The notes below the pieces were generated by a model. The model searched no databases. It was given only the letters and a program-made list of their open reading frames with translations, and was not told where the DNA came from. Of a stretch of 64,000 nucleotides of DNA, positions 1 through 64,000 are shown piece after piece. Source of the DNA: Bdellovibrio sp. ZAP7 (lineage in GTDB: Bacteria; Bdellovibrionota; Bdellovibrionia; Bdellovibrionales; Bdellovibrionaceae); NCBI RefSeq assembly GCF_006874645.1, contig NZ_CP030082.1, positions 1,612,001 through 1,676,000 on the forward strand. Direction: 5' to 3'. Position 1 is the first letter of the stretch, and each line of letters opens with the position of its first letter. The translations under genes and the position numbers were made by a program.

Positions 1-356
1 TCAACAAAAAGAAAAAAGATCTTGAGAAAAAAGAAGCTGATCTGAAAAAGATGGGCGAAGATCTTGAAAAGAAAAAATCAGTTCTATCTGAAGATGCTCT
101 TGGTAAAAAACAAGCAGAATTCCAGGAAGAAATGATCAAGTACCGTGATATCGTAGGCAAAAGCCAGATGGAAATTCAAAAGAAAGAGCGCGAATTGACG
201 GCTCCAATTTTGACTAAAATGAAAACAGTTATTGGTAAATTGGCAAAGGACAAAGGTTACACTTTGGTTCTTGAGAATAACCAAGGTGTTTTGTACTCCA
301 CTCCGGACTCTGACCTTACAGACGAAGTGATTAAGGCCTACGAGAAAGAAAAATAG
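1..356 (+). CDS. skp: Skp/OmpH-family periplasmic chaperone, C-terminal part
   Basis: The frame is open from the first bases of the window (codons start at base 3), so only the C-terminal part of about 118 residues is present. It is extremely rich in Lys and Glu with heptad-like spacing, which matches the coiled-coil tentacles of Skp. It ends in the strand segment seen after the coil in this family (around KDKGYTLVLENNQGVLY). Skp holds unfolded outer-membrane proteins in the periplasm. In many Gram-negatives skp sits just before lpxD-fabZ-lpxA; here lpxA follows directly and lpxD and fabZ are absent from this spot. A strong terminator separates the two genes. Confidence 0.85.
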   Translation, partial: NKKKKDLEKKEADLKKMGEDLEKKKSVLSEDALGKKQAEFQEEMIKYRDIVGKSQMEIQKKERELTAPILTKMKTVIGKLAKDKGYTLVLENNQGVLYSTPDSDLTDEVIKAYEKEK

Positions 357-368
357 TTTTGAAAACTC

Positions 369-395
369 AAAGGGCCCTAACGGGGCCCTTTTTAA
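369..395 (+). terminator. Rho-independent terminator after skp
   Basis: AAGGGCCC and GGGCCCTT form an 8-bp stem around a short TAACG loop, followed by a T-run. It lies 13 bases after the skp stop and before lpxA, so lpxA probably needs its own promoter or read-through. Confidence 0.85.
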
Positions 396-434
396 ATTCA
401 AGCATAGCAAAGTTGCATTTAGGATACAGTTTAC

Positions 435-1259
435 ATGGCAAATTATAAAGTACACCCTACAAGCGTCCTTTCCCCAGATGTTGAATTAGCCGATGATGTT
501 GAAATCGGACCTTACTGCCTTATTCAAGGTAAAGTAAAAATCGGAAAAGGTACGTACGTAGAAGGTCACGTCACTTTGGGATCTCGCTACGGGATTTTGG
601 AAATCGGCGAGAACAATCATTTCTGTCCAGGTGCCGTTATCGGTGGTGCTCCTCAAGACGTTTCTTATAAAAATGAACCGACATATCTTATCATCGGGAA
701 CAACAATATGTTCCGTGAGTTCACGACTGTGAACTTGGCGACTTCTAAAGGTGATAAAAAAACTGAAATCGGAAACAACTGTTACTTCATGGCATACACT
801 CACGTGGGTCATGATTGTAAGTTGGGTAATAACGTTATTATGGCGAACAACACTCATTTGGGTGGTCACTGTGAAATTGCTGACGGCGTATTTATCGGTG
901 GTATGAGCGCACTTAATCAATTCACTAAAGTCGGCAAAATGGCCTTCATCGCGGGCAGCAGCATCGTTAACAAAGATATTCTGCCATTCTGCCGTGCTCA
1001 AGGGACTTACGCGACAATTCGCGCGACCAACAAAATCGGTTTGGCACGTAAAGGTTACGACCGTGCCGAAATCACGAACGTGCATAAAGCGATTCGTATA
1101 TTGATCATGGGTTCCCACACTGTTGAAGAAGGCATCAAACGTATTCAAGAAGAATGCACGATGAGCCCGAACATTGAATATTTCATTAACTTTATCCGTT
1201 CTTCTAAACGCGGTATCGCGGTGAACAGAACTCCTAAAGGCTGGCAAGAAGATGAGTAA
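435..1259 (+). CDS. lpxA: Acyl-ACP--UDP-N-acetylglucosamine O-acyltransferase
   Basis: First enzyme of lipid A synthesis, cytosolic, transferring a 3-hydroxyacyl chain from ACP to the UDP-sugar. The 274-residue length is close to family size. Residues 1-190 are hexapeptide repeats of a left-handed beta helix and the rest is the helical C-terminal domain. His126 in the motif THVGHDC aligns by eye with the E. coli catalytic base His125. Gly174 aligns with the E. coli acyl-chain ruler Gly173. Asn161 (in ALNQF) stands where E. coli has His160. The 3' end overlaps the next gene by 8 bp, so the two are translationally coupled. With a Gfo/Idh dehydrogenase next to it, the acceptor could be a 3-amino sugar instead of UDP-GlcNAc (inference). 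Confidence 0.95.
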   Translation: MANYKVHPTSVLSPDVELADDVEIGPYCLIQGKVKIGKGTYVEGHVTLGSRYGILEIGENNHFCPGAVIGGAPQDVSYKNEPTYLIIGNNNMFREFTTVNLATSKGDKKTEIGNNCYFMAYTHVGHDCKLGNNVIMANNTHLGGHCEIADGVFIGGMSALNQFTKVGKMAFIAGSSIVNKDILPFCRAQGTYATIRATNKIGLARKGYDRAEITNVHKAIRILIMGSHTVEEGIKRIQEECTMSPNIEYFINFIRSSKRGIAVNRTPKGWQEDE

Positions 1260-2178
1260 GAAATTGCGTGGCGCCGTTGTGGGCGTGGGTTACTTGGGTA
1301 ACTTTCATGCTCAAAAGTATAAAAACAATCCCCATGTTCAACTTGTGGGTGTTTGTGATCATTTCCCGGCGCAAGCTGATAAAATCGCAGCAGAACTTGG
1401 AGTACAAAGCTTTCACCATCCTCAAGATCTGATTGGTCAAGTGGACCTGGTTACGATTGCAGCCAGTACTCAGAGTCACTATGAAGTGGCGAAATTGTTT
1501 TTGCAAAACGGTATTCACGTGAACGTTGAAAAGCCGATCACGGCAACAGTTCCTCAAGCCGAAGAATTGTTGGCCTTGGCTGAAAAACACAAAGTGAAAT
1601 TGGCTGTGGGTCATATCGAAAGATTCAACCCTTCAGTGAATGAACTTAAAAAACACATGAAGAATGTCAGCACGATCGAGCTGATCAGAACGGCGCCTTA
1701 CAAAGCGCGCGGTGCTGATGTCAGCGTTCTTCATGACCTGGCAATTCACGATATGGATTTGTTGTTCTGGTTGACGGGCAGTGAAATAGAATCCTTCGTG
1801 GCTTCCGGTACAAAATTAGTTTCTCCAGAATTGGATACAGCGTCGATTTCTTTCAAAATGAAAAATGGTATTCACGCGATCATCACGGTCAGCCGTATTG
1901 CGCCCGTGGCACAACGCTCGGTTCGCGTTGTCCAGGACGACTGCACTCTGTTTGCAAACACAGGCATTCATGAACTTGAAAAAGTTGAAAAGGGTCCTGG
2001 CGGCGATGAGCTGACGAAAGTGACGAAGTGGACTGTTGAAAAAGCCGATGCTCTTCAAAAAGAAACTGATGCTTTCGTCGATGCAGTTTTGAACGATAAA
2101 GTTCCTGTGGTGACAGGTCTTGATGGTTTGAAAGCCTTGCGTGCAATTGAAGACATTCAAAAAATGATTGGTAAGTAA
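1252..2178 (+). CDS. Gfo/Idh/MocA-family NAD-dependent dehydrogenase in the lipid A operon (GnnA-like candidate)
   Basis: 308 residues. The N-terminal Rossmann fold has the glycine motif GVGYLGNFHA near residue 11 and the family EKPITAT motif near residue 94. The C-terminal substrate domain includes the HDLAIHDMDLLFWL segment near residues 160-173. The gene overlaps lpxA by 8 bp and ends directly against the lpxB start, so it is an integral operon member. In Acidithiobacillus and Leptospira, GnnA of this family oxidises UDP-GlcNAc at C3 so that GnnB can add an amine, giving lipid A built on 2,3-diamino glucose. Bdellovibrio lipid A is reported to contain that diamino sugar, so a GnnA role is a good inference. 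No GnnB-like aminotransferase lies in this window. Confidence 0.85.
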   Translation: MSKKLRGAVVGVGYLGNFHAQKYKNNPHVQLVGVCDHFPAQADKIAAELGVQSFHHPQDLIGQVDLVTIAASTQSHYEVAKLFLQNGIHVNVEKPITATVPQAEELLALAEKHKVKLAVGHIERFNPSVNELKKHMKNVSTIELIRTAPYKARGADVSVLHDLAIHDMDLLFWLTGSEIESFVASGTKLVSPELDTASISFKMKNGIHAIITVSRIAPVAQRSVRVVQDDCTLFANTGIHELEKVEKGPGGDELTKVTKWTVEKADALQKETDAFVDAVLNDKVPVVTGLDGLKALRAIEDIQKMIGK

Positions 2179-3330
2179 ATGGATCAAGTATTGTTCGTGG
2201 CCGCCGAGGCCTCCAGCGTCACTTATGCTCAAAGAATCCTTGAGACCTGGAAAAAGCAGGGTCGTAAGATCCATGCTTTTGGTGTCGGCAGTCAGGACAT
2301 GGAAAACTTAGGCTTTGAACGCCTGGGTAAATCCGAAGAAATGGCCGTGGTGGGCGCAGCTGAAATTATCGCAGCCTACAAACCTCTGAAGGCGGTTTTT
2401 GACAGCCTTGTTCGCGAAGCTGAAAAACGTCGTCCTAAAGTGGCCGTGGTCATGGATTATCCGGAATTCAATCTGATGCTTGCTAAGAAATTACACGCGA
2501 TGGGGATTCCGGTTGTTTATTATATTTCTCCGCAAGTTTGGGCATGGCGCAAAGGCCGTGTTCACACAATTAAAAAATACTGCAAAAAAGTTTTCGTTCT
2601 TTTCCCGTTCGAAGTTCCTTTTTACGAAGAGCACGGCGTGCCCGTGGATTTCGTGGGACATCCATTATTGGATGAGTTGGACGAGCGCCTGATTGATGAT
2701 CCGTCTTATCTTAAGATTCATCGCAATCAAGTAGGTATCCGTGACGATGAAATCGTTTTGGGTTTAATGCCGGGCAGTCGTCGTCTGGAACTGAAACAGC
2801 ATTTCCAAATTCAGTTGGATGCCGCACGTATTTTATCTAAGAAACATGCGAATCTTAAAATCGTCATTCTGACAGCTCCTACTTTCTCGAAAGAGAAAAT
2901 GCAGGACTATCTGGAAGACTTCCGCCTGCCATACATACTTTTAAAAGATGAGCCATTCCGCATGATCCATTTGGTGGATATGATGCTTGTTGCTTCAGGT
3001 ACGGCTACGTTGCAGGTTGGGCTTTTGCAAAAACCAATGGTCATCATGTACAAAATGAAATGGTTGACCGGAATCTTTGCACGTCTTTTGGTTCGCGGAA
3101 CCAAGTACTATGGCTTGGTGAATTTGATCTTGGGCAAAGAAGCTGTCCCTGAACGATTCCAGGGTGATGTGACGGCAGAAAATATGGCGGCCTTATTGGA
3201 TCGTTATATTACCGATGCGGCTTACAAAGCTTCTGTGAAAAAAGATCTCGCGTCTCTGCGCTCTCATTTGGGTGATAAAGGTGCCACAAACCGCGTGGTC
3301 AAAGCATTGGATGAGTATCTGACAGTATGA
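2179..3330 (+). CDS. lpxB: Lipid-A-disaccharide synthase
   Basis: 383 residues, full length for LpxB, a GT19 glycosyltransferase at the inner face of the inner membrane. It joins lipid X to UDP-diacyl-sugar to form the beta-1,6 disaccharide. Recognisable segments are the N-terminal FVAAEASS, the YYISPQVWAWR motif near residues 114-124, VDFVGHPLLDE near residue 156, LGLMPGSRR near residue 194 and the C-terminal VASGTATLQ. It starts immediately after the stop of the preceding dehydrogenase and overlaps lpxK by 4 bp. Confidence 0.96.
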   Translation: MDQVLFVAAEASSVTYAQRILETWKKQGRKIHAFGVGSQDMENLGFERLGKSEEMAVVGAAEIIAAYKPLKAVFDSLVREAEKRRPKVAVVMDYPEFNLMLAKKLHAMGIPVVYYISPQVWAWRKGRVHTIKKYCKKVFVLFPFEVPFYEEHGVPVDFVGHPLLDELDERLIDDPSYLKIHRNQVGIRDDEIVLGLMPGSRRLELKQHFQIQLDAARILSKKHANLKIVILTAPTFSKEKMQDYLEDFRLPYILLKDEPFRMIHLVDMMLVASGTATLQVGLLQKPMVIMYKMKWLTGIFARLLVRGTKYYGLVNLILGKEAVPERFQGDVTAENMAALLDRYITDAAYKASVKKDLASLRSHLGDKGATNRVVKALDEYLTV

Positions 3331-4343
3331 AGCCTTATTTAAAACCGCTTTCCTATCTTTACGAACGTGTCGTGAGTATTAAGAACTCAATGTACGATCG
3401 TGGAATGATCGGTGCCTACAAAGCGCCGGTGAAAGTGATCAGCATCGGAAATTTGACAGTGGGCGGGACGGGGAAAACTCCGATCACGGACTTCTGTTTA
3501 AAAGCTTTGGTGCGTGACGGAAAAAAAGTGGCCGTGGTCAGTCGTTCTTATCGTGCGGATGCCTCGGCTTCGGTGCGTGTGGATGTCACACATCCCCATG
3601 CGGCCCGCTATTACGGTGACGAGCCGGTATTACTTGCGCAGGCCAATCCCGAAGTGACAGTCTTTGTTGGAGACAGCAAATGGCGTACAGCCGAGTACTC
3701 GACCCGAAATCATGGACCCTTTGATGTGATCTTGGTTGATGATGGATTTCAGCATCGTAAATTGCACCGCGATTTTAATATCGTGATTCTGGATGCAACA
3801 GAACCTTGGGCTAACTATCAAGTTGTTCCTGAAGGTCGCGGTCGTGAATCCTGGGATGGGTTGCAACGTGCCGATTTAATTTTATTCACAAAGTGCAATC
3901 TTGCAGACGAGCAGAGTTTAAAACAGGTGCAAAGCCATTTACCTCCGGGTAAAGAAATTTTGTATTTTGGTTATGAGATTGTCGATATCCATAACGGAGA
4001 GTTGACTCTGCCGACTGAGACATTGCGGGGGAAAAAACTTTTCCTGGTCTCTGCCATTGCTCGTCCAGACGTTTTTGAAAAAATGATGCGTGCTTATGGT
4101 GAGATCTCAAAAAAGAGCCTGCACTATCGTGACCATCACCAGTATTCAAATGAGGATGCGCAAAAGATTGCCGCTGAATTTGAAAAATCCGGCTGTGACT
4201 ATTTAGTGACGACCTCCAAAGATGCGGTCAAACTTCGTCGACTTTTGCCGGATCCTAAGCTGCTTTGGAGCACCAATCTTCAGGTGGAAGAATTCGGAGA
4301 CAAAGGACGTCTGCATGAGATTATTGGTCAGCTTTTTAGCTAA
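3327..4343 (+). CDS. lpxK: Tetraacyldisaccharide 4'-kinase
   Basis: 338 residues. LpxK is an inner-membrane-associated P-loop kinase that phosphorylates the 4' position of the lipid A precursor. The Walker A motif GGTGKTP lies at about residues 46-52, and the DDGFQHRKLHRD segment carries conserved Asp/His residues. Its start overlaps the lpxB stop by 4 bp (ATGA). Published work on Bdellovibrio lipid A describes mannose in place of phosphate, so an intact kinase here would mean the phosphates are added and later replaced (inference). The 3' end overlaps the next gene by 29 bp. Confidence 0.94.
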   Translation: MKPYLKPLSYLYERVVSIKNSMYDRGMIGAYKAPVKVISIGNLTVGGTGKTPITDFCLKALVRDGKKVAVVSRSYRADASASVRVDVTHPHAARYYGDEPVLLAQANPEVTVFVGDSKWRTAEYSTRNHGPFDVILVDDGFQHRKLHRDFNIVILDATEPWANYQVVPEGRGRESWDGLQRADLILFTKCNLADEQSLKQVQSHLPPGKEILYFGYEIVDIHNGELTLPTETLRGKKLFLVSAIARPDVFEKMMRAYGEISKKSLHYRDHHQYSNEDAQKIAAEFEKSGCDYLVTTSKDAVKLRRLLPDPKLLWSTNLQVEEFGDKGRLHEIIGQLFS

Positions 4344-5196
4344 AATCGGAATCTTCTTTAGCAGTGTTTTACCGCGTAAAATTCAAAGACTTTCAGGTTC
4401 TTGGATTGGCTTTCTGTGGTGGGACGTCTTTGGATTTCGCAAAAAGATCGTGCTTGGTAATTTGCAGATTGCCTATCCTGAGTGGACCGATGAACAACGT
4501 AAAAAAGTCGGTCGCGAGTCAGTTTATCAATTGGGCTATAACTTTGGGGAATTCTTTTTTATTCCCAACATGACTCGCCAGTGGGTGGATCAGAATGTGG
4601 TTTTTGAAGGTCTGGAAAACTATGAAAAGGCCAAAGCCCTGGGTAAAGGTTTCTTTTATCTGACTTTGCATCTGGGGAACGGGGATCTGGCGGCGAATGC
4701 TTTATCCGTTATCGGCCAGGATATCAGTATTATTACCAAACGTTTTAAAACTCAGTGGTTCAATGACCTTTGGTTTTCTATTCGTGGTGCGGGTGGAGTG
4801 AAGTACATCGATGCCCATGGGCCGACGAATGCTTTTGATATTCTGAAAGCATTGAAACGTAATTCTGGCTTGGTCTTCGTGCTTGATCAATACATGGGAA
4901 AACCCTTCGGGGTGGCGACCACATTTTTTGGAAAGCGCACAGGTACAGCCTATGGTCTGGCTCTGTTTGCGCAGAAAACCAAAGCGCCGGTATTGCCTAT
5001 CTACACCTATGAGGGAAATGACGGGAAAGTTCATGTCGTTATCGAGCCAGCTATGGACTTGAACGCCTCAATCGTTGAAGATAAGGACCAGAGCATTGTG
5101 AATCTGACACAGTCTTTTTCTGACAAATTGGAAGAGATCGTGCGGAAACATCCGGAACAGTGGATGTGGGTTCACAGACGATGGAAGGACTTTTAG
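4315..5196 (+). CDS. LpxL/HtrB-like lysophospholipid (lipid A) acyltransferase
   Basis: 293 residues with an N-terminal hydrophobic anchor (MRLLVSFLAKIGIFFSSVLP). The family HX4D catalytic motif is His119...Asp124 in LHLGNGD. Further family features are the VFVLDQYMGKPFG segment and the C-terminal PEQWMWVHRRWKDF, typical of LpxL/LpxM/LpxP. It adds secondary acyl chains to lipid A. A longer frame opens at 4222, but that start would lie 122 bp inside lpxK; the ATG at 4315 has AAAGGAC upstream and gives the expected membrane anchor. LpxL versus LpxM specificity cannot be told from sequence alone. Confidence 0.92.
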   Translation: MRLLVSFLAKIGIFFSSVLPRKIQRLSGSWIGFLWWDVFGFRKKIVLGNLQIAYPEWTDEQRKKVGRESVYQLGYNFGEFFFIPNMTRQWVDQNVVFEGLENYEKAKALGKGFFYLTLHLGNGDLAANALSVIGQDISIITKRFKTQWFNDLWFSIRGAGGVKYIDAHGPTNAFDILKALKRNSGLVFVLDQYMGKPFGVATTFFGKRTGTAYGLALFAQKTKAPVLPIYTYEGNDGKVHVVIEPAMDLNASIVEDKDQSIVNLTQSFSDKLEEIVRKHPEQWMWVHRRWKDF

Positions 5197-6311
5197 TGAA
5201 TAAGTGTTCGTTGCTTGCAGGCATTGCTGTACTTTCTCTTTTGACTGCGTGTTCGACTTCGTTTTTGAAGTACGAAAAGCAAGATCAATTAAAAAAGATC
5301 GACGAATTCGATAAAGCGGTAAAAATCGAAGAGCCTTCTGCTCCCGTTGAGGCGAGCGAAAGCACCTCCGCTGCAAAACCGACGGAAGGTGTAAAAAGCA
5401 CACGGGTCACTCCGGCGAAAACTTCCAAAGACTCCAAGTCTGCAAAGGTCGCGGCAACTCCAGCGCCTTTATTCAAAGAGCCTAAAAAAGCTCCATCAAA
5501 AATCAAAAAGGGCTCTAAAGCAGCTGCTCCTGCTCCTGTTGAATCCACTCGTCGTCCACCAGAAATCGAAGACGATGCTGGCTTTAACGGACGTCGTCCC
5601 ATAGTAGATCCTTTCCGTGTGGGTGAGGAAGTCGTGCATGATGTTTCTTACTTTAAAATGTCAGCGGGGGAGTTGCGTTTTAAAACTTTGCCCATGGCCA
5701 CGGTGAATGGTCGCAAATCTTATAAGCACAATATCGCGATTAAAACGATTTCCCTGTTTGCCTCCGTATACACAGTGGAAGATAACGTGGATATTTTCAT
5801 GGATTACGAAACGGTGACGCCGACGGTGTTCGAACTGCACGTGAAGGAATCGGGTCAGTTGCGCGAAGCTAAAATGCTTTTCGATAACGTGAAAAAAATG
5901 GCGACTTACTGGGAAAAGAAAGTCACTAAGCAAGACGGCGAAGAAGAAAAAAGAGAACAGTGGGAGCTTGAAGAGTACGCGCAGAATGTTTACAGCGCGA
6001 TCTATTACATGCGCATGTTCCAATGGGAAATCGGGAAAGAATACGCTTTCAGAGTTTCTAACGATAAAGAAAACCTGGTTTTCTCTGGTAAAGCCATTCG
6101 TAAAGAAGTTTTGGATACGGAGCTGGGGCCGATGAAAGCCATCGTCCTGCAGCCAAATATCACTCTGAAAGGTAAGTTTAAACCTATTGGTGAAAACTTG
6201 ATCTGGCTGTCTGATGACGAGCACAAGTACATCTTACGTATTGAGGCTAAAATCAAAATCGGAACACTTGTTTCCCAAGTCGTTTCTATTAAACCAGGAA
6301 AAGCTCCTTAG
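5196..6311 (+). CDS. DUF3108-type lipoprotein at the end of the lipid A operon
   Basis: 371 residues from a GTG start that shares one base with the preceding stop; GGAAGGA lies 7 bases upstream. The N-terminus is a lipoprotein signal peptide with lipobox LLTAC. Residues 30-130 are a low-complexity Lys/Ala/Pro/Ser linker. The rest resembles the DUF3108 fold (FRVGEEVVHDVSYFKMSAGEL onset, then alternating strands, ending IKIGTLVSQV). DUF3108 proteins are predicted beta-rich envelope proteins of unclear function. Co-transcription with lpx genes suggests a role in outer-membrane or LPS handling, which is inference. ATG codons at 5160 and 5181 are in frame but give poorer signal peptides. Confidence 0.85.
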   Translation: MNKCSLLAGIAVLSLLTACSTSFLKYEKQDQLKKIDEFDKAVKIEEPSAPVEASESTSAAKPTEGVKSTRVTPAKTSKDSKSAKVAATPAPLFKEPKKAPSKIKKGSKAAAPAPVESTRRPPEIEDDAGFNGRRPIVDPFRVGEEVVHDVSYFKMSAGELRFKTLPMATVNGRKSYKHNIAIKTISLFASVYTVEDNVDIFMDYETVTPTVFELHVKESGQLREAKMLFDNVKKMATYWEKKVTKQDGEEEKREQWELEEYAQNVYSAIYYMRMFQWEIGKEYAFRVSNDKENLVFSGKAIRKEVLDTELGPMKAIVLQPNITLKGKFKPIGENLIWLSDDEHKYILRIEAKIKIGTLVSQVVSIKPGKAP

Positions 6312-6326
6312 AGCTTTTCCTACTTT
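6296..6326 (+). terminator. Long hairpin overlapping the DUF3108 stop codon
   Basis: AGGAAAAGCTC and GAGCTTTTCCT form a perfect 11-bp stem with loop CTTA, and the TAG stop lies within it. There is only a weak T-tract after it, so it may be an attenuator instead of a full terminator. A second, weaker copy of the motif (AAAGCCCTTAGAGCTTT) follows at about 6332-6348. Confidence 0.5.
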
Positions 6327-6361
6327 CCGGTAAAGCCCTTAGAGCTTTGCTCATTAAAACT

Positions 6362-6847
6362 ATGAAACTGCAAATCCGTAAAGCCCTTAAATCTGACATC
6401 TCTACTATTTTAAACTTCATCAAGCTTTTGGCGGATTATGAAAAGCTGTCACATGAGGTGGTCGCCACTCCTCAATTGCTGGAAGAACAAATCTTCGGGG
6501 ATAAATCTCCGGTGCAAGTTCTGATTGCAGAACTTGATAGCAAGCCCGTGGGTTTTGCGTTGTATTTTTATAACTTCAGCACGTTCCTGGGTCGCAAAGG
6601 AATCTATCTGGAAGATCTGTTTGTGTTACCAGAAACTCGCGGGCAGGGCGTGGGTAAAAGCTTGCTTCAAGCTCTTGCTGTACAAGCTGTGGCGGAAGGC
6701 TGTGGACGTGTTGAATGGTCCGTTCTTGACTGGAATAAGCCAGCGATTGATTTCTATAAATCGATCGGTGCGGGTCCCATGGATGAGTGGACGGTCTATC
6801 GTCTGACCGGCGAAAATCTAAAAGCCTTTGCAGGTGGAGCTAAATAG
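6362..6847 (+). CDS. GNAT-family N-acetyltransferase
   Basis: 161 residues from ATG 6362. An in-frame TTG at 6347 would lengthen it by 5 residues. The acetyl-CoA binding segment is LEDLFVLPETRGQGVGKSLL, with the R/Q-x-x-G-x-G/A pattern as RGQGVG. The C-terminal VLDWNKPAIDFYKSIGA is the usual GNAT motif B region and resembles diamine/thialysine acetyltransferases. These enzymes acetylate small amines or protein amines in the cytosol; the substrate here is unknown. It ends tail to tail with the next gene with no gap. Confidence 0.9.
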   Translation: MKLQIRKALKSDISTILNFIKLLADYEKLSHEVVATPQLLEEQIFGDKSPVQVLIAELDSKPVGFALYFYNFSTFLGRKGIYLEDLFVLPETRGQGVGKSLLQALAVQAVAEGCGRVEWSVLDWNKPAIDFYKSIGAGPMDEWTVYRLTGENLKAFAGGAK

Positions 6848-7978
6848 TTATTTCGCCTGCTGATCGCGGGCGATGCGTTGGGCGGCCAGGGTCTCGATGA
6901 CTTTGGCTAAAACCAAGTTCTGCGCCAACGTTTTATAAAACGCATTCTGTTCAATTTCTAAAAGCACGGTGTCTCTTTGCGTGGTCACGGTTGCGGTTCT
7001 GACGCCGCCTGAAACTAAAAGTGAGATCTCGCCAAAACAAGTTCCCTGATTCAGAACATTGATGTTTTGACCTTTTTGACTGATCACGACCGAGCCTTGG
7101 ATCACGATGTAGCAAGTGTTTCCAGTTTGCCCTTCACGGAAAAGCACCTGATTCGCCGGAGCCTGCACCAAGCGCCCTGTGAAAATCAAAGCGTCCAGAC
7201 TGTCTGTGGGGAGATCTTTAAAAAATGGCGAGGATAATAAGGCCTGCATTACCCAAAAGCGATGTTGCAGGGCTTGGGCTTTATCAGACTTAATCAAGTT
7301 GTCGTATGCCGGCAGATGGTGAACGCGTAAAACTTCGGAAGCAGAATTGGTGATCACGTCCGCATTTCGCGGCTGATTTAACAGAAATCCACGCTCACCA
7401 AAAAGAGCACCAGATCCAAGTGTCGCGACCAGTTGTCTGCGTGTTTCGGAAATCACTTTGTAAATAGAAGCCTGTCCTTTTAGTAAAACAAAAAGATCGC
7501 GGGAGGTTTGCCCCGAATGAGTGATACGAATATTTGGGGGCACTGTAAACACTTCGGCTTTTTGCAAAAGGTACGAAGCTAAACTTGGTTCTAAAGACCG
7601 AAAGAAGGGCAGAGTTGAGGGGTCTGGCTTTACCTGCCGACCACTCATCACGTCGATAGAGCTAAAAACCAAAGGTGAATCGTCGGAGTTCACTTTCTTA
7701 AAATAGTCTATGACATTTTGATTTGAAATCAATCGCTCCTGAACCAGAAACTGAATCAAACTGTAAAGCTCGCGAAAGCTGACAAGCCAGCCTTGTCCCA
7801 GAAAAAACTGTACCAGGCCCTCAATGGAAGATCCTGATTTGAAAACTTCAAGATAGGAAAACTGCAAGGCATTGAGCTCAAAACTGCCCAACCCCGAGGG
7901 CAGAAATACGGTACCGCCCCCAGCGTGTTTCTGGGTTTTAATGGCTTTAAGTTGAAGTGTTTCCCGTTCGATCTTCAT
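6848..7978 (-). CDS. Protein with two cyclic-nucleotide-binding (cNMP/Crp-type) domains
   Basis: 376 residues. Residues 1-110 are a helical region of unknown type. Two consecutive cNMP beta-barrels follow, at about 130-245 and 250-365. The phosphate-binding cassettes read LFGERGFLLNQPRNADV and CFGEISLLVSGGVRTATV; the second is closer to the canonical FGE...R(T/A)A pattern. No helix-turn-helix or enzymatic domain follows, so it looks like a stand-alone sensor or regulatory subunit, not a transcription factor. Whether it binds cAMP, cGMP or another ligand is not decidable here. It is transcribed alone, convergent with the GNAT gene. Confidence 0.85.
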   Translation of the reverse strand: MKIERETLQLKAIKTQKHAGGGTVFLPSGLGSFELNALQFSYLEVFKSGSSIEGLVQFFLGQGWLVSFRELYSLIQFLVQERLISNQNVIDYFKKVNSDDSPLVFSSIDVMSGRQVKPDPSTLPFFRSLEPSLASYLLQKAEVFTVPPNIRITHSGQTSRDLFVLLKGQASIYKVISETRRQLVATLGSGALFGERGFLLNQPRNADVITNSASEVLRVHHLPAYDNLIKSDKAQALQHRFWVMQALLSSPFFKDLPTDSLDALIFTGRLVQAPANQVLFREGQTGNTCYIVIQGSVVISQKGQNINVLNQGTCFGEISLLVSGGVRTATVTTQRDTVLLEIEQNAFYKTLAQNLVLAKVIETLAAQRIARDQQAK

Positions 7979-8039
7979 TCCAGAGTCTTATCGGAAAAAG
8001 GGTTCTCGTTTTCTCCGAGCCCTTGGTCTTGAATTTATC

Positions 8040-9266
8040 ATGCCAGACCCTGTCATTATGAGTGTCGGCAAGGGGATGCTCTACAATAGTGTCATGGCGC
8101 AAACAAATTGTCGGAACTTCTCTGGATATAAACCTTGTACGAAAAGTCAGACCTGTGATTCTCGGTGCGCTTCTTTTGACGCTCCAAAGTTATCTATTCT
8201 GATAGTCCATCTTGGTGCCTTGGGTGCGGTAGTTCGTAGTACCAGTTTATTAAAGGCCATTAAACGTAAGTATCCGTCTTCGATGATTACGTGGGTGACG
8301 GATGCCCCGGCTCATGTGCTGTTGCAAGATCATCCGGTGATTGATCGTGTTCTGACAACCAAGGACGCAGATCTTCTGCAGTTGGGCGCCTTGCAATTCG
8401 ATGTGGCGATGGTAATTGATAAATCCCTAAAAGCAGTGGGCGTGCTTCGTCATACGCAGGTGGATCAGATTTTTGGCTTCACTGCCAACCCATTAACCGG
8501 AGCCATTGTCCCAGCGACACCTGCTGCAGAAGAGCTGTGGGAGCTGGGTCTTAACAATCATAAAAAGTTTTTTGAAAATAAAAAACCTGAAACTCAGTTG
8601 ATGATTGAGGCTTTGGAGTTGGGGCCATTTAAGCGTGATGCTTATTGGGTACCCCTATCTGAATCCGAGACGATGGAACTTCATTTCCGTCGTCAGAGTT
8701 TTCTGACTGCTGGCAAAAAATGGGTGTTGGGATTTAACACCGGTTGCAGCAATGTGATTGCCGCAAAAAAGTTCACCATAGAGTTTCATCGTTTGATGAT
8801 CAAATCCCTCCAGAGTCGTTATCCCGAGGCGCAACTCGTGTTGCTCGGAGGGCCGGAGGACACAGAGCGAAATGTGGAAATTGCCAAGGGGCTTTCAGTT
8901 ATTTCAACAGCGACACAAAGCGGTTTGCGTGATGGTTTAATCAGTGTCGCCGCATGCGATGTTGTCGTCACTGGCGACAGTTTGGGAATGCACATGGCCA
9001 TTTCCCAGGGAAAACAAGTTGTCGCATGGTTCGGTCCTACATGTGCTCATGAAATAGATCTTTATGACCGGGGAGTGTCGATTCTTTCGCAAAGCCCCTG
9101 CAGTCCGTGCTGGAAGAGAGCTTGTGAAAAAAGCATAATGTGCTACGATCAAGTCTCTTTGCAGGAGATCGTTCATGCCGTTGAATCTTGTCGTACAAAC
9201 AGCCTTTCTGGGGGATTTGCTTTTGGCAATTCCACTCTTAAAGCGCTGTCGTCAGATTTGGCCTGA
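8040..9266 (+). CDS. Glycosyltransferase family 9 (heptosyltransferase-like) with an N-terminal four-cysteine motif
   Basis: Up to 408 residues. The GT9 core begins with LSILIVHLGALGAVVRSTSLL and includes TGCSNVIAAKKF and VVTGDSLGMHMA, the nucleotide-sugar end of the fold. Ahead of it is a Cys cluster (NCRNFSGYKPC, then QTC and SRC), and the C-terminus has another (CSPCWKRAC). Such clusters are seen in part of the GT9 family. The role is probably heptose or other sugar transfer to LPS core. The start is uncertain: ATG at 8040, 8076 and 8094 are in frame and none has a good ribosome site; the Cys motif begins right after 8094. The last 92 bp overlap the next gene. Confidence 0.85.
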   Translation: MPDPVIMSVGKGMLYNSVMAQTNCRNFSGYKPCTKSQTCDSRCASFDAPKLSILIVHLGALGAVVRSTSLLKAIKRKYPSSMITWVTDAPAHVLLQDHPVIDRVLTTKDADLLQLGALQFDVAMVIDKSLKAVGVLRHTQVDQIFGFTANPLTGAIVPATPAAEELWELGLNNHKKFFENKKPETQLMIEALELGPFKRDAYWVPLSESETMELHFRRQSFLTAGKKWVLGFNTGCSNVIAAKKFTIEFHRLMIKSLQSRYPEAQLVLLGGPEDTERNVEIAKGLSVISTATQSGLRDGLISVAACDVVVTGDSLGMHMAISQGKQVVAWFGPTCAHEIDLYDRGVSILSQSPCSPCWKRACEKSIMCYDQVSLQEIVHAVESCRTNSLSGGFAFGNSTLKALSSDLA

Positions 9267-10269
9267 TCATAAGCTTGGCCTGGTCTGCCGCAAAGGCTTC
9301 GGTGATTTTTTCCTGAAAACTCATTTGGTTGATCACGTTTTTGAAATCAAAAAGGGTGATGCCGATTCTTACAACCAAGCCTTGAACGGAATCGCTCAAC
9401 ATCAGGTGAACTACCTGGTGTCTCCTCACGAATCTTTGCGCACTATTTTCTTTTGCCGCAAGATCACAGCTCAACATAAAATTGGATTTAAAAAATTCTG
9501 GAGCTTTTTGGCGTTTTCGCAAACGGTGAAAAAACCGATGCTCTTACCAGATCCTTTGCGCCAGATGAGTTTGTTGCAAGAGGTGGATCCAAAGCTTAAA
9601 GACCTTCTTGCCTCCTACGCGCAAACAGAAAAGCCTTATACGACGGATTTCAACGGAAAGCTTTCGGCTCCGCCGGAGTGGTCTTCCATGAGCGTGCGTG
9701 CTGAAGTTTTAAAGTGCACGGATGCTTACCGGGATTTAGAAAAGCGTTATGACCTCAAGGGTGTGAATGATGATCGCGCGATTTTGATGTTTCCGGGCTC
9801 GGTGTGGGCGACGAAGCGTTGGACCAAAGAGGGCTTTATTGATACAGGGAAGTCCTTGCAGTCGCAGGGATACCAAGTCTATGTGATGGGTGGCCCTGGT
9901 GAAGAAAAACTTGCCGAGGAAGTCTCCGAAGCGATTCCGGGCTCTTTGTGTATTGCCGGTAAAACTTCAATCTTGGAATCGACACAGATTATTGCGCGAG
10001 CTCGTTTATTGGTAGGGAACGACAGCGCTGCATCTCATATGGCAGCTGCCTGCGAAACGCCATTGATTTCAGTTTTTGGTCCTACAGTTTTAAGATTTGG
10101 ATTTAGACCGTGGTCTGCCAGTACCTATATTGCGCAGAAAGAAAATCTACCGTGCCGTCCCTGTGGGAAGCACGGGCACCAGAAGTGCCCGATTAAAACC
10201 CATGTTTGCATGACCCACCTGCCAGCAGAGCAGGTGGTGCAAAAAGCTGAATTTATTCTTCGCTCGTAA
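9175..10269 (+). CDS. Glycosyltransferase family 9, lipopolysaccharide heptosyltransferase II-like
   Basis: 364 residues. It starts MPLNLVVQTAFLGDLLLAIPLL, a standard WaaF/WaaC opening. ILMFPGSVWATKRW near residue 200 and LLVGNDSAASHMAAAC near residue 280 are the heptosyltransferase nucleotide-sugar motifs, and LPCRPCGKHGHQKCP near the end is the family Cys/Gly segment. It would add heptose to the LPS inner core in the cytosol. The ATG has AGGAG 7 bases upstream, which supports the 92-bp overlap with the upstream GT9 gene. Its 3' end overlaps the convergent response regulator by 17 bp. Confidence 0.9.
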   Translation: MPLNLVVQTAFLGDLLLAIPLLKRCRQIWPDHKLGLVCRKGFGDFFLKTHLVDHVFEIKKGDADSYNQALNGIAQHQVNYLVSPHESLRTIFFCRKITAQHKIGFKKFWSFLAFSQTVKKPMLLPDPLRQMSLLQEVDPKLKDLLASYAQTEKPYTTDFNGKLSAPPEWSSMSVRAEVLKCTDAYRDLEKRYDLKGVNDDRAILMFPGSVWATKRWTKEGFIDTGKSLQSQGYQVYVMGGPGEEKLAEEVSEAIPGSLCIAGKTSILESTQIIARARLLVGNDSAASHMAAACETPLISVFGPTVLRFGFRPWSASTYIAQKENLPCRPCGKHGHQKCPIKTHVCMTHLPAEQVVQKAEFILRS

Positions 10270-11665
10270 AATCTTTGACGTTGATGCCGTACTTACGGAT
10301 TTTGCGCAGCAAAGTATTCTTAGGAATATTTGCTTGAGCCACCGTTTGGTTGATGCGGCCGTGATTCGCTTTCAAAGCACTCACGATAAATTCTTTTTCC
10401 ATGCCTTCTTTGAATACGTCAAAATCCAGCGGACCATTGTAGCCCATGTTCGCGGTTTTTTCCGGAGCTTCTTTCGGAGCTAATTTCAAAGACTCGGGCA
10501 ATGATTCTAAAGTGATCTGCTGAGAGTTTTCCACGATGAACGCACGCTCAACCACATTTTCAAGCTCGCGAATATTTCCCGGCCAGCGATATGCTTTCAA
10601 CATTTCCAAAGCTTCGCCATCGATGCCATTGATCACGCGTGCGTGTTGACGAGAGAATTTTTTGATAAAGTGTTGCGCCAAAGCCAGGATGTCATCTGTG
10701 CGCTCACGCAAAGGCGGCAAGAAGATCGGCATCACGTTCAAGCGATAGAATAAGTCTTCGCGGAACGTGCCATCGGCCATCATTTTTTCCAGGTTGCGAT
10801 TTGTCGCTGCGATAATGCGGGTGTTGGATTTCACCTCACGGTTGCTGCCGACAGGAGTGAATTTCTTTTCCTGAAGAACGCGCAAAAGTTTAACCTGCAT
10901 GTCAGGACGAAGTTCGCCGATTTCATCCAGGAACAATGTTCCATTGTTGGCCATTTGGAATTTACCGATTTTACGTTCAATCGCCCCCGTGAAGGCACCT
11001 TTTTCGTGGCCGAACAGTTCACTCTCCATCAAGTTTTCAGGAATTGCTCCGCAGTTGATCGCCACAAAGCTTCCGGCTTTACGAGGGGAGTTGAAGTGAA
11101 TTGCGCGTGCGACCAATTCTTTCCCCGTACCGTTTTCACCACGAATTAAAACTGTCGTATCGACTTTGCACAGACGATAGATCAGATTAAAGACGTCTTT
11201 CATCTTTTGTGATGAACCGACGAATTCTGATTCCACGTCGTCGTCAAAAATCGGATTCGACAAAGCCAGGGAAGAAACCAGATCGCGAGCCTCTTGGCTT
11301 TTACGAACGATTTCTGTCAGCGTTTGTGGGTTGACGGGTTTTTCAACGTAGTCGTAAGCGCCTTCTTTGATCGCAAGAACCGCATCATGCAAGTTGGAAT
11401 GAGCCGTCATCAAAACCACAAAAGTGCGGGGATCGTGTTCTTTGATGGCAGTCAGCGCTTCGATTCCATTCATCTCTGGCATCTTAACGTCCATTAAAAC
11501 CAAGTCCCAAGACTGTTGTTTTACTTTCTCAAAAGCTTCTTTGCCCGTGGCCGCTTCGTCGATGACGAATTCAATTTCCGGCATCGTTGATTTAAGGATT
11601 GAGATAACGGAACGACGCAATTCAGCTTCGTCGTCTACGATCAGAGTGTTCAATTGGTTGATCAT
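10253..11665 (-). CDS. NtrC-family sigma-54-dependent response regulator
   Basis: 470 residues in three domains. The receiver (1-125) has phospho-acceptor Asp59 in LVLMDVKMPEMNG. The AAA+ domain (about 150-390) has Walker A GENGTGKE and the sigma-54 contact loop GAFTGA in GHEKGAFTGA. A Fis-type helix-turn-helix ends the protein (about 425-465, INQTVAQANIPKNTLLRKIRKYG). It activates sigma-54 promoters when phosphorylated. The start overlaps the stop of the kinase gene upstream by 4 bp, so the two form a cognate pair. Its targets are not shown by the sequence. Confidence 0.95.
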   Translation of the reverse strand: MINQLNTLIVDDEAELRRSVISILKSTMPEIEFVIDEAATGKEAFEKVKQQSWDLVLMDVKMPEMNGIEALTAIKEHDPRTFVVLMTAHSNLHDAVLAIKEGAYDYVEKPVNPQTLTEIVRKSQEARDLVSSLALSNPIFDDDVESEFVGSSQKMKDVFNLIYRLCKVDTTVLIRGENGTGKELVARAIHFNSPRKAGSFVAINCGAIPENLMESELFGHEKGAFTGAIERKIGKFQMANNGTLFLDEIGELRPDMQVKLLRVLQEKKFTPVGSNREVKSNTRIIAATNRNLEKMMADGTFREDLFYRLNVMPIFLPPLRERTDDILALAQHFIKKFSRQHARVINGIDGEALEMLKAYRWPGNIRELENVVERAFIVENSQQITLESLPESLKLAPKEAPEKTANMGYNGPLDFDVFKEGMEKEFIVSALKANHGRINQTVAQANIPKNTLLRKIRKYGINVKDFTSEE

Positions 11666-13542
11666 AAGATCTCCTCGATTACATCGTCGGATTCAAGTGG
11701 CAGGGTAAAGGACACAGTTGTTCCTTGACCCACTTTACTTTCCATTTCCACTTTACCGCCATGAAGTTCAATAAAATATTTAACTAAGTAAAGACCCAAA
11801 CCCGTTCCTTTGGTTTTAAGATCCTGATCACTCCCGCGAGTGAATTTACCCCAGACTTTGTCCATGTCTTCGGGTTTGATTCCATCACCGGTGTCTTTAA
11901 CGATCACCTTGATGTCTTGTTCGGTTTCTGTGGAAGTTACCTCAATCAGTCCCTGAGAAGGGGTGTACTTGATCGCGTTCTCAACCAGATTGATCACAAC
12001 CTCTTTGATCAGGGTGGTATCGAACTCAACCGAAAACATGGGCTCCAAGTGAGTCTGAATACGAATGCCTTTTTCAAAAGCTAATGGGCGTAACGTGACC
12101 AGAGCTTCCTCGATCACCTCGTTAATGTCTGCTGCATCCTTGTTGATTTTAAATTCGCGGGATTCCACGCGCAGGACTTTTAAAATCGACTGGATATAGC
12201 GATTCAGCTCATCACCGAACATGCGGAGGGATTTCAAATCCGTTTGCAGCTCCTGATCCTGATTCTGTGTCAGCAAGCGATCCACGATCGCTTGAATTTT
12301 AGCGATCGGGGTTTTCAAGTCATGGGAAATCAAGCTAACGAAATTGTTCTTAAGCTGTTCAAGCTCTGCCAGGTATTGTTGTTCCTGTTGCAGGGCAAAG
12401 TTTTTTCTTTCGATCTTGGTCGCCTGATAACCGATAAAGATCGTCCAGGTCGCAGCCAGCAAAACAAACGGCGCAAAAGCCGGGGACCAGAAGTAGAAAC
12501 TATCAAAGACCCAGGCAGAAAGAGCCGCAAGCAACGTTGCAATCCACAAAATAAAGAACAAGGCCACAGACTGCGGATAAGTCAGGATGATAAAAACCGC
12601 AAAGCCCATCAGAACGAAAAAGCCAACCGCATACCACCAGAAATTTAAACGCTTGATCCATTTTTCGCCCAAAAGTGTATCCGTCACATGGGCCATAATT
12701 TCTGAACGGGACAATGTACCCAGCGGCGTCAGATAAACTGGCGTCGCCGAAGTCTCGGCCCCGATCAAAATGATTTTGCCTTTAAACGTATCCGGTGGAA
12801 GTTCATCGTAAAGGATCTCGCTTAAACCATACTGGGTGAAGTTATAAATCGAACCGCGATAGTTGATCGGAAGACCGGCTTGCGTTGTCGGAAAGCGCTT
12901 GCCCGTGATTTTCTCAACCAGGTGAGGCATCTCGGAACGCAAAGGAAATACCCGGCGAACCAGGCCGTCTTCGTCGCGACGTACTTCATTGGATCCAAGA
13001 TTGCTGTTTTCACGGTTGCTAAAGGCCGGAGTTAAAACACGCTCCAACGAATTTGTCGTGGAGGCCCAAAACACGCGAGGGTCGAAAAAGTTTTTCTGTT
13101 CTTCATTGTTCAAGTGAACTGCACCGATGTTGTCACCGAAGTAAAGGGTGACACCGATCGCGCGGGGATCTTGTTTTAAGATTTTAGAAAGCAATTGGTT
13201 CCAGATCTTTTTATTCCAAAAAAAACTGTCAGTGATGTCGGTCGCTTCATCCAAATCCATCATTGACGACGAGCGGTCGCTGTAAACTCCGACAAAGTCA
13301 GATTGACGGATGGTGATTAAAACGATTTGCGAAGAGACCTTTTGGTCGCCGCGAACTTGGAAACGCTGGTCGTAAGACGTGGTCTCGTCAGCAGTAAGGG
13401 CCAGGCAACCGATGGCCCAACACAAAAGGCAGCGAAGCAGAAAACCGCGATGGCGCATAAAGTAGCGAAGCAGGACCTCGCTGCGATATAAAACGCGATT
13501 AAAATACTGGGAAAACGAAGCTTTTTGCACGCGTCGCAACAT
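11662..13542 (-). CDS. CHASE2-domain sensor histidine kinase
   Basis: 626 residues. An N-terminal membrane segment (about 30-50) is followed by a large extracytoplasmic CHASE2-like domain (about 55-285; IGVTLYFGDN, GLPINYRG and GKIILIGA are typical). Three membrane helices (about 295-370) and a short coiled coil come next, then the kinase core. The phospho-acceptor is His407 in ISHDLKTP, the N box is NLVENAIKYTP, and the G boxes are DTGDGIKP and GTGLGLYL. It probably senses an envelope signal and phosphorylates the NtrC-type regulator encoded directly downstream. The position opposite LPS-core transferases hints at envelope control, which is inference. Confidence 0.92.
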   Translation of the reverse strand: MLRRVQKASFSQYFNRVLYRSEVLLRYFMRHRGFLLRCLLCWAIGCLALTADETTSYDQRFQVRGDQKVSSQIVLITIRQSDFVGVYSDRSSSMMDLDEATDITDSFFWNKKIWNQLLSKILKQDPRAIGVTLYFGDNIGAVHLNNEEQKNFFDPRVFWASTTNSLERVLTPAFSNRENSNLGSNEVRRDEDGLVRRVFPLRSEMPHLVEKITGKRFPTTQAGLPINYRGSIYNFTQYGLSEILYDELPPDTFKGKIILIGAETSATPVYLTPLGTLSRSEIMAHVTDTLLGEKWIKRLNFWWYAVGFFVLMGFAVFIILTYPQSVALFFILWIATLLAALSAWVFDSFYFWSPAFAPFVLLAATWTIFIGYQATKIERKNFALQQEQQYLAELEQLKNNFVSLISHDLKTPIAKIQAIVDRLLTQNQDQELQTDLKSLRMFGDELNRYIQSILKVLRVESREFKINKDAADINEVIEEALVTLRPLAFEKGIRIQTHLEPMFSVEFDTTLIKEVVINLVENAIKYTPSQGLIEVTSTETEQDIKVIVKDTGDGIKPEDMDKVWGKFTRGSDQDLKTKGTGLGLYLVKYFIELHGGKVEMESKVGQGTTVSFTLPLESDDVIEEIL

Positions 13543-13578
13543 AGCAAATTTATTAAAAATATCAACTACTAAAAGCCC

Positions 13579-13607
13579 TTACCGCCAGGCGCAGAATTAG
13601 GTATATT
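13579..13607 (+). promoter_or_regulatory. Sigma-70-type promoter of ribF
   Basis: TTACCG (13579-13584), a 17-base spacer, then TATATT (13602-13607). The predicted transcription start falls at about 13613-13615, on or next to the ribF ATG, so the transcript may be leaderless. Confidence 0.5.
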
Positions 13608-13614
13608 GAAAAAT

Positions 13615-14547
13615 ATGCATATCTATCAAGGCGTCGGGCAGATGAGCTCCGTTTTAGAGTCTTCTGTCGTCACAATTGGCAATTTTGACGGTGTCCATCT
13701 AGGACATCAGCAACTCATTGAAACAGTCACGCGCGAGGCACAACATTATGGCGTGCCTTCGGTTGTGTATACTTTCCATCCTCACCCTGTAAAAGTGCTG
13801 TTTCCAGAGCGCCAAACGCAAAGAATGTTCGATCTGCGGGATCAGCAAGAACAGTTCGAAGCCCGGGGTATTGAGTGCGTGATTTTAGAGAACTTCACTA
13901 AGGAATTTTCTCAAGTCACAGCTCAGGATTTCCTGCAAAATTATGTGATGAACAAGCTTCATCCAAAAACCTTGGTGGTGGGGCACGATTTTAATTTCGG
14001 CGCCAATCGCACCGGGAATATTTCTTTTCTTGAAGGTTTCTGCGCCCAGCACGGCATTCGCTTGATCGTGATTCCTCCGTTTCAACTGGAGGGGCAGGTT
14101 GTTTCAAGTACCCGCATCCGTGAGGCCTTGCAGTCTGGGGAAATTGAAAAAGCCGAAAGACTTTTAGGTCGCCCTTATTATTTGCGCGGCACAGTTGAAA
14201 AAGGTTTTCAGCGGGGTCGTACAATCGGTGTTCCGACGGCCAATGTGCATCCTGACGTGGAATTTGTTCCACGCAAAGGCGTGTATTTTACTTACACTCG
14301 TATCAATGGTCACAATCATCCTTCGATCACCAACATTGGTGTGAATCCCACGTTTCAGGAAGACAACAAGGGCCCCGTGAAAATCGAAAGTCATATTTTT
14401 GATTTGGATGCCCAGCTTTATGGGGTTGAGGTTGAGGTGGAGCTTTTGCATTTCCAACGCGATGAAATGAAGTTCTCGGGTATCGAAACTTTGAAAGAGC
14501 AAATCTATAACGACATGGCCGCGGCCCGAAAGTACTTCAATGAGTAA
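13615..14547 (+). CDS. ribF: Bifunctional riboflavin kinase / FAD synthetase
   Basis: 310 residues. The N-terminal FAD synthetase (nucleotidyltransferase) domain has TIGNFDGVHLGHQQL and VVGHDFNFGANRTG, and SSTRIREAL closes it. The riboflavin kinase domain starts near residue 180 with GRTIGVPTANV and ends with the ESHIFDLDAQLYG segment. It makes FMN and FAD from riboflavin and ATP in the cytosol. A TTG at 13606 is also in frame, but it lies inside the predicted -10 box, so ATG 13615 is chosen. It overlaps the next gene by 8 bp. Confidence 0.95.
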   Translation: MHIYQGVGQMSSVLESSVVTIGNFDGVHLGHQQLIETVTREAQHYGVPSVVYTFHPHPVKVLFPERQTQRMFDLRDQQEQFEARGIECVILENFTKEFSQVTAQDFLQNYVMNKLHPKTLVVGHDFNFGANRTGNISFLEGFCAQHGIRLIVIPPFQLEGQVVSSTRIREALQSGEIEKAERLLGRPYYLRGTVEKGFQRGRTIGVPTANVHPDVEFVPRKGVYFTYTRINGHNHPSITNIGVNPTFQEDNKGPVKIESHIFDLDAQLYGVEVEVELLHFQRDEMKFSGIETLKEQIYNDMAAARKYFNE

Positions 14548-15370
14548 AATTCTTGAGTTCCGCGAGGGGAATCCCAGCATGTTGTTTCGTTTTCTGCAGT
14601 TTCTTGCAGGAAAAAAGCCGGATCTTTTTCAGTTGGAGCAACATCAAACTTATTCTGCAGAACTATTGAAAGACGCGAGTGCTGCTTTTTTCTCTTTTGA
14701 GCAAGCACGCCTGCTTTATCCTTCTTTGCAAATTTTGCCAGCACAGGTGCGTATGCTGGAGTGTTTTGACTTTTACTTTCCGGAAGATGGGAAGTGGTAT
14801 CCTCGCCTGCTTTATTATGAAGCCATTCATCGCGTACTGGTCGAGCGCGCTCGTGATTTGAATATTCGCGTGCCGGCCTTTGTGGTCGGCGAGGGGGAGT
14901 GCTTAAGAATTGCCGCAGCCGTTTGTACAGAGCTTGGTTTTTCGGAAATCTATCTGATTGGTGAAAATACCATGCAGCTTCATCGCGAAGCGCGCATTCT
15001 GTCCCGAGGAAACTTAGGAATTAAGTTTAAAGTGTTACCCATCGAAGAGCTTACAATTCAGGCAGTCAGTGCTTCTTTGATCATCAACACGGTTCATCTA
15101 AAGCATGAAAGCGAATTGTTAAAAGACTTGTCGTACTTTAATTTCATGAACACTGGCGGATATGCCTTTGACTGCAACCTTGGCAACTTACAAAGCGAGC
15201 TGATGGAAGAAGCGGAGCGTGCTGAACTGAAGGTTCTCCAGCCGTCAGATTTGTTGCAGGCTTTGGTCGAGATAGTTTTTGAAAAACTCAAACAAAGCGA
15301 AGTTCTTGAGCGCACCGACCTCACGGCATGGGTGAGGGAGTTCAAGGAGCAAAACTCTTCTTCCGTCTAG
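14540..15370 (+). CDS. AroE-like Rossmann-fold protein of unknown function
   Basis: 276 residues. The central part (VVGEGECLRIAAAVCTELGFSEIYLIGE, about residues 113-140) looks like the NAD(P)-binding half of shikimate dehydrogenases. ASLIINTVHLKHESELL follows, similar to the loop before the AroE substrate motif. The N-terminal 100 residues do not show the AroE shikimate-binding motifs, so it may not be a shikimate dehydrogenase. It overlaps ribF by 8 bp and lies 47 bp before pilB, so it may be co-transcribed with one or both. No function is assigned. Confidence 0.7.
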   Translation: MSKILEFREGNPSMLFRFLQFLAGKKPDLFQLEQHQTYSAELLKDASAAFFSFEQARLLYPSLQILPAQVRMLECFDFYFPEDGKWYPRLLYYEAIHRVLVERARDLNIRVPAFVVGEGECLRIAAAVCTELGFSEIYLIGENTMQLHREARILSRGNLGIKFKVLPIEELTIQAVSASLIINTVHLKHESELLKDLSYFNFMNTGGYAFDCNLGNLQSELMEEAERAELKVLQPSDLLQALVEIVFEKLKQSEVLERTDLTAWVREFKEQNSSSV

Positions 15371-15417
15371 TTACAAAAAACGGCACCCTGGTATAAAGTT
15401 ATGTTTGGGGAGCCACA

Positions 15418-17118
15418 ATGTCTTCGATCAAAATTGGCGAAATATTAGTTAAGCAGGGTCTGCTCAAGCCGGACCAGTTAGCTCATGCTGTTGAAGAACA
15501 AAAAAAATCAGGTTCTCGCCTCACTGGCGTCATCACGCAACTTGGATTTCTTAAAGAAAATCAAATTCTTCGCGCGATGGAAAAGCACTTTGCTGTTCCT
15601 GGTGTCGAAGTCTCTTCATTTGAAATTGATCCTTCCGTTATTCAGCTTATTCCACGGGATGTTTGCGATCGCAATCAATTGATTCCACTTCAAAAAGCGG
15701 GATCAACACTGGTCGTGGCTTTCGCTGATCCAAGCAACATCATGGTGAAAGAAGACTTGCGCTTTATCACCCGATGCAAAATCCAGGCGGTGGTTGCGAC
15801 CGAAACTGCTATTGCTGCGAGTATCGAGAAATACTACGGCGGTAATATCAACGTTAAGAATTTAAATACCATGGCTGAAGCTATGGAAGAGGAGTACGCA
15901 GCGAATGCGACCGCCACTGAAGTCATCGATTCGGATGCAGGTGGTGAGGAAGCTCCGATCGTTAAATTTGTGAATCAGATTTTGGGTGAAGCCATCATCA
16001 AAAAAGTGTCTGATATCCATTTTGAACCATATGAAAAAAGATTTCGTGTGCGTTTTCGTATCGACGGGAACTTGATCGAAGCTACGCAACCTCCCCAAGG
16101 GACGGGTGCTGCGATTGCATCGCGTATTAAGATCATGTCTAAACTCGATATCGCTGAAAAACGCCGTCCCCAAGATGGTCGTTTGAAAGTTCGTACCAAA
16201 AAAGGTCGCGAGATGGACTTTCGTGTCAGCGTTCTGCCAACGATCTGGGGCGAAAAAGTGGTCATGCGTTTGCTCGACAAATCCAATCTTCAATTGGACA
16301 TGACGAAACTGGGCTTTGAAGAAGACGATTTGAAACTCTTCAAATCCATGATCAATCTTCCGCAAGGGATGGTGTTAATCACGGGCCCCACGGGATCTGG
16401 TAAAACCACAACAATTTATTCTGCCTTGGCAGAGTTGAATAAGCCTGACGTGAATATCTCCACAGCAGAGGATCCGGTGGAGTTCAACTTAGAAGGTATC
16501 AATCAGGTGCAAATGAATCCTGATATCGATTTGAACTTCTCGAGTGCTTTAAAATCATTCCTTCGTCAGGACCCGGATATCGTCATGGTGGGGGAAATTC
16601 GTGACCTTGAGACGGCTGAGATCGCCTTTAAAGCGGCCTCCACAGGTCACTTGGTTGTAAGTACTCTGCATACCAACGATGCCCCCGGCACAGTGATTCG
16701 TTTAACGGAAATGGGTGTCGCAAATTATATTATCACCTCATGCGTGAACTTGGTTGTGGCTCAGCGTTTGGTGGGTAAAAACTGTGAATCTTGTAAAGTG
16801 CCAATCGAAGTTCCGGCGCAAACACTTATAAATCTGGGAGTGCCCCAAGCGGAAGTTGGCGAATATAAATTGATGCGTGGAAAAGGTTGTTCGAACTGTA
16901 ACAACTCCGGTATCAAAGGTCGTCTTGCCGTTTATGAATTGCTGTCCATGACTGAAAAAATGAAGGAAGCAATTCTTAAGAATGCTTCGACGGGACAGCT
17001 TCGTTTCTTGGCACGCGAACAAGGAATGAAAACTCTCCGTCGTTCTGCTTTGTTGAAATTAAAAAGAGGCCAAACAACGATTGAAGAAGTCTTGAATGCA
17101 TCTGTGAAGGACACATAA
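15418..17118 (+). CDS. pilB: Type IV pilus assembly ATPase PilB
   Basis: 566 residues. An N-terminal MshE/GspE_N-type domain (about 1-150) precedes the secretion ATPase domain. Walker A is GPTGSGKTTT (about residues 322-331), the Asp box is SDIHFEPYEKR, the Walker B region is DPDIVMVGEIRD, and the His box is STLHTND. The zinc-type tetracysteine pairs CESCK and CSNCN are present. It drives pilus extension from the cytosolic face of the inner membrane. It opens a tight operon with overlaps or zero gaps to pilC and pilS. Type IV pili are known to be needed for Bdellovibrio prey entry. Confidence 0.96.
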   Translation: MSSIKIGEILVKQGLLKPDQLAHAVEEQKKSGSRLTGVITQLGFLKENQILRAMEKHFAVPGVEVSSFEIDPSVIQLIPRDVCDRNQLIPLQKAGSTLVVAFADPSNIMVKEDLRFITRCKIQAVVATETAIAASIEKYYGGNINVKNLNTMAEAMEEEYAANATATEVIDSDAGGEEAPIVKFVNQILGEAIIKKVSDIHFEPYEKRFRVRFRIDGNLIEATQPPQGTGAAIASRIKIMSKLDIAEKRRPQDGRLKVRTKKGREMDFRVSVLPTIWGEKVVMRLLDKSNLQLDMTKLGFEEDDLKLFKSMINLPQGMVLITGPTGSGKTTTIYSALAELNKPDVNISTAEDPVEFNLEGINQVQMNPDIDLNFSSALKSFLRQDPDIVMVGEIRDLETAEIAFKAASTGHLVVSTLHTNDAPGTVIRLTEMGVANYIITSCVNLVVAQRLVGKNCESCKVPIEVPAQTLINLGVPQAEVGEYKLMRGKGCSNCNNSGIKGRLAVYELLSMTEKMKEAILKNASTGQLRFLAREQGMKTLRRSALLKLKRGQTTIEEVLNASVKDT

Positions 17119-18161
17119 TGAGTTTGACAGAATTGTTAATGCAAGCGAAGGCTAAAAAATCTCAAGAATTCCTATTTGTCGTAGGCAGTGAACCCCGTGC
17201 TCGTAGCATGACAGGTTGGGAAAGCTTACGCGCTTCTCCGGGGTTGATGACGGAGTGGAAGCTTTTGCAACAAAGCTTTCTGGATGATCAACAAAAAGCA
17301 ATGCTGGAAACCACAGGTGTGGTTGTCGGGGAAACCGCTTTGGAAAATACGCGTATTGGATTTTCGTTCTTTCAACATGAAAGTACGATGAAGGCCATTA
17401 TCGATTTGGATCTGGATGGCTCCCGATTCGACATGCCACTTCCGGGCAGCTATATGGAAACTTGTTTGCGCATGAAGGGTCTTGTGATCGTTTCGGGCGC
17501 AGGGGAGTCGGGCCAAACCGGAACTCTTTATAAAACAATGCAAAAGATGGGCGAAGAAAGATCGTTCATGGGCGTGGTTTTTTCGACAAAACCTTTCCCG
17601 CAAGTGCGTGAAGCAAAATCCTGTTTTCTTTATCACAACGGAATTTTCGCAAGTAAAGACGAACGTGATAGTTTGTTAAATGGTGTTGATGTTGTGGTTT
17701 ATGACGGCGCTTCTGACGATGCCAGCTTCCTGGAGGCTATGGCTTTGGCAGAGCGTGGCGTGTTCGTTATTTATTCTATGCGCGCACCGTCGTTGATGAA
17801 TGCTCTTCGTCGTTGTCTGTCGGTGATGACGGATCGATTTGATCAACATGGCTCTTCGCGTTTTGCGGAAGTTTTTTCGATGGGTCTTGGCCAATATGCG
17901 ATGGCGGGATTGGGTAATGACCGCGTGTTCGCGCACGAATTGCTCTTAGTGAAGCCTCAGATTCGTGAATTCATAGAACGTCAGGAAATGAGTTCTTTGC
18001 AAGCGGTTTTGACAACAGCTCCAGAGCACTCTGGCATTCTGACTTTGAATCAATCTTTGCTTCAGCATTTGATCCGCCGTCGTGTGGATTTGAAAACGGC
18101 TTTTGAAACATCTCGCGATCCAGACAACTTGGATCAGTTGCTCAAGAAGGTGGGCATCTAG
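17118..18161 (+). CDS. Degenerate PilT-like protein, predicted inactive ATPase
   Basis: 347 residues between pilB and pilC, sharing one base with the pilB stop. The layout follows PilT: an N-terminal PAS-like region, then GLVIVSGAGESGQTG at about 121-135 where PilT has its P-loop, then a DVVVYDGASDDASFLEAMALAERGVF-like stretch in place of Walker B and the His box. The C-terminal part (AGLGNDRVFAHELLL onward) follows the PilT C-terminal pattern up to RDPDNLDQLL. The invariant Walker A Lys is Gln133, and the Walker B Glu and the HTN motif are absent. It probably does not hydrolyse ATP and may be a regulatory or scaffold partner of PilB/PilC. The homology was judged by eye. Confidence 0.75.
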   Translation: MSLTELLMQAKAKKSQEFLFVVGSEPRARSMTGWESLRASPGLMTEWKLLQQSFLDDQQKAMLETTGVVVGETALENTRIGFSFFQHESTMKAIIDLDLDGSRFDMPLPGSYMETCLRMKGLVIVSGAGESGQTGTLYKTMQKMGEERSFMGVVFSTKPFPQVREAKSCFLYHNGIFASKDERDSLLNGVDVVVYDGASDDASFLEAMALAERGVFVIYSMRAPSLMNALRRCLSVMTDRFDQHGSSRFAEVFSMGLGQYAMAGLGNDRVFAHELLLVKPQIREFIERQEMSSLQAVLTTAPEHSGILTLNQSLLQHLIRRRVDLKTAFETSRDPDNLDQLLKKVGI

Positions 18162-19388
18162 ATGGCTAAGTTTCAATACCAGGCTCGCGCCGCCACTGGA
18201 AATATAGTTCAGGGGGAAATCGAAGCAGCGACTCAGCAAGAGGCGATCATTCGTCTTCGTGCTCAGCAGTTGATGCCGACGAAACTGGTAGCGATGGCCC
18301 GTGCAACGGGTAAAAAAGCCAGCACACCGGCTCCCATGTTTGGTGGCCGCGTAAAGGGTAAAGATCTGCAGATCTTTACCCGTCAGTTTGCGACCTTGAT
18401 CAACGCCGGTATCCCAGTGGTGGATTGTTTGAAAATTCTTTCAGAAGGTTTACGCCCCGGTCCTCTGCGTGAAGCAGCCGGCACGGTAAAATCTTCGATT
18501 GAAAGCGGTCGTCGTCTGGCAGACTCCATGGGGCAAGTGCCTCTGGTATTTGATAAATTGTATGTGAATATGATCCAGGCCGGGGAAGAAGCCGGTATCC
18601 TGGATGGTATCTTGAATCGTCTGGCTCTCTATATGGAGAAATCAGAAAAACTAAAAAGTCAGGTCAAGGGTGCCCTGGTGTATCCGGCCGTAATCCTGGT
18701 TGTAGCCTTTGCGGTTATCACTGGTATCTTGGTTTTCATCCTTCCAAAATTCATGGAGTTCTTTAACTCCGCGGGTAAAGAACCACCGGCACTGACTCAA
18801 ATGGTCGTCGCGCTGTCTAATTCTATGATTCATAAATGGTACCTTTACGTTTTCGCTGTAGTTGGTATCCCCTTCGCGATTCTTCAGTACTACCGTACCG
18901 ATGAAGGCCGCGACACGATGGATAGACTTTTCTTTAACGTGCCAGTATTCGGTGAGGTTATTCAAAAATCCGCTATCGCGCGATTGACTCGTACTTTGTC
19001 GACTCTGTTGTCTTCGGGTGTGGGTTTGATCGAAGCGATCGATATCTCGGCCAAAACCGCAGGTAATATCGTGATCGAGCAAGCTTTGCTTCGTTGTAAA
19101 GCCTCAGTGACTGAAGGTCGTACTTTTGCGTCTCCGCTTCTTAAGGAAAAAGTTTTTCCTGAGATGGTTGTGCAGATGATCTCGATCGGTGAGCAGTCCG
19201 GTACGATGGATATCATGCTGGGTAAGATCGCCGATTTCTATGAAGACGAAGTTGAAACAGCTGTTAAAGCGATGACTTCCTTGCTTGAGCCACTGATGAT
19301 GGTTTTCTTGGGTGGTATCATCGCGGTTCTGGTTATCGCCATGTATCTTCCGATCTTCTCTATGGCAGACGTTGTTGGCGGGGGCTAA
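18162..19388 (+). CDS. pilC: Type IV pilus inner-membrane platform protein PilC
   Basis: 408 residues, full length. It opens MAKFQYQARAATGNIVQGE, usual for PilC, then has two T2SSF domains (about 70-195 and 270-395). FTRQFATLINAGIPVVDCL and LTRTLSTLLSSGVGLIEAI mark their starts. Three membrane helices are visible: GALVYPAVILVVAFAVITG, the segment after MIHKWYLY, and a C-terminal one. It couples the ATPases to pilin insertion. It begins at the base after the preceding stop and its own stop overlaps pilS by one base. Confidence 0.96.
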   Translation: MAKFQYQARAATGNIVQGEIEAATQQEAIIRLRAQQLMPTKLVAMARATGKKASTPAPMFGGRVKGKDLQIFTRQFATLINAGIPVVDCLKILSEGLRPGPLREAAGTVKSSIESGRRLADSMGQVPLVFDKLYVNMIQAGEEAGILDGILNRLALYMEKSEKLKSQVKGALVYPAVILVVAFAVITGILVFILPKFMEFFNSAGKEPPALTQMVVALSNSMIHKWYLYVFAVVGIPFAILQYYRTDEGRDTMDRLFFNVPVFGEVIQKSAIARLTRTLSTLLSSGVGLIEAIDISAKTAGNIVIEQALLRCKASVTEGRTFASPLLKEKVFPEMVVQMISIGEQSGTMDIMLGKIADFYEDEVETAVKAMTSLLEPLMMVFLGGIIAVLVIAMYLPIFSMADVVGGG

Positions 19389-20965
19389 TGCGCTTAAGTT
19401 ACGCCCTTCAGAATAATAAAAACCAGGGACTGACAGTCGAGTTTGCTCGGGTCAGTCTCTTTGTTATTGTTCTTTTAGTCAGCGTTATTTCTACGATGAC
19501 TCAAGGAAGTTTCGTGAACTGGTCGGTGCAAGCACCGTTTTATCTGGTTCTGACTTTGGCGTTGGGCCTGCATGTGGTTTGGATTTCCGAATGGGACCAA
19601 CTGCTGCAACATCCAAAGGCGTTGTTCTTTGGTTTCGTGTTGGATTCTGTTTTCATTTCTCTACTGATTTACTATTTCGGTTTGAATCAGTCGCTTTTCT
19701 TGTTCCTGCATCTGGTAAATATCTTGCTTGCCGGAATCGCATGTCGGGGAGTGGGTGCTTTAACGCTAGCACTTTTCACCAGCATCACATTCACTATCGC
19801 GGCGTTATTTTCGCCGGAAATGAAAGCGCTGAATTTCTTTTTCTTGTTGGCGTTAAACAACATCGCGTTCTTCTCTGTCGCAGGTCTTTCCGGCTATTTG
19901 AGTGAACAGCTGCAGTCAGTTGGTAAAGAGCTTAAGAAAACAGGTTTAAGTCTTCGTTCTGCGCAGGAATTGAATCAGTTCATCATGGAGAATATCCCTT
20001 CGGGAATGTTGTCTTTCACCGCTGAAGGCCAAGTTTTGACGGCGAATAATTCAGCGTTGGAGATCTTAGGTAAATCTGCTCCTGCCGAGATCAACTGGTA
20101 TCGTATTTTTCCAGAAACAGAGCGCGCAGCAGATAATTTTCGCGGGGATTTAAAGTATATCGAAAGCAGCGATCAAACTGCTAAAATTTTAGGTGTCACA
20201 CTTTCAAAAGTGTACAGCCCGGATTTACAAGCGCCTCTTTCGATTGCCTTGATTGATGATTTGACCAAAGTTCGTCAGTTGGAATTCGCAGCTCGCCAAA
20301 ATGAAAAATTGGCAGCGGTGGGTGGCTTGGCTGCGGGTATTGCTCATGAAATCCGCAATCCATTGGCGGGTATCAGTGGCAGTATCGAGATGCTGACGCA
20401 AACCGTGACGAATGATGACGATCGCAAGCTGATGAAAATTGTTTTGCGCGAAATTGATCGCCTGAACAACTTGATCACAGAATTCCTTGAATATGCTCGT
20501 CCTGAAAAGCCACCAACAGATGTTGTCGATATGGCGTTTTTATTGAACGAAGTTTTTGATGCTATAAAAACAGACACGAAAGTGCGCGCCGATGTTCAGC
20601 AAGTTCGTGAAATTGGAGCGGGGCTCAGAATTCTTGGTCACAAAGACAAGTTGAAACAGGTTTTCTTAAACATCGTTTTAAATTCGTATCAAGCGATGCA
20701 GGATTCTGCAATAGCGCAACTGACGGTGAAAGCTGTTGCGAATGAAAAATCAATCGTGGTTAGCATTCGCGACACAGGTTGCGGAATGAGCGAAGCCACT
20801 CGTAAGAAAATGTTTGAACCCTTTCATACGACGAAGCCCAAAGGTACAGGCCTTGGTCTAGCTGTGACTCATAAAATTTTAGAAGGTCATAGTGCCCAAG
20901 TCTTCGTGGAGAGTGAGCAGGGTGTGGGTACAGAGTTTGTTTTGACTTTCCCGAAAGCAAACTAA
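19388..20965 (+). CDS. pilS: Sensor histidine kinase PilS
   Basis: 525 residues. Residues 20-165 form about six membrane helices, followed by a PAS-like domain (about 190-300) and the kinase core. His320 in GIAHEIRNPLAG is the phospho-acceptor, the N box is LNIVLNSYQAM, and DTGCGMSE and GTGLGLAVTH are the G boxes. The architecture and the place directly after pilC and before an NtrC-type regulator match PilS, which controls pilin transcription through PilR and sigma-54. pilA itself is not in the window. Confidence 0.93.
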   Translation: MRLSYALQNNKNQGLTVEFARVSLFVIVLLVSVISTMTQGSFVNWSVQAPFYLVLTLALGLHVVWISEWDQLLQHPKALFFGFVLDSVFISLLIYYFGLNQSLFLFLHLVNILLAGIACRGVGALTLALFTSITFTIAALFSPEMKALNFFFLLALNNIAFFSVAGLSGYLSEQLQSVGKELKKTGLSLRSAQELNQFIMENIPSGMLSFTAEGQVLTANNSALEILGKSAPAEINWYRIFPETERAADNFRGDLKYIESSDQTAKILGVTLSKVYSPDLQAPLSIALIDDLTKVRQLEFAARQNEKLAAVGGLAAGIAHEIRNPLAGISGSIEMLTQTVTNDDDRKLMKIVLREIDRLNNLITEFLEYARPEKPPTDVVDMAFLLNEVFDAIKTDTKVRADVQQVREIGAGLRILGHKDKLKQVFLNIVLNSYQAMQDSAIAQLTVKAVANEKSIVVSIRDTGCGMSEATRKKMFEPFHTTKPKGTGLGLAVTHKILEGHSAQVFVESEQGVGTEFVLTFPKAN

Positions 20966-21004
20966 AGAATAGGTAATATATCACAGGATGTGGGAGCGAG
21001 GAAC

Positions 21005-22411
21005 ATGAAGCCGAGAATTCTTGTTGTCGACGACGAAGAATCAATACGCGAATTTTTAGAGATCATGCTGAAAAAAGAAGGCTATGAGATCACTTTGGCT
21101 GAAGACGGCCAAAAAGCAAAAGACCTTCTGACAAAAAAATCTTTCGACATGATCATCTCCGATTTGCAGATGCCCCATGTGACAGGTATTGAGCTTCTTA
21201 AGCACGTTAAAGAATCATACCCAGACACCGTGTTCATGTTGATCACAGCTTTCGGTACAACGGAAACTGCGGTTGAAGCCATGAAAATGGGTGCTTACGA
21301 CTATTTGACGAAACCTTTCAAAATCGACGAAGTTCGTTTGAACATTCAAAATGCTCTGCGTTCACGCAATTTGGAAGTTGAGAATAGAACACTTAAGAAA
21401 GAGTTAACGAAAGAATACTCTTTCCAAAGCATGGTCGGAAACTCGCCTGCAATGCACGCGATCTTCGACATGGTTAAACGTGTATCTCAAACGCCAACCA
21501 ACGTTCTTATAACCGGGGAATCTGGTACGGGTAAAGAAGTGGTGGCAAAAGCGATTCACTACAACGGGCCATTGAAAGATCGTCCGTTTGTAACCGTGAA
21601 CTGCGGTGCGATTCCTGAGAACTTGATGGAATCCGAAATGTTCGGTCATAAGAAAGGTTCCTTTACCGGAGCTGTGGCTGATAAATCGGGTCTTTTTGAA
21701 GTGGCTGATACAGGGACATTGTTCCTGGATGAGGTCGGTGAGTTGCCGCTGACGATTCAGGTAAAATTACTTCGTGCGATTCAAGAGCGTGTAGTTCGTC
21801 GCGTGGGTGCAACGGAAGACGTTAAAGTTGAAGTTCGTATTATCGCAGCGACAAATCGTAATCTTGAAGAGATGGTGGCTAAGGGTACTTTCCGTCAAGA
21901 TTTGTTCTATCGCTTGAATGTTATCAATATTAAAACGCCAAGCTTGCGTGAGCGTCGTGAAGACGTTCCGTTGCTGGCGAACCATTTCTTGAAAAAGTAT
22001 AATGAGCGCCTGAATAAAAATATCGGCGCGATCAGTGCTGAAGCGATGGAAATTCTTAAAAAGTACGACTACCCAGGTAACGTGCGTGAGCTTGAAAACA
22101 TGATCGAGCGCACGGTGGCTTTGGAGGGTGGTGCGACCATCTTGCCTGAGTCCTTGCCGCCAATGGTTAACACGGCTTCTGGCCGCAAAATGGCGTCTTC
22201 CAATGAAATTGAGATGGGAGATGACGGGGTTGACTTGGATAAGGTCATGGGCCAAATTGAAAAAGAACTTTTGGTCAAAGCGATTCATTCCGCTGGTGGC
22301 GTGAAAAAGAGAGCAGCAAAACTGCTTCACATCTCTTTCCGCTCGATGCGATATCGCATTGAAAAGTACAATCTCGGCGTCGTGGGTGACGACGAGCTTG
22401 ACGATGAATAG
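21005..22411 (+). CDS. pilR: Sigma-54-dependent response regulator PilR
   Basis: 468 residues. The receiver domain has phospho-acceptor Asp53 in IISDLQMP, the AAA+ domain has Walker A GESGTGKE, and a Fis-type helix-turn-helix ends the protein. The sigma-54 contact loop reads GSFTGA, the variant seen in other PilR proteins, where the other NtrC-type regulator of this window has GAFTGA. ATG 21005 has GGAG eight bases upstream; a GTG at 20990 is in frame but weaker. It is the partner of PilS, 39 bp upstream. A terminator follows. Confidence 0.93.
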   Translation: MKPRILVVDDEESIREFLEIMLKKEGYEITLAEDGQKAKDLLTKKSFDMIISDLQMPHVTGIELLKHVKESYPDTVFMLITAFGTTETAVEAMKMGAYDYLTKPFKIDEVRLNIQNALRSRNLEVENRTLKKELTKEYSFQSMVGNSPAMHAIFDMVKRVSQTPTNVLITGESGTGKEVVAKAIHYNGPLKDRPFVTVNCGAIPENLMESEMFGHKKGSFTGAVADKSGLFEVADTGTLFLDEVGELPLTIQVKLLRAIQERVVRRVGATEDVKVEVRIIAATNRNLEEMVAKGTFRQDLFYRLNVINIKTPSLRERREDVPLLANHFLKKYNERLNKNIGAISAEAMEILKKYDYPGNVRELENMIERTVALEGGATILPESLPPMVNTASGRKMASSNEIEMGDDGVDLDKVMGQIEKELLVKAIHSAGGVKKRAAKLLHISFRSMRYRIEKYNLGVVGDDELDDE

Positions 22412-22430
22412 TCCACTTTAAAGTGACTAA

Positions 22431-22455
22431 AAAGCCCCGCAAGGGGCTTTCATCA
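22431..22455 (+). terminator. Rho-independent terminator after the pil operon
   Basis: AAAGCCCC and GGGGCTTT form an 8-bp stem with a GCAA tetraloop, then a T-rich tail. It closes the pilB-pilR operon. Confidence 0.85.
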
Positions 22456-22487
22456 TTTTAAGGCAGTAACAATATAAGGAGCGGGTC

Positions 22488-22922
22488 ATGACGGTGCAGG
22501 AAGATAAAAAGAAAATAGTAGAACTACTTAACGAAATCATCGAGATGGAAATCTCGGCGGTGATTCGTTATCTGCATTATGCGTTGATGATCAAAGGCCC
22601 CAATCGTATCCCAATTGTTAAATGGTTCCATGATCAAGCCAATGAGGGTTATGCCCATGCTTCTATGATCGGTGAAAAGATCACGGCATTTGGCGGTCAT
22701 CCTTCATTGAAAGTTTCTCCGGTTCCTGAAACAAACACGCACAAAGTTTTGGATATCTTGGCTGAGAGCTTGGATTTCGAATTGAAAGCTTTAGCAAAGT
22801 ACAAAGAGCTTTTGAAGCACGTTGGTGATGACGTAGCCCTTGAAGAACTGGTTCGTGGTCAGATCCGTTTGGAGACAGAGCACGTTGAAGAGGTGCGTAA
22901 GATGTTGGATGTAAATCACTAA
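22488..22922 (+). CDS. Ferritin-like / bacterioferritin-family protein
   Basis: 144 residues forming four predicted helices. Di-iron ligands appear in the right places: Glu in IIEMEISAV, Glu and His in NEGYAHASMIGEK, Glu in SLDFELKAL, and Glu and His in RLETEHVEEV. It lacks the length of classical 160-residue bacterioferritin and no clear haem Met is seen. The likely role is iron storage or peroxide detoxification in the cytosol. AAGGAG lies upstream of the ATG. It is a single-gene unit between two terminators. Confidence 0.85.
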   Translation: MTVQEDKKKIVELLNEIIEMEISAVIRYLHYALMIKGPNRIPIVKWFHDQANEGYAHASMIGEKITAFGGHPSLKVSPVPETNTHKVLDILAESLDFELKALAKYKELLKHVGDDVALEELVRGQIRLETEHVEEVRKMLDVNH

Positions 22923-22945
22923 TATCCCAAAGATTCTAAGAAATA

Positions 22946-22976
22946 AAAAAGCCAGGAGTGATCCTGGCTTTTTCTT
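22946..22976 (+). terminator. Terminator between convergent genes
   Basis: GCCAGGA and TCCTGGC form the stem around GTGA. It is flanked by an A-run on the left and a T-run on the right, so it can work in both directions, for the ferritin-like gene and the convergent gene at 23001. Confidence 0.9.
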
Positions 22977-23000
22977 TTTCAGCGTATGAACTTTTTGAAA

Positions 23001-23438
23001 CTACCTAGAAACCCATACTGGGATTTCAAGGTGTTGAGCTTGGTCATTCAAAGTGAAATCAATACGAACATTCCATTGGCCCGGCATCACAAACCATGCG
23101 TTTGTTACTAGGTAAACTCCGTTCGCATTTTCAACGATGTCCACCGGAGAAGATCCATGGCCGTGATGACCCATGTTCATCCAAAGATCGACTTTGAAGT
23201 TTTGTAAGGGAGCTCCATCAAATCCTTGAACCAAGACTTGAAATTGTCCTTCAGTTGAAGCCGTCACATCGGTTTTATAAAGAAGTTGTGCGCACAAAGA
23301 TTCCACGGTTTGTGAGCAAACGATTGTGCTAAGCTCGCCAGCTTTAGGGGAAGCAGGTGCTCCGTAAACCTGTGCGGAAGCCACGGAAGTTAAAGTAATG
23401 GATGCAACCAGCGTGATAACTGACATAAGCAATTTCAT
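23001..23438 (-). CDS. Exported YtkA/FixH-like protein
   Basis: 145 residues with a clear signal peptide cut after SVASA. The mature part is a small beta-sandwich candidate. WMNMGHHGHGSSPVDI (about residues 86-101) and AWFVMPGQWNVRIDF match the YtkA-like/FixH-like pattern of periplasmic domains, where the Met/His-rich loop is suspected of binding copper. A Cys pair (Cys41 and Cys48) could form a disulphide. The GGAG ribosome site is just upstream. It is transcribed alone and divergent from the dienelactone hydrolase gene. Metal handling is inference. Confidence 0.7.
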   Translation of the reverse strand: MKLLMSVITLVASITLTSVASAQVYGAPASPKAGELSTIVCSQTVESLCAQLLYKTDVTASTEGQFQVLVQGFDGAPLQNFKVDLWMNMGHHGHGSSPVDIVENANGVYLVTNAWFVMPGQWNVRIDFTLNDQAQHLEIPVWVSR

Positions 23439-23582
23439 AAACTCTCCTTAATAGGTGCCTGATATAGCAAGGAATCTTGGGATTGCCATCACATATTTCT
23501 AAGCGCAACAATGAGTTGCATCTGTTAATTGTTGACGGCGACGGGATAGTTTTAGATCTAATGTTTCATGTAAGGAGTTCAA

Positions 23583-24320
23583 ATGGCTTACGAGAAAAGA
23601 AGCGTCTCTACCGCAGATGGTGCGATGACGGTTCATATCACCAGACCTGAAAAAGCCGATACAAGGAAGCCCGCCTTGATCGTTTTGCAGGAAGCCTTTG
23701 GAGTAAATCATCATATTTTGAATGTGTGCAAGAAGCTTGCGGATCACGGTTACGTGGCTTTGGCTCCAGAACTTTTTCATCGTGCAGGTGATGGCGTCAC
23801 GGTTGAGTACACGAACTTTCAAGCCGTGCGCCCGATTTTGGGAGAGCTTACGAACGCCCGCATGATCGACGATATGACTCAAACATTTAAGCTCGCTCAA
23901 AGCTTACCATTTGTTGAGACCTCTAAGGTCGGAACGATTGGTTTTTGCATGGGTGGATTTGCGGCTGTTTTGGCGGCTTGTCATCTTGATTTGGCGGCGG
24001 CGGTTTCCTTTTATGGAGGCGGTATGACAGAAGAACGTTCTGGCTTCGCTTTCAAACCCTATATGCACGATTTCAGCTCGATAAAATGCCCTGTGTTTTT
24101 AGGGTTTGGCGCTGAGGATCAGAGTATTCCTCCGGCGCAAATCGATCAGATTCGAGCTCAGCTTAAACAAGCTCATGTTCAGGCCCAAATAGCGGTGTAT
24201 CCCGAGGCGCAACATGGCTTTTTATGCGACGAAAGAGCTTCTTTTAACCCCAAAATGGCTGATAAAGGATGGAAGGATATCTTTAATTGGCTTCAACAAT
24301 ATGGTATGATGACACTATGA
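23583..24320 (+). CDS. Dienelactone hydrolase family protein
   Basis: 245 residues with an alpha/beta-hydrolase fold. The nucleophile is Cys122 in GFCMGG, the family signature, with Asp in GAEDQSIP and His in AQHGF completing the triad. The N-terminal VLQEAFGVNHH matches the conserved opening of the family. It hydrolyses lactone or ester bonds in the cytosol; true dienelactone use is unlikely without a catechol pathway nearby. AAGGAG precedes the ATG. The stop overlaps the next start (ATGA). Confidence 0.92.
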   Translation: MAYEKRSVSTADGAMTVHITRPEKADTRKPALIVLQEAFGVNHHILNVCKKLADHGYVALAPELFHRAGDGVTVEYTNFQAVRPILGELTNARMIDDMTQTFKLAQSLPFVETSKVGTIGFCMGGFAAVLAACHLDLAAAVSFYGGGMTEERSGFAFKPYMHDFSSIKCPVFLGFGAEDQSIPPAQIDQIRAQLKQAHVQAQIAVYPEAQHGFLCDERASFNPKMADKGWKDIFNWLQQYGMMTL

Positions 24321-24949
24321 AAATCAGCCAAATTAGCAAAATCTCTAAAGATACCGGTTTGAGTCCTGAAAAATTGGCCGTCTATTTTCAAGTGTCTAAC
24401 ATGACACTTCGTCGTTGGTTAAAGAAAGGCGGCACAGCCCGCGTTCCTTCCCAATACGACACGAATATCTATCAAGGTATTCTGGCTATGGTTAAAGACG
24501 GTGCCATCGACAAAGACCACGAATGCGTGAAAGAAGCTTACGAGTTCACACAGGTCTTGTTTGCTAACAACTCTTTCATGATGATGGACTTGCAAGCCGC
24601 TCAATTCGAAAACACCGGCAACGATGAAGACGGATTGATGGACTTATGTTTGCGCCTGGGTCAGCGCGATGACAGCTTGTCATACGTTCAAAGAAACGAA
24701 CAAACTCTTCAAGACCTCGAAAAGAAAAGCCCCAGCATCCGCGAAAAAGTCACAGCACTTTGGAACGTCCTTAAAGACGGCGAATTGCAAAAGACTTCCA
24801 AATACGTTGCAGTCGGAGCATTGTTCTATTTAGTCTTCCCATTCGACTTCATCCCAGACTCCGTTCCGGGAGTAGGATTGCTAGACGACTATGCAATCCT
24901 GTCGATCGCAATGGATCACTACTTGCGAATCAAAAATCTAAAAGGCTAA
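24317..24949 (+). CDS. DUF1232 (YkvA-type) membrane protein with an N-terminal helix-turn-helix-like region
   Basis: 210 residues. The N-terminal 40 residues (LSPEKLAVYFQVSNMTLRRW) look like a MerR- or Cro-like helix-turn-helix. The C-terminal 60 residues carry the DUF1232 signature FPFDFIPDSVPGVGLLDD within a hydrophobic stretch. DUF1232 proteins are small and of unknown function. The fusion of a DNA-binding-like head to this domain is unusual. The ATG at 24317 overlaps the upstream TGA by 4 bp, so the genes are coupled; a TTG at 24287 is also in frame. A terminator follows. Confidence 0.8.
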   Translation: MKISQISKISKDTGLSPEKLAVYFQVSNMTLRRWLKKGGTARVPSQYDTNIYQGILAMVKDGAIDKDHECVKEAYEFTQVLFANNSFMMMDLQAAQFENTGNDEDGLMDLCLRLGQRDDSLSYVQRNEQTLQDLEKKSPSIREKVTALWNVLKDGELQKTSKYVAVGALFYLVFPFDFIPDSVPGVGLLDDYAILSIAMDHYLRIKNLKG

Positions 24950-24957
24950 AACCTTCG

Positions 24958-24987
24958 AAAGCATCTCCAAAAGAGATGCTTTTTTTA
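24958..24987 (+). terminator. Terminator after the DUF1232 gene
   Basis: GCATCTC and GAGATGC form the stem around CAAAA, followed by seven Ts. Its loop and stem core are repeated, inverted, at 25286-25304. Confidence 0.9.
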
Positions 24988-25010
24988 TTTCTATTGTTTG
25001 AATATGGGGA

Positions 25011-25257
25011 TTTGAAACGGCCAAATCCCGTCTGCCTTGGTCCCATCGGTCTCACGCCTGCTTCTCCGCGACACGCGATGCAAAGGGCTCCTGCCCTCTG
25101 CCCTACGGGCTGCGCTCAAAAATAGCAGGATGCTATTTTTGTCCGGGCTCACCGTCGCCGGCTTCGCCGGCTCGCGCATCCATGCGCCGACGGAGGTCGC
25201 TGCGTAGCAAGCATGAGCCCGCTGTGCCCAAGTCAGCCGGGCTTTGGCCGTTTCAAA
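25011..25257. repeat. Large palindromic non-coding repeat (MITE/REP-like)
   Basis: 247 bases bounded by inverted ends matching 19 of 20: TTTGAAACGGCCAAA at 25011 and its inverse ending at 25257. Inside are an 11-bp hairpin around a GGA loop (25117-25141), GCCGGC-TTC-GCCGGC near 25160, and GCGCAT-CC-ATGCGC near 25190. It is GC-rich compared with its flanks and has no credible gene. It fills the gap between convergent genes, each with its own terminator. It resembles a non-autonomous palindromic element; copy number in the genome is not visible here. Confidence 0.65.
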
Positions 25258-25280
25258 TTCAGTCTTTAAAATAGAAATAA

Positions 25281-25312
25281 AAAAACCATCTCTTTTGGAG
25301 ATGGTTTTTTTG
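25281..25312 (-). terminator. Terminator for the convergent M48 gene
   Basis: CCATCTC and GAGATGG form the stem with a TTTTG loop, flanked by A-run and T-run, so it can act in both directions. It lies 9 bases from the stop of the minus-strand M48 protease gene. Confidence 0.85.
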
Positions 25313-25321
25313 TTGGGGCTT

Positions 25322-26119
25322 TTATTTTTTTGTGGCTTCGTAGAGTGGGGTTACTTTTGGTAGAAGCGAAGAGATGTGATTCAAACGTGTTGAATCTGCC
25401 GGGTGAGTAGAAAGAAATTCTGGTGGTTTGTTGCCGCCGTTTGAGCCCATTTTTTTCCAGAGGGACATGGCTTCTTTTGGATCGTAGCCGGCTCTTGCCA
25501 TGAGTTCGACTCCGATGGTGTCGGCTTCGGATTCTTGGCCTCTTCCGTGGGGTAGGGAGACCATCAGGTCGCCGAGTGTGCTGGCGGCACCGGCGTAGCT
25601 AGAGCTTAGTGTGTCTGTTGCTACTAAGATATTTAGTAGGTTTTGTTTTACCATTTCTTCGGAGACGCGTTCTCTTCCGTGTTCGCGGAGGGCGTGGGCT
25701 ATTTCGTGGCCCATGACGGCGGCTATTTCTCCGTCGGTCATGTTTAGTTTTTCGATGATGCCGGTGTAGAACACGATTTTACCGCCGGGCATGCAGTAGG
25801 CGTTGATGTCGGGGCTGGTGATGACGTGGACTTCCCATTGCCAGGAGGGGGCATCTTTGCGGAAGATGCCGGTTTGAGGGATGAGTTTGTTGGCGATGGT
25901 TTGCACTCGTTTTAGTTGAGCCGGGTTGACATCCAGGGCGCCTTTCTTTTTGGCTTCGTCTTTGGTTTGTTGGAAACTTAAGGCCGCTGCTTGATTGATT
26001 TCTGCAGAGCTGACCATCATCAGCTGTTTGCGTTTTACTCCCACGGCGCCTTCGTCAGTGGTGCTGGCGCAGCCTGCGATGATTGAACTAACAAGAAGAA
26101 TTAATAGTGAGTTTTTCAT
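25322..26119 (-). CDS. M48-family zinc metalloprotease, lipoprotein (BepA/LoiP-like)
   Basis: 265 residues. The signal peptide ends in lipobox IIAGC. The zinc site is HEIAH in [13 protein letters not shown] near residue 135, and the third ligand is the Glu of [11 protein letters not shown] near residue 200. The [14 protein letters not shown] segment and the following [13 protein letters not shown] are typical of periplasmic M48 enzymes such as LoiP, which degrade damaged outer-membrane proteins. It is transcribed alone. A quality-control role in the envelope is likely; use against prey protein is possible but unproven. Confidence 0.92.
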
Positions 26120-26209
26120 TGCATTAGCATGGCAAAATCACCGGGGTCTTGTCAAAGTCGGGTGTGTTATTCGGCGGAGTGACAGGATCTTGGCAAAGAA
26201 CAGTCGGTG

Positions 26210-26701
26210 TTACTGGTTGCGACTGTTTTTCCAGGCGAAATAAATCAATGTGCCTGCCGATGTTGCCAGTGCCAGATAAAGGAAAATGTGATTTTCAGTG
26301 GAGGGGTCGCTGGAGGAACGAATACCGAAATAATAAACTGCGGTTTTTAAAATAATTCCGGATTGAATCACCGCCCAAACATACGGAAACATTTCGCGAA
26401 AAGTTTTTTGTTCCTGAGTTAATACCTTAGGGCGTTTTTCAAAAGTCGGTTCAAAATCCCAATAATTGTTGCGATGAAAATCCGTCACGACAGTATTCCA
26501 AGCGCGACGTAACTCCGTGCTGTTGATTTCAGAAGTTCCATTTTTCAGCAACTCCAGATCCAACTTTTCTAACGCCAAGGCACGCAAAGCAGTTTCGTCG
26601 GCTTCAGTAAAGAAGCCACGATTTGTGGTGAAATCTTCTTTGAAATGGGTCTGAGTTTCCGTCAGAGCTTTTTGTGCTTCAGCGTCCAGTGTGGCTTTCA
26701 T
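26210..26701 (-). CDS. Hypothetical protein with two C-terminal membrane segments
   Basis: 163 residues with no recognised family. Residues 1-105 are charged and mostly helical (many Glu, Lys and Thr). The C-terminal third has two hydrophobic segments (about 107-125, VWAVIQSGIILKTAVYYF, and about 138-158, IFLYLALATSAGTLIYFAW) followed by a basic tail. This suggests an inner-membrane protein with a cytosolic N-terminal domain. It sits 90 bp upstream of the M48 gene on the same strand and is divergent from the DUF1254 gene. Confidence 0.6.
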   Translation of the reverse strand: MKATLDAEAQKALTETQTHFKEDFTTNRGFFTEADETALRALALEKLDLELLKNGTSEINSTELRRAWNTVVTDFHRNNYWDFEPTFEKRPKVLTQEQKTFREMFPYVWAVIQSGIILKTAVYYFGIRSSSDPSTENHIFLYLALATSAGTLIYFAWKNSRNQ

Positions 26702-26751
26702 GGCAGTTAAGTTATGACGGAGGTCTTGTCTTTGTCAAAAGGCTTATTGTT

Positions 26752-26780
26752 TTGAGTCGTCGCTAAATGGAACCTAATTA
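26752..26780 (+). promoter_or_regulatory. Sigma-70-type promoter of the DUF1254 gene
   Basis: TTGAGT (26752-26757), a 17-base spacer, then TAATTA (26775-26780). A GGAGGG ribosome site follows at about 26794, just ahead of the ATG at 26804. Confidence 0.5.
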
Positions 26781-26803
26781 TATGAAATAATCTGGAGGGA
26801 TTC

Positions 26804-28249
26804 ATGCGCTTGAAGCAAGTGGTATTGACGCTTTTATCCTCTGTTTTGTTAAGCTGTGCAAACTCGCAAGCGAACAATGCTCGGGTCACTCCGACAAATG
26901 GTGATGGGATCAAGCAGATTGCGGCAGACGCGTATATCTATGCTTACCCGATGGTGGTCATGGCCACAGCGCGCGAAGTAATGACTGCAGTGCCTCGGGC
27001 CGGCCGCGAGAAAGCTCCATTAAATCAAATCGCCAATCAACGCACTTTGCCTTCACCTGATACGACTCGGCCTTTTGCAGAAACGGATATTTTAAGCAGT
27101 CTTTCTTGGATTGATGTTTCGAAAGAGCCCGTCGTGATCAGTTTGCCTGATGCCGGAAAAAGATTTGTGATGTTCTCGTTGGTCAGTGCGTGGGGGGAAG
27201 TGTTTGCCACTCCCGGAAGTCGAACTTCAGGAAATCAAAAGAAAGACTTTGTTCTGACCGGTCCCGAATGGAAGGGGACCGTCCCAACCAATATGCAAAG
27301 AATTATCGCACCGACAAATTCCGTGTGGATGGTGGGGCGAGCCCAGTTGAAAGATACCGCGGACTATGACCGTCTGTATCGCTATCAGGATAAAATCAGT
27401 GTCAGCACTCTTTCGGAGTTTGGCAGTAAAACTGTAAAACCCATGTCTGTCGTATTCAATATCGATGTCGACAATCGCACACCGATTTTTGATCAAGTCG
27501 AAAGCATGGATGCCCGGGTTTTCTTTGAAGTCTTTGCGAAAGAACTAAAAAAGAATCCCCCGGCGCAAACTGATGGCGCAATGGTTTCTCGCCTGGCGGC
27601 TCTGGGAATCTTTCCGGATAAAGAATTTAACTATGATGCTCTTCCAGAATCAGTAAAAGAGGGAATTAACTCTGGATACTTTGCAGGACAGGATCAGTTT
27701 GCCGAGTTTCAGCGAGGTACTCCGAATATGAAAGTGGTCAATGGCTGGGGTACGCCGATCCTTTCAGGCAAATACGGCACCAACTACAAAGCCAGAGCCT
27801 TAATGAAGAAATTGGGATTCGATACCACGGCTCCGCAAGATATGTCCTTCGCCAGAGCGCTGGTCGACGGGCGGGGGGAGCGCTTAAATGGGAGCTTCAA
27901 ATATCTTTTGAAGTTTCCGAAAAACCAAACGCCACCAGTTCATGGTTTCTGGTCGCTGTCCCTGTATAACACCAGAAAATTTTTTGTACCTAATCCGCTT
28001 GAAAGATATTCGTTGGGAAGTGGGCAACACTTGAAAACGAATCCGGATGGTTCTATCGATATTTACGTACAAGCCGTTTCTCCGGGCAAAACGCTGGAAT
28101 CCAACTGGTTGCCTGCCCCGGCTGGTGAAGACTTCAATTTGGTGATGCGGATGTATTGGCCAAATCAATCAGTCCTTGATGGCACCTGGAAGATTCCGGC
28201 TCTGGAAAAAATACCGGAGTTTAAAAATCTCTCTGAAAATTTGTATTAG
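26804..28249 (+). CDS. DUF1254/DUF1214-type lipoprotein
   Basis: 481 residues. The signal peptide ends in a lipobox-like VLLSC. The N-terminal DUF1254 domain has ADAYIYAYPMVVM near residue 41. The C-terminal DUF1214 domain has GFWSLSLYNTRKFFVPNPLERYSLG near residues 380-405, then NWLPAP and FNLVMRMYWP. The family is widespread, exported and of unknown biochemistry, with some members suggested to bind or modify small molecules. GGAGGG lies ahead of the ATG. It is monocistronic, with a convergent gene 2 bp beyond the stop. Confidence 0.88.
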   Translation: MRLKQVVLTLLSSVLLSCANSQANNARVTPTNGDGIKQIAADAYIYAYPMVVMATAREVMTAVPRAGREKAPLNQIANQRTLPSPDTTRPFAETDILSSLSWIDVSKEPVVISLPDAGKRFVMFSLVSAWGEVFATPGSRTSGNQKKDFVLTGPEWKGTVPTNMQRIIAPTNSVWMVGRAQLKDTADYDRLYRYQDKISVSTLSEFGSKTVKPMSVVFNIDVDNRTPIFDQVESMDARVFFEVFAKELKKNPPAQTDGAMVSRLAALGIFPDKEFNYDALPESVKEGINSGYFAGQDQFAEFQRGTPNMKVVNGWGTPILSGKYGTNYKARALMKKLGFDTTAPQDMSFARALVDGRGERLNGSFKYLLKFPKNQTPPVHGFWSLSLYNTRKFFVPNPLERYSLGSGQHLKTNPDGSIDIYVQAVSPGKTLESNWLPAPAGEDFNLVMRMYWPNQSVLDGTWKIPALEKIPEFKNLSENLY

Positions 28250-28251
28250 AA

Positions 28252-28692
28252 TTACTTGGTTTTTTTTAAGGCGACGTTGAGGTCTTTGGCGAGATCCTGG
28301 AAGTAGTCGCCTTCGCGAAGTTTAATTTCCACAGGTTCCGCCGCGTCCTCGGGACGAGTTGCCTTATTGATGATGCGACGGATATTGAAAAGGGGACCCA
28401 CGATTTTCGAAGTCACACGGTTCGTCAGGTAAAAACCCGCAACCAGGCACACGGCAACCACGATAAATTCGTTCATTAAAAACATAACTTTATGGCGACC
28501 AATAAATTCGGCAATCGACATCGAACCGTATTCGCCAGCCAAGGCTTTTTCTTCAAGCTTGCTTACCAACACCCAGCCCGCAATTACTTGGGCCAAAAAA
28601 ATCCCGGTCACAAAAAGACCCACAAACATCAAGGCGTCGTATTGAACCTCGCGGTTGACAATCAATTTGCGGCGATGTTTTAAGATTCCCAT
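28252..28692 (-). CDS. Membrane protein with a HAMP-like cytosolic tail
   Basis: 146 residues from an ATG with AAGGA 7 bases upstream. An upstream in-frame ATG at 28782 would give 176 residues but has no ribosome site. Two membrane segments (ALMFVGLFVTGIFLAQVIAG and NEFIVVAVCLVAGFYLTN) flank a short charged loop. The part after the second helix (VTSKIVGPLFNIRRIINKATR) reads like a HAMP linker, with the conserved Pro and a helical pattern, but no kinase, cyclase or chemoreceptor domain follows. Possibly a signal-relay subunit. Confidence 0.7.
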   Translation of the reverse strand: MGILKHRRKLIVNREVQYDALMFVGLFVTGIFLAQVIAGWVLVSKLEEKALAGEYGSMSIAEFIGRHKVMFLMNEFIVVAVCLVAGFYLTNRVTSKIVGPLFNIRRIINKATRPEDAAEPVEIKLREGDYFQDLAKDLNVALKKTK

Positions 28693-28813
28693 TTTTAAGT
28701 CCTTGGCTTGCGTTTCTTTAAATATATCGTGATGCAGATGTACTTGTTGGATATTTCTAAGGAACTGCAGCGGCATTCTCAATTTAAGACGCCGCTGTCA
28801 GTTTCCTATCCAT

Positions 28814-31354
28814 TTATTTTGGGAATAAATAGAATGCTTCGTCGACCATTTCATTCACTGTGTTGAACTTGTTTTCGTCCGGTGTCTTGAAGTGATCAAG
28901 TCCCACTTTACCTAAAATTTTAAACGGCGAAATATTCTGCTGAGAAAGGATCTCAAACTCTGCAGAAAACGGCGTAGAAAGTGTCGGAGACACGGTCTTT
29001 TTGTTCACTTTTACAAAGTAAATTCCTCCGCCTAAACCGTCGGCTAAAAACGGAATATTTGGTGCGGTCCCGGCCCCGATATAAGCGAAGTAAAGGTCTG
29101 TCGAAGTGGATAGGGAAATATGATCTTTTAAAGGTGAATCTAAAGCATGGGTATAGTGGTCGACAAATTCGCGGGCAAATTCATCGGCAATACCACGTCG
29201 GTCATAGCGATTGTCGTTCAAGGCTTTACGAATACGATTTGCCAGAGTATCGAAACCGGGAAGCATCTTGCGCAGTTGCGCCTCTAAGAATTTGGGTTGA
29301 TACGTTGTATCGCCCTGATGTTTGCTGACCTCGTTAATCCAAGCTTTGAAAGACTCATAACCTGGTAAGGCTTTCGCCAAATTAATATAAGACTGATTTG
29401 AAATGAAGCCCGTCTTTTCCACAGACGCCATGTCGCTGCGTAAAAGAACGATATCGGCGTCACCGCGAGCGGCAATGGCTTCCTTCAAGGTCGGGTAGGC
29501 CAAGTTAGTATAAGAGATATACTTTTCGAGGAACGTCACGCGCGGAGCTTTTTTGATTGTGATCTGAATCGCAGAAGGGGCGCTTTCAATCTGCTTTTGT
29601 CCTTCAGCGAGCAAAGTCTTGGCTGCTTGGAAGTACTTCTCACGGCTGACCATGATCTTGTTTAAATGCGCTATATTATTCACTTCTAATGCATATTCAG
29701 TGTACTGTTGGAATTTTAATTCCATGAACTGGTACTGCGCCACGATGTCTGATAAGGAAGCTCCCGTGCGGGTTTCAAAGCTCTTTTCATAGTCTGTGTG
29801 CCAGCCACGAGTCTGCGCCAGGATCGCCATTGGGTCCGTGTCTTTGATCGTGATTGCGTTTTCAAAAACGCGTACCTGCCAAGGATGCAAATAGATTTTG
29901 CCTTTCTCATTGGCGTCTTTAATGACGTTATAGTCCACGATTTCGATGTCTTTAGGATCGATTTTTTGAGCCTGGACATCCAAGACATACTGCATGTGAT
30001 CTCTAAAGATATTTCGATGCGCCAACGTCAAACTGCGACGGGCAAACGTGTGGGGAGCCAGGTCTCCACCCTCACCATAAAGAAGATATGTGCGGTCTGC
30101 GATCGGATAAAGCTTTCCGTTAAAGAGGGCATGGGGGATACCCATTTGGTTATAAAAGAAACCATCCGTCAGCATGGTGTAATTCGCATTGCCGATTTTA
30201 ACGAACTTATTTCTAGAGGAAATCGTGTCGTTCATCCACTTGAATTTCTTTTTCATGGCTTTATCAAGCTCTATGCGCTTGGCTTCTTTGCCATAGGTTG
30301 TTGTGGTCGGTAAAATCGCTGTGCGCGGGGTTGAGTCACGGTTGATATTGTTCACCGTGGGTACTGCAGGATCTGTGAAAGTCACTTCGCGAACCATCTC
30401 ACCGAACTCAGCAACACTGTTTCTGAAGAGTTGTTTCCAGGTTGGCAGATCATAGTAAATGTCATAGCCCGGGAAGGTATTCATTACACCTGGATAGCCA
30501 GCTTCCTGCAAAATGCGGTTCGCAAAAAGCATCGAGGTTCTGCCATTGCCATCAATAAATGGATGAATCGAAACAAAGCGATATTGAAACTCTGCCGCCA
30601 GATCAATCGGATCCATGGTGTTTTTATTTTGATAGTACCAAGTCGAAAGCTCGCTGATGGCTTTGCCGACAGTTTTGTAGTCTCCATACACAATCCAACC
30701 GCGACGCTTGTCTTTGCGACTGAGTGGGTAAGGAAGTTCGATGAATTTTTTAATCCAAGGATTGGCTTTCAAGGCCAGATACTGAGATTCCTTCAGCGGA
30801 TGCAGGATGGGATCGCCCCCCACGTTTTGACGAACTTTAAATCCCGTCGTATTGCCGATCGACATGTTCTTCGGCATAATTTTTCCCATCAGACTCGCTT
30901 CTTTTTTCAAGCCTTCGGAACCCAGTTCATGGATGCGCATGATAAGACTGCGGCTGATATCCAAACGCCCAATAGGAATAGAATTCAAGTGATCGCGTGC
31001 ATTGGCGTAAGCTTTGTAGTTTTCAAGGCCCCAGATTTCAGTTCCGTGCTTGCCATCTTCCTGGCCACGCTTCAAAGAACGATTCGAATAAAAGCGCAGG
31101 AAATCAATTTCAGCATCGAGCCATTTATCCCAACTTAATTTCTGATTGATCGTGGTAAACGTGGCTGGAGCTGCCGGATCCAAAAGAGGCGGAGTAAGAT
31201 CCGTGTCCATGAAAACAGCTGAACAACTTAAACCCTCTGACGCGGGGCCTCGGGGATCCACACAAGCTTCGTTCACCGCGACAGGCGAAGGCGACTGACA
31301 AGATGTAAGAATCAGAGAAAGTGCCGAAATTGTTGTGAAAAATCTGTTTTTCAT
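28814..31354 (-). CDS. Large exported lipoprotein with a Fic domain
   Basis: 846 residues. The signal peptide ends with lipobox LILTSC. The Fic active-site motif HPFIDGNGR starts at His264, with Phe and the GNGR phosphate-binding residues intact. Fic enzymes usually attach AMP or another nucleotide part to Ser, Thr or Tyr of a protein. No match to the inhibitory (S/T)xxxE(G/N) helix was spotted close to the motif. About 550 residues after the Fic part have no recognised fold; the end (GLGGGIYFVKV) is loosely like ADP-ribosyltransferase toxins, which is speculative. An exported Fic lipoprotein could act on prey proteins. Confidence 0.82.
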   Translation of the reverse strand: MKNRFFTTISALSLILTSCQSPSPVAVNEACVDPRGPASEGLSCSAVFMDTDLTPPLLDPAAPATFTTINQKLSWDKWLDAEIDFLRFYSNRSLKRGQEDGKHGTEIWGLENYKAYANARDHLNSIPIGRLDISRSLIMRIHELGSEGLKKEASLMGKIMPKNMSIGNTTGFKVRQNVGGDPILHPLKESQYLALKANPWIKKFIELPYPLSRKDKRRGWIVYGDYKTVGKAISELSTWYYQNKNTMDPIDLAAEFQYRFVSIHPFIDGNGRTSMLFANRILQEAGYPGVMNTFPGYDIYYDLPTWKQLFRNSVAEFGEMVREVTFTDPAVPTVNNINRDSTPRTAILPTTTTYGKEAKRIELDKAMKKKFKWMNDTISSRNKFVKIGNANYTMLTDGFFYNQMGIPHALFNGKLYPIADRTYLLYGEGGDLAPHTFARRSLTLAHRNIFRDHMQYVLDVQAQKIDPKDIEIVDYNVIKDANEKGKIYLHPWQVRVFENAITIKDTDPMAILAQTRGWHTDYEKSFETRTGASLSDIVAQYQFMELKFQQYTEYALEVNNIAHLNKIMVSREKYFQAAKTLLAEGQKQIESAPSAIQITIKKAPRVTFLEKYISYTNLAYPTLKEAIAARGDADIVLLRSDMASVEKTGFISNQSYINLAKALPGYESFKAWINEVSKHQGDTTYQPKFLEAQLRKMLPGFDTLANRIRKALNDNRYDRRGIADEFAREFVDHYTHALDSPLKDHISLSTSTDLYFAYIGAGTAPNIPFLADGLGGGIYFVKVNKKTVSPTLSTPFSAEFEILSQQNISPFKILGKVGLDHFKTPDENKFNTVNEMVDEAFYLFPK

Positions 31355-31463
31355 ATGCTTCTAAAATCGGAACTAATGTGAATAACCTTGAGGGGCATAT
31401 TATTGTTGCAATCCTCTGTTTTCCCGACAAAGGTAGAGCCCTGTTTACTTCTGGAGGGGAAAT

Positions 31464-32492
31464 ATGAAGTGGGCAATTTTTGCCGGGTTGATGCTGTCAG
31501 CATCCCTAAGCCAAGCTATTTGCATTCAGACATTTAACACTTACGGTCCGCTTTACGCGCCCAATATTGCGTCTCGATCTGAAGCGCTTTCAAAGGAAAT
31601 TTTAACCGCCCCCTGCGATGTGATTCATTTTCAAGAGGTGTGGAATTCTGGGCAACAAAATGTGATCGTGGACATTTTGCAACCTCGTTACAACATTAGC
31701 GCTCCCAATATGGATTTGAAAATTGGTCTCATGGCATTGACCAAGGGCCAAATCAATTACACGGACGTTTACACATTCGTGCTTAATTCAGACAGCTTCA
31801 TGGATTCTTTAAAAGACATCATGGGCGTAAAAAAAGGTTTCATGAATATGGTGGTGCAGTTGCCAGGAGTGGCGACGCCTATTCTTGCCACCAACGTTCA
31901 CACGCATCCTTTGTCGGGGGCTGTGCGTATTACTCAGATTCTGGACATTTACCAATGGCGTTTACGTCATTTGGACTATCCATGGGTGATGACCGGGGAC
32001 TTTAACTTCACGGCGGAGTCTTTCGAGTGGAAATTTTTTAAACTCTTGATGGGTGTTCGCGATGTGCAGGAAGAAACTGTTGGTTATAACGGTCAGTGCA
32101 CATTCTGTGGTTCACAAAATCCTTTGTCTGATGAAAAAGGCAATTGGGTGTTAGATTATATCTTTGTTTCCAACATCACAAAAAACATGAACTGGAAATG
32201 GCAGATGGTTGATTCCCAAATCAATCTTCGCGGTGGTCAAAGATCGCCTCTTTCTGATCACTATGGTTTGCGTGCGCAGTTAAATCTTGAACAAGGTTCT
32301 ATTGCAGCTGATTGGAAAACAGTTCCTGAAAGAGCTGCTGCGCTCAAAAATATGCTCGAAACTGCACGTAAGCATTTGCAAGCGGCTGAAAATTCTGATT
32401 ATGACTACTACATCTCGTTGATGGATAAAATCATCGCGCAGCTTGATAGACAGTCCGGACCAGTTTGGGACTATTTGATTCAGTTTAACTAG
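31464..32492 (+). CDS. Secreted endonuclease/exonuclease/phosphatase (EEP) family enzyme
   Basis: 342 residues with a signal peptide cut near SLSQA. The EEP fold motifs are present in order: an Asn early (IQTFNTYG), catalytic Glu in VIHFQEVWN, His in TNVHTHPL, Asp and Asn in MTGDFNF, Asp in LDYIF and the terminal Asp-His in LSDHYGLR. Members include DNase I-like nucleases and neutral sphingomyelinases; which one this is cannot be told. A 60-residue helical C-terminal tail follows the fold. It lies 7 bases upstream of the subtilisin gene, with a good GGAGGGG ribosome site. Confidence 0.88.
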   Translation: MKWAIFAGLMLSASLSQAICIQTFNTYGPLYAPNIASRSEALSKEILTAPCDVIHFQEVWNSGQQNVIVDILQPRYNISAPNMDLKIGLMALTKGQINYTDVYTFVLNSDSFMDSLKDIMGVKKGFMNMVVQLPGVATPILATNVHTHPLSGAVRITQILDIYQWRLRHLDYPWVMTGDFNFTAESFEWKFFKLLMGVRDVQEETVGYNGQCTFCGSQNPLSDEKGNWVLDYIFVSNITKNMNWKWQMVDSQINLRGGQRSPLSDHYGLRAQLNLEQGSIAADWKTVPERAAALKNMLETARKHLQAAENSDYDYYISLMDKIIAQLDRQSGPVWDYLIQFN

Positions 32493-32499
32493 GGGCTCA

Positions 32500-34146
32500 A
32501 TGAAGATTTTCGCTTTTTTCGCACTCATAATTTCACTGGCGCCAAGGGCCGAAGCGGCTCGTTATATCGTCATAATGAAAGACGAAGCTCCGCTGTTTTC
32601 GGCGCACCCTTCGTTTGAGCGAGAAATTGTGGGACATGTGGAATCCAGTCTGCATCAGATCGGTACTTACATTGTTCAAACAGAAGATTCCTCGGATGTT
32701 GAACGTCTGAAACAGAATCCTGATGTGGTTTTGGTCGAAGAAGATCAAATCATTCCTTATGAATTAGAAATTCCCCTTTACCTGCAACGTGCAGAACTTA
32801 ACATCAGCGGACGTGCTCCCGCGGATACTCCTGTGGCAGGTGTGCCGTGGGGAATAGCTGCGATCAAGGCACCGGCGGCTTGGCCACTTTCCCGTCAAGG
32901 GGAGGGCGCTCGTGTTTTGTTGATCGATAGCGGTCTTGATAAAACTCATCCGTCACTTAAAGGTAACTTCGAAAGAGGTCGCGACTTTACTGGTGAAAGC
33001 GATGGCAGTGATATCACAGATATTCGCGGTCACGGAACTCACGTGGCGGGCATTATCGCCGCCAAACAAGACGTGAACGGCTTTACGGGTGTGGCGCCAA
33101 AAGCAAAACTTTTAATGGCTCGTGCCTGTTTTGAAAAAGGTTGCTCAACCGCTGCCATGATTGCAGCGATTAACTGGGGCGTGACTCAAAAAGTTGACGT
33201 GATGAATATTTCTATTTCAGGAATTTCTTCCACGGCAGCTCAAGACGAAGCAATCAAACGTGCCGACAAGGCCGGTATCGCGGTTGTCGCCTCCAGTGGT
33301 AACTGGGGTTCAAATCGTGTGTTCTTTCCAGCGGCTCTGCCCACGGTGATCGCAGTGGGTGCGGTGGACCCAAGCATGCTTCGTGCGACGTTTTCACAAT
33401 ATGGCCCGGAGCTCGCCTTGGTAGCACCTGGCGTGGATGTGTATTCAACATTCCCAGCAACTCGCGGGAAAGTTCATTCCGTAAAAATCGAAACATCGAC
33501 CGGCTTTTCTGTAAAGTATCTGGCCAGCACCTTCGGCGGCACACGTGAAGTTCGAAACTCCTTAAAAGGAGAGCTCGTGAGCGTGGGCGAGGGAGATACG
33601 ATGGCCGACTATGACGGGAAAAACGTCAAAGGTCGCTTTGTCCTGGTTCGCCGAGGCAAAGGCAAGTTCATGAATAAAATCAATAACGCCATCAAAGCCG
33701 GCGCGACTGCGATTATCTTCGTTAACAATCGCCCAGGCCTGGAAGTGGGCAGATTCACGGATAAGGATAAAACCTTACCGATATCGATTTTCATGATCGA
33801 AAACAAAAACTCGCAAGTGATCGAAGACCGTCTGGCACGTGGGGAATCGGTGGTGGCTACTTTGCAGGCCACCTCCTCAGGATTCCAAGTCCTAAGCGGC
33901 ACGTCTATGGCAGCGCCTCACGTGACGGGCGTCGTCGCCCTGATGAAAGCTGCCAACAAGAAGCTTAAATCCGCCCAAATTAAGAAAATCTTAATGGCGA
34001 CAGTCACACCGCCAACCGCTGACAATTTGAAAAATGAGTACGGCAAAGGCATTCTGAATGCTGAGCAGGCCGTCCGATTTTCGACGCGCATTGACTCTGC
34101 TGGTAAAGCTGAATACCTGATGCCAGAGCTCTCTGTAACGCATTAA
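32500..34146 (+). CDS. Secreted subtilisin-like serine protease (S8) with inserted PA domain
   Basis: 548 residues. After the signal peptide (cut near AEA) is an inhibitor-I9 propeptide (about 20-90), then the catalytic domain. The triad is Asp143 in LIDSGLD, His178 in GHGTHVAG and Ser469 in SGTSMAAPH, with the oxyanion Asn in ASSGNWG. Between His and Ser lies a PA (protease-associated) insert at about 320-445 (KGRFVLVRRGKGKF, AIIFVNN). Such enzymes are secreted endoproteases. It is co-transcribed with the EEP enzyme, a pairing suited to digesting prey (inference). Confidence 0.95.
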   Translation: MKIFAFFALIISLAPRAEAARYIVIMKDEAPLFSAHPSFEREIVGHVESSLHQIGTYIVQTEDSSDVERLKQNPDVVLVEEDQIIPYELEIPLYLQRAELNISGRAPADTPVAGVPWGIAAIKAPAAWPLSRQGEGARVLLIDSGLDKTHPSLKGNFERGRDFTGESDGSDITDIRGHGTHVAGIIAAKQDVNGFTGVAPKAKLLMARACFEKGCSTAAMIAAINWGVTQKVDVMNISISGISSTAAQDEAIKRADKAGIAVVASSGNWGSNRVFFPAALPTVIAVGAVDPSMLRATFSQYGPELALVAPGVDVYSTFPATRGKVHSVKIETSTGFSVKYLASTFGGTREVRNSLKGELVSVGEGDTMADYDGKNVKGRFVLVRRGKGKFMNKINNAIKAGATAIIFVNNRPGLEVGRFTDKDKTLPISIFMIENKNSQVIEDRLARGESVVATLQATSSGFQVLSGTSMAAPHVTGVVALMKAANKKLKSAQIKKILMATVTPPTADNLKNEYGKGILNAEQAVRFSTRIDSAGKAEYLMPELSVTH

Positions 34147-34153
34147 AAAGAGC

Positions 34154-34182
34154 TTGGCCGTTAAATTTGCCTTTATTATAAT
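34154..34182 (+). promoter_or_regulatory. Sigma-70-type promoter of tRNA-Arg
   Basis: TTGGCC (34154-34159), a 17-base spacer and a consensus TATAAT (34177-34182). The tRNA begins 21 bases later. The palindrome CTCCCGGGAG (34193-34202) lies in the initial transcribed region, just before the tRNA. Confidence 0.7.
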
Positions 34183-34203
34183 CAAATATGAACTCCCGGG
34201 AGC

Positions 34204-34279
34204 GATCCTATAGCTCAACTGGATAGAGCTTACGTTTCCTAAACGTCAGATCCCCGTTCAAGTCGGGGTAGGATCACCA
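34204..34279 (+). tRNA. tRNA-Arg (anticodon CCT)
   Basis: A 76-base cloverleaf with acceptor GATCCTA paired to TAGGATC and an encoded CCA at the end. The D stem is GCTC/GAGC and the T arm is CCCCG-TTCAAGT-CGGGG. The anticodon loop TTCCTAA gives CCT, reading AGG. The first pair of the anticodon stem (T-C) is mismatched. Promoter and terminator are both close by, so it is a single-gene unit. Confidence 0.93.
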
Positions 34280-34291
34280 ATCACAACCTTC

Positions 34292-34317
34292 GTGGGTTTC
34301 TATGGACTCACTTTTTT
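34292..34317 (+). terminator. Terminator after tRNA-Arg
   Basis: GTGGGT and ACTCAC pair (one G-U) around an 8-base loop, followed by six Ts. It is a weak stem but well placed 12 bases after the tRNA. Confidence 0.6.
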
Positions 34318-34335
34318 ACCTTTGCGAAACAGTAA

Positions 34336-34357
34336 TTAGCACATTTTGAAGTGCTAA
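34336..34357 (+). promoter_or_regulatory. Inverted repeat, candidate operator of the solute-binding protein gene
   Basis: TTAGCAC and GTGCTAA are perfect 7-base inverted halves separated by 8 A/T-rich bases, 15 bases ahead of the ATG. There is no T-run after it, so a protein-binding site is more likely than a terminator. Confidence 0.4.
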
Positions 34358-34372
34358 CATAAAGTGCGACCC

Positions 34373-35161
34373 ATGTTGGAAATCAAAAAAATCGGAATAC
34401 TCTTAGCGACTGCGCTTTGTTTTGCCTTACCGGCACATGCAAAGAAGGTTTTCCGTGTTTTGATGGAAGACAACTGGCCGCCCTACGCTTACGTGAAGGA
34501 CGGTCAACCCGCAGGTCTTTCCATTGACCTGGTTAAGGCCGCCATGCGTCTGGAAGGGGCCGAGGTTCAAATTCAGCAAGTCCCTTATCTACGTTGTATG
34601 GCCCTGACTGAGCCCGAGGGCAAAGAAGTGGCTTGCGCCAATACCGCAAAAAACGAAGAGCTGGCGGCAAAATATGTTTTCCCTAACAACTACCTTTTCC
34701 GCAGCCGCGGTCTGATTGTCGCGAACAAACGCTATGTGAAAGAAGCCCTTAAAAAACCAAAAAAGATTTCAGATCTCGAATATAAAACAGTGGCGTTGCC
34801 AAGTGGTTTTACTTTTGGTCCTGAGTTTGACGACAACACTCGCATCGTTCGTTACTACACCGTGAACGATATGACCGCGCTTCGCTTGGTTGAGTCGGGT
34901 CGTGTGAAGTTCGCAGCGATTGATGAAATGGTTTTGTATTATTACCTGAACCATCACCCAGAACTTAAAGATGCTTTGACGACGGTTATCGATCTTTCTA
35001 ATGAGCCTATCTACATGCAGCTTTCAAAAACGCAGCCTGAAGCCATCGAGCTTCGCGAAAAGTTTGAACGTGGAATGGCCGCTCTTAAGGCCTCTCCTGA
35101 ATACGATGCACTTTTGCAGAAGTACTTAGGTAAGGGAATTCCTGTCGATAAGTTTAAATAA
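34373..35161 (+). CDS. Periplasmic solute-binding protein, family 3
   Basis: 262 residues from ATG 34373 (a GTG at 34364 is in frame). The signal peptide is cut after PAHA. The mature chain opens FRVLMEDNWPPYAYVKDGQPAGLSIDL, the standard start of family 3 amino-acid-binding proteins. Two Cys (YLRCM and VACAN) may form a disulphide. No ABC permease or ATPase gene is nearby, so it may be an orphan receptor or feed a transporter elsewhere. Upstream is an inverted-repeat operator candidate. Ligand unknown. Confidence 0.88.
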   Translation: MLEIKKIGILLATALCFALPAHAKKVFRVLMEDNWPPYAYVKDGQPAGLSIDLVKAAMRLEGAEVQIQQVPYLRCMALTEPEGKEVACANTAKNEELAAKYVFPNNYLFRSRGLIVANKRYVKEALKKPKKISDLEYKTVALPSGFTFGPEFDDNTRIVRYYTVNDMTALRLVESGRVKFAAIDEMVLYYYLNHHPELKDALTTVIDLSNEPIYMQLSKTQPEAIELREKFERGMAALKASPEYDALLQKYLGKGIPVDKFK

Positions 35162-35168
35162 TTAAATT

Positions 35169-35891
35169 CTAGGGGAGTTTGAGTTTTTCGCTCATCGGTT
35201 TGTTCGCATCAAACAAGGCGTGGATCTTATTCCACTTCTCACACGTTGGCGATTCAATGAAAACACGTTCGCCTGTCCACGGGTGTGTGAACTCGATACT
35301 TCGTGCTTTCAAACACAAGCCTTCGATACCCAATTCATTTCTAAAAAAACGATTGTGATGGGAGTCGCCGTGATAAGCGTCCCCCAACAATGGATGCGAA
35401 ATACGATTAAAGTGACGGCGGATTTGATGATAGCGACCGGAGTGCGGTTTTACTTCCATCAAAGAATAGCGAGCTGCGGGGAATTTTTTTCCCACGGCCA
35501 CCGGAATTTCGATAGTTGCCTGTCGGATGAAAGACGTGTGAGCATCCACCAAATTTCCGGTGGAATCGAGTTCCAAAGGAACTTTGATATCGCCTGATTC
35601 TGGCACAAAGCCACGCGCCACCGCCCAATAAGTTTTTTGCGGAGAACGCTCCGCAAACATTTTGCAGATCGTGCCTGCTGCCTGGGATGAAAGAGCAAAA
35701 AGCAAAACACCACTGGTCGCCGCATCTAAGCGGTGCACCGGATACACATGTTGCTTCATCATATTGCGCACCAGATACAGGCAGATTTTATCGCGGGGAA
35801 TTTTGTACTGCGAATCCTCGGGAGGATGGACGTGAAAACCCGAGGGTTTGTCGACGGCTATAAAATGAGGGTCTTGGTACAAAAGCTTCAT
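35169..35891 (-). CDS. RluA-family RNA pseudouridine synthase
   Basis: 240 residues. The catalytic Asp is in HRLDAATSGVLLFA (about residue 56), the RluA-family signature. FIAVDKPSGFHVHPP opens the domain, and KPHSGRYHQIRRHF is the family R-x-H-Q-I-R-like motif. There is no S4 domain, and the short length suits TruC- or RluA-type enzymes. It converts uridine to pseudouridine in tRNA or rRNA. The stop is 7 bases from the convergent stop of the solute-binding protein gene. Confidence 0.92.
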   Translation of the reverse strand: MKLLYQDPHFIAVDKPSGFHVHPPEDSQYKIPRDKICLYLVRNMMKQHVYPVHRLDAATSGVLLFALSSQAAGTICKMFAERSPQKTYWAVARGFVPESGDIKVPLELDSTGNLVDAHTSFIRQATIEIPVAVGKKFPAARYSLMEVKPHSGRYHQIRRHFNRISHPLLGDAYHGDSHHNRFFRNELGIEGLCLKARSIEFTHPWTGERVFIESPTCEKWNKIHALFDANKPMSEKLKLP

Positions 35892-36017
35892 GGGCTCCAG
35901 AACCTAGGGGGCTAGCCTCCTTTTGTCCAGTGAATCCTCTGTACGTTTGCAAAAGCTTTTAAAAAAATGGTTCTTGCCCCGGTGATAACGGATTCTAAAG
36001 ACACTGGGGAGGTTTCC

Positions 36018-36752
36018 ATGAAATCGAAGAAGGTTCTATTTGTTGCAACCAACTGCAACCGCCTGGGTGATACGGGGTTAAGAACAGGAGCCTTTCTATC
36101 GGAACTGACTCATCCTTATCAAGAAATTCAATCCGCCGGATATGAGATCGATATTGCCAGTCCGTTGGGGGGAGAGATTCCGTTGGATGGTGTGAAGATG
36201 GATGATCCCATCAATGCCGTGTGGATGAACGATGAGGACTTTCTGGAGAAAGTCGCAGGCAGTTTATCCGCCGAGGAAGTTCGCCCCGAAAATTATTGCG
36301 CGATTTTCTTTGCTGGCGGTCACGGTGCGATGTTCGATCTTCCCCAAAATAAAAAGTTACAGGAAATCACTTCCGAAATTTGGGAAAACGACGGCGTAGT
36401 TGCAGCTGTTTGTCATGGGGCTGCGGGCTTGGTGAATGTCAAAACCTCTCAAGGAACTTATTTGATCAAAGATCACGAAATCGCGGCCTTTAGTAACTCC
36501 GAAGAGGAAGCTGTCGGAATGGAAAACGTCGTACCGTTCTTGCTTCAGGATAAAATTCAATCCCGGGGAGCCACTTACACGCATGCTTCAAAGTTTGCCG
36601 CTCACGTGGTTAAAAGTGGACGCCTGGTCACGGGGCAAAATCCAGCCTCGGCCATGGGAGTTGGTCAAAGTGTTGTCGAAGTTTTGGAATTCATTGAAGA
36701 CGGTCGCGAAGTCCCAGCAGTCAACTGGTGTGAATGGCACGTGAGTCCCTAG
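36018..36752 (+). CDS. DJ-1/PfpI superfamily protein (Hsp31-like)
   Basis: 244 residues from an ATG with GGGGAGG upstream; a longer frame from 35967 lacks a ribosome site. The nucleophile elbow Cys is in AVCHGAAGL (about residue 134), GGHGAMFDL carries conserved Gly/His/Asp, and Glu in AFLSELTHPY fits the catalytic Glu. Relatives are glyoxalase III/deglycase-type or chaperone Hsp31. It may detoxify methylglyoxal or repair glycated molecules. It is monocistronic, with its 3' end 5 bases from the convergent fibre gene. Confidence 0.92.
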   Translation: MKSKKVLFVATNCNRLGDTGLRTGAFLSELTHPYQEIQSAGYEIDIASPLGGEIPLDGVKMDDPINAVWMNDEDFLEKVAGSLSAEEVRPENYCAIFFAGGHGAMFDLPQNKKLQEITSEIWENDGVVAAVCHGAAGLVNVKTSQGTYLIKDHEIAAFSNSEEEAVGMENVVPFLLQDKIQSRGATYTHASKFAAHVVKSGRLVTGQNPASAMGVGQSVVEVLEFIEDGREVPAVNWCEWHVSP

Positions 36753-36757
36753 CCGGA

Positions 36758-39700
36758 TCAATGTGCACTTGCTGGAGCTCTTTGAGGGCTTTGTGCTTTT
36801 AAAAGCAATTGCAAGGACTCATTTTGTTTTTTGAGAAGTTCATTTTGTTCACGAATCACAGCAAGCTCTGCTTCGACCTTCGTTAAACGCTCCTCTTGAG
36901 AAGCGAATTTTGCGGTGAACTCCTTGTAAAGATCTTTAATGGCATTGACGACGGCCCAGTGAATCGGATCCACATTCAATTCTAGATATCCATCTTTACG
37001 TGTTGTGACGGCATCGGGAATTACTTTTTGAACTTCTTGCGCAATGAAGCCCGTCTTTTGGAAATCAGAGGGCAGTTGCAGAGGATTATCTTTTTTGTAG
37101 GAATAGCGGACAGTGTGAAGCTTCAATACTTCGTTTAAGCCGTATTCATAATCTCCGTGAATGTCTTTAAGGCGGGCATCGGAAGCATTGGTCCAAGCTG
37201 TTCCGGTCGACAAACCCGCCGTGCCGACGACATGCAATCTGTAAGAGGGGCTCGTTGTCCCCATGCCGACATAACCTGTTGTGCGGGCAATGGAGATTCC
37301 TGGTACTTCAGTCCCCCCACTGAGCATTGTTAAGTCCAAGGTGTTATTCGTACTTTGATAGCGAACGATGGCACCGTTTTCGATCGCATCTTCCGTTAGT
37401 TTAATAGTGGGGCCGATGACATCGTTACTAGCGCTTTGTATTCTCATGGTCGGGTTCGTCGCTCCATATAGATCAAAGAGATAACTTGGAGTTGTTCCGA
37501 TACCAACCAGGCCGCCCGCAGTAATTCTGACGCGCTCAATAGCATTCGTGCCGGCATCAGGACGAGTGGCTAATGACATATCCGATCCGCGATTGTTAGC
37601 GGTTGTAGTTGAAGTCGACATAGAAATGAACCCCGCGCGGCGGATGCTCGTGTTATTAGCACTATCAAGCCATTCGATATTTCCCAGGTTTACACCTAAG
37701 GCATCGGACGCATTTGAAGTTAATTGCAGATTTCCGGAGCCATTGGCAGCAGTCGTTGCCGTACCTTTCAGAGTCAGATAATTTCTGCCCGAGTAGAGGG
37801 AATCCATACCTGGAGAACTCGTACCAATGCCGACATCCCCATATTCATTGATACGCATGCGTTCGGTGAGGGTGTTGGTGTTGAAAGTATCGCCCACAGT
37901 ATCGCCAATCGCCGTGTAGAAAACCATTTGGCCGCTGGATTCCCCGTGGGCAGTGCCGTGATCTTTTCCGACTTTAACAGCGATACGTCCCTGTGGATTT
38001 GAGGGGTTGGTCGTGTTGCCATCAAACATCGCGAAGTCAACGCTCACGGCAGAAAGATCATTAACGTCTGTAGTTGCGCCATTGTTTCCGGATTTTAAAT
38101 AAAGTGCCGTTGTATTTCCAGAGACATCAGGCCCCGTGATTTGGAATAAAGGAACGCCATTGGTAAATGTACCAACGTTCAAGACATATTTAGAAGCATC
38201 AAAATTCATGGCTAAAGGTGCGGCACCCGTATCGTCATAAGAATTGAGGTAAAGGCCACTTGACCCTTGTATATAAAGGTCGCCGCGATAACGGGTTGTT
38301 TGACTGCGCAATCTTAAATTAGCAGTCGTTCCATTGTCAGAGCCGTTGTCGACCGTGAGTTTTTGGGCAGGCGAAGCCGTGCCGATACCGACGTTACCGC
38401 TGCTTGTGTATATCGGTGAATTCGCTAGGGTCGCACTGGCACTGTAAAAAGGGATATACCCTGTAGTGCCTGAGCCAGAGAGCGTTCCCGAAGGCAAATC
38501 AGCTAAAACCAAAGATCTAAATGTCGGAGTCGCCGTCGAATTTGTTGGTCCTGCAAATACTAAGTTCGCAGATTGCGACGCAAAGTTAGAACCTGTGATC
38601 GCGATTGTCGTACATACGAATGAGTCCGAAGCTGAACTCCAAATGACGGCTTGGCCTGCCGAGCAAGTTGTTGATGGCCAAGGACTGACGGAAGATGAGT
38701 TCAAAAGATCCGTATATGTTAGTTTAGTCGCCAACCAAGCAGCACCACTCCATCTTAAAGTTTGGCCTGTTGCCGAACCATTGGAAATAGAGATAACTGG
38801 AGTGGAAGTTCCCGTTGCGACACTTAAAGGAGCCGAAGCCGTCACGCTTGTGACAGTTCCATTGGTTGGAGTCACCCATTTCAAGCCACTGGTCTGAGCG
38901 CTATCCGCGGTTAAGACTTGTCCATCGGTTCCCACAGCCAAGCGCACATTATTAGTGCCATCGCGAGTGATTAAATCACCTTTGGTTGTTACCGGGCTGA
39001 GGGCATTGAAGCCTGCCGTGTTCGTACTTTGTCCTGTACCACCTTTAGTAATCGGCACCACAGCAGACAAATTTGCAGGTGATATATTAGTTAAGGCCGA
39101 ACCATCGACGGCAGGAAGTTTTGCTGAAGAATCCAATTGAACGATTTGGCTTGCACCAGTTCCAACGTTGACTGCCAAGGTGACTGTTCCCGATGTTCCT
39201 CCACCAGTTAAGCCTGTGCTTGCTGTCACTCCGGTGATGGTGCCTGAATTCGAGGAGTCTGCAGCCGGGGCCCACTTTGTGCCATTGTATTTTAAGACCT
39301 GCCCCGTGGTTGGTGCCGTCGTGTCGACGCTGACACCTTTAATTTTATCTACGGAGGTGGTGCTTTGGGTGCCACTCACATCTCCGCTTAAGGACCCCGT
39401 AAATCCCGCCGCATTTCCAGAAATATTGCCACTGATTTTTGCCGCAGATATTGTTCCAGAAATTTGCGACTCTGTGATTGAAATCGTATAACAATCAAAT
39501 TTATTTGCCGGGGTTATAAACGACAACGACTGACCGGCAGTACAAGTTGTTGGGAACATCGTTGAATCAACTTTATTTGAGAGCTGAGTACTTAATCCTG
39601 AAATATCAGAGATTGCTAAAGTCGCTGCCAACCAGGCACTACTGCCATCGTATCGTAGTACTTGCCCTGATGTCGGCGCTGTTGAGCTGACATTGACACC

Positions 39701-40438
39701 TTGAATTTTCGTTGCGTTGCCAAAGCGTGAGTCGTTACCGGCAGCCACAGTTCCCGCGGCTGTGCCTATGCTGATTCCGATGACCGGAATAGAGCTTGTC
39801 CCAGATTTCGTCAGAGGCGATGTCACGTTAACGTCACTGACTGTGCCGCTGCCTCCGGAGTCATTTTGACAAGAGAATGTTGAACCGTCATAGGTCAAAT
39901 ATTGACCGAGTGTACAAGTGGCTACATTCGTTTTCAAAACGAAATCTGTTGGTAAGTTATTTCCCAATCGAGCGGAGGAATAAGAAAATGTGGCAAAGGG
40001 CACTGAGCGAATTTCTGAACTTGGTGTGATGGCATTCCAGCCATTGCCGTCGTGGAATTGAACTTTCAGAAGCCGTGTTTCATTTTCAGCGGCAGTATAG
40101 GTGCCGCCTCCGGCGCAATCTAAAGCCACGGAGTTTTTAAACGCATCACGAATATCAGCGGTGGGACCGGTAGGAAAAAGGCGGGTGCCGACACCGATTG
40201 GAACGTCAAAGACACCTTTCGTTCCTTGCATATTCACGTGATCTTTTTGCTCGCGATAGAATACGCAATTTCCAGTGGCATTTGTAATTTCAAAGGCAAA
40301 GCTTACGTTATTGTATTCAAGGGGGTTGCCATCAGAACGAAGAATTCGTCCCTGATAGTTAAATGAATCTGGAGAGGCAGACGCAATGCTGCCTACAAAG
40401 GAAATCAAAATGAGAATTAAGGACGTACATGATCTCAT
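36758..40438 (-). CDS. Exported trimeric fibre protein with C-terminal S74 intramolecular chaperone (MAT-like adhesin candidate)
   Basis: 1226 residues from an ATG that gives a signal peptide cut near IASA; the longer frame from 40489 has no added signal. The N-terminal FNYQGRIL segment and long Gly/Ser/Thr-rich repeats follow. Two repeat units are easy to see (KIQGVNVSSTAPTSGQVL and KIKGVSVDTTAPTTGQVL). The middle resembles phage tail-fibre shafts. The last 141 residues are an S74 domain with the self-cleaving Ser1086-Asp1087 in NASDARLKD. This matches the published MAT fibres of Bdellovibrio that bind prey surfaces. Prey contact is inferred from family resemblance. Confidence 0.88.
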   Translation of the reverse strand: MRSCTSLILILISFVGSIASASPDSFNYQGRILRSDGNPLEYNNVSFAFEITNATGNCVFYREQKDHVNMQGTKGVFDVPIGVGTRLFPTGPTADIRDAFKNSVALDCAGGGTYTAAENETRLLKVQFHDGNGWNAITPSSEIRSVPFATFSYSSARLGNNLPTDFVLKTNVATCTLGQYLTYDGSTFSCQNDSGGSGTVSDVNVTSPLTKSGTSSIPVIGISIGTAAGTVAAGNDSRFGNATKIQGVNVSSTAPTSGQVLRYDGSSAWLAATLAISDISGLSTQLSNKVDSTMFPTTCTAGQSLSFITPANKFDCYTISITESQISGTISAAKISGNISGNAAGFTGSLSGDVSGTQSTTSVDKIKGVSVDTTAPTTGQVLKYNGTKWAPAADSSNSGTITGVTASTGLTGGGTSGTVTLAVNVGTGASQIVQLDSSAKLPAVDGSALTNISPANLSAVVPITKGGTGQSTNTAGFNALSPVTTKGDLITRDGTNNVRLAVGTDGQVLTADSAQTSGLKWVTPTNGTVTSVTASAPLSVATGTSTPVISISNGSATGQTLRWSGAAWLATKLTYTDLLNSSSVSPWPSTTCSAGQAVIWSSASDSFVCTTIAITGSNFASQSANLVFAGPTNSTATPTFRSLVLADLPSGTLSGSGTTGYIPFYSASATLANSPIYTSSGNVGIGTASPAQKLTVDNGSDNGTTANLRLRSQTTRYRGDLYIQGSSGLYLNSYDDTGAAPLAMNFDASKYVLNVGTFTNGVPLFQITGPDVSGNTTALYLKSGNNGATTDVNDLSAVSVDFAMFDGNTTNPSNPQGRIAVKVGKDHGTAHGESSGQMVFYTAIGDTVGDTFNTNTLTERMRINEYGDVGIGTSSPGMDSLYSGRNYLTLKGTATTAANGSGNLQLTSNASDALGVNLGNIEWLDSANNTSIRRAGFISMSTSTTTANNRGSDMSLATRPDAGTNAIERVRITAGGLVGIGTTPSYLFDLYGATNPTMRIQSASNDVIGPTIKLTEDAIENGAIVRYQSTNNTLDLTMLSGGTEVPGISIARTTGYVGMGTTSPSYRLHVVGTAGLSTGTAWTNASDARLKDIHGDYEYGLNEVLKLHTVRYSYKKDNPLQLPSDFQKTGFIAQEVQKVIPDAVTTRKDGYLELNVDPIHWAVVNAIKDLYKEFTAKFASQEERLTKVEAELAVIREQNELLKKQNESLQLLLKAQSPQRAPASAH

Positions 40439-40515
40439 GTTAAATTCATCGGCGTGTTCGCTTGCGTTCCGTAGAATCCTATGGAACACGCGAGGAATAT
40501 TTCATAGATATAATC

Positions 40516-40540
40516 AAACCGTTTCAATTTGAATCGGTTT
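40516..40540 (-). promoter_or_regulatory. 25-base near-palindrome upstream of the fibre gene
   Basis: AAACCG and CGGTTT flank TTCAA and TTGAA, giving a symmetric site with three unmatched positions. It is 78 bases upstream of the fibre ATG and just after the stop of the GH113-like gene. No T-run follows on the minus strand, so it reads as an operator and not a terminator. Confidence 0.4.
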
Positions 40541-40564
40541 AGTTGTGAGGAATGGTCCTAGGTC

Positions 40565-41827
40565 TTATTCTGCTGGGAGAAAATACTTTTTTAAAACCTG
40601 CTGCGTGGGTTCTTTTCCCAAAGGGGAGAACCCACCATTGATGGAAGTATCCGTGTCTTCATCAACCAAGACCTGCCAGACTCCGACACTTCTCATCCAG
40701 TCGCTTTGAGAATTCCACAGTGACATCAAAAGAGCATCCCAGGCTGCTGCTTGATGTTGATAGTTGATCGGCGTGTGACCGTCTTCATACAAATAGGGCG
40801 ATACAAAACATTTCTCGACACTGCGATAGCCGACTTCTTGAATGGCCAGATACTTTTCAGTGACGGCCGAGTGATTTATTTGTGTCAAAGCATTGCGCAG
40901 ATTCAGAGCGTACTGAAAAGAAAACGGTGTTAAAACTTTGATCAGGTCATCATAGCCTGCTGGATAGTCTTTGTCAGCCGCACCCAAAGCGCGATAGTAA
41001 TCGAGTCCTATGAAATCCAGAGTGTTCCAAAAATTACGAAGATATTGTTGATGGCGAATCTCGTCGTCGGTGCGCGCTGCAAAGGTCAGATCGTGGCGCC
41101 ACTGTTCAAACTCGCCACCCCAGGTTCGCACTCCATCTTCTAAAACATATTGATCCGTATAGTTCGCACCATAGGTCATTTTCACTCGCGGACCTAAGGC
41201 ATTCCGCGCACGGTAAGCCAGGTGCAACCAAAGATCGGGGCGGCCAAAGCGGCGTGGCGGATTGCGGCTGCCCAGTCCCGAGGTTAAGGAGTGCATCTCG
41301 GCTCCGATGGAATACCACGCGGCTTCGGTGCGCGCGGCGATTTTCATGTAGCGCTCGTGATATTCAAAAAAACTTTGAAACCATTTTTCAGGATCGTCTG
41401 GTTGAATCACTCCGTGCCACCACAAAGTTCCGTCTTCATCTTCATAGGGGAATTCTCCGTGGGGACCCACCACCAAAAGAATCGGGCGAAAGGCGATCTT
41501 AAGACCCAGGGATTTGGCATAATGGATGGTGGCTTCCAGGTGGTATTCTTCTTGTTGTTGCAGATCCTCGGGCACAACCGAACGGACGGTGTTGGATTTT
41601 CCACCCACCATCTTGCCGCGAAAATTAAATATCACGGTATCGACACCTAGATTTTTTATTTTATTTAAAAGGCGCTGCACCCTTTGACCTTGTGGCGTTT
41701 CGTCAACTCGAAATCCAGTGGGCCAATAGGTAATGATGTTCACCGCAGCTTCTCGTTCTGCGGAAGTGGCCTGGGCCGGGGACCAAAGCGTGGTCAGGAC
41801 AACAAGCAGGGGGAGTAAAACTCTCAT
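40565..41827 (-). CDS. Secreted glycosidase-like protein (GH113-like TIM barrel)
   Basis: 420 residues with a signal peptide cut near AQAT. The TIM-barrel order resembles GH113 beta-mannanases: AKSLGLKIAFRPI (strand 3), YSIGAEMHSL with Glu177 as a candidate acid/base, LDFIGLDYYRAL, and IQEVGYRS with Glu331 as a candidate nucleophile. The exact substrate is unknown, perhaps a mannan, glucan or glycan of the prey or of LPS. The assignment is by motif memory only. It is upstream of, and in the same direction as, the fibre gene, but separated by a palindrome. Confidence 0.7.
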   Translation of the reverse strand: MRVLLPLLVVLTTLWSPAQATSAEREAAVNIITYWPTGFRVDETPQGQRVQRLLNKIKNLGVDTVIFNFRGKMVGGKSNTVRSVVPEDLQQQEEYHLEATIHYAKSLGLKIAFRPILLVVGPHGEFPYEDEDGTLWWHGVIQPDDPEKWFQSFFEYHERYMKIAARTEAAWYSIGAEMHSLTSGLGSRNPPRRFGRPDLWLHLAYRARNALGPRVKMTYGANYTDQYVLEDGVRTWGGEFEQWRHDLTFAARTDDEIRHQQYLRNFWNTLDFIGLDYYRALGAADKDYPAGYDDLIKVLTPFSFQYALNLRNALTQINHSAVTEKYLAIQEVGYRSVEKCFVSPYLYEDGHTPINYQHQAAAWDALLMSLWNSQSDWMRSVGVWQVLVDEDTDTSINGGFSPLGKEPTQQVLKKYFLPAE

Positions 41828-41966
41828 TCATTTATTTTTGACCAGATTCAAAAGATTACAAGCTGACTGGCAACAGGGTCTGGAGGCCTAAATCCAGTGT
41901 TGAAGTTCAAATTTACTCTGCCGGAAATCAAAGCCAGGATAGAGAAACAGCCGGTGAGGTATCAAA

Positions 41967-42722
41967 ATGCCGATGCTCCTGATTTTGTTGTTTTCACTTT
42001 TGCCGAATACAAGTGGGGCTTCCTCGGTGGCTCCGCCGATGTATGAAAGTGTTTTATTTATCGGTGATGATCACGTTGCGGACGCTTTTGGAAATGCCGT
42101 TGATGCCTATCTTCGTACTATATCTATAGAGGTGAATACGATTGCGGAATGTGGATCTACTCCCGGAAATTGGGTTGGAGTCAGGACTGATTTCCAGTCA
42201 GCGAAATGTGGGTTCTGGCAGCGCGATGAAAAACGTCGCGAACGCAAAAGCAAAGAATTTAAACCCCGCTCGCTTTCTGAGGAGCTTGCAAAGGCAGATC
42301 CGGATCTGACCATTATCGCGCTGGGCACATACTTGCTAATGAATGAACGGGATATGCAAAACGAGCAATCCTCTGTAGAGAAAATGGTAAGTGAGGTCGA
42401 ACGGATTCAAAGTCGCTGTGTGTGGATTGGTCCTCCGCGACTTAGCAAAGAACCGTATGCTTCCAATTTGGATTCCGGGGTCAGGACCTTAAAAAAGATT
42501 CTCAGCAAGCTTCACTGTGATTTTATCGATAGTAGTAAGCTCACTCGATATAAAGGTAAAGACGGTCTTAAATATCAAGTGGCGGCGGCGACCCGTTGGG
42601 GGGCGCAAGTTTCAAGAGAGCTTGATAAATTAAACCGTCCTTCCCCTCAGGAAGAGCAGTCTTTGAATCTGGAACCTACTTTAACAAACCCCTCATCTCC
42701 CTCGGGAACAGCTCCGCGTTGA
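41967..42722 (+). CDS. Exported SGNH-like protein lacking the catalytic serine
   Basis: 251 residues with a signal peptide (cut near SGASS). The fold resembles SGNH/GDSL hydrolases: block I reads LFIGDDHV, where the family has GDSH, so Ser is replaced by Asp35. The block III position reads LGTYLL instead of GTND, and the block V region DGLKYQVAAATRWG has Lys where His is expected. All three catalytic positions look lost, so it is probably not an esterase. It may be a binding protein. The last 40 residues are a Pro/Ser/Glu-rich tail. The function is unknown. Confidence 0.6.
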   Translation: MPMLLILLFSLLPNTSGASSVAPPMYESVLFIGDDHVADAFGNAVDAYLRTISIEVNTIAECGSTPGNWVGVRTDFQSAKCGFWQRDEKRRERKSKEFKPRSLSEELAKADPDLTIIALGTYLLMNERDMQNEQSSVEKMVSEVERIQSRCVWIGPPRLSKEPYASNLDSGVRTLKKILSKLHCDFIDSSKLTRYKGKDGLKYQVAAATRWGAQVSRELDKLNRPSPQEEQSLNLEPTLTNPSSPSGTAPR

Positions 42723-42994
42723 GTTGTTCGCATCTATAAAAAATATTCTCACGATATACTGATTTCCCTCTTAAAACCGCCTCAAACTGAATCTTGCTAA
42801 GCGCCCCAAAACCGACGAAATTCTAGCGAACTCAGAGTGAAAATTTGAAGTCGAACGGATGATTTGAAGATCTCTTAGTCAAAACCCCCCTGATGCAAAA
42901 AACTTCTCCAGTATCAAGTTGAGATTGCAAGAGTTTTTTATCGTTTAACTGTCATTTGTACGTGAAAATTGTCGATAAGGCCTGGGGGGGCGAA
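42723..42994. other. A/T-rich intergenic region ahead of the haem-protein cluster
   Basis: 272 bases with no gene. A weak -35-like TTGAGA at about 42920 and A/T-rich sequence downstream could hold the promoter of the cluster at 42995, but no convincing -10 was found. The ribosome site is GGGGGGG just ahead of ATG 42995. Confidence 0.4.
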
Positions 42995-44275
42995 ATGCGA
43001 TTCTTACTATTACCACTTATTATTCTAGGGATGGGAACAGGGACTAACTCTGCGAACGCGCAAGTTAAACCGGTTGTCACAGCCGCAGATCCTTCCGCAA
43101 TGGAACTGAAAGCCAGAAAAATTTATGAACGTTTAACAGGAACTAAGCTTCCTGCTGACAGTCCCGTAGTTGCGCAGATGGTAACATTCTTGAATAAAGG
43201 AGATGTTGAAGGTGCCGCGAAAATTGCGACCGCTGACGACAATTTCTTAAATATCACAGTTAAGTTGATGGCGCTTAAGCTTTCAACACGTGATGAAACT
43301 ATCAAGACAGATTTGAACGACATGGTTGCTGCATTTATTGGTGTGACCCGTGACCAAAGAGATGCGCGCGAGTTGTTAAACGGGAACTTCTATTACAGAG
43401 GCGCTGACAATCTGACAGGTGTTCGCTCTAATCTGGTTGCAGATATCCTGCTGACTAATAACCATTATATCGACCTCGAAGATAAACGTGTGAATCTTGC
43501 AAAAAACCTGGTGCGTGTAAATGGTCAGGTCATTGCGGTAGGGGATGCAGCAACTGTTGCCAATCCTGATCCGGCAGGAGTTCTCACTTCTCGTGCCTTT
43601 CAATCAGCGCACACGGTGATGGGAACAAACCGTCGTTTGGTGGAATATACGTTTCGCGAATTTATGTGTGTGCCTTTAAGCGAGTGGGCTGATACGGGTG
43701 CATCTGATTTGCGCATCGGTCGTGACATTGACCGTTTTCCAGGTGGAGACCATAACAAGTTTCTGACTTCCTGTAAGGGCTGCCACACTGTTATGGACGG
43801 ATTCCGCGGTGCTTTTGCTAAATGGGAAGTGAACAATAACCCAGCGGGCATTAAACACGTAGATGCAAATCCTCATTCAAATACATCGGATGCATATACT
43901 ATCATCGTGGATAATTCGACGGGCGTAATCCAAAAGTATAACAAGAATGCAAACGTTTTCCCGGCTGGATATGTCACAAGAGATGATTCATGGGTGAACA
44001 ATGCAATTCGTGAGAAAAATGCCAACTTTTTCGAATGGCGCGGCAATGCTTTGTCAGGTAATGGTGCGAAAAGTTTTGGTACAACAGTCGCAAACTCCCG
44101 TCGCTTCAGTCAGTGTATGGCGAAACGAGCTTACGAAACTGTTTGTCGTAAGACTTTCGATGAAGCTAAAGACCTTGATAAGCTAAAAACTTGGGGTGTT
44201 GAGTTTGAAAACAGCGGTTACAAATTGAAAAGTTTGTTTGAAAAAGTCGCTGCTAAACCAGGCTGCTTGGAATAG
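42995..44275 (+). CDS. Exported protein with one c-type haem motif
   Basis: 426 residues from an ATG with a G-rich ribosome site; a TTG at 42956 extends the frame without a better signal. The signal peptide is cut near NSANA. A single haem-attachment site CKGCH lies at Cys260-His264. No other domain is recognised; the C-terminal half has two further Cys pairs (FSQCM and TVCRK). It is the first gene of a five- or six-gene plus-strand run of exported proteins. A redox or structural role in the envelope is inferred. Confidence 0.75.
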   Translation: MRFLLLPLIILGMGTGTNSANAQVKPVVTAADPSAMELKARKIYERLTGTKLPADSPVVAQMVTFLNKGDVEGAAKIATADDNFLNITVKLMALKLSTRDETIKTDLNDMVAAFIGVTRDQRDARELLNGNFYYRGADNLTGVRSNLVADILLTNNHYIDLEDKRVNLAKNLVRVNGQVIAVGDAATVANPDPAGVLTSRAFQSAHTVMGTNRRLVEYTFREFMCVPLSEWADTGASDLRIGRDIDRFPGGDHNKFLTSCKGCHTVMDGFRGAFAKWEVNNNPAGIKHVDANPHSNTSDAYTIIVDNSTGVIQKYNKNANVFPAGYVTRDDSWVNNAIREKNANFFEWRGNALSGNGAKSFGTTVANSRRFSQCMAKRAYETVCRKTFDEAKDLDKLKTWGVEFENSGYKLKSLFEKVAAKPGCLE

Positions 44276-44287
44276 TCGGAGGACGTC

Positions 44288-44956
44288 ATGAATAAGAAAT
44301 ATACTAAGTTTTTATTTTATGTTCTGCCTTCAATGTTTTTTGTGACCGTTAGTTTTAATAACTGCGGTCGTTATGGAGAAATGCAGGGGGCGTCTGACCT
44401 GTCCTCGACAAGCTCTAGTGGTACTGCGACAGAATCAACAGACTCAGAAGCTCTTGGCATGCCCTATGCGCTTTTGTCGGCAGAACAGACTTTTGAATCG
44501 ATGTTAAGAGTTGCCAACGTATCAACAGTCAGTGCGGCTCTCTCTACAGAATATGCAAATCGTTATGGCGCTTTGGCTGCAGGCAATGACCTTACTATGG
44601 CTAACGGTCCATTAATGCTAAGTGCAACAAGTTTAGGTGGTGAGGTTTGCAATTCAGTTCTTGCCACAGAAAAAGCGGAAGCCGCTGGCTCGCGTGATTT
44701 CTTTAATAGTATCAACTTCGCTGCAGGTGTGTCTTCAATGACGGATGCTCAGTTCAACGCCAGTGTGCGAGGTATGGCCCGATCTTATTGGGGGCGTAAC
44801 GAAACAGCTGAGGAACTGGCATTGCTTCAAACTTTTAAAAGTGAATTTATAGCAGCTTTGGCGGCGAATGCTCGCACTCAAGCTGCGTCGACTAGCAATT
44901 TGATGCTGGCGACTTGTGCGGCGATGATTTCAAGCTTCGACGCACTTTCTTACTAA
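44288..44956 (+). CDS. Exported lipoprotein-like protein with FNNCG motif
   Basis: 222 residues. An N-terminal hydrophobic segment (FLFYVLPSMFFVTV) runs into SFNNCGRYGE, which looks like a lipidation site but has Asn at -1 and -2 where a normal lipobox has Gly/Ala/Ser and a small residue. A Ser/Thr linker follows. The rest is helical and Ala-rich, with two Cys. It starts 12 bp after the haem protein stop with GGAGG before the ATG, and ends 41 bp before the DUF1501-like gene. No family is recognised. Confidence 0.7.
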   Translation: MNKKYTKFLFYVLPSMFFVTVSFNNCGRYGEMQGASDLSSTSSSGTATESTDSEALGMPYALLSAEQTFESMLRVANVSTVSAALSTEYANRYGALAAGNDLTMANGPLMLSATSLGGEVCNSVLATEKAEAAGSRDFFNSINFAAGVSSMTDAQFNASVRGMARSYWGRNETAEELALLQTFKSEFIAALAANARTQAASTSNLMLATCAAMISSFDALSY

Positions 44957-44997
44957 TTTTGTTTTTGATTTTTAGGTTTAGTTCTCTGGGGGAGAAT

Positions 44998-46401
44998 ATG
45001 GCAAAAGATAAAAAAGAAATCCCGTTTTGGGCAGCTACCGGTCACAAAAAGCCAGTTACTCGCCGCGATTTCCTTTCTGCGGGAATCATACCCTTCGCTG
45101 CGAACTTGTTCGTACCGAATTGGGTATCGATGATTTTGGGCAATCAGGCTCATGCAGCGAATGACTGTCCTGTTCCTTTGTCATTAATTCCGATGGTAAC
45201 TGTAAATCTAAGCGGCGGGGCTGCCATGGCGGCAAACTATGTCCCGCAGAATGCAGCTCGCCAACCCCTTGCTTCATACAACAAGATGGGCCTAGGTAAT
45301 AATCAAGTACCTATTGAACGAGCTTTCGGAAATGCGCCTTTTGCGGGTAATGGCATTAGTAAGTTTTTGACTGGGGTTAAATCCAAAGCGTCAGCTGGTA
45401 CCATGGGCAAGACAGCTTTTATCGGATTTTGCGTCGATTCTCAAAACGATACGAATCAGAATAAATTTGATGTGTCCGGTGCAGTAACTAAGGCGGGATT
45501 GGTGGGAACTAATCTGCCAAACATCGGTAATCGTAACACTCGCACGGGGATGAATCAGTCGGCGGGATTTGCAGTGCCACCGGCACCCTTGATTGTGCAA
45601 AACTATTCAGCGTTGTTGTCTTCAATCGGCTATACGGCCTCATTGTCGACGGCTTTGAATGCCAATCAAAAGAACTCATTGGTAAAGCTGATGAGTAATT
45701 TAACTCAGACTCAATCTCGTAAAATAGCGACATTAGATGGTGGAGAAACTGTAAAAACGGTTTTGGATTGCGCTGGAATTAAAAACGTGGATGTGATGGC
45801 GAAGGGCGCTTCGATCGTAGATCCGCGTTCGAATGCGACATTCGCAAATGTTTGGGGTGTTACCGCTAATACCGCTAACAATAATCGCGAACTTTTATTC
45901 GGATCCATGATTTATAATACTTTATTGGGACAAGCAGGTTCTGCAAACATTGAGCTTGGTGGTTATGATTACCATGATGGATCCCGCACGACCGGAGATA
46001 CCAGAGATCTTGATGCCGGTACTGAAGTGGGGCGCATTCTTGAGAGCGCTTCTGTATTGGGCAAACCGGTTATGATCATGGTGGTTTCCGACGGTTCAGT
46101 TTATAGTAATGCCTCCGACGATCGCGCTGCCGGATGGGCGGGAGATCGTGGGCATGGCGTTGCATACCTGTTTTACTTCGATCCTAAAGGCCGTCCTGCG
46201 ACAAGCGATTTCCAAGTGGGTCAATTCAACGACAATCAAGCTTCGGATCCAACGTTTGTAACTGGTTCGAATCCTGAATTGGTTGCGGCAGCAGTATTTG
46301 CTAATTGGTGCCAGGCCAATAAGCGAATGGATCTATTTGATAAAGTTGCGAATCGTATTTTAGATACGTCTCAGCTTTCTCAGGTGATCAAGGTCGCCTA
46401 A
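44998..46401 (+). CDS. DUF1501-like protein with a Tat signal
   Basis: 467 residues from an ATG with GGGGAG upstream; a longer frame from 44914 lies inside the preceding gene. The N-terminus carries a twin-arginine motif (Arg22-Arg23 in TRRDFLSAG) and a signal peptide ending near AHA. The body resembles DUF1501 (sulfatase-related phosphatase fold) with the late conserved stretches MIMVVSDG and GDRGHGVAYLF. DUF1501 proteins in other phyla are often paired with haem-motif exported proteins. Tat export implies folding or cofactor loading in the cytosol. Activity unknown. Confidence 0.78.
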   Translation: MAKDKKEIPFWAATGHKKPVTRRDFLSAGIIPFAANLFVPNWVSMILGNQAHAANDCPVPLSLIPMVTVNLSGGAAMAANYVPQNAARQPLASYNKMGLGNNQVPIERAFGNAPFAGNGISKFLTGVKSKASAGTMGKTAFIGFCVDSQNDTNQNKFDVSGAVTKAGLVGTNLPNIGNRNTRTGMNQSAGFAVPPAPLIVQNYSALLSSIGYTASLSTALNANQKNSLVKLMSNLTQTQSRKIATLDGGETVKTVLDCAGIKNVDVMAKGASIVDPRSNATFANVWGVTANTANNNRELLFGSMIYNTLLGQAGSANIELGGYDYHDGSRTTGDTRDLDAGTEVGRILESASVLGKPVMIMVVSDGSVYSNASDDRAAGWAGDRGHGVAYLFYFDPKGRPATSDFQVGQFNDNQASDPTFVTGSNPELVAAAVFANWCQANKRMDLFDKVANRILDTSQLSQVIKVA

Positions 46402-46496
46402 TTTTTTTGCTTCTGCAATGCGGAAGCGATTTGTCGCCTGCTGGGGAGTGAGCGATAAATAGTTAATTGCGTGTTTGTATGTGTTTGGGGGAATGA

Positions 46497-47669
46497 GTGG
46501 GAAGCTCTAAAGTTGTTCAAAAAATTCTCTGGGCCGTTGGCGCTGTCATCACAGTTATTGCTTTTAATAACTGCGGTGAGGGATTCACTATGACAAACCT
46601 TAGCTCTGTATCCGGTGGCAGCACCGAGTTTTCTACAGCTGGCGGGGAGTCTTGTGAAGAGGCGATTGTTAAGGTCTATGCCGCAACTTTCCATCCGTTC
46701 TTAAATCAAACTTGCGGCGGATGTCATGTGTCCGGTGGTATAGGTCTGGGAGTTTTTGGTAGCCCCGATTTGGTGCCGTCATATGCCGCTTTCTCCAGCG
46801 TGGGGGCCGCGAAAATTTCAAGTCAGGCCGTGAATGGTTCTCATAAACCTCCGTATACAGGTCCACAAAACCAAGCTCGCATTACGGAGATTAATTCCTA
46901 TTGGGGTGCTGCTCAGGATAAGTATGCTCAATGTTTGGTTGATACGGGTCAGGCTCAAGTTTCTGCAAAAGTTAAATCTGCAGCACTTAAAGTTCCTGCA
47001 AACCTTGCTACAACATTCGTAACGATGACATGGGATTTGGCAGGTGCAACTCCATCGGCTCCGTTAACTGCGACAATTGATATTCGTCGAGCTGTGATCG
47101 GTGGTGTGACTCAAGGGTATGAGTTTAGAAATCCAACTTTGCGTCTGAAAAATGTTTCTTCGGGAAGTTACCAAGTCAACACAGTGAATCTTTACGTCAA
47201 CATGGCGAAAGCGGTCGAGGCGACAACATATCAAAACGTGTCTGCGGTAATTTCTACGACTACAGCCACGAATCTTTCTGCGGGCACGGCAAATGCCATT
47301 GTTGTCATGACTCCAAATGCGAATGATGTGATTGCCTTGGAATACGAAACTTTGAAATCGACGACAGCAACGGCTCCAACGCCGACTCCAACAGCAACGG
47401 CGACTGCTACCGCAACACCAACAAACGTGACTTATTCACAGTTGATTGCCGCAGGCGGAGTGTTTGCGAATAGCTGTGTGAGTTGTCATAGCTCAAGCAA
47501 TGCGCGTGGTGGATTGGATTTGACAAAATATGCGAGCGCGAAAACAGCCGCCGCAAATATTCAAGCGCGTATGAATAACTCCAATAATCCGATGCCAACC
47601 AGTGGTATTCTCTCTGAAGCTCAACGTACGATGGTGGACGTCTGGGTTGCTAACGGTGCTCCTCAGTAA
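46497..47669 (+). CDS. Exported two-haem-motif lipoprotein with FNNCG motif
   Basis: 390 residues from a GTG with GGGGG 6 bases upstream (an ATG at 46493 is out of frame). The N-terminal anchor is followed by IAFNNCGEG, the same unusual motif as the gene at 44288. Haem sites CGGCH (Cys73-His77) and CVSCH (Cys327-His331) bracket a beta-rich middle domain and a Thr/Pro/Ala linker with repeated TAT. The last 60 residues look like a cytochrome c fold with a Met in NNPMPTS as possible axial ligand. It is likely an outer-membrane-associated redox lipoprotein. Confidence 0.8.
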   Translation: MGSSKVVQKILWAVGAVITVIAFNNCGEGFTMTNLSSVSGGSTEFSTAGGESCEEAIVKVYAATFHPFLNQTCGGCHVSGGIGLGVFGSPDLVPSYAAFSSVGAAKISSQAVNGSHKPPYTGPQNQARITEINSYWGAAQDKYAQCLVDTGQAQVSAKVKSAALKVPANLATTFVTMTWDLAGATPSAPLTATIDIRRAVIGGVTQGYEFRNPTLRLKNVSSGSYQVNTVNLYVNMAKAVEATTYQNVSAVISTTTATNLSAGTANAIVVMTPNANDVIALEYETLKSTTATAPTPTPTATATATATPTNVTYSQLIAAGGVFANSCVSCHSSSNARGGLDLTKYASAKTAAANIQARMNNSNNPMPTSGILSEAQRTMVDVWVANGAPQ

Positions 47670-47780
47670 GGAGCGCCGCAAAAACTCCGAGCATTTGTAA
47701 GCTTTTTGATTTGCGCCTCATTCGTTGGAACCATAGACTTAAACACGAAATAAGTCTTGTCCATCAAATGAGGTTGCAGC

Positions 47781-48953
47781 GTGATTTTACTTCTTCCATT
47801 TTTGCTTCTTGCAGGACTAATAATTCCACAAGTCAGCCAAGCGTATCCGGATTTTATTTCTTACGGGTACAACACATGCATTACATGCCATTATAATGGG
47901 CAGGGTAACGGTCCTCTGACTGATTACGGTCGCGCTCTTTTCACGACGGAGATCGCCGCTCGCGATCTGGTATTCAATAAAAAATTATCCGAGGAAGAAA
48001 TCGCTGCTAAATCGGGTTTTTTGGGTTCGACTCAATTGCCATGGTGGATTCGTCCAGGTATCAAATATCGCGGTCTATACTTTCAGCAAAATCCCGGCGG
48101 ACCTGCCGCAGTTACAAAATATATCACGATGCAGGCGGACGCCAACGTCGCCGTTCAATTTGATCGTGGCGCGAAATACTTGATGGTTTTATCTGGTGGT
48201 TATCAGCCAACTCCGGCAGCTCGTGCCAACATCAATGATCCTGACAATAAAAACTTTATCTCCCGCGAACACTACTTCCGTTGGCAGGTAAATAAGAAAT
48301 TCTACACGTACGTAGGAACGATGGATAAAGTCTTCGGTATTCGCACCGCTGACCATACGTCTTACAGTCGTTTGGTGACGGATGTTGCTCAAAATGACCA
48401 ATCCACAGGCGTGATCACGCAATACTACGGCGACAATTGGGAAATCACGGGAGATCTCTTTATTGGTAACGTCTTGCAGGAAGATGAGGACGTTCGTCAA
48501 AAAGGTCTTTCTGTGATGATGGAATTTGACGTAGCAGACAAGAACCGTTTGGGTTTCGCAGTTATGCAGTCAAAAAATGATTACGTGGAAAAGACTCGCT
48601 TGGAATTCCATCAAAAGCTCGGCTTTGAAAAAGGCGACAGTCTGTTGACTGAGGTGGGGTTCGTGAAAGACAGCCCTCTGGCAAATCCAAGTGACAAGGT
48701 CGGTGGCTATTTCATGTTGCAAAGCTTACTGGGGATCACACGTGGTTATAATATTCTCAGTCAAATTGAGTATTACAATGCCACAATGTCATCAGAGTCA
48801 GCCGATGAATTTAAATGGTCTTTCGGTCTTTTGGCCTTCCCGATGCCGCGTGTGGAATTCCGCGCAGGTTTCGTAAATGGTCGCAAATTAAATGATACAT
48901 CTGTGAATGCGGATGCTTGGATGTTGCAGTCACAACTGCATCTGTCCCTGTAG
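47781..48953 (+). CDS. Outer-membrane barrel with an N-terminal c-type haem motif
   Basis: 390 residues from a GTG with a GAGG ribosome site. The signal peptide is cut near SQAY. Right after it is a haem site CITCH (Cys33-His37) in YNTCITCHYNGQGNGPLTDYG. The remainder alternates polar and hydrophobic residues as in a beta-barrel and ends LHLSL, close to a barrel-terminal strand. A barrel with its own haem is reminiscent of porin-cytochrome electron conduits, though not homologous by any motif that I can see. It is 9 bp upstream of another barrel gene. Confidence 0.75.
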   Translation: MILLLPFLLLAGLIIPQVSQAYPDFISYGYNTCITCHYNGQGNGPLTDYGRALFTTEIAARDLVFNKKLSEEEIAAKSGFLGSTQLPWWIRPGIKYRGLYFQQNPGGPAAVTKYITMQADANVAVQFDRGAKYLMVLSGGYQPTPAARANINDPDNKNFISREHYFRWQVNKKFYTYVGTMDKVFGIRTADHTSYSRLVTDVAQNDQSTGVITQYYGDNWEITGDLFIGNVLQEDEDVRQKGLSVMMEFDVADKNRLGFAVMQSKNDYVEKTRLEFHQKLGFEKGDSLLTEVGFVKDSPLANPSDKVGGYFMLQSLLGITRGYNILSQIEYYNATMSSESADEFKWSFGLLAFPMPRVEFRAGFVNGRKLNDTSVNADAWMLQSQLHLSL

Positions 48954-48962
48954 GAGGCGTAC

Positions 48963-49592
48963 GTGAAACAGCTTTTGATTATCTTTTCGATCGTTTTACT
49001 GTCAGCTTCTGGTTGGGCTCAGAAAAATGGAGCGCCGACAAAATCCGTTGCTACTGCAGCGCCGACTACGGCACCTCGTGCATTGGAGCGTTGGTTGTTA
49101 ACAGGCGAATACAACTCCTGGGTTGAGAAGCTTTCTATTTCCAATAACTCCGGAAGCACTCAAGACGCGAAAGCGTCGTACTATGGTTTCGGCGTGGGAG
49201 TAGAAAAAAACTTTTACTATTCCAAATGGGGTTGGGGAGTTGGTGGTGGAATCTCTGGTGGCAGCGCCGTCGGTGGAGACAAAAATACCGGCCTTAATTA
49301 TTTCCAAGCCCGCGTGCCTTGGACCGCCCTGCGTATCACTCCCCGAATATTCTATCGCATGGGGCCGAAAGTAGATTTGGGATTCGATATCTCGTCCTAT
49401 TTCAAAAACGTGGATTGGCCGACGGGTGCAAGCGGCGATCTGACCGTGCAGTCGGGGTCAAAAATGATCTCCGGCGGTTTCTTAGATTTAAGAGCGCGCG
49501 TAGGGCAGTCCTTCGAATACATCCAAAGCTTCGGAATGGTTTATAAGGATGAGACGATGTATTGGCGTGTAGGTTTGGCCTACCGATTGTAG
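48963..49592 (+). CDS. Small outer-membrane barrel-like protein
   Basis: 209 residues from a GTG with GGAGG 5 bases upstream. The signal peptide is cut near GWAQ. After a Thr/Ala/Pro linker, residues 45-209 show paired aromatic strands, and the chain ends in YWRVGLAYRL, a typical barrel C-terminus. There is no haem motif. It starts 9 bp after the haem-barrel gene, so the two are co-transcribed. Function unknown; it may be a small pore or a partner of the larger barrel. Confidence 0.7.
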   Translation: MKQLLIIFSIVLLSASGWAQKNGAPTKSVATAAPTTAPRALERWLLTGEYNSWVEKLSISNNSGSTQDAKASYYGFGVGVEKNFYYSKWGWGVGGGISGGSAVGGDKNTGLNYFQARVPWTALRITPRIFYRMGPKVDLGFDISSYFKNVDWPTGASGDLTVQSGSKMISGGFLDLRARVGQSFEYIQSFGMVYKDETMYWRVGLAYRL

Positions 49593-49716
49593 GGGTTGAT
49601 GAAAATGGCCCGATCGACTTCGTTGTCGGGCTATCTCCTCGCTCCGACGGGCATTTAGCCCGCCTGCGCTGCGGGGATAACCCTCCGCCTCGCGCTCGAA
49701 CCATTTTGATCAACCC
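49592..49716. repeat. Second palindromic non-coding element
   Basis: Inverted ends GGGGTTGATGAAAATGG (49592-49608) and CCATTTTGATCAACCC (49701-49716) match at about 15 of 16-17 positions. Between them are GC-rich inverted segments, for example ATGGCCCGA with TCGGGCTAT and CGACGGGC with GCCCG. It begins at the last base of the barrel gene stop. It differs in sequence from the element at 25011 but has the same plan: inverted ends, GC-rich hairpins, a position between convergent genes. Confidence 0.5.
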
Positions 49717-49778
49717 TGTTTTGCATTTTGAGACGGGGATGGATACGGGTTCGGGGACGTGGGGTAGATATTAGACAT

Positions 49779-49808
49779 AAAAAAAGCCTGGTTTTTACCA
49801 GGCTTTTT
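49779..49808 (+). terminator. Bidirectional terminator
   Basis: AAAAAAGCCTGG and CCAGGCTTTTTT form a 12-bp stem around TTTTTA. It serves the barrel operon on the plus strand and the convergent cytochrome gene on the minus strand. Confidence 0.9.
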
Positions 49809-50213
49809 TTATTGGATGTTTAGGATCCAGGTTTCTAGAGTTTGCAGTTGGTCGGAGGTGAGGTTGCCTCCAGAGGGTGGCATGTTTCCGGCGATACCTG
49901 TGCTGTTGCCAGCAATTTTCGTGTAAAGCTGAGAGCCTGAAAGGCTTCCTGGGGTCACCAGGTTTTGCGCTATGAATTGAGCTTCAGAGATATTGCCCCA
50001 AGTTTGATGGCTTGCTTGAGTGTGGCAAGTCGCACAGTGGTCGCGCAAGATCGTTTGAGCTGCCTGGAAAGCTGGCGTTCCGCCGCCACCCTCACCGTAA
50101 ATATCAGCATCATAACTGGATGAATTGTAGGCTTTGCCACAGCTCAATGGAGTTAAAAGGGCCAGGCCCAATATAGCGGAAAGTACCAGTTTTGTAGTCG
50201 TTCTAAGTCCCAT
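49809..50213 (-). CDS. Single-haem c-type cytochrome-like lipoprotein
   Basis: 134 residues. The lipobox is TPLSC near residue 25. A haem site CATCH lies at Cys60-His64, and GNMPPSGGNLTSDQ gives a Met axial-ligand candidate, the usual layout of a small cytochrome c. It would sit in the outer membrane or periplasm and carry electrons. It faces the haem-barrel cluster tail to tail, so it may be functionally related although transcribed separately. Confidence 0.82.
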   Translation of the reverse strand: MGLRTTTKLVLSAILGLALLTPLSCGKAYNSSSYDADIYGEGGGGTPAFQAAQTILRDHCATCHTQASHQTWGNISEAQFIAQNLVTPGSLSGSQLYTKIAGNSTGIAGNMPPSGGNLTSDQLQTLETWILNIQ

Positions 50214-50360
50214 GTCTTTATTAAGCCATGGCTAAAGGAAACTGAAAAGCAAACAAAGGTCCAAGTCTTGTTCCCGAACGCTCAAAACCAAGGGTTACGA
50301 CTCCAAATTTCACCGTTCAAATTTGGGTCGCCAGAACTCGCATCCTTTGAAAACAAGATC

Positions 50361-50585
50361 CTATTTCCGCTCAGGAGCGGGTGACATTTGCGTCGAAGAT
50401 TGGAGAGGATTTGTTTTCGCAAACAAAGAAACCGGATTCGTTTTCTTAGTCGTGATTTCAGCCCCGGAGTTGATTTTAGAAAGAGTTTCAGTAGCTTTAG
50501 CGATTGAAGAGGCGGCGGTAAGATTCGGCTGCGCACCAGCCGATAGACAGCAAAAAAACAAAAGACCGATCAAAAGAGCCTTCAT
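50361..50585 (-). CDS. Small exported protein
   Basis: 74 residues from an ATG with GAGG about 8 bases upstream; an ATG three codons earlier is less likely. A signal peptide (KALLIGLLFFCCLSAGA) is cut before QPNLTA. The mature part is about 55 residues, polar, rich in Ser, Thr, Lys and Pro. No family is recognised. It is a plausible gene because of its signal peptide and ribosome site, but short enough that chance cannot be ruled out. Confidence 0.5.
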   Translation of the reverse strand: MKALLIGLLFFCCLSAGAQPNLTAASSIAKATETLSKINSGAEITTKKTNPVSLFAKTNPLQSSTQMSPAPERK

Positions 50586-50787
50586 ATAAAACACCTCATT
50601 ACTGAGTCAACTATATCAAAAAATTAAGGCGCTTTGTATAAGCGTCATTAAAAACAAGACCGAATTACTTAACTACTAGGAGTTCGCTGCCGGCGGCAGT
50701 GAACGACAAAAACAAAGCTACGATTTTAGTGGTATTAATCTTCAGGAAATACTTCGACGAAGTCGGAGTGCGTAAGGCAAAAATTAA

Positions 50788-50809
50788 AAAACCGCCATAG
50801 GGCGGTTGT
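50788..50809 (-). terminator. Terminator of tRNA-Leu
   Basis: On the minus strand AACCGCC and GGCGGTT form a 7-bp stem with a short loop, then TTTTAATTTTT. It lies 33 bases after the CCA end of the tRNA. Confidence 0.8.
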
Positions 50810-50841
50810 TCTTACTTCGATGGAGTCGAAGCGTAAGCAGT

Positions 50842-50923
50842 TGGTGCGGGTGGAGGGACTTGAACCCCCATGCTTTCGCGGAAGATTTTGAATCTTCTGT
50901 GTCTACCATTTCACCACACCCGC
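50842..50923 (-). tRNA. tRNA-Leu (anticodon CAA)
   Basis: An 82-base cloverleaf with a long variable arm, as in Leu tRNAs. Acceptor GCGGGTG pairs with CACCCGC, with discriminator A and encoded CCA. The anticodon stem is GAAGA/TCTTC and the loop TTCAAAA gives CAA, reading TTG codons. The T arm is built from GGGGGTTCAAGTCCCTC. Confidence 0.93.
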
Positions 50924-50936
50924 AGTGAGGTGATCT

Positions 50937-50965
50937 TTTTAATATCAGAAGGCCCTCATCCTCAA
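50937..50965 (-). promoter_or_regulatory. Possible promoter of tRNA-Leu
   Basis: On the minus strand TTGAGG, a 17-base spacer, then TTAAAA, ending 13 bases ahead of the tRNA. The -10 is a poor match. Confidence 0.35.
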
Positions 50966-51003
50966 CATCTTTTTTCAAAAAGCCTGATTTTTCTGAGTTT
51001 TTG

Positions 51004-51025
51004 CCCGCTTTTTCAGCGGGTTTTG
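51004..51025 (+). terminator. Orphan terminator-like hairpin
   Basis: CCCGCT and AGCGGG form a 6-bp stem with a five-base loop, then TTTTG. It points along the plus strand, but no plus-strand gene is seen upstream of it up to 49592. Confidence 0.4.
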
Positions 51026-51184
51026 TGCTCCAGGCCAATTTGACCCCAGTTTGAAAGAAGTTCAGGAAGCGTTCGATCAGTTGTCACTCTTTTATGCTGC
51101 CACCCAAAATAGGGGGAGTTCCTTAGGGTCGCTAAAGCCCGCAAATTCAAGGGTTTACACGGTGTGGACGAAAAGCGGCGCAGT

Positions 51185-51200
51185 TGGCATTGGCCTTGCT
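51185..51200 (+). promoter_or_regulatory. Sigma-54 promoter candidate
   Basis: TGGCATTGGCCTTGCT matches the -24/-12 consensus at 15 of 16 positions, with the required GG and GC exactly 10 bases apart. The implied transcript start is near 51211, giving a leader of about 40 bases before ATG 51253. The leader contains a small hairpin (GGTTTT/AAAACC). Two sigma-54 activators are encoded in this window. Confidence 0.65.
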
Positions 51201-51252
51201 TTAGAGGGATTCGATTTAAAAAGGTTTTAGAAAACCACACTGAGGAGACTTT

Positions 51253-52467
51253 ATGAAAAAGTATATCTATATTCTTGCGGCTTTGAGCATGGCGCCGGTA
51301 TTCGCGTTGGCTCAATCCCTTGAGAATGATGTTGATGCTGAATTGGACGCTATGTATGCCAAGCAAGCGCCAAAACAAGCTGTTGGGACAAACACAACAG
51401 TTCTTCCTGCTGCCGCTCAAGGTGAAGTGCAGTCTGTGAAGCCACAACCTATCTATATTATTAACTCACCAGCGCAGGCCGCTCAGGCTACTGCAGCAAC
51501 TCAGCAAGTTCAAAAACAGCCAACAACTGTTATTGAAGCTTCGCCTTTGGCTGAATCTCGTGCGGAAGCAATCCGTAAGAGCCGTCAGGACGCTGAGGTT
51601 CAAACTGAACAAAAGATCGTTGAAAAACTTGAGCAATCTCGTATGGAAGACGAAAAACGTCGTGCTGACGTATTGTTCGGTGATAAATTTAACAACTTAA
51701 ATAATCAACAACAGGTTCCAGTTCAACAACCCGTAGCAGCTCCAGTAGTTGTTGCTCCCGTTGCGGCTCCGGCTCCAATTATCGTTGAAAAACAAGTGAA
51801 CGACGACGCTGCAACTCGCGAATTGATCCGTCAGGAAATGGCTGCGTCTTTAGAGAAAAACAAACCAGTTGAAACACGCACTAAATACGTAGCGGGTTTG
51901 ATCGGTATGGGTGACTATCCAGACGTTTCTAACGTTAAGGGTAACTACGCTCTGGGTGTGTCTTTCGGTAATAAAGTTGACGGCTTCATCATTGAAGGTT
52001 CGTTCCTTTACTCGAACTACACTGTAAGTCCAAATCAATGGACGATGAACAACCCGTACTACAACAATGTTGATATCAATCAATACACAGGTTCTTTGGC
52101 AACTAAGATCCAGTTCTTTGATGGTATCGTGAAACCAGTTATCGGTGGTTTGGTTGCTTACTCATACAGAACGTATGATTTGAAATCGAATAACTACACT
52201 TACAACTATAACTACAACTACAACAATAACAACCTGAAGTCTGATGCAAACTCACACGCAGTAGACTTGGGTGCTTTGGTTGGTGCTGATTTGGAATTCT
52301 CTCCAAAATACTCTATTGGTTTGGATTTCAGATATATGTGGAATCTTTCCAGCCGTATCAACTACGGAAGCAACTACAACGCGAACTACAACCAATGGAT
52401 GAACACAAATCCAATCGAAAAACTGCAATACTATGTAATGACAGTTTCTGGTCGCATGAATTTCTAA
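51253..52467 (+). CDS. Outer-membrane beta-barrel protein with N-terminal coiled coil
   Basis: 404 residues. The signal peptide is cut near FALAQ. Residues 25-130 are low-complexity Ala/Gln/Pro followed by a charged coiled-coil segment (ESRAEAIRKSRQDAEVQTEQ onward). A Pro/Val linker and a second short helix precede a C-terminal barrel (about 210-404) of eight or so strands ending SGRMNF, with a terminal Phe typical of Bam substrates. One predicted loop is a Tyr/Asn repeat (YNYNYNYNNNN). GGAGA precedes the ATG. It is alone between a sigma-54-type promoter and a terminator. The role is unknown, perhaps stabilising the cell surface. Confidence 0.8.
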   Translation: MKKYIYILAALSMAPVFALAQSLENDVDAELDAMYAKQAPKQAVGTNTTVLPAAAQGEVQSVKPQPIYIINSPAQAAQATAATQQVQKQPTTVIEASPLAESRAEAIRKSRQDAEVQTEQKIVEKLEQSRMEDEKRRADVLFGDKFNNLNNQQQVPVQQPVAAPVVVAPVAAPAPIIVEKQVNDDAATRELIRQEMAASLEKNKPVETRTKYVAGLIGMGDYPDVSNVKGNYALGVSFGNKVDGFIIEGSFLYSNYTVSPNQWTMNNPYYNNVDINQYTGSLATKIQFFDGIVKPVIGGLVAYSYRTYDLKSNNYTYNYNYNYNNNNLKSDANSHAVDLGALVGADLEFSPKYSIGLDFRYMWNLSSRINYGSNYNANYNQWMNTNPIEKLQYYVMTVSGRMNF

Positions 52468-52505
52468 TTGTTCCCAAAATCTCTCAGTCCCAATTTCTCA
52501 GTGGT

Positions 52506-52541
52506 AGCGGAGTTCTGTAATGGAGCTCCGCTTTTTTTTTG
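52506..52541 (+). terminator. Terminator after the barrel gene
   Basis: AGCGGAG and CTCCGCT pair, extended inward by TTC with GAG (one G-U), around a short loop. A run of nine Ts follows. Confidence 0.85.
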
Positions 52542-52575
52542 GACAACGCCGGGAACTCCGGTACACAATAGTCCC

Positions 52576-53202
52576 ATGCGTATCCTGATTCTTTCCTTAT
52601 TTATGACTTTCCAGGCTTCAGCCGCCACAGTGGTTTCAGAAACTGTCGGGCAGGTGGGTGACTATGTGATCACCAGTCGCGAGGTTCAGATCACCTCTGT
52701 CATAGACGCCGTTTTATTTCCACCCAAAGATGCCAAAAAAAACACTCTGCAGGAAACCTCTCCAGGGTCTAAGGAATTCCGCAGTCATGTGACGGCGGTT
52801 TTATTGGAAGCCGTGGTCGCGATGGAGGCAGAAGCTTTCAACGTGGGCACTGTTTCAGATGCGGAATTGAACGAAGCTGTCGGAAAAATCGAAAGAGCCA
52901 CGGCCGGAAAAACTTATTGGAGCCAACTGCAGCCAACCACTGTTGAGGTGAATAAGTTCACCACTCGTAAACTGGTCGCTAAAAGCTTTATCAAGTTTAA
53001 AACCAGCTCCATGGCCGGAATCGTGTCAGATATCGACGCCTTTGCTTATTACGAAAAAAACAAAGCCAAATTCGGTAGCACTTCGTTTGCCTCTATCAAA
53101 GACAATATTAAATCATTCCTTGCGCAACAGCAGCTCGAGGAGCGTCTGCGCTCCTGGTTTGAAGTGATGAAACGCAAATACAAGGTGCGAAACTTCCTTT
53201 AG
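52576..53202 (+). CDS. Exported SurA-N-like chaperone domain protein
   Basis: 208 residues from ATG 52576; a frame from 52468 runs through the terminator and is unlikely. The signal peptide is cut near ASAA. The next stretch (VSETVGQVGDYVITSREVQI) matches the opening of SurA/PpiD-type chaperones. No parvulin (peptidyl-prolyl isomerase) domain follows; the chain ends with a helical, SurA-like C-terminal segment. It probably guards unfolded outer-membrane proteins. It starts 6 bp before the GNAT gene, so the two form an operon. Confidence 0.72.
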   Translation: MRILILSLFMTFQASAATVVSETVGQVGDYVITSREVQITSVIDAVLFPPKDAKKNTLQETSPGSKEFRSHVTAVLLEAVVAMEAEAFNVGTVSDAELNEAVGKIERATAGKTYWSQLQPTTVEVNKFTTRKLVAKSFIKFKTSSMAGIVSDIDAFAYYEKNKAKFGSTSFASIKDNIKSFLAQQQLEERLRSWFEVMKRKYKVRNFL

Positions 53203-53208
53203 GCCCCT

Positions 53209-53646
53209 ATGAGAATCGAATCACTCTATTCACCCCATAAACCGGCGATGCGTGAACTTGTCGAGGCGATCCACCAGCAAGGTGGAATGCTGCCGCAATT
53301 TTACTGGCCACCAGAAATGCTGGGGGCTGAGATGGCGACGGCTGAAGCCGTGGGTATTTTTGAAGGGGAGGATCTGGCGGGTTTTGTACTTTACCGGGAA
53401 GTTCCCGATGCCTGGGAGATTTCCTTGGTGGCGACACATCCACGATTCCAACGCCGCGGTCTGATGGAGATCTTGATTAGGCATTTGATTGCCGCAAAGG
53501 GTCAAGGTCGCGAGTTGTGGTTAGAAGTGCATGAAAGCAATGAATCGGCCCAAAAACTCTATGAAAAGCTCGGTTTTAAGCTCACGGGCCGTAGGCCGCG
53601 CTATTATAAGGATGGGGCCACGGCGCTATTGTACTCCTGTCCCTAG
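53209..53646 (+). CDS. GNAT acetyltransferase, RimI-like
   Basis: 145 residues. The acetyl-CoA site is VATHPRFQRRGLMEIL (RxxG/A type), and LEVHESNESAQKLYEKLGF and RRPRYYKDGATALL match the RimI pattern. RimI acetylates the N-terminus of ribosomal protein S18, but many relatives have other protein targets. It is not next to tsaB here, as rimI often is. A strong terminator follows. Confidence 0.87.
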   Translation: MRIESLYSPHKPAMRELVEAIHQQGGMLPQFYWPPEMLGAEMATAEAVGIFEGEDLAGFVLYREVPDAWEISLVATHPRFQRRGLMEILIRHLIAAKGQGRELWLEVHESNESAQKLYEKLGFKLTGRRPRYYKDGATALLYSCP

Positions 53647-53700
53647 GGCTAGATAAGTCCTTGCGCTCCTTCAATATTTTTGCTAGTTTAAGGACGTTCG

Positions 53701-53729
53701 ATGGGCCCCGTAAGGCCCATTTTTTTTTG
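53701..53729 (+). terminator. Terminator after the GNAT gene
   Basis: ATGGGCC and GGCCCAT form a 7-bp stem around CCGTAA, followed by nine Ts. Confidence 0.9.
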
Positions 53730-53887
53730 CCACTGAATTCTCTTTTGAGTTCCTCGGACAAAACGGGATGTGTCGGCCAGATACGTTGATTCTTATGAAA
53801 TCGATGTTTGAGCCTACACACGCTGCAGGCCCTAGTTGGAAATTTGCCAACGGCTTTTAGCAGGAGTCACTTCATTAGTAAGCTGAA

Positions 53888-53911
53888 ACCACCCGTATCG
53901 GGGTTGGTGGG
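53888..53911 (+). promoter_or_regulatory. Leader hairpin of the rimP-nusA-infB operon
   Basis: ACCACCCG pairs with CGGG and TGGT across a GT bulge, within a leader of about 70 bases ahead of rimP. Near-repeated GCTGAAACC and GCTGAAGCC flank it. It may be part of the autoregulation of the operon; no T-run. Confidence 0.3.
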
Positions 53912-53949
53912 CTGAAGCCGCACAGATGGTGCGTAAAGGAAGTGAAGAG

Positions 53950-54474
53950 ATGTCTGAGAGACCCTCTTGGTTAGATAAAGTAGAAAAAATCGCAACTGAC
54001 GCCGCTGAATCTCAGGGATGTCTGCTTTACGATATCGAATTCGTAGGCATGGGCAAGGGTCGTACTTTGCGCTTGTTCATTGATAAAGATGACGAGGGCG
54101 GTATCAGTCTTGAAGATTGTTCGAATGTTTCTAAAGCTTTAAATGAAGTTTTGGAAAAAGACGAAGATATCATTCCAGGGGCTGCATATGCTCTGGAAGT
54201 TTCAAGTCCGGGTTTGGAGCGCCACTTGGTAAAACCATGGCACTTCCAAAAAGCGGTAGGCAAGAAAGTGTATCTGAAAACATCCAAATCTCTGGAGAGT
54301 ATGGGTGTGACAGATAAAAAATGGAAAGCTGCTAAAACCGTCGAAGAGGTTATTGAATCTGCCGACGATCAAGGTGTGCGATTCGTGGTCAAAGACGTCG
54401 AGATTAAAATCCCGTACGGTATGATCGAAAAAGCTAAAGTTTTGTTTGAAATTAATAAAGGTCAAAAAAAGTAG
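53950..54474 (+). CDS. rimP: Ribosome maturation factor RimP
   Basis: 174 residues from an ATG with GGAAGTGAAGAG upstream; 53926 gives an extension of 8 residues. Domain 1 (about 10-90) has GCLLYDIEFVGMGKGRTLRLFI and the SLEDCSNVSKALNEVLEKD helix. The YALEVSSPGLERHL motif is the RimP signature. It helps 30S subunit maturation. It opens the conserved rimP-nusA-infB-rbfA-truB-rpsO-pnp order. Confidence 0.93.
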   Translation: MSERPSWLDKVEKIATDAAESQGCLLYDIEFVGMGKGRTLRLFIDKDDEGGISLEDCSNVSKALNEVLEKDEDIIPGAAYALEVSSPGLERHLVKPWHFQKAVGKKVYLKTSKSLESMGVTDKKWKAAKTVEEVIESADDQGVRFVVKDVEIKIPYGMIEKAKVLFEINKGQKK

Positions 54475-54486
54475 AGAGGATGAGCC

Positions 54487-55884
54487 ATGGCTGAAAATAT
54501 GTTTTCAGATCTTTCCAAAGTGATTGAACAAGTTGGTAAAGACAAAGGTATCGACAAACAAGTCGTTATCGATGCAATCACTCAAGGTATGCTTGTAGCT
54601 GCCCGTAAAAAATACGGTACTTACCGTGAAATCGAAGCGGCCTACAACGAAGAGACTGGCGAAGTTGAACTTTTCGAGTTCAAAGAAGTTGTACCTCGCG
54701 AAAAATTCGTCGACGAAGAAGTTGAAATCACTTATGACGACGCCGTTAAATTGGATCCAAACGTTCAAATGGACGACTCTATTGGTATCAAGTTGGAAGC
54801 AACTGACTTGGGCCGTATCGCAGCGCAAACTGCAAAACAAATCATCATGCAAAAAGTGCGTGATGCTGAACGCTCTATCATCTTCACTGAATTCGAAGAA
54901 CGTAAAGGTGAAATCGCATCTGGTATCGCTCGTCGCGTGGAAAAAGGTGCGATCGTTGTCGATTTGGGTCGTACGGAAGCGTACATCCCACCTCGTGAGC
55001 AAATCCCTGGCGAACAATACAAACCAGGTGACCGTATTCAAGGTTACTTGTCTGAAGTTCGTCAAACGACACGTGGTCCACAAATTATCATGTCTCGCGC
55101 TGATGAACGTTATTTGATGAAACTTTTCGAAATGGAAGTTCCAGAAATCTATGACGGTGTGGTTGAGATCATGGCCGCGGCTCGTGAGCCAGGACAACGT
55201 GCTAAAATCGCAGTTCGTTCTAACGACCAAACGGTTGATCCAGTAGGGGCTTGCGTTGGTATGAAGGGTTCCCGTGTACAAAACATCGTACAAGAACTTC
55301 GTGGCGAAAAAATCGATATTGTTCCTTGGGATGAAGACATCACTCGTTTCGCGGTGAATGCTTTGGCTCCGGCTGAAATTTCTCGCGTATTCCTGGATGA
55401 TACAAACCGTGAGATGGAAATCGTGGTTCCAGATTCTCAATTGTCTTTGGCTATCGGTAAACGTGGTCAAAACGTTCGCTTGGCAGCTAAATTGACGACT
55501 TGGAAATTGGATATTATTTCTGAATCTTCAGCGGCGTCTCGTACTGCGGAATCCATCTTCAATTTGATGTTGATCCCAGGCATGAACGAAACTATGGCAC
55601 AAAACATCTTCCAATCTGGCTTCGGTTCGTTCCAATCTGTAGCTCAAGCAAGTGTACAAGAGTTGATGACGATCCCAGGTTATGACGATCCAGAAAAGGC
55701 AGAGAAACTTTCTAACGAAGCGAAAGCTTTGCTTACTAAGTATGAAGCAGAAGGTACTCCAGTACCAACGGCTCCAACCGTTGCCAAAGAAAGCAAAGCG
55801 GGCGGTTCAGCGAAAGCTCAAGCCGATGCCTTGTTGAAACAAGAGTTGCAAAAATTGAACTCTCAAGAAGCTGAAGAAGAATAG
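54487..55884 (+). CDS. nusA: Transcription elongation/termination factor NusA
   Basis: 465 residues. The N-terminal RNA polymerase binding domain (about 1-130) is followed by S1 (about 135-200; GAIVVDLGRTEAYIP), then two KH domains (RVQNIVQELRGEKIDIV and LSLAIGKRGQNVRLAAKLT). A helix-hairpin-helix-like repeat follows (about 350-410, FGSFQSVAQASVQELMTIPG), then a charged tail. NusA modulates pausing and antitermination. AGAGGA precedes the ATG 12 bp after rimP. Confidence 0.96.
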   Translation: MAENMFSDLSKVIEQVGKDKGIDKQVVIDAITQGMLVAARKKYGTYREIEAAYNEETGEVELFEFKEVVPREKFVDEEVEITYDDAVKLDPNVQMDDSIGIKLEATDLGRIAAQTAKQIIMQKVRDAERSIIFTEFEERKGEIASGIARRVEKGAIVVDLGRTEAYIPPREQIPGEQYKPGDRIQGYLSEVRQTTRGPQIIMSRADERYLMKLFEMEVPEIYDGVVEIMAAAREPGQRAKIAVRSNDQTVDPVGACVGMKGSRVQNIVQELRGEKIDIVPWDEDITRFAVNALAPAEISRVFLDDTNREMEIVVPDSQLSLAIGKRGQNVRLAAKLTTWKLDIISESSAASRTAESIFNLMLIPGMNETMAQNIFQSGFGSFQSVAQASVQELMTIPGYDDPEKAEKLSNEAKALLTKYEAEGTPVPTAPTVAKESKAGGSAKAQADALLKQELQKLNSQEAEEE

Positions 55885-55926
55885 ATTTTTAAAGTTTAAG
55901 TTACAGTTACTACACAGGGAGACTGA

Positions 55927-58836
55927 GTGAGTAATCCAAAAGTTTTTGAATTTGCTAAAGAGATCGGGATGACCCCGCTGGCTTTGATGGACAAAATCCG
56001 TGAATGGAATTTGCCTATTAAAAGCCATATGGCAGAACTAGATCCGCAAGTTCTTGAGCAGATTAAAATTAAGTTGGGTGGTGGTGATAAACCCGCTGAA
56101 GAAGCGAAACCCAAAAAAACAGCAGCTCGTAAGGCGCCAGCTAAAAAAGTAGCGGCAGCTGAAACAGAAGCCGCGGCAGCAGCAACTGCGCCGAAGCCTT
56201 CAGTTATTCGTCGTAAGACGAAAGAGGAAGCGGCTCCGGTTGAAGCAAAAGCAAAAGTAATTTCCAAACCCGAAGTTGAGGAAGAGGCGGAAGCTCCTAA
56301 AACAACTCGTGTTGTAGTTAAAAAGCCAGCAGCTGCGGCTGCTCCGAAGGAAGAGGTTGAAGAACCAACTCCAGCGGTGGTTGAAGAAAAGCTTGTTGCG
56401 AAACCAGAACCAACACCTGTGGCGGCGGCTCCAGCAGCGCCAGTGGTGGAGGCCAAAGTTGAAGCTCCGGCTCCTGTGAAAACAGAAGCTCCGGCAGCAC
56501 CAGCGGCATCCGCTCCGATTCAGGCTCGTAAGAAAGAAGTTGTTGTTGGAACTAGCGGTATCGCAAGTTCGTCGACTCCGGCTTCTGCTCCGAAAAGAAA
56601 TATCATTGGGCGCATGGATCTTTCCCGCGTTCAGACACAAGCTCCGCAGCGCTCACAAGGTGAGCGTCCACAAGGTGGAGGTTTTCAACCCCGCACGGGT
56701 GGCGGTGCAAGTGCTTCTTTCACAGGACCTCGCCCGGGTGGTTTCAATCGCCCAGCAGGTGGTGCGCCAACGCGTAACATCCGTCCTGGTTTCGTAGCGC
56801 AGCAAGCTCCTCCAGAGATACCAACTGAAGGTGGCGATCACCACCACAACAAAGAGTTTGATAAACGCAAACGCTTTGGTGCAGCTCCGGCTGTGGCTCC
56901 AAGTGCATTCAATGCGGGGCCAAGCGCTCGTGAAAAAGAAAAAGAAGAAGAAGTTAAAACGTTCAACCCCGTTGAGTTCCGTAAGCGTGAGATGGTGTTC
57001 CAGCCTAAAAAGAAAAAAGGCGTATTGGATCGCGATGCTCAGAAAACTCAAATCACAACAGCGGCAGCTCATAAACGTATCGTTAAAGTTAATGGCACAA
57101 TGAAGCTGACGGATTTGGCAATGGAGATGGGCTTGAAAGCTCCTCAATTGGTCAAAGTTTTGATGTCGAACGGTGTTATGGCCAACATGAATACTTCGCT
57201 GGATTTCGATACGATCGCCTTGATCGTGCCTGAATTCGGTTGGGAAGCACAAAACGTATTCAAAACTGCTGATGACGTGGCGTCGGAAACTGCATTCGGT
57301 GATATGGATGCAGAAAAAATCACTCGTCCACCAGTTGTTACAATCATGGGTCACGTTGACCATGGTAAGACTTCCTTGTTGGATGCTATCCGTAATGCTG
57401 ACGTTGCCAAAGGCGAAGCCGGCGGTATCACGCAGCACATCGGTGCTTACTCTGTTAAATTGGAAGACGGTTCTTTGATCACGTTCCTAGATACTCCGGG
57501 TCACGAAGCCTTTACGGCGATGCGTACTCGTGGTGCGAACGCGACTGATATCGCGGTTATCGTGGTGGCAGCGGATGACGGCATGATGCCGCAAACGCAA
57601 GAATCTATTAACCATGCGAAAGCAGCTGGCGTACCTATTATCGTTGCTGTGAATAAGATGGATAAACCGGGTGCGAATCCGGACCGTATCAAACAACAAT
57701 TAACTGAACTTGAAATCGTTCCGGAAGAATGGGGCGGTAACACGATCTTCGTGGAAGTTTCAGCACTTAAGAAAACAGGCTTGAAAGAGCTTCTTGAGCA
57801 AATCAAATTGTTGGCTGAAATCGGTGAGCTTAAAGCCAATCCTAAACGTTCGGGCACAGGTCTTGTGATCGAAGCGAAAATGGAAAAAGGCAAAGGACCT
57901 GTTGCAACACTTCTTGTTAAAGATGGAACTGTTGCTGTTGGTCAGTACATCGTAGCAGGTACAATGAAAGGCCGCGTTCGTTCTTTGACGAATGATAAAG
58001 GTCAAAGAGTTGAATCTGTGGGTCCAGGTCTTCCTGTGGAAGTTTTGGGTCTGGATGGTGTTCCAGCTGCCGGTGATAAGTTCGATATCGTTAAAGACGA
58101 AAAAACTGCTGAAGAGATGTCTACGTTGAGAAAAGAACAAGCGGCGAAAGCTGCGGCAACTCCAGCGTCGAAAATGTCTTTGGACGAAATCTTCTCTAAA
58201 GTTAAATCTGGCGATGTGAAAGAGCTTGCGATCATCTTGAAAGCAGACGTGCATGGTTCTCTTGAGGCCATCAACGGCATGCTTTCTAAATTGGTAACTC
58301 CGGAAGTTAAAGTGCGTGTGATCCACGCCGCTGTCGGTGGTATCAATGAGAATGACGTGACTTTGGCGAACACTTCAAAAGGTATCGTTTTGGGCTTCAA
58401 CGTACGTCCTGACTTGGGCGCACAAGCAAAAGCGAAACAATTGGGTGTCGACATCAGAACTTACTCGATCGTTTACGAATTGATCGACCAAATGAAAGCT
58501 GCAATGTCCGGTCTTCTTACTCCAGATATGGTTGAAGAAGTTATGGGCCGTGTGGAAGTTCGTAACGTGTTCAACGTACCAAAAGTTGGAACGATTGCGG
58601 GTTGCTTCGTTATCGATGGTAAAGTTCAGCGTAATAATTCGATCCGTCTTCTTCGTGAAGATAAGATCATTTACGAAGGCAAGATCGCATCGCTTAAACG
58701 TTTCAAAGACGACGCCAAAGAAGTGGCTCAAGGCTACGAGTGCGGTATCGGCATTGAAAACTACAATGACGTTAAAGTCGGCGATATGATGGAAGCCTTT
58801 ATTAAAAAAGAAGTTGCTAGAGAATTGGGTCTATAA
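55927..58836 (+). CDS. infB: Translation initiation factor IF-2
   Basis: 969 residues from a GTG with GGGAG upstream. The N-terminal IF2_N motif is followed by about 300 residues of Ala/Lys/Pro/Glu-rich and then Gly/Arg-rich linker. A second IF2_N segment near 385-440 (MKLTDLAMEMGLKAPQLVKVL) precedes the G domain. P-loop GHVDHGKT begins at Gly475, with DTPGH (G3) and NKMD (G4) in order. Domains II-IV complete the factor. IF-2 recruits fMet-tRNA to the 30S subunit. The long linker is similar to other long-form IF-2 proteins. Confidence 0.97.
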   Translation: MSNPKVFEFAKEIGMTPLALMDKIREWNLPIKSHMAELDPQVLEQIKIKLGGGDKPAEEAKPKKTAARKAPAKKVAAAETEAAAAATAPKPSVIRRKTKEEAAPVEAKAKVISKPEVEEEAEAPKTTRVVVKKPAAAAAPKEEVEEPTPAVVEEKLVAKPEPTPVAAAPAAPVVEAKVEAPAPVKTEAPAAPAASAPIQARKKEVVVGTSGIASSSTPASAPKRNIIGRMDLSRVQTQAPQRSQGERPQGGGFQPRTGGGASASFTGPRPGGFNRPAGGAPTRNIRPGFVAQQAPPEIPTEGGDHHHNKEFDKRKRFGAAPAVAPSAFNAGPSAREKEKEEEVKTFNPVEFRKREMVFQPKKKKGVLDRDAQKTQITTAAAHKRIVKVNGTMKLTDLAMEMGLKAPQLVKVLMSNGVMANMNTSLDFDTIALIVPEFGWEAQNVFKTADDVASETAFGDMDAEKITRPPVVTIMGHVDHGKTSLLDAIRNADVAKGEAGGITQHIGAYSVKLEDGSLITFLDTPGHEAFTAMRTRGANATDIAVIVVAADDGMMPQTQESINHAKAAGVPIIVAVNKMDKPGANPDRIKQQLTELEIVPEEWGGNTIFVEVSALKKTGLKELLEQIKLLAEIGELKANPKRSGTGLVIEAKMEKGKGPVATLLVKDGTVAVGQYIVAGTMKGRVRSLTNDKGQRVESVGPGLPVEVLGLDGVPAAGDKFDIVKDEKTAEEMSTLRKEQAAKAAATPASKMSLDEIFSKVKSGDVKELAIILKADVHGSLEAINGMLSKLVTPEVKVRVIHAAVGGINENDVTLANTSKGIVLGFNVRPDLGAQAKAKQLGVDIRTYSIVYELIDQMKAAMSGLLTPDMVEEVMGRVEVRNVFNVPKVGTIAGCFVIDGKVQRNNSIRLLREDKIIYEGKIASLKRFKDDAKEVAQGYECGIGIENYNDVKVGDMMEAFIKKEVARELGL

Positions 58837-59237
58837 TGAAAAACATGGGTGATGGGCGCAGAGTCGCTCGCGTAGAACGTGAAATTCAAGCTACCATCGC
58901 TCAGTTTTTGATCCGTGGTTTTAGAACACCGTTGCCAGGTTTGGTGACGGTGGCTTCGGTTAAAATGCCTGCGGATTTGCGTGCCGCAAAAGTCTATGTC
59001 AGTGTTCTGGGTTCCGATAAGGACCAGGAAACGGCGTTGGAGCTTTTGCAGGAACGTGCCTTTGAAATTCAAAACTATATCGGCAAAGAACTTAAAATGC
59101 GTTATTGCCCAAAACTGACTTTCTATGTGGATCACGCCACAGAACAGGTTTTGAAAGTGGAGCGCATTCTTTCTGATCTTGAATTGGAAAGAAAATCCAA
59201 AGAGCCTAAAGAAGACTCAGAGTCTGATGACGAATAA
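58836..59237 (+). CDS. rbfA: Ribosome-binding factor A
   Basis: 133 residues. RVARVEREIQATIAQFL opens it, and VASVKMPADLRAAKVYVSVLG is the RbfA signature, followed by the KMRYCPKLTFYVDH segment. It is a KH-like 30S assembly factor. It shares one base with the infB stop, and truB starts inside its 3' end (11 bp). An acidic C-terminal tail (EDSESDDE) is present. Confidence 0.95.
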   Translation: MKNMGDGRRVARVEREIQATIAQFLIRGFRTPLPGLVTVASVKMPADLRAAKVYVSVLGSDKDQETALELLQERAFEIQNYIGKELKMRYCPKLTFYVDHATEQVLKVERILSDLELERKSKEPKEDSESDDE

Positions 59238-60186
59238 TTCTGAAAATTTAAAAACGCCTCCGGCTAAACGGATCAGCGTCGATTTCAACGGCTTATTGTT
59301 AGTTGATAAGCCTTCTGGCATTTCGAGCCATGACGTGGTTTCACGCTTGCGCCGTATTATGGGCACGAAGTCTGTCGGTCACTCCGGCACGTTGGATCCA
59401 ATGGCGTCCGGCTTAATGGCCTGCCTGATCAATGAAGCGACCAAGCTTTCTCAATACATTCTGGAAGGTGACAAGGGCTACCGTGTGCGCATTCAATTTG
59501 GAATTCGCACAGATACCCTGGATACCACCGGAGAAACTTTGGAAACCAAGCCCGTCAGTCTGGTGCAGGAAACATTGCTCTCTGAAGCCATGAAACTGCA
59601 GGGTGAGATGGAAGTGGAAGTTCCGATTTACTCGGCCATCAAAGTTCAGGGTAAAAAACTTTACGAATATGCCCGCCAGGACAAAGACGTCGTAATCCCT
59701 AAAAAGGTCATGAACTTCTGGGATGTACAGTTTCTGGGAATGGGTGAGGATTGGGCCGAGTTTGATCTTCGCTGTTCTAAAGGCAGCTACATTCGTACTT
59801 GGGTGGACCTTTTGGGGCAGGCTCTTGGCTGTGGTGCGGCGATGAGTGCCTTGCGCAGGACATATTCGGCTCCCTATCATTTGCAGCAGGGGCAGACCCT
59901 GGAAGCGATTGAGGAGTGTGTAAAAAAGAGCACTTTTTCGAGCGCTTTTGTTGCGATGGATGCCGCTTTGCCGATGGTGAAGCGTATCCGCGTGAAGGGG
60001 CAGGATCAGGTGCTTTTGGGGAATGGCCAAATCAGCCATGACCTGCGTAGCCAGCTTATAGCTGTTTTTAAGCCCGAAGAAGACCAATACGTGCAGATTC
60101 TTGCCCTGGAGGGCGGGAAGCTTTTGGCCATTGTTGGCCTCGAGCCGGGGCGAGGATTTGTCCTGAAGCGCGTATTTAAATACTAA
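59227..60186 (+). CDS. truB: tRNA pseudouridine(55) synthase
   Basis: 319 residues from ATG 59227; a frame from 59179 lies wholly inside rbfA. LLVDKPSGISSHDVV opens the domain and Asp57 in HSGTLDPMASG is the catalytic residue. RIQFGIRTDTLDTTGE and the C-terminal KGSYIRTWVDLLG follow. It makes pseudouridine 55 in the T loop of tRNAs. Ordered as in many bacteria, after rbfA. Confidence 0.96.
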   Translation: MTNNSENLKTPPAKRISVDFNGLLLVDKPSGISSHDVVSRLRRIMGTKSVGHSGTLDPMASGLMACLINEATKLSQYILEGDKGYRVRIQFGIRTDTLDTTGETLETKPVSLVQETLLSEAMKLQGEMEVEVPIYSAIKVQGKKLYEYARQDKDVVIPKKVMNFWDVQFLGMGEDWAEFDLRCSKGSYIRTWVDLLGQALGCGAAMSALRRTYSAPYHLQQGQTLEAIEECVKKSTFSSAFVAMDAALPMVKRIRVKGQDQVLLGNGQISHDLRSQLIAVFKPEEDQYVQILALEGGKLLAIVGLEPGRGFVLKRVFKY

Positions 60187-60315
60187 TTATTTTCACTACT
60201 TGACCCCGCTTGCGGGCTCAGATAGAACCTTACAAAACCTGCCTAGGATCGACAGCCATGACGACTAAGGTGGGGAGTTTACAAACCGGCGGCAACGCCA
60301 ACACAGGAGACGCTA

Positions 60316-60585
60316 ATGGCAGTCACTAAAGAACAAAAAGCACAGATCGTTAACAAGTTCAAAACTGCAGGCCTAGATACTGGTTCAGCACAAGTACAAG
60401 TTGCTTTGCTTACAGCACGTATCAACGACCTTACAGTTCACTTCACTACTCACAAAAAAGATTTCCACGGTCGTCGTGGTCTTGTGACTCTAGTAAATCA
60501 ACGTCGTAAGCTTTTGGATTACTTGCACCGCAAAGACGTTAAAGGTTATCAAACTCTTATCAAAGAACTTGATATCCGTAAGTAA
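60316..60585 (+). CDS. rpsO: 30S ribosomal protein S15
   Basis: 89 residues, exact family size. The [24 protein letters not shown] and [25 protein letters not shown] segments are diagnostic. GGAG precedes the ATG. It binds 16S rRNA early in 30S assembly. Upstream is a 129-base gap after truB, with a possible promoter (TTGACC at about 60204) and no clear terminator. Confidence 0.98.
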
Positions 60586-60610
60586 TCTCATCTTAAATAA
60601 GATACTAAAG

Positions 60611-60630
60611 AAGGGGCGTAATAGCCCCTT
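60611..60630 (+). terminator. Hairpin between rpsO and pnp
   Basis: AAGGGGC and GCCCCTT form a 7-bp stem around GTAATA, 25 bases after the rpsO stop. No T-run follows, so it may be an attenuator or an RNA-processing site. Confidence 0.5.
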
Positions 60631-60646
60631 CGAACTTTAAAAAACA

Positions 60647-60789
60647 GGAAGCCAGCTGAGAAATCGCGCTGACTTCACAGTGAACAAGATTGTTCGCTGA
60701 TGACTCCTCCGACGATGTCGGAGTGCAGACAATCTCGGAATGAATTTTGAGATGGCTTCCACAAACGGATGGCGAAAACGAATTTTCGC
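60647..60789 (+). promoter_or_regulatory. Long stem-loop leader of pnp
   Basis: GGAAGCCA (60647-60654) pairs with TGGCTTCC (60753-60760). Inside, GATTGT (60688-60693) pairs with ACAATC (60729-60734) and CTCCGAC with GTCGGAG (60707-60723). A second small hairpin GCGAAAA/TTTTCGC (60772-60789) lies just before the AAGGAG ribosome site. This long double-stranded leader fits the RNase III / PNPase autoregulation known for pnp in E. coli. Confidence 0.6.
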
Positions 60790-60805
60790 TAAATAAGGAG
60801 ATTTA

Positions 60806-62905
60806 ATGAAAACGACTGTAACTACTTCTGTAGGTGGAAAACAGATCACAATCGAAACAGGCCGTATGGCAAAACAAGCTGATGGATCAGTTCTTGTTTC
60901 TTCTGGTAACAACATGGTTATCGTTACTGCTGTTTCTTCTAAAAAACCTTCAGAGATGGACTTCTTCCCTCTGACTGTTGAATACATCGAAAAATACTAT
61001 GCAACTGGTAAAATTCCAGGTGGTTACTTCAAACGTGAAGCTAAACCAACAAACGATGCGGTTCTTATCGCTCGCTTGATTGACCGTCCAATCCGTCCTT
61101 CTTTCCCAGAGGGCTACCGCTACGAGACTCAAGTTGTAGCAACTGTTCTTTCTGCTGACGGTTCGTTCCCTCTGGAAATCCTGGCGAGCTTGGGTGCTTC
61201 TGCAGCCCTTCACGTATCTGATATTCCATTCAATGGCCCAACGGCAGCAGTTCAAATCGCTCGCGTTGATGGTCAATTCATCGCCAACCCAACTCCACAA
61301 CAAATGGAAAAATCCGATATGGATATGATCGTTGCGGGAACTCGCAATGGTTTGTTGATGGTTGAAGGTGAAACGAAATTCATCTCTGAAGCAGACGCTT
61401 TGGCAGCTTTGAAATTCGGTCACCAAGCATTGATTCCTCTTTTGAACGCGCAAGACGAATTGCGTGAAAAAACAGGTTCTGTAGCAAAACGCGCTTACAC
61501 AGCTCCTTCTATTGATGCAGATTTCAAATCTTCTGCTGAAGCTTTCTTGCAACCTAAAATCGCAGCGGCGCTTGCGATCAAAGAAAAACAAGATCGTTAC
61601 GCGGCATCTGCAGCAGCAGCTTCTGAAGCTGAAAAAACTTTGTTGGCTTCTATCACTGACAAAGACCTTTTGAAACAACGTAAAAAAGAACTCAACACAA
61701 TCATCGAAGATCTTAAATACAAAGAAGCTCGTTCTATGATCTTGGATCGCAAAGTTCGTATCGACGGTCGTAACACCACAACTGTACGTCCTGTAGCGAA
61801 CGAAGTTGGTATCTTGCCACGCGCTCACGGTTCAGGCCTGTTCACTCGTGGTGAAACTCAAGTTTTGGGTACTGTGACTTTGGGTACTGGTGACGATGAA
61901 CAAATGGTTGATTCATTGTTGGGCGTTCAAAAACGCAAATTCATGCTTCACTACAACTTCCCTCCATACTCTGTAGGTGAAGTAGGTCGTATGAGCGGTA
62001 CTTCTCGTCGTGAAATCGGTCACGGTAACTTGGCGGAACGCGCGCTTAAAGCAGTTCTTCCTGACCATGAGAAATTCCCATACACAATCCGTATCGTATC
62101 TGAAGTATTGGAATCTAACGGTTCTTCTTCAATGGGTACTGTATGTTCTGGTTTGATGGCTCTTCTTGATGCGGGTGTACCTGTTAAAGGGAACGTTGCT
62201 GGTGTGGCAATGGGTCTTATCAAAGAAGGCGACCGCGTAGCTGTCTTGACTGACATCTTGGGTGATGAAGATCACTTGGGTGACATGGACTTTAAAGTTG
62301 CTGGTACTGCTCAAGGTATCACAGCGGTTCAAATGGATATCAAAATTGACTCTGTATCTTTCGAAGTTATGGAGCAAGCGTTGTCTCAAGCTAAAGACGG
62401 CCGTATCCATATCTTGAACGAAATGGAAAAAGTGATGAAAACTCCTCGTGGTCAAATCTCTGAATTTGCTCCACGTATCGAGACTATCAAAATCCGTCCA
62501 GACAAAATCCGCGAAGTTATCGGTTCTGGTGGTAAAGTTATCCGTGGTATCACTGAAGCGACTGGCGTTAAGATTGAAATCGAAGACGACGGTACTATCC
62601 ACATCGCATCCGCTGATCCTGAAGCAACTAAAAAAGCTATCGGCATGATCAACGACATCGTGGCAGAAGCTGAAGTAGGTAAAACGTATAAAGGCCGCGT
62701 AGTAAAAATCGCAGAATTCGGAGCTTTCGTTGAAATCCTTCCGAACACTCAAGGTTTGCTACACATCTCTGAGATCTCTAACGAGCGCGTTCGCGCCGTA
62801 ACAGACGTTCTTAAAGAAGGCGAAACTATCGACGTAAAAGTTCTTGAAGTTGATCGTGCAGGCCGCGTGAAACTTTCTCGCAAAGCTTTGTTGCAACAAC
62901 AGTAG
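60806..62905 (+). CDS. pnp: Polyribonucleotide nucleotidyltransferase (PNPase)
   Basis: 699 residues, full length. Two RNase PH domains (about 10-215 and 315-530) flank a helical linker, and YEARSMI- and VLGTVTLGTG-type segments mark the second core. A KH domain (about 555-615; IREVIGSGGKVIRGI) and an S1 domain (about 625-695; GRVVKIAEFGAFVEI) end it. It degrades RNA from 3' ends using phosphate. AAGGAG precedes the ATG. The order rpsO-pnp is conserved. Confidence 0.97.
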   Translation: MKTTVTTSVGGKQITIETGRMAKQADGSVLVSSGNNMVIVTAVSSKKPSEMDFFPLTVEYIEKYYATGKIPGGYFKREAKPTNDAVLIARLIDRPIRPSFPEGYRYETQVVATVLSADGSFPLEILASLGASAALHVSDIPFNGPTAAVQIARVDGQFIANPTPQQMEKSDMDMIVAGTRNGLLMVEGETKFISEADALAALKFGHQALIPLLNAQDELREKTGSVAKRAYTAPSIDADFKSSAEAFLQPKIAAALAIKEKQDRYAASAAAASEAEKTLLASITDKDLLKQRKKELNTIIEDLKYKEARSMILDRKVRIDGRNTTTVRPVANEVGILPRAHGSGLFTRGETQVLGTVTLGTGDDEQMVDSLLGVQKRKFMLHYNFPPYSVGEVGRMSGTSRREIGHGNLAERALKAVLPDHEKFPYTIRIVSEVLESNGSSSMGTVCSGLMALLDAGVPVKGNVAGVAMGLIKEGDRVAVLTDILGDEDHLGDMDFKVAGTAQGITAVQMDIKIDSVSFEVMEQALSQAKDGRIHILNEMEKVMKTPRGQISEFAPRIETIKIRPDKIREVIGSGGKVIRGITEATGVKIEIEDDGTIHIASADPEATKKAIGMINDIVAEAEVGKTYKGRVVKIAEFGAFVEILPNTQGLLHISEISNERVRAVTDVLKEGETIDVKVLEVDRAGRVKLSRKALLQQQ

Positions 62906-62964
62906 ACTCTGATGGCGCGCCAAGGTCGAAAGACCACGGCGCATAGGAGCAGGTTATAAATACT

Positions 62965-64000
62965 TTGTTCAAAAAATCTGAACTTTCTAACGGGATCCGA
63001 GTGATGAGCGAGTTTCATCCAGGGTCCCGTGCCGTTTCTATCGGTATCTGGGTTTTAACGGGGACGCGTGATGAAGTCCCGGCCATTGCTGGTATGTCTC
63101 ACTTGCTTGAGCATCTGGTTTTTAAAGGCACCAAAACCCGCAACACTTATCAAATCGCAAAATCTTTGGAATCCTTGGGTGGAGAGCTGAATGCTTACAC
63201 GACTCGTGAATACACGTGCTATCACGCGCTGGTATTGAAGGATCATTGGGAAAAGGCGTTAGACGTGTTGTCGGACCTGGTTTCCAATATGAATTTGGTT
63301 AAAAAAGAATTTGCTTTGGAAAAAGGCGTGATCCTGCAAGAGATCGCGATGTCAGAAGACTCTCACGAAGACGTAATTTATGACGTTCTTTATGATGAGG
63401 CTTACGGCAAGCATCCATTGGGTCGTCCCATCTTAGGAACCCCTGCCTCGATTGCTTTGATGAAGCAAAAACAGGTGATGGATTATTATAAGAAAAACTA
63501 TACCGGTAAAAATATCATCGTGAGCGCCGCGGGATGCCTGGATCACGACGAGTTTATGACGGGTGTTCAAAAGCACTTGGGAAAGAAAGCTAAATCCACG
63601 CTTAAAAACACGCGCAAAAAGCCATCTTGGTTACGTCGTCGTCGTGTGATGGAAAAGCAATCGGAACAAGTGCACATGCTTTTGGGGCTGCCAACAGCGA
63701 GCTTCCGTGATCGTCATCGTTTTGAAGCGGTGATCACGAACACTCTTTTGGGTGGCGGCATGACTTCGAAACTTTACCAAAGTGTGCGTGAAAAGCGCGG
63801 CTTGGTTTATTCGATTTTTTCAGGACTCAACACCAACATCGATTCAGGGATGCTGAATATCTATGCAGCTTCTGAGTTAAAGAGTGTTAAAAAAGTTGGC
63901 GAGTTGATCTCCAAAGAATTCCAAAAGATCCGTAAAAACGGTGCGACTCGTTCGGATGTGGAGATGTTCAAGACGCAGGTGAAGGGCAGTATTCTGCTGG
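62965..64000 (+). CDS. M16-family zinc protease (processing peptidase-like), truncated by the window
   Basis: At least 345 residues, open to the window end. The inverted zinc motif HXXEH is at His46-His50 (SHLLEHLVF), and LEKGVILQEIAMSED carries the distal Glu. Opening FKKSELSNGIRV matches the usual start of bacterial M16 genes that follow pnp. The start is a TTG at 62965; ATG 63004 is possible but would cut off the first strand. The frame has a stop just upstream (62944). It probably degrades small or unfolded peptides. Confidence 0.88.
   Translation, partial: MFKKSELSNGIRVMSEFHPGSRAVSIGIWVLTGTRDEVPAIAGMSHLLEHLVFKGTKTRNTYQIAKSLESLGGELNAYTTREYTCYHALVLKDHWEKALDVLSDLVSNMNLVKKEFALEKGVILQEIAMSEDSHEDVIYDVLYDEAYGKHPLGRPILGTPASIALMKQKQVMDYYKKNYTGKNIIVSAAGCLDHDEFMTGVQKHLGKKAKSTLKNTRKKPSWLRRRRVMEKQSEQVHMLLGLPTASFRDRHRFEAVITNTLLGGGMTSKLYQSVREKRGLVYSIFSGLNTNIDSGMLNIYAASELKSVKKVGELISKEFQKIRKNGATRSDVEMFKTQVKGSILL

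Follow-up and report, generated by a model that had tools for sequence, protein, structure and literature searches.

Electron conduits of the MtrCAB type use about ten haems in a row. The neighbour families of the PSCyt2 and PSCyt3 cytochromes are, as we take it, DUF1501 and DUF1552, and canonical PSCyt3 proteins have the domain order DUF1587-DUF1595-DUF1592-DUF1588-DUF1585. PSCyt cytochromes have been described in Planctomycetes, Verrucomicrobia and others as paired with two neighbour families, the function of which is undescribed (PMC5615132). A DUF1800-DUF1501 pair has been reported together with a chitin synthase, again with no function described (PMC5122149), and TfcP of Myxococcus, a cytochrome c with His/Cys ligation, stabilizes its partner PilY1 (PMC8833165).

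Judged by sequence profiles and predicted structures, the core of the locus analysed here represents the PSCyt3 plus DUF1501/DUF1552 pairing in a Bdellovibrionota form, lying beside a predicted barrel module. Two of its proteins, A and T, share with that pairing a haem motif in a DUF1588-like setting, a DUF1585-like C terminus and an adjacent Tat protein of the AlkP fold. Protein A is much shorter than canonical PSCyt3, which also occurs in this phylum and genome; it scores below the Pfam cut-offs and lacks the N-terminal half in its own chain, a part that protein B perhaps supplies. The locus differs further from the pairing in its extra two-haem lipoprotein and its barrel module. Like MtrCAB and other porin–cytochrome conduits it has a barrel, here a predicted one, beside cytochrome lipoproteins, but it has no multihaem cytochrome and carries one haem in the barrel itself.

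The author of an earlier note on this DNA knew of no described system with this set. That holds for the set as a whole, which is not described in the literature found, but not for A and T, which are remote members of the PSCyt3/DUF1501-DUF1552-type pairing. A partial literature search returned no paper on the Bdellovibrionota form, its lipoprotein partners or the link with a haem-bearing barrel. Planctomycetes and Verrucomicrobia have very many PSCyt-DUF1501/DUF1552 pairs, which other bacteria have as well, and the compact Bdellovibrio set offers a place to learn what these families do: it is small and conserved, it has named helpers and it occurs in a genetically tractable genus, which makes the question of function testable.

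Layout of the cluster and its haem motifs

The window (the whole 64-kb stretch of DNA that was analysed) comes from a complete genome of 4.12 Mb, the nearest recovered relatives of which are Bdellovibrio. As the earlier note had it, seven genes for exported proteins are grouped at 42995-50213, and all seven ORFs are present:

A, 42995-44275, plus strand: 426-aa protein with a Sec-type signal and a CKGCH motif
B, 44288-44956, plus strand: 222-aa protein with an FNNC lipobox and no haem motif
T, 44998-46401, plus strand: protein with the Tat motif TRRDFL
C, 46497-47669, plus strand: protein with an FNNC lipobox and two CXXCH motifs
D, 47781-48953, plus strand: protein with CITCH directly behind its signal peptide
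E, 48963-49592, plus strand: smaller, barrel-like exported protein
131-bp repeated element, 49590-49720: between E and F, outside the protein system
F, 49809-50213, minus strand: protein with a canonical LSC lipobox and one CXXCH, convergent with E

The start codon of T is the ATG at 44998, not 44995. The gaps between the six plus-strand genes are just 9-111 bp. Promoter and terminator scans gave no signal above shuffled controls, and an Rfam scan found a tRNA at 50845-50923 and nothing else.

The four genes reported to carry CXXCH sites do so (one motif in A, two in C, one each in D and F; five in four proteins), and they are the sole carriers among the 53 non-overlapping ORFs of the window. 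Because shuffling within each protein gives chance probabilities of 0.00005-0.0016 and no other ORF of the 53 has the motif, the haem motifs are not due to chance. They are invariant in every aligned relative of A, D and F and in a 15-member alignment of C, and the genome has a cytochrome c assembly gene of the CcmF/CcsA type.

The FNNC lipoprotein signature was likewise found in B and C. This lipobox, F-[NQ]-N-C with Asn preceding Cys, is unusual; across the window (46572 in C, 44363 in B) and loci L048-L086 it occurs in 31 of 33 C proteins, in all 14 copies of f, the counterpart of F in a second system (lower-case letters denote its parts), and in 25 of 36 B proteins. In these loci, lipoproteins encoded farther away from the clusters usually carry Ala, Gly or Ser instead, and a few FQNC lipoproteins occur elsewhere in the genome. 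A genome-wide tally of F[QN]NC by DNA pattern was discarded as mostly noise, as 3 of 30 inspected hits were real lipoproteins.

Kinship of proteins A, T and B

Searches of all seven proteins against Pfam and NCBIfam put C alone above a cytochrome cut-off (PF13442, 2.1e-7), with F narrowly below it (PF13442, 6.6e-5). Window A has no Pfam family above the curated cut-off. Its family profile, however, aligns over 226 columns with the C-terminal half of Bdellovibrionota PSCyt3 proteins (HHalign 96.7%, E 4.4e-10, compared with E 0.27 for a reversed control). Among 32 A-family members, DUF1585 (PF07624) is detected in 20 and DUF1588 (PF07627) in 7, mostly below the gathering score, and the DUF1587/DUF1595 N-terminal half is absent from A. 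On these comparisons A is a remote, DUF1588/DUF1585-like PSCyt3 protein, predicted to be exported and to bind a single haem. PSD1/DUF1553 was considered as an ancestor of A or B and set aside, as it is nearly missing from the phylum (2 of 192 genomes). The predicted structure of A (pLDDT 89) found no match in a fold search of the PDB; phycobilisome linker domains were rejected as fold relatives (Z below 5, a common helical arrangement). Profiles of A and T gave no credible match in a PDB sequence search.

The haem site of A (C260-x-x-C263-H264) is invariant, and invariant cysteines around the site are common to A and PSCyt3, but neither alignment has a fully invariant His or Met besides the haem His. 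With TfcP as a precedent (PMC8833165), this pattern could indicate a structural haem, such that A, together with B, would serve T or an outer-membrane partner as chaperone or scaffold and would have no redox role. We regard this as rather unlikely. H157 (conserved in 88%) and H206 (81%), the best distal-ligand candidates in A, could still be ligands, and the linked proteins C and F keep candidate electron-transfer ligands that a purely structural role does not need.

Some relatives (L056, L059, L060, L063, L075 and L080) have long forms of A, of 670-770 aa, with an extra N-terminal domain. In some of these the domain is LamG-like (PF13385, down to 2.1e-6), and a lectin domain of this kind hints at glycan binding. 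The long forms are often preceded by another FQNC or YQNC lipoprotein, of 625-725 aa.

Protein T had been called DUF1501-like in the earlier note. Fold and a weak profile comparison bear out the kinship, although no Pfam family scored: the PF07394 model matches 0 of 35 T-family members, and the T profile aligns with DUF1501 at 72% (E 3.4e-5), confined to 68 N-terminal columns. The AlphaFold model of T (pLDDT 77.7) gave, by VIA-align, a best fifty rows that all belong to the alkaline-phosphatase superfamily (Z 11.1-12.4, rmsd about 4 over about 220 residues) and 437 chains of that superfamily at Z 8 or more; the Foldseek E value is only about 5e-3. On the strength of this model and of its motifs, T is a Tat-exported protein of the alkaline-phosphatase-superfamily fold and a divergent DUF1501-like protein. 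It shares with DUF1501 (PF07394; compare the DUF1800-DUF1501 pairs) the Tat signal, a GG near the first strand, the GG[WY]D.H motif (GGYDYH in T) and the AlkP-superfamily fold, but in T, SDGS and DRG take the place of the DUF1501 motifs SEFGR and DHG.

Several residues are invariant in the T family: R22-R23 of the Tat motif (35 members), D324-Y-H326, D365-G366, D383 and D151, the last followed by Thr or Ser in 34 of 35. D151 and its neighbour may form a nucleophile site. By eye, with no coordinates used, N70 (Asn or Ser in the family) falls at the position of the first-strand Asp of the superfamily, and G366 and D383 at those of two metal-binding His residues. The standard two-metal ligands are thus partly lost, so activity is uncertain and a non-catalytic binding protein is conceivable.

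The best fold matches of T include nucleotide pyrophosphatase/phosphodiesterases (NPP), the phosphoethanolamine transferases MCR-1 and EptA, and sulfatases. Together with D151, these matches lend themselves to a reading in which T is a working phospho- or sulpho-transferase or hydrolase on envelope lipids or glycans, EptA/MCR-1- or sulfatase-like, while the cytochromes have a separate task. The partial retention of metal ligands speaks against a working enzyme. A stays with T throughout, so that the haem accompanies the hydrolase fold, which is at odds with separate tasks; we find this combination doubtful.

The alignment of lipoprotein B has two invariant Cys residues and an invariant Trp168. 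B has a homologue in the second system, lipoprotein b (HHalign 94%, E 1.4e-7). The match of B to the N-terminal half of PSCyt3 is weak (P 0.0016, probability 16%), and b has no match there; the top Pfam family for B is PSD5/DUF1595 (0.0052, in 2 of 27 members). B is possibly the DUF1587/DUF1595-like N-terminal half of PSCyt3, and our suggestion is that A and B may together be a split, order-swapped PSCyt3.

Gene order in relatives and further systems

The genes are not scattered in relatives, an outcome that would have refuted the reading in the earlier note. A-B-T-C is collinear in 31 of 37 T loci, and A lies upstream of T on the same strand, at 2-3.3 kb, in all 37. In the remaining six loci B or C was undetected by similarity to the window protein, and a haem lipoprotein or a small ORF often occupies the place. 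The order is thus kept across the order Bdellovibrionales, and D is strongly linked to T or to a DUF1501-type cousin. Among 60 relatives, T was detected in 34 and A in 36, and some genomes carry two sets. The pairwise-distance matrices of A, B, T and C correlate (r 0.92-0.96, 31 loci), a correlation that the shared ancestry of the genomes explains in part. As T is missing from about 9 of 23 members of the genus, the function is dispensable.

Searching GTDB genomes with the A profile yielded 69 loci, almost all of which carry the label of Bdellovibrionales or of relatives; Bdellovibrio bacteriovorus strain kdesi is among them. One contig (L181), from a metagenome-assembled genome labelled Streptomyces griseus, has a Bdellovibrionales-type A at 43% identity; the label is probably wrong.

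A second system in the genome of the window, at 2760869-2768400 (L086), has D-E convergent with YceI-f-b-t-a and lies beside a GTP-cyclohydrolase-like gene. It shares homologous A, B, D, E and F parts with the window set, and its t belongs to the DUF1501 family (HHalign 97.9%, E 3.8e-13). Its a matches both PSCyt3 (98.2%, E 4.9e-14) and A (96.8%); unrelated parts compared as controls reached E values of 0.01-0.5. The second system differs from the window set in its order, a-t-b rather than A-B-T, in the added YceI and in having no C. In loci related to it, D-E and YceI are retained whether or not a-t-b is present, and f occurs in some of those that have D-E and YceI but no a-t-b.

Strong D homologues number 41 copies in the 60 genomes. 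A distance of 10 kb takes in T for 13 of them and t for another 14, and the remaining 14 lie near neither. The 27 copies near T or t compare with about 0.5 expected by chance (binomial P about 1e-42). E adjoins D in 14 of 14 D loci examined, and the cytochrome lipoproteins F and f have a conserved linkage with D. Because several genomes have D-E without A-B-T-C, we count the seven genes as two modules, A-B-T-C and D-E/F; the single set proposed earlier holds as a grouping at this locus and not as one unit. D-E stands in varying orientation and on either side of T, and it is therefore a separate unit that keeps company with the T and t systems.

That variability, and the 14 D-E copies that lack T or t (some of them on draft contigs), would also be expected if two unrelated modules were accidental neighbours in this lineage. 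We think this quite improbable, as two divergent systems share the link and many genomes show it. This recurrent link to a haem-bearing barrel is a specific new clue to the site of action.

A third set, at about 2.27 Mb, comprises a PSCyt3-type haem protein, a 199-aa protein and a DUF1501 protein. Another t homologue, with a and b, lies at 4079001-4093000 of the genome (L155), with no D-E in the 14 kb read.

Predicted barrel module, possible roles and flanking sequence

From its sequence character, D is predicted to be an outer-membrane barrel with one haem site at its N terminus (CITCH, residues 33-37). Its family has 60% mean column identity and many invariant charged residues. E appears to be a second, smaller, barrel-like protein, and it ends in an outer-membrane-type terminal strand, RVGLAYRL. 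In C, a middle domain is flanked by two cytochrome c domains; both CXXCH motifs, H116 and M366 are invariant in 15 relatives, as are CXXCH and M111 of F in 15 relatives. H116 and M366 of C and M111 of F are therefore candidates for ordinary electron-transfer second ligands of haem.

The earlier note had suggested a path for electrons, or a haem-dependent modification, across the outer membrane. For the electron path, D, aided by C and F, would pass electrons to an outside acceptor in porin–cytochrome style. A haem-bearing barrel does adjoin haem lipoproteins, its linkage with F and f is conserved, and D has second-ligand candidates (H192 and M117 invariant, H387 nearly so). An electron wire is nevertheless unlikely because D, the only predicted spanning haem protein, has one haem within 37 residues of its N terminus. 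The five haems are spread over four proteins, with a maximum of two in each, far from the row in known conduits, and no multihaem cytochrome ORF was found in the window. We consider a conduit to be highly improbable. A haem-dependent modification by the set is possible.

Our tentative proposal, which we favour over the alternatives but hold to be possible rather than probable, is that a haem protein and a phosphatase-fold protein form an enzyme pair whose substrate comes from the envelope or from prey, with C and F as electron carriers and D-E as the passage. A, B and T would form one envelope complex, as their gene linkage suggests, anchored at a membrane through the lipid of B and, in some relatives, through that of A as well. 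T would bind a charged substrate from the envelope or from prey, for instance a glycan or a phospho- or sulpho-ester, and the haem of A would carry out redox chemistry on it. C and F would exchange electrons with the respiratory chain, and D-E would move the substrate or product through the outer membrane. The single haem of D would lie on the periplasmic side and might serve as a docking or gating site and not as a wire.

A more specific version of this enzyme-pair proposal seems unlikely to us. In it, a split and reordered PSCyt3 (A and B), T and the two-haem lipoprotein would constitute a new class of redox enzyme, anchored in the outer membrane and acting through a haem-gated D-E on prey or surface polymers. 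If true, this would give the PSCyt and DUF1501 families their first function.

Upstream of the cluster on the minus strand, a repetitive exported protein of 1243 aa (36758-40489) has a C-terminal end that by eye resembles a peptidase S74-like intramolecular chaperone. A GH113-family protein (40565-41827, minus strand; 1.1e-14) and gene X (41967-42722, plus strand; a weak DUF459/SGNH-like match) adjoin the cluster. Both look lineage-specific and were excluded as parts of the system; X was recognized in only 3 loci among those examined.

The 131-bp element between E and F is a MITE/REP-like repeat, with inverted ends GGGTTGAT...ATCAACCC and copies at 19 places in the genome at 69-100% identity. 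Between the convergent genes, at 49780-49812, a hairpin with A- and T-runs, AAAAAAGCCTGGT TTTT ACCAGGCTTTTTTT, was seen by eye and is absent from the scan list; it is probably a two-way terminator.
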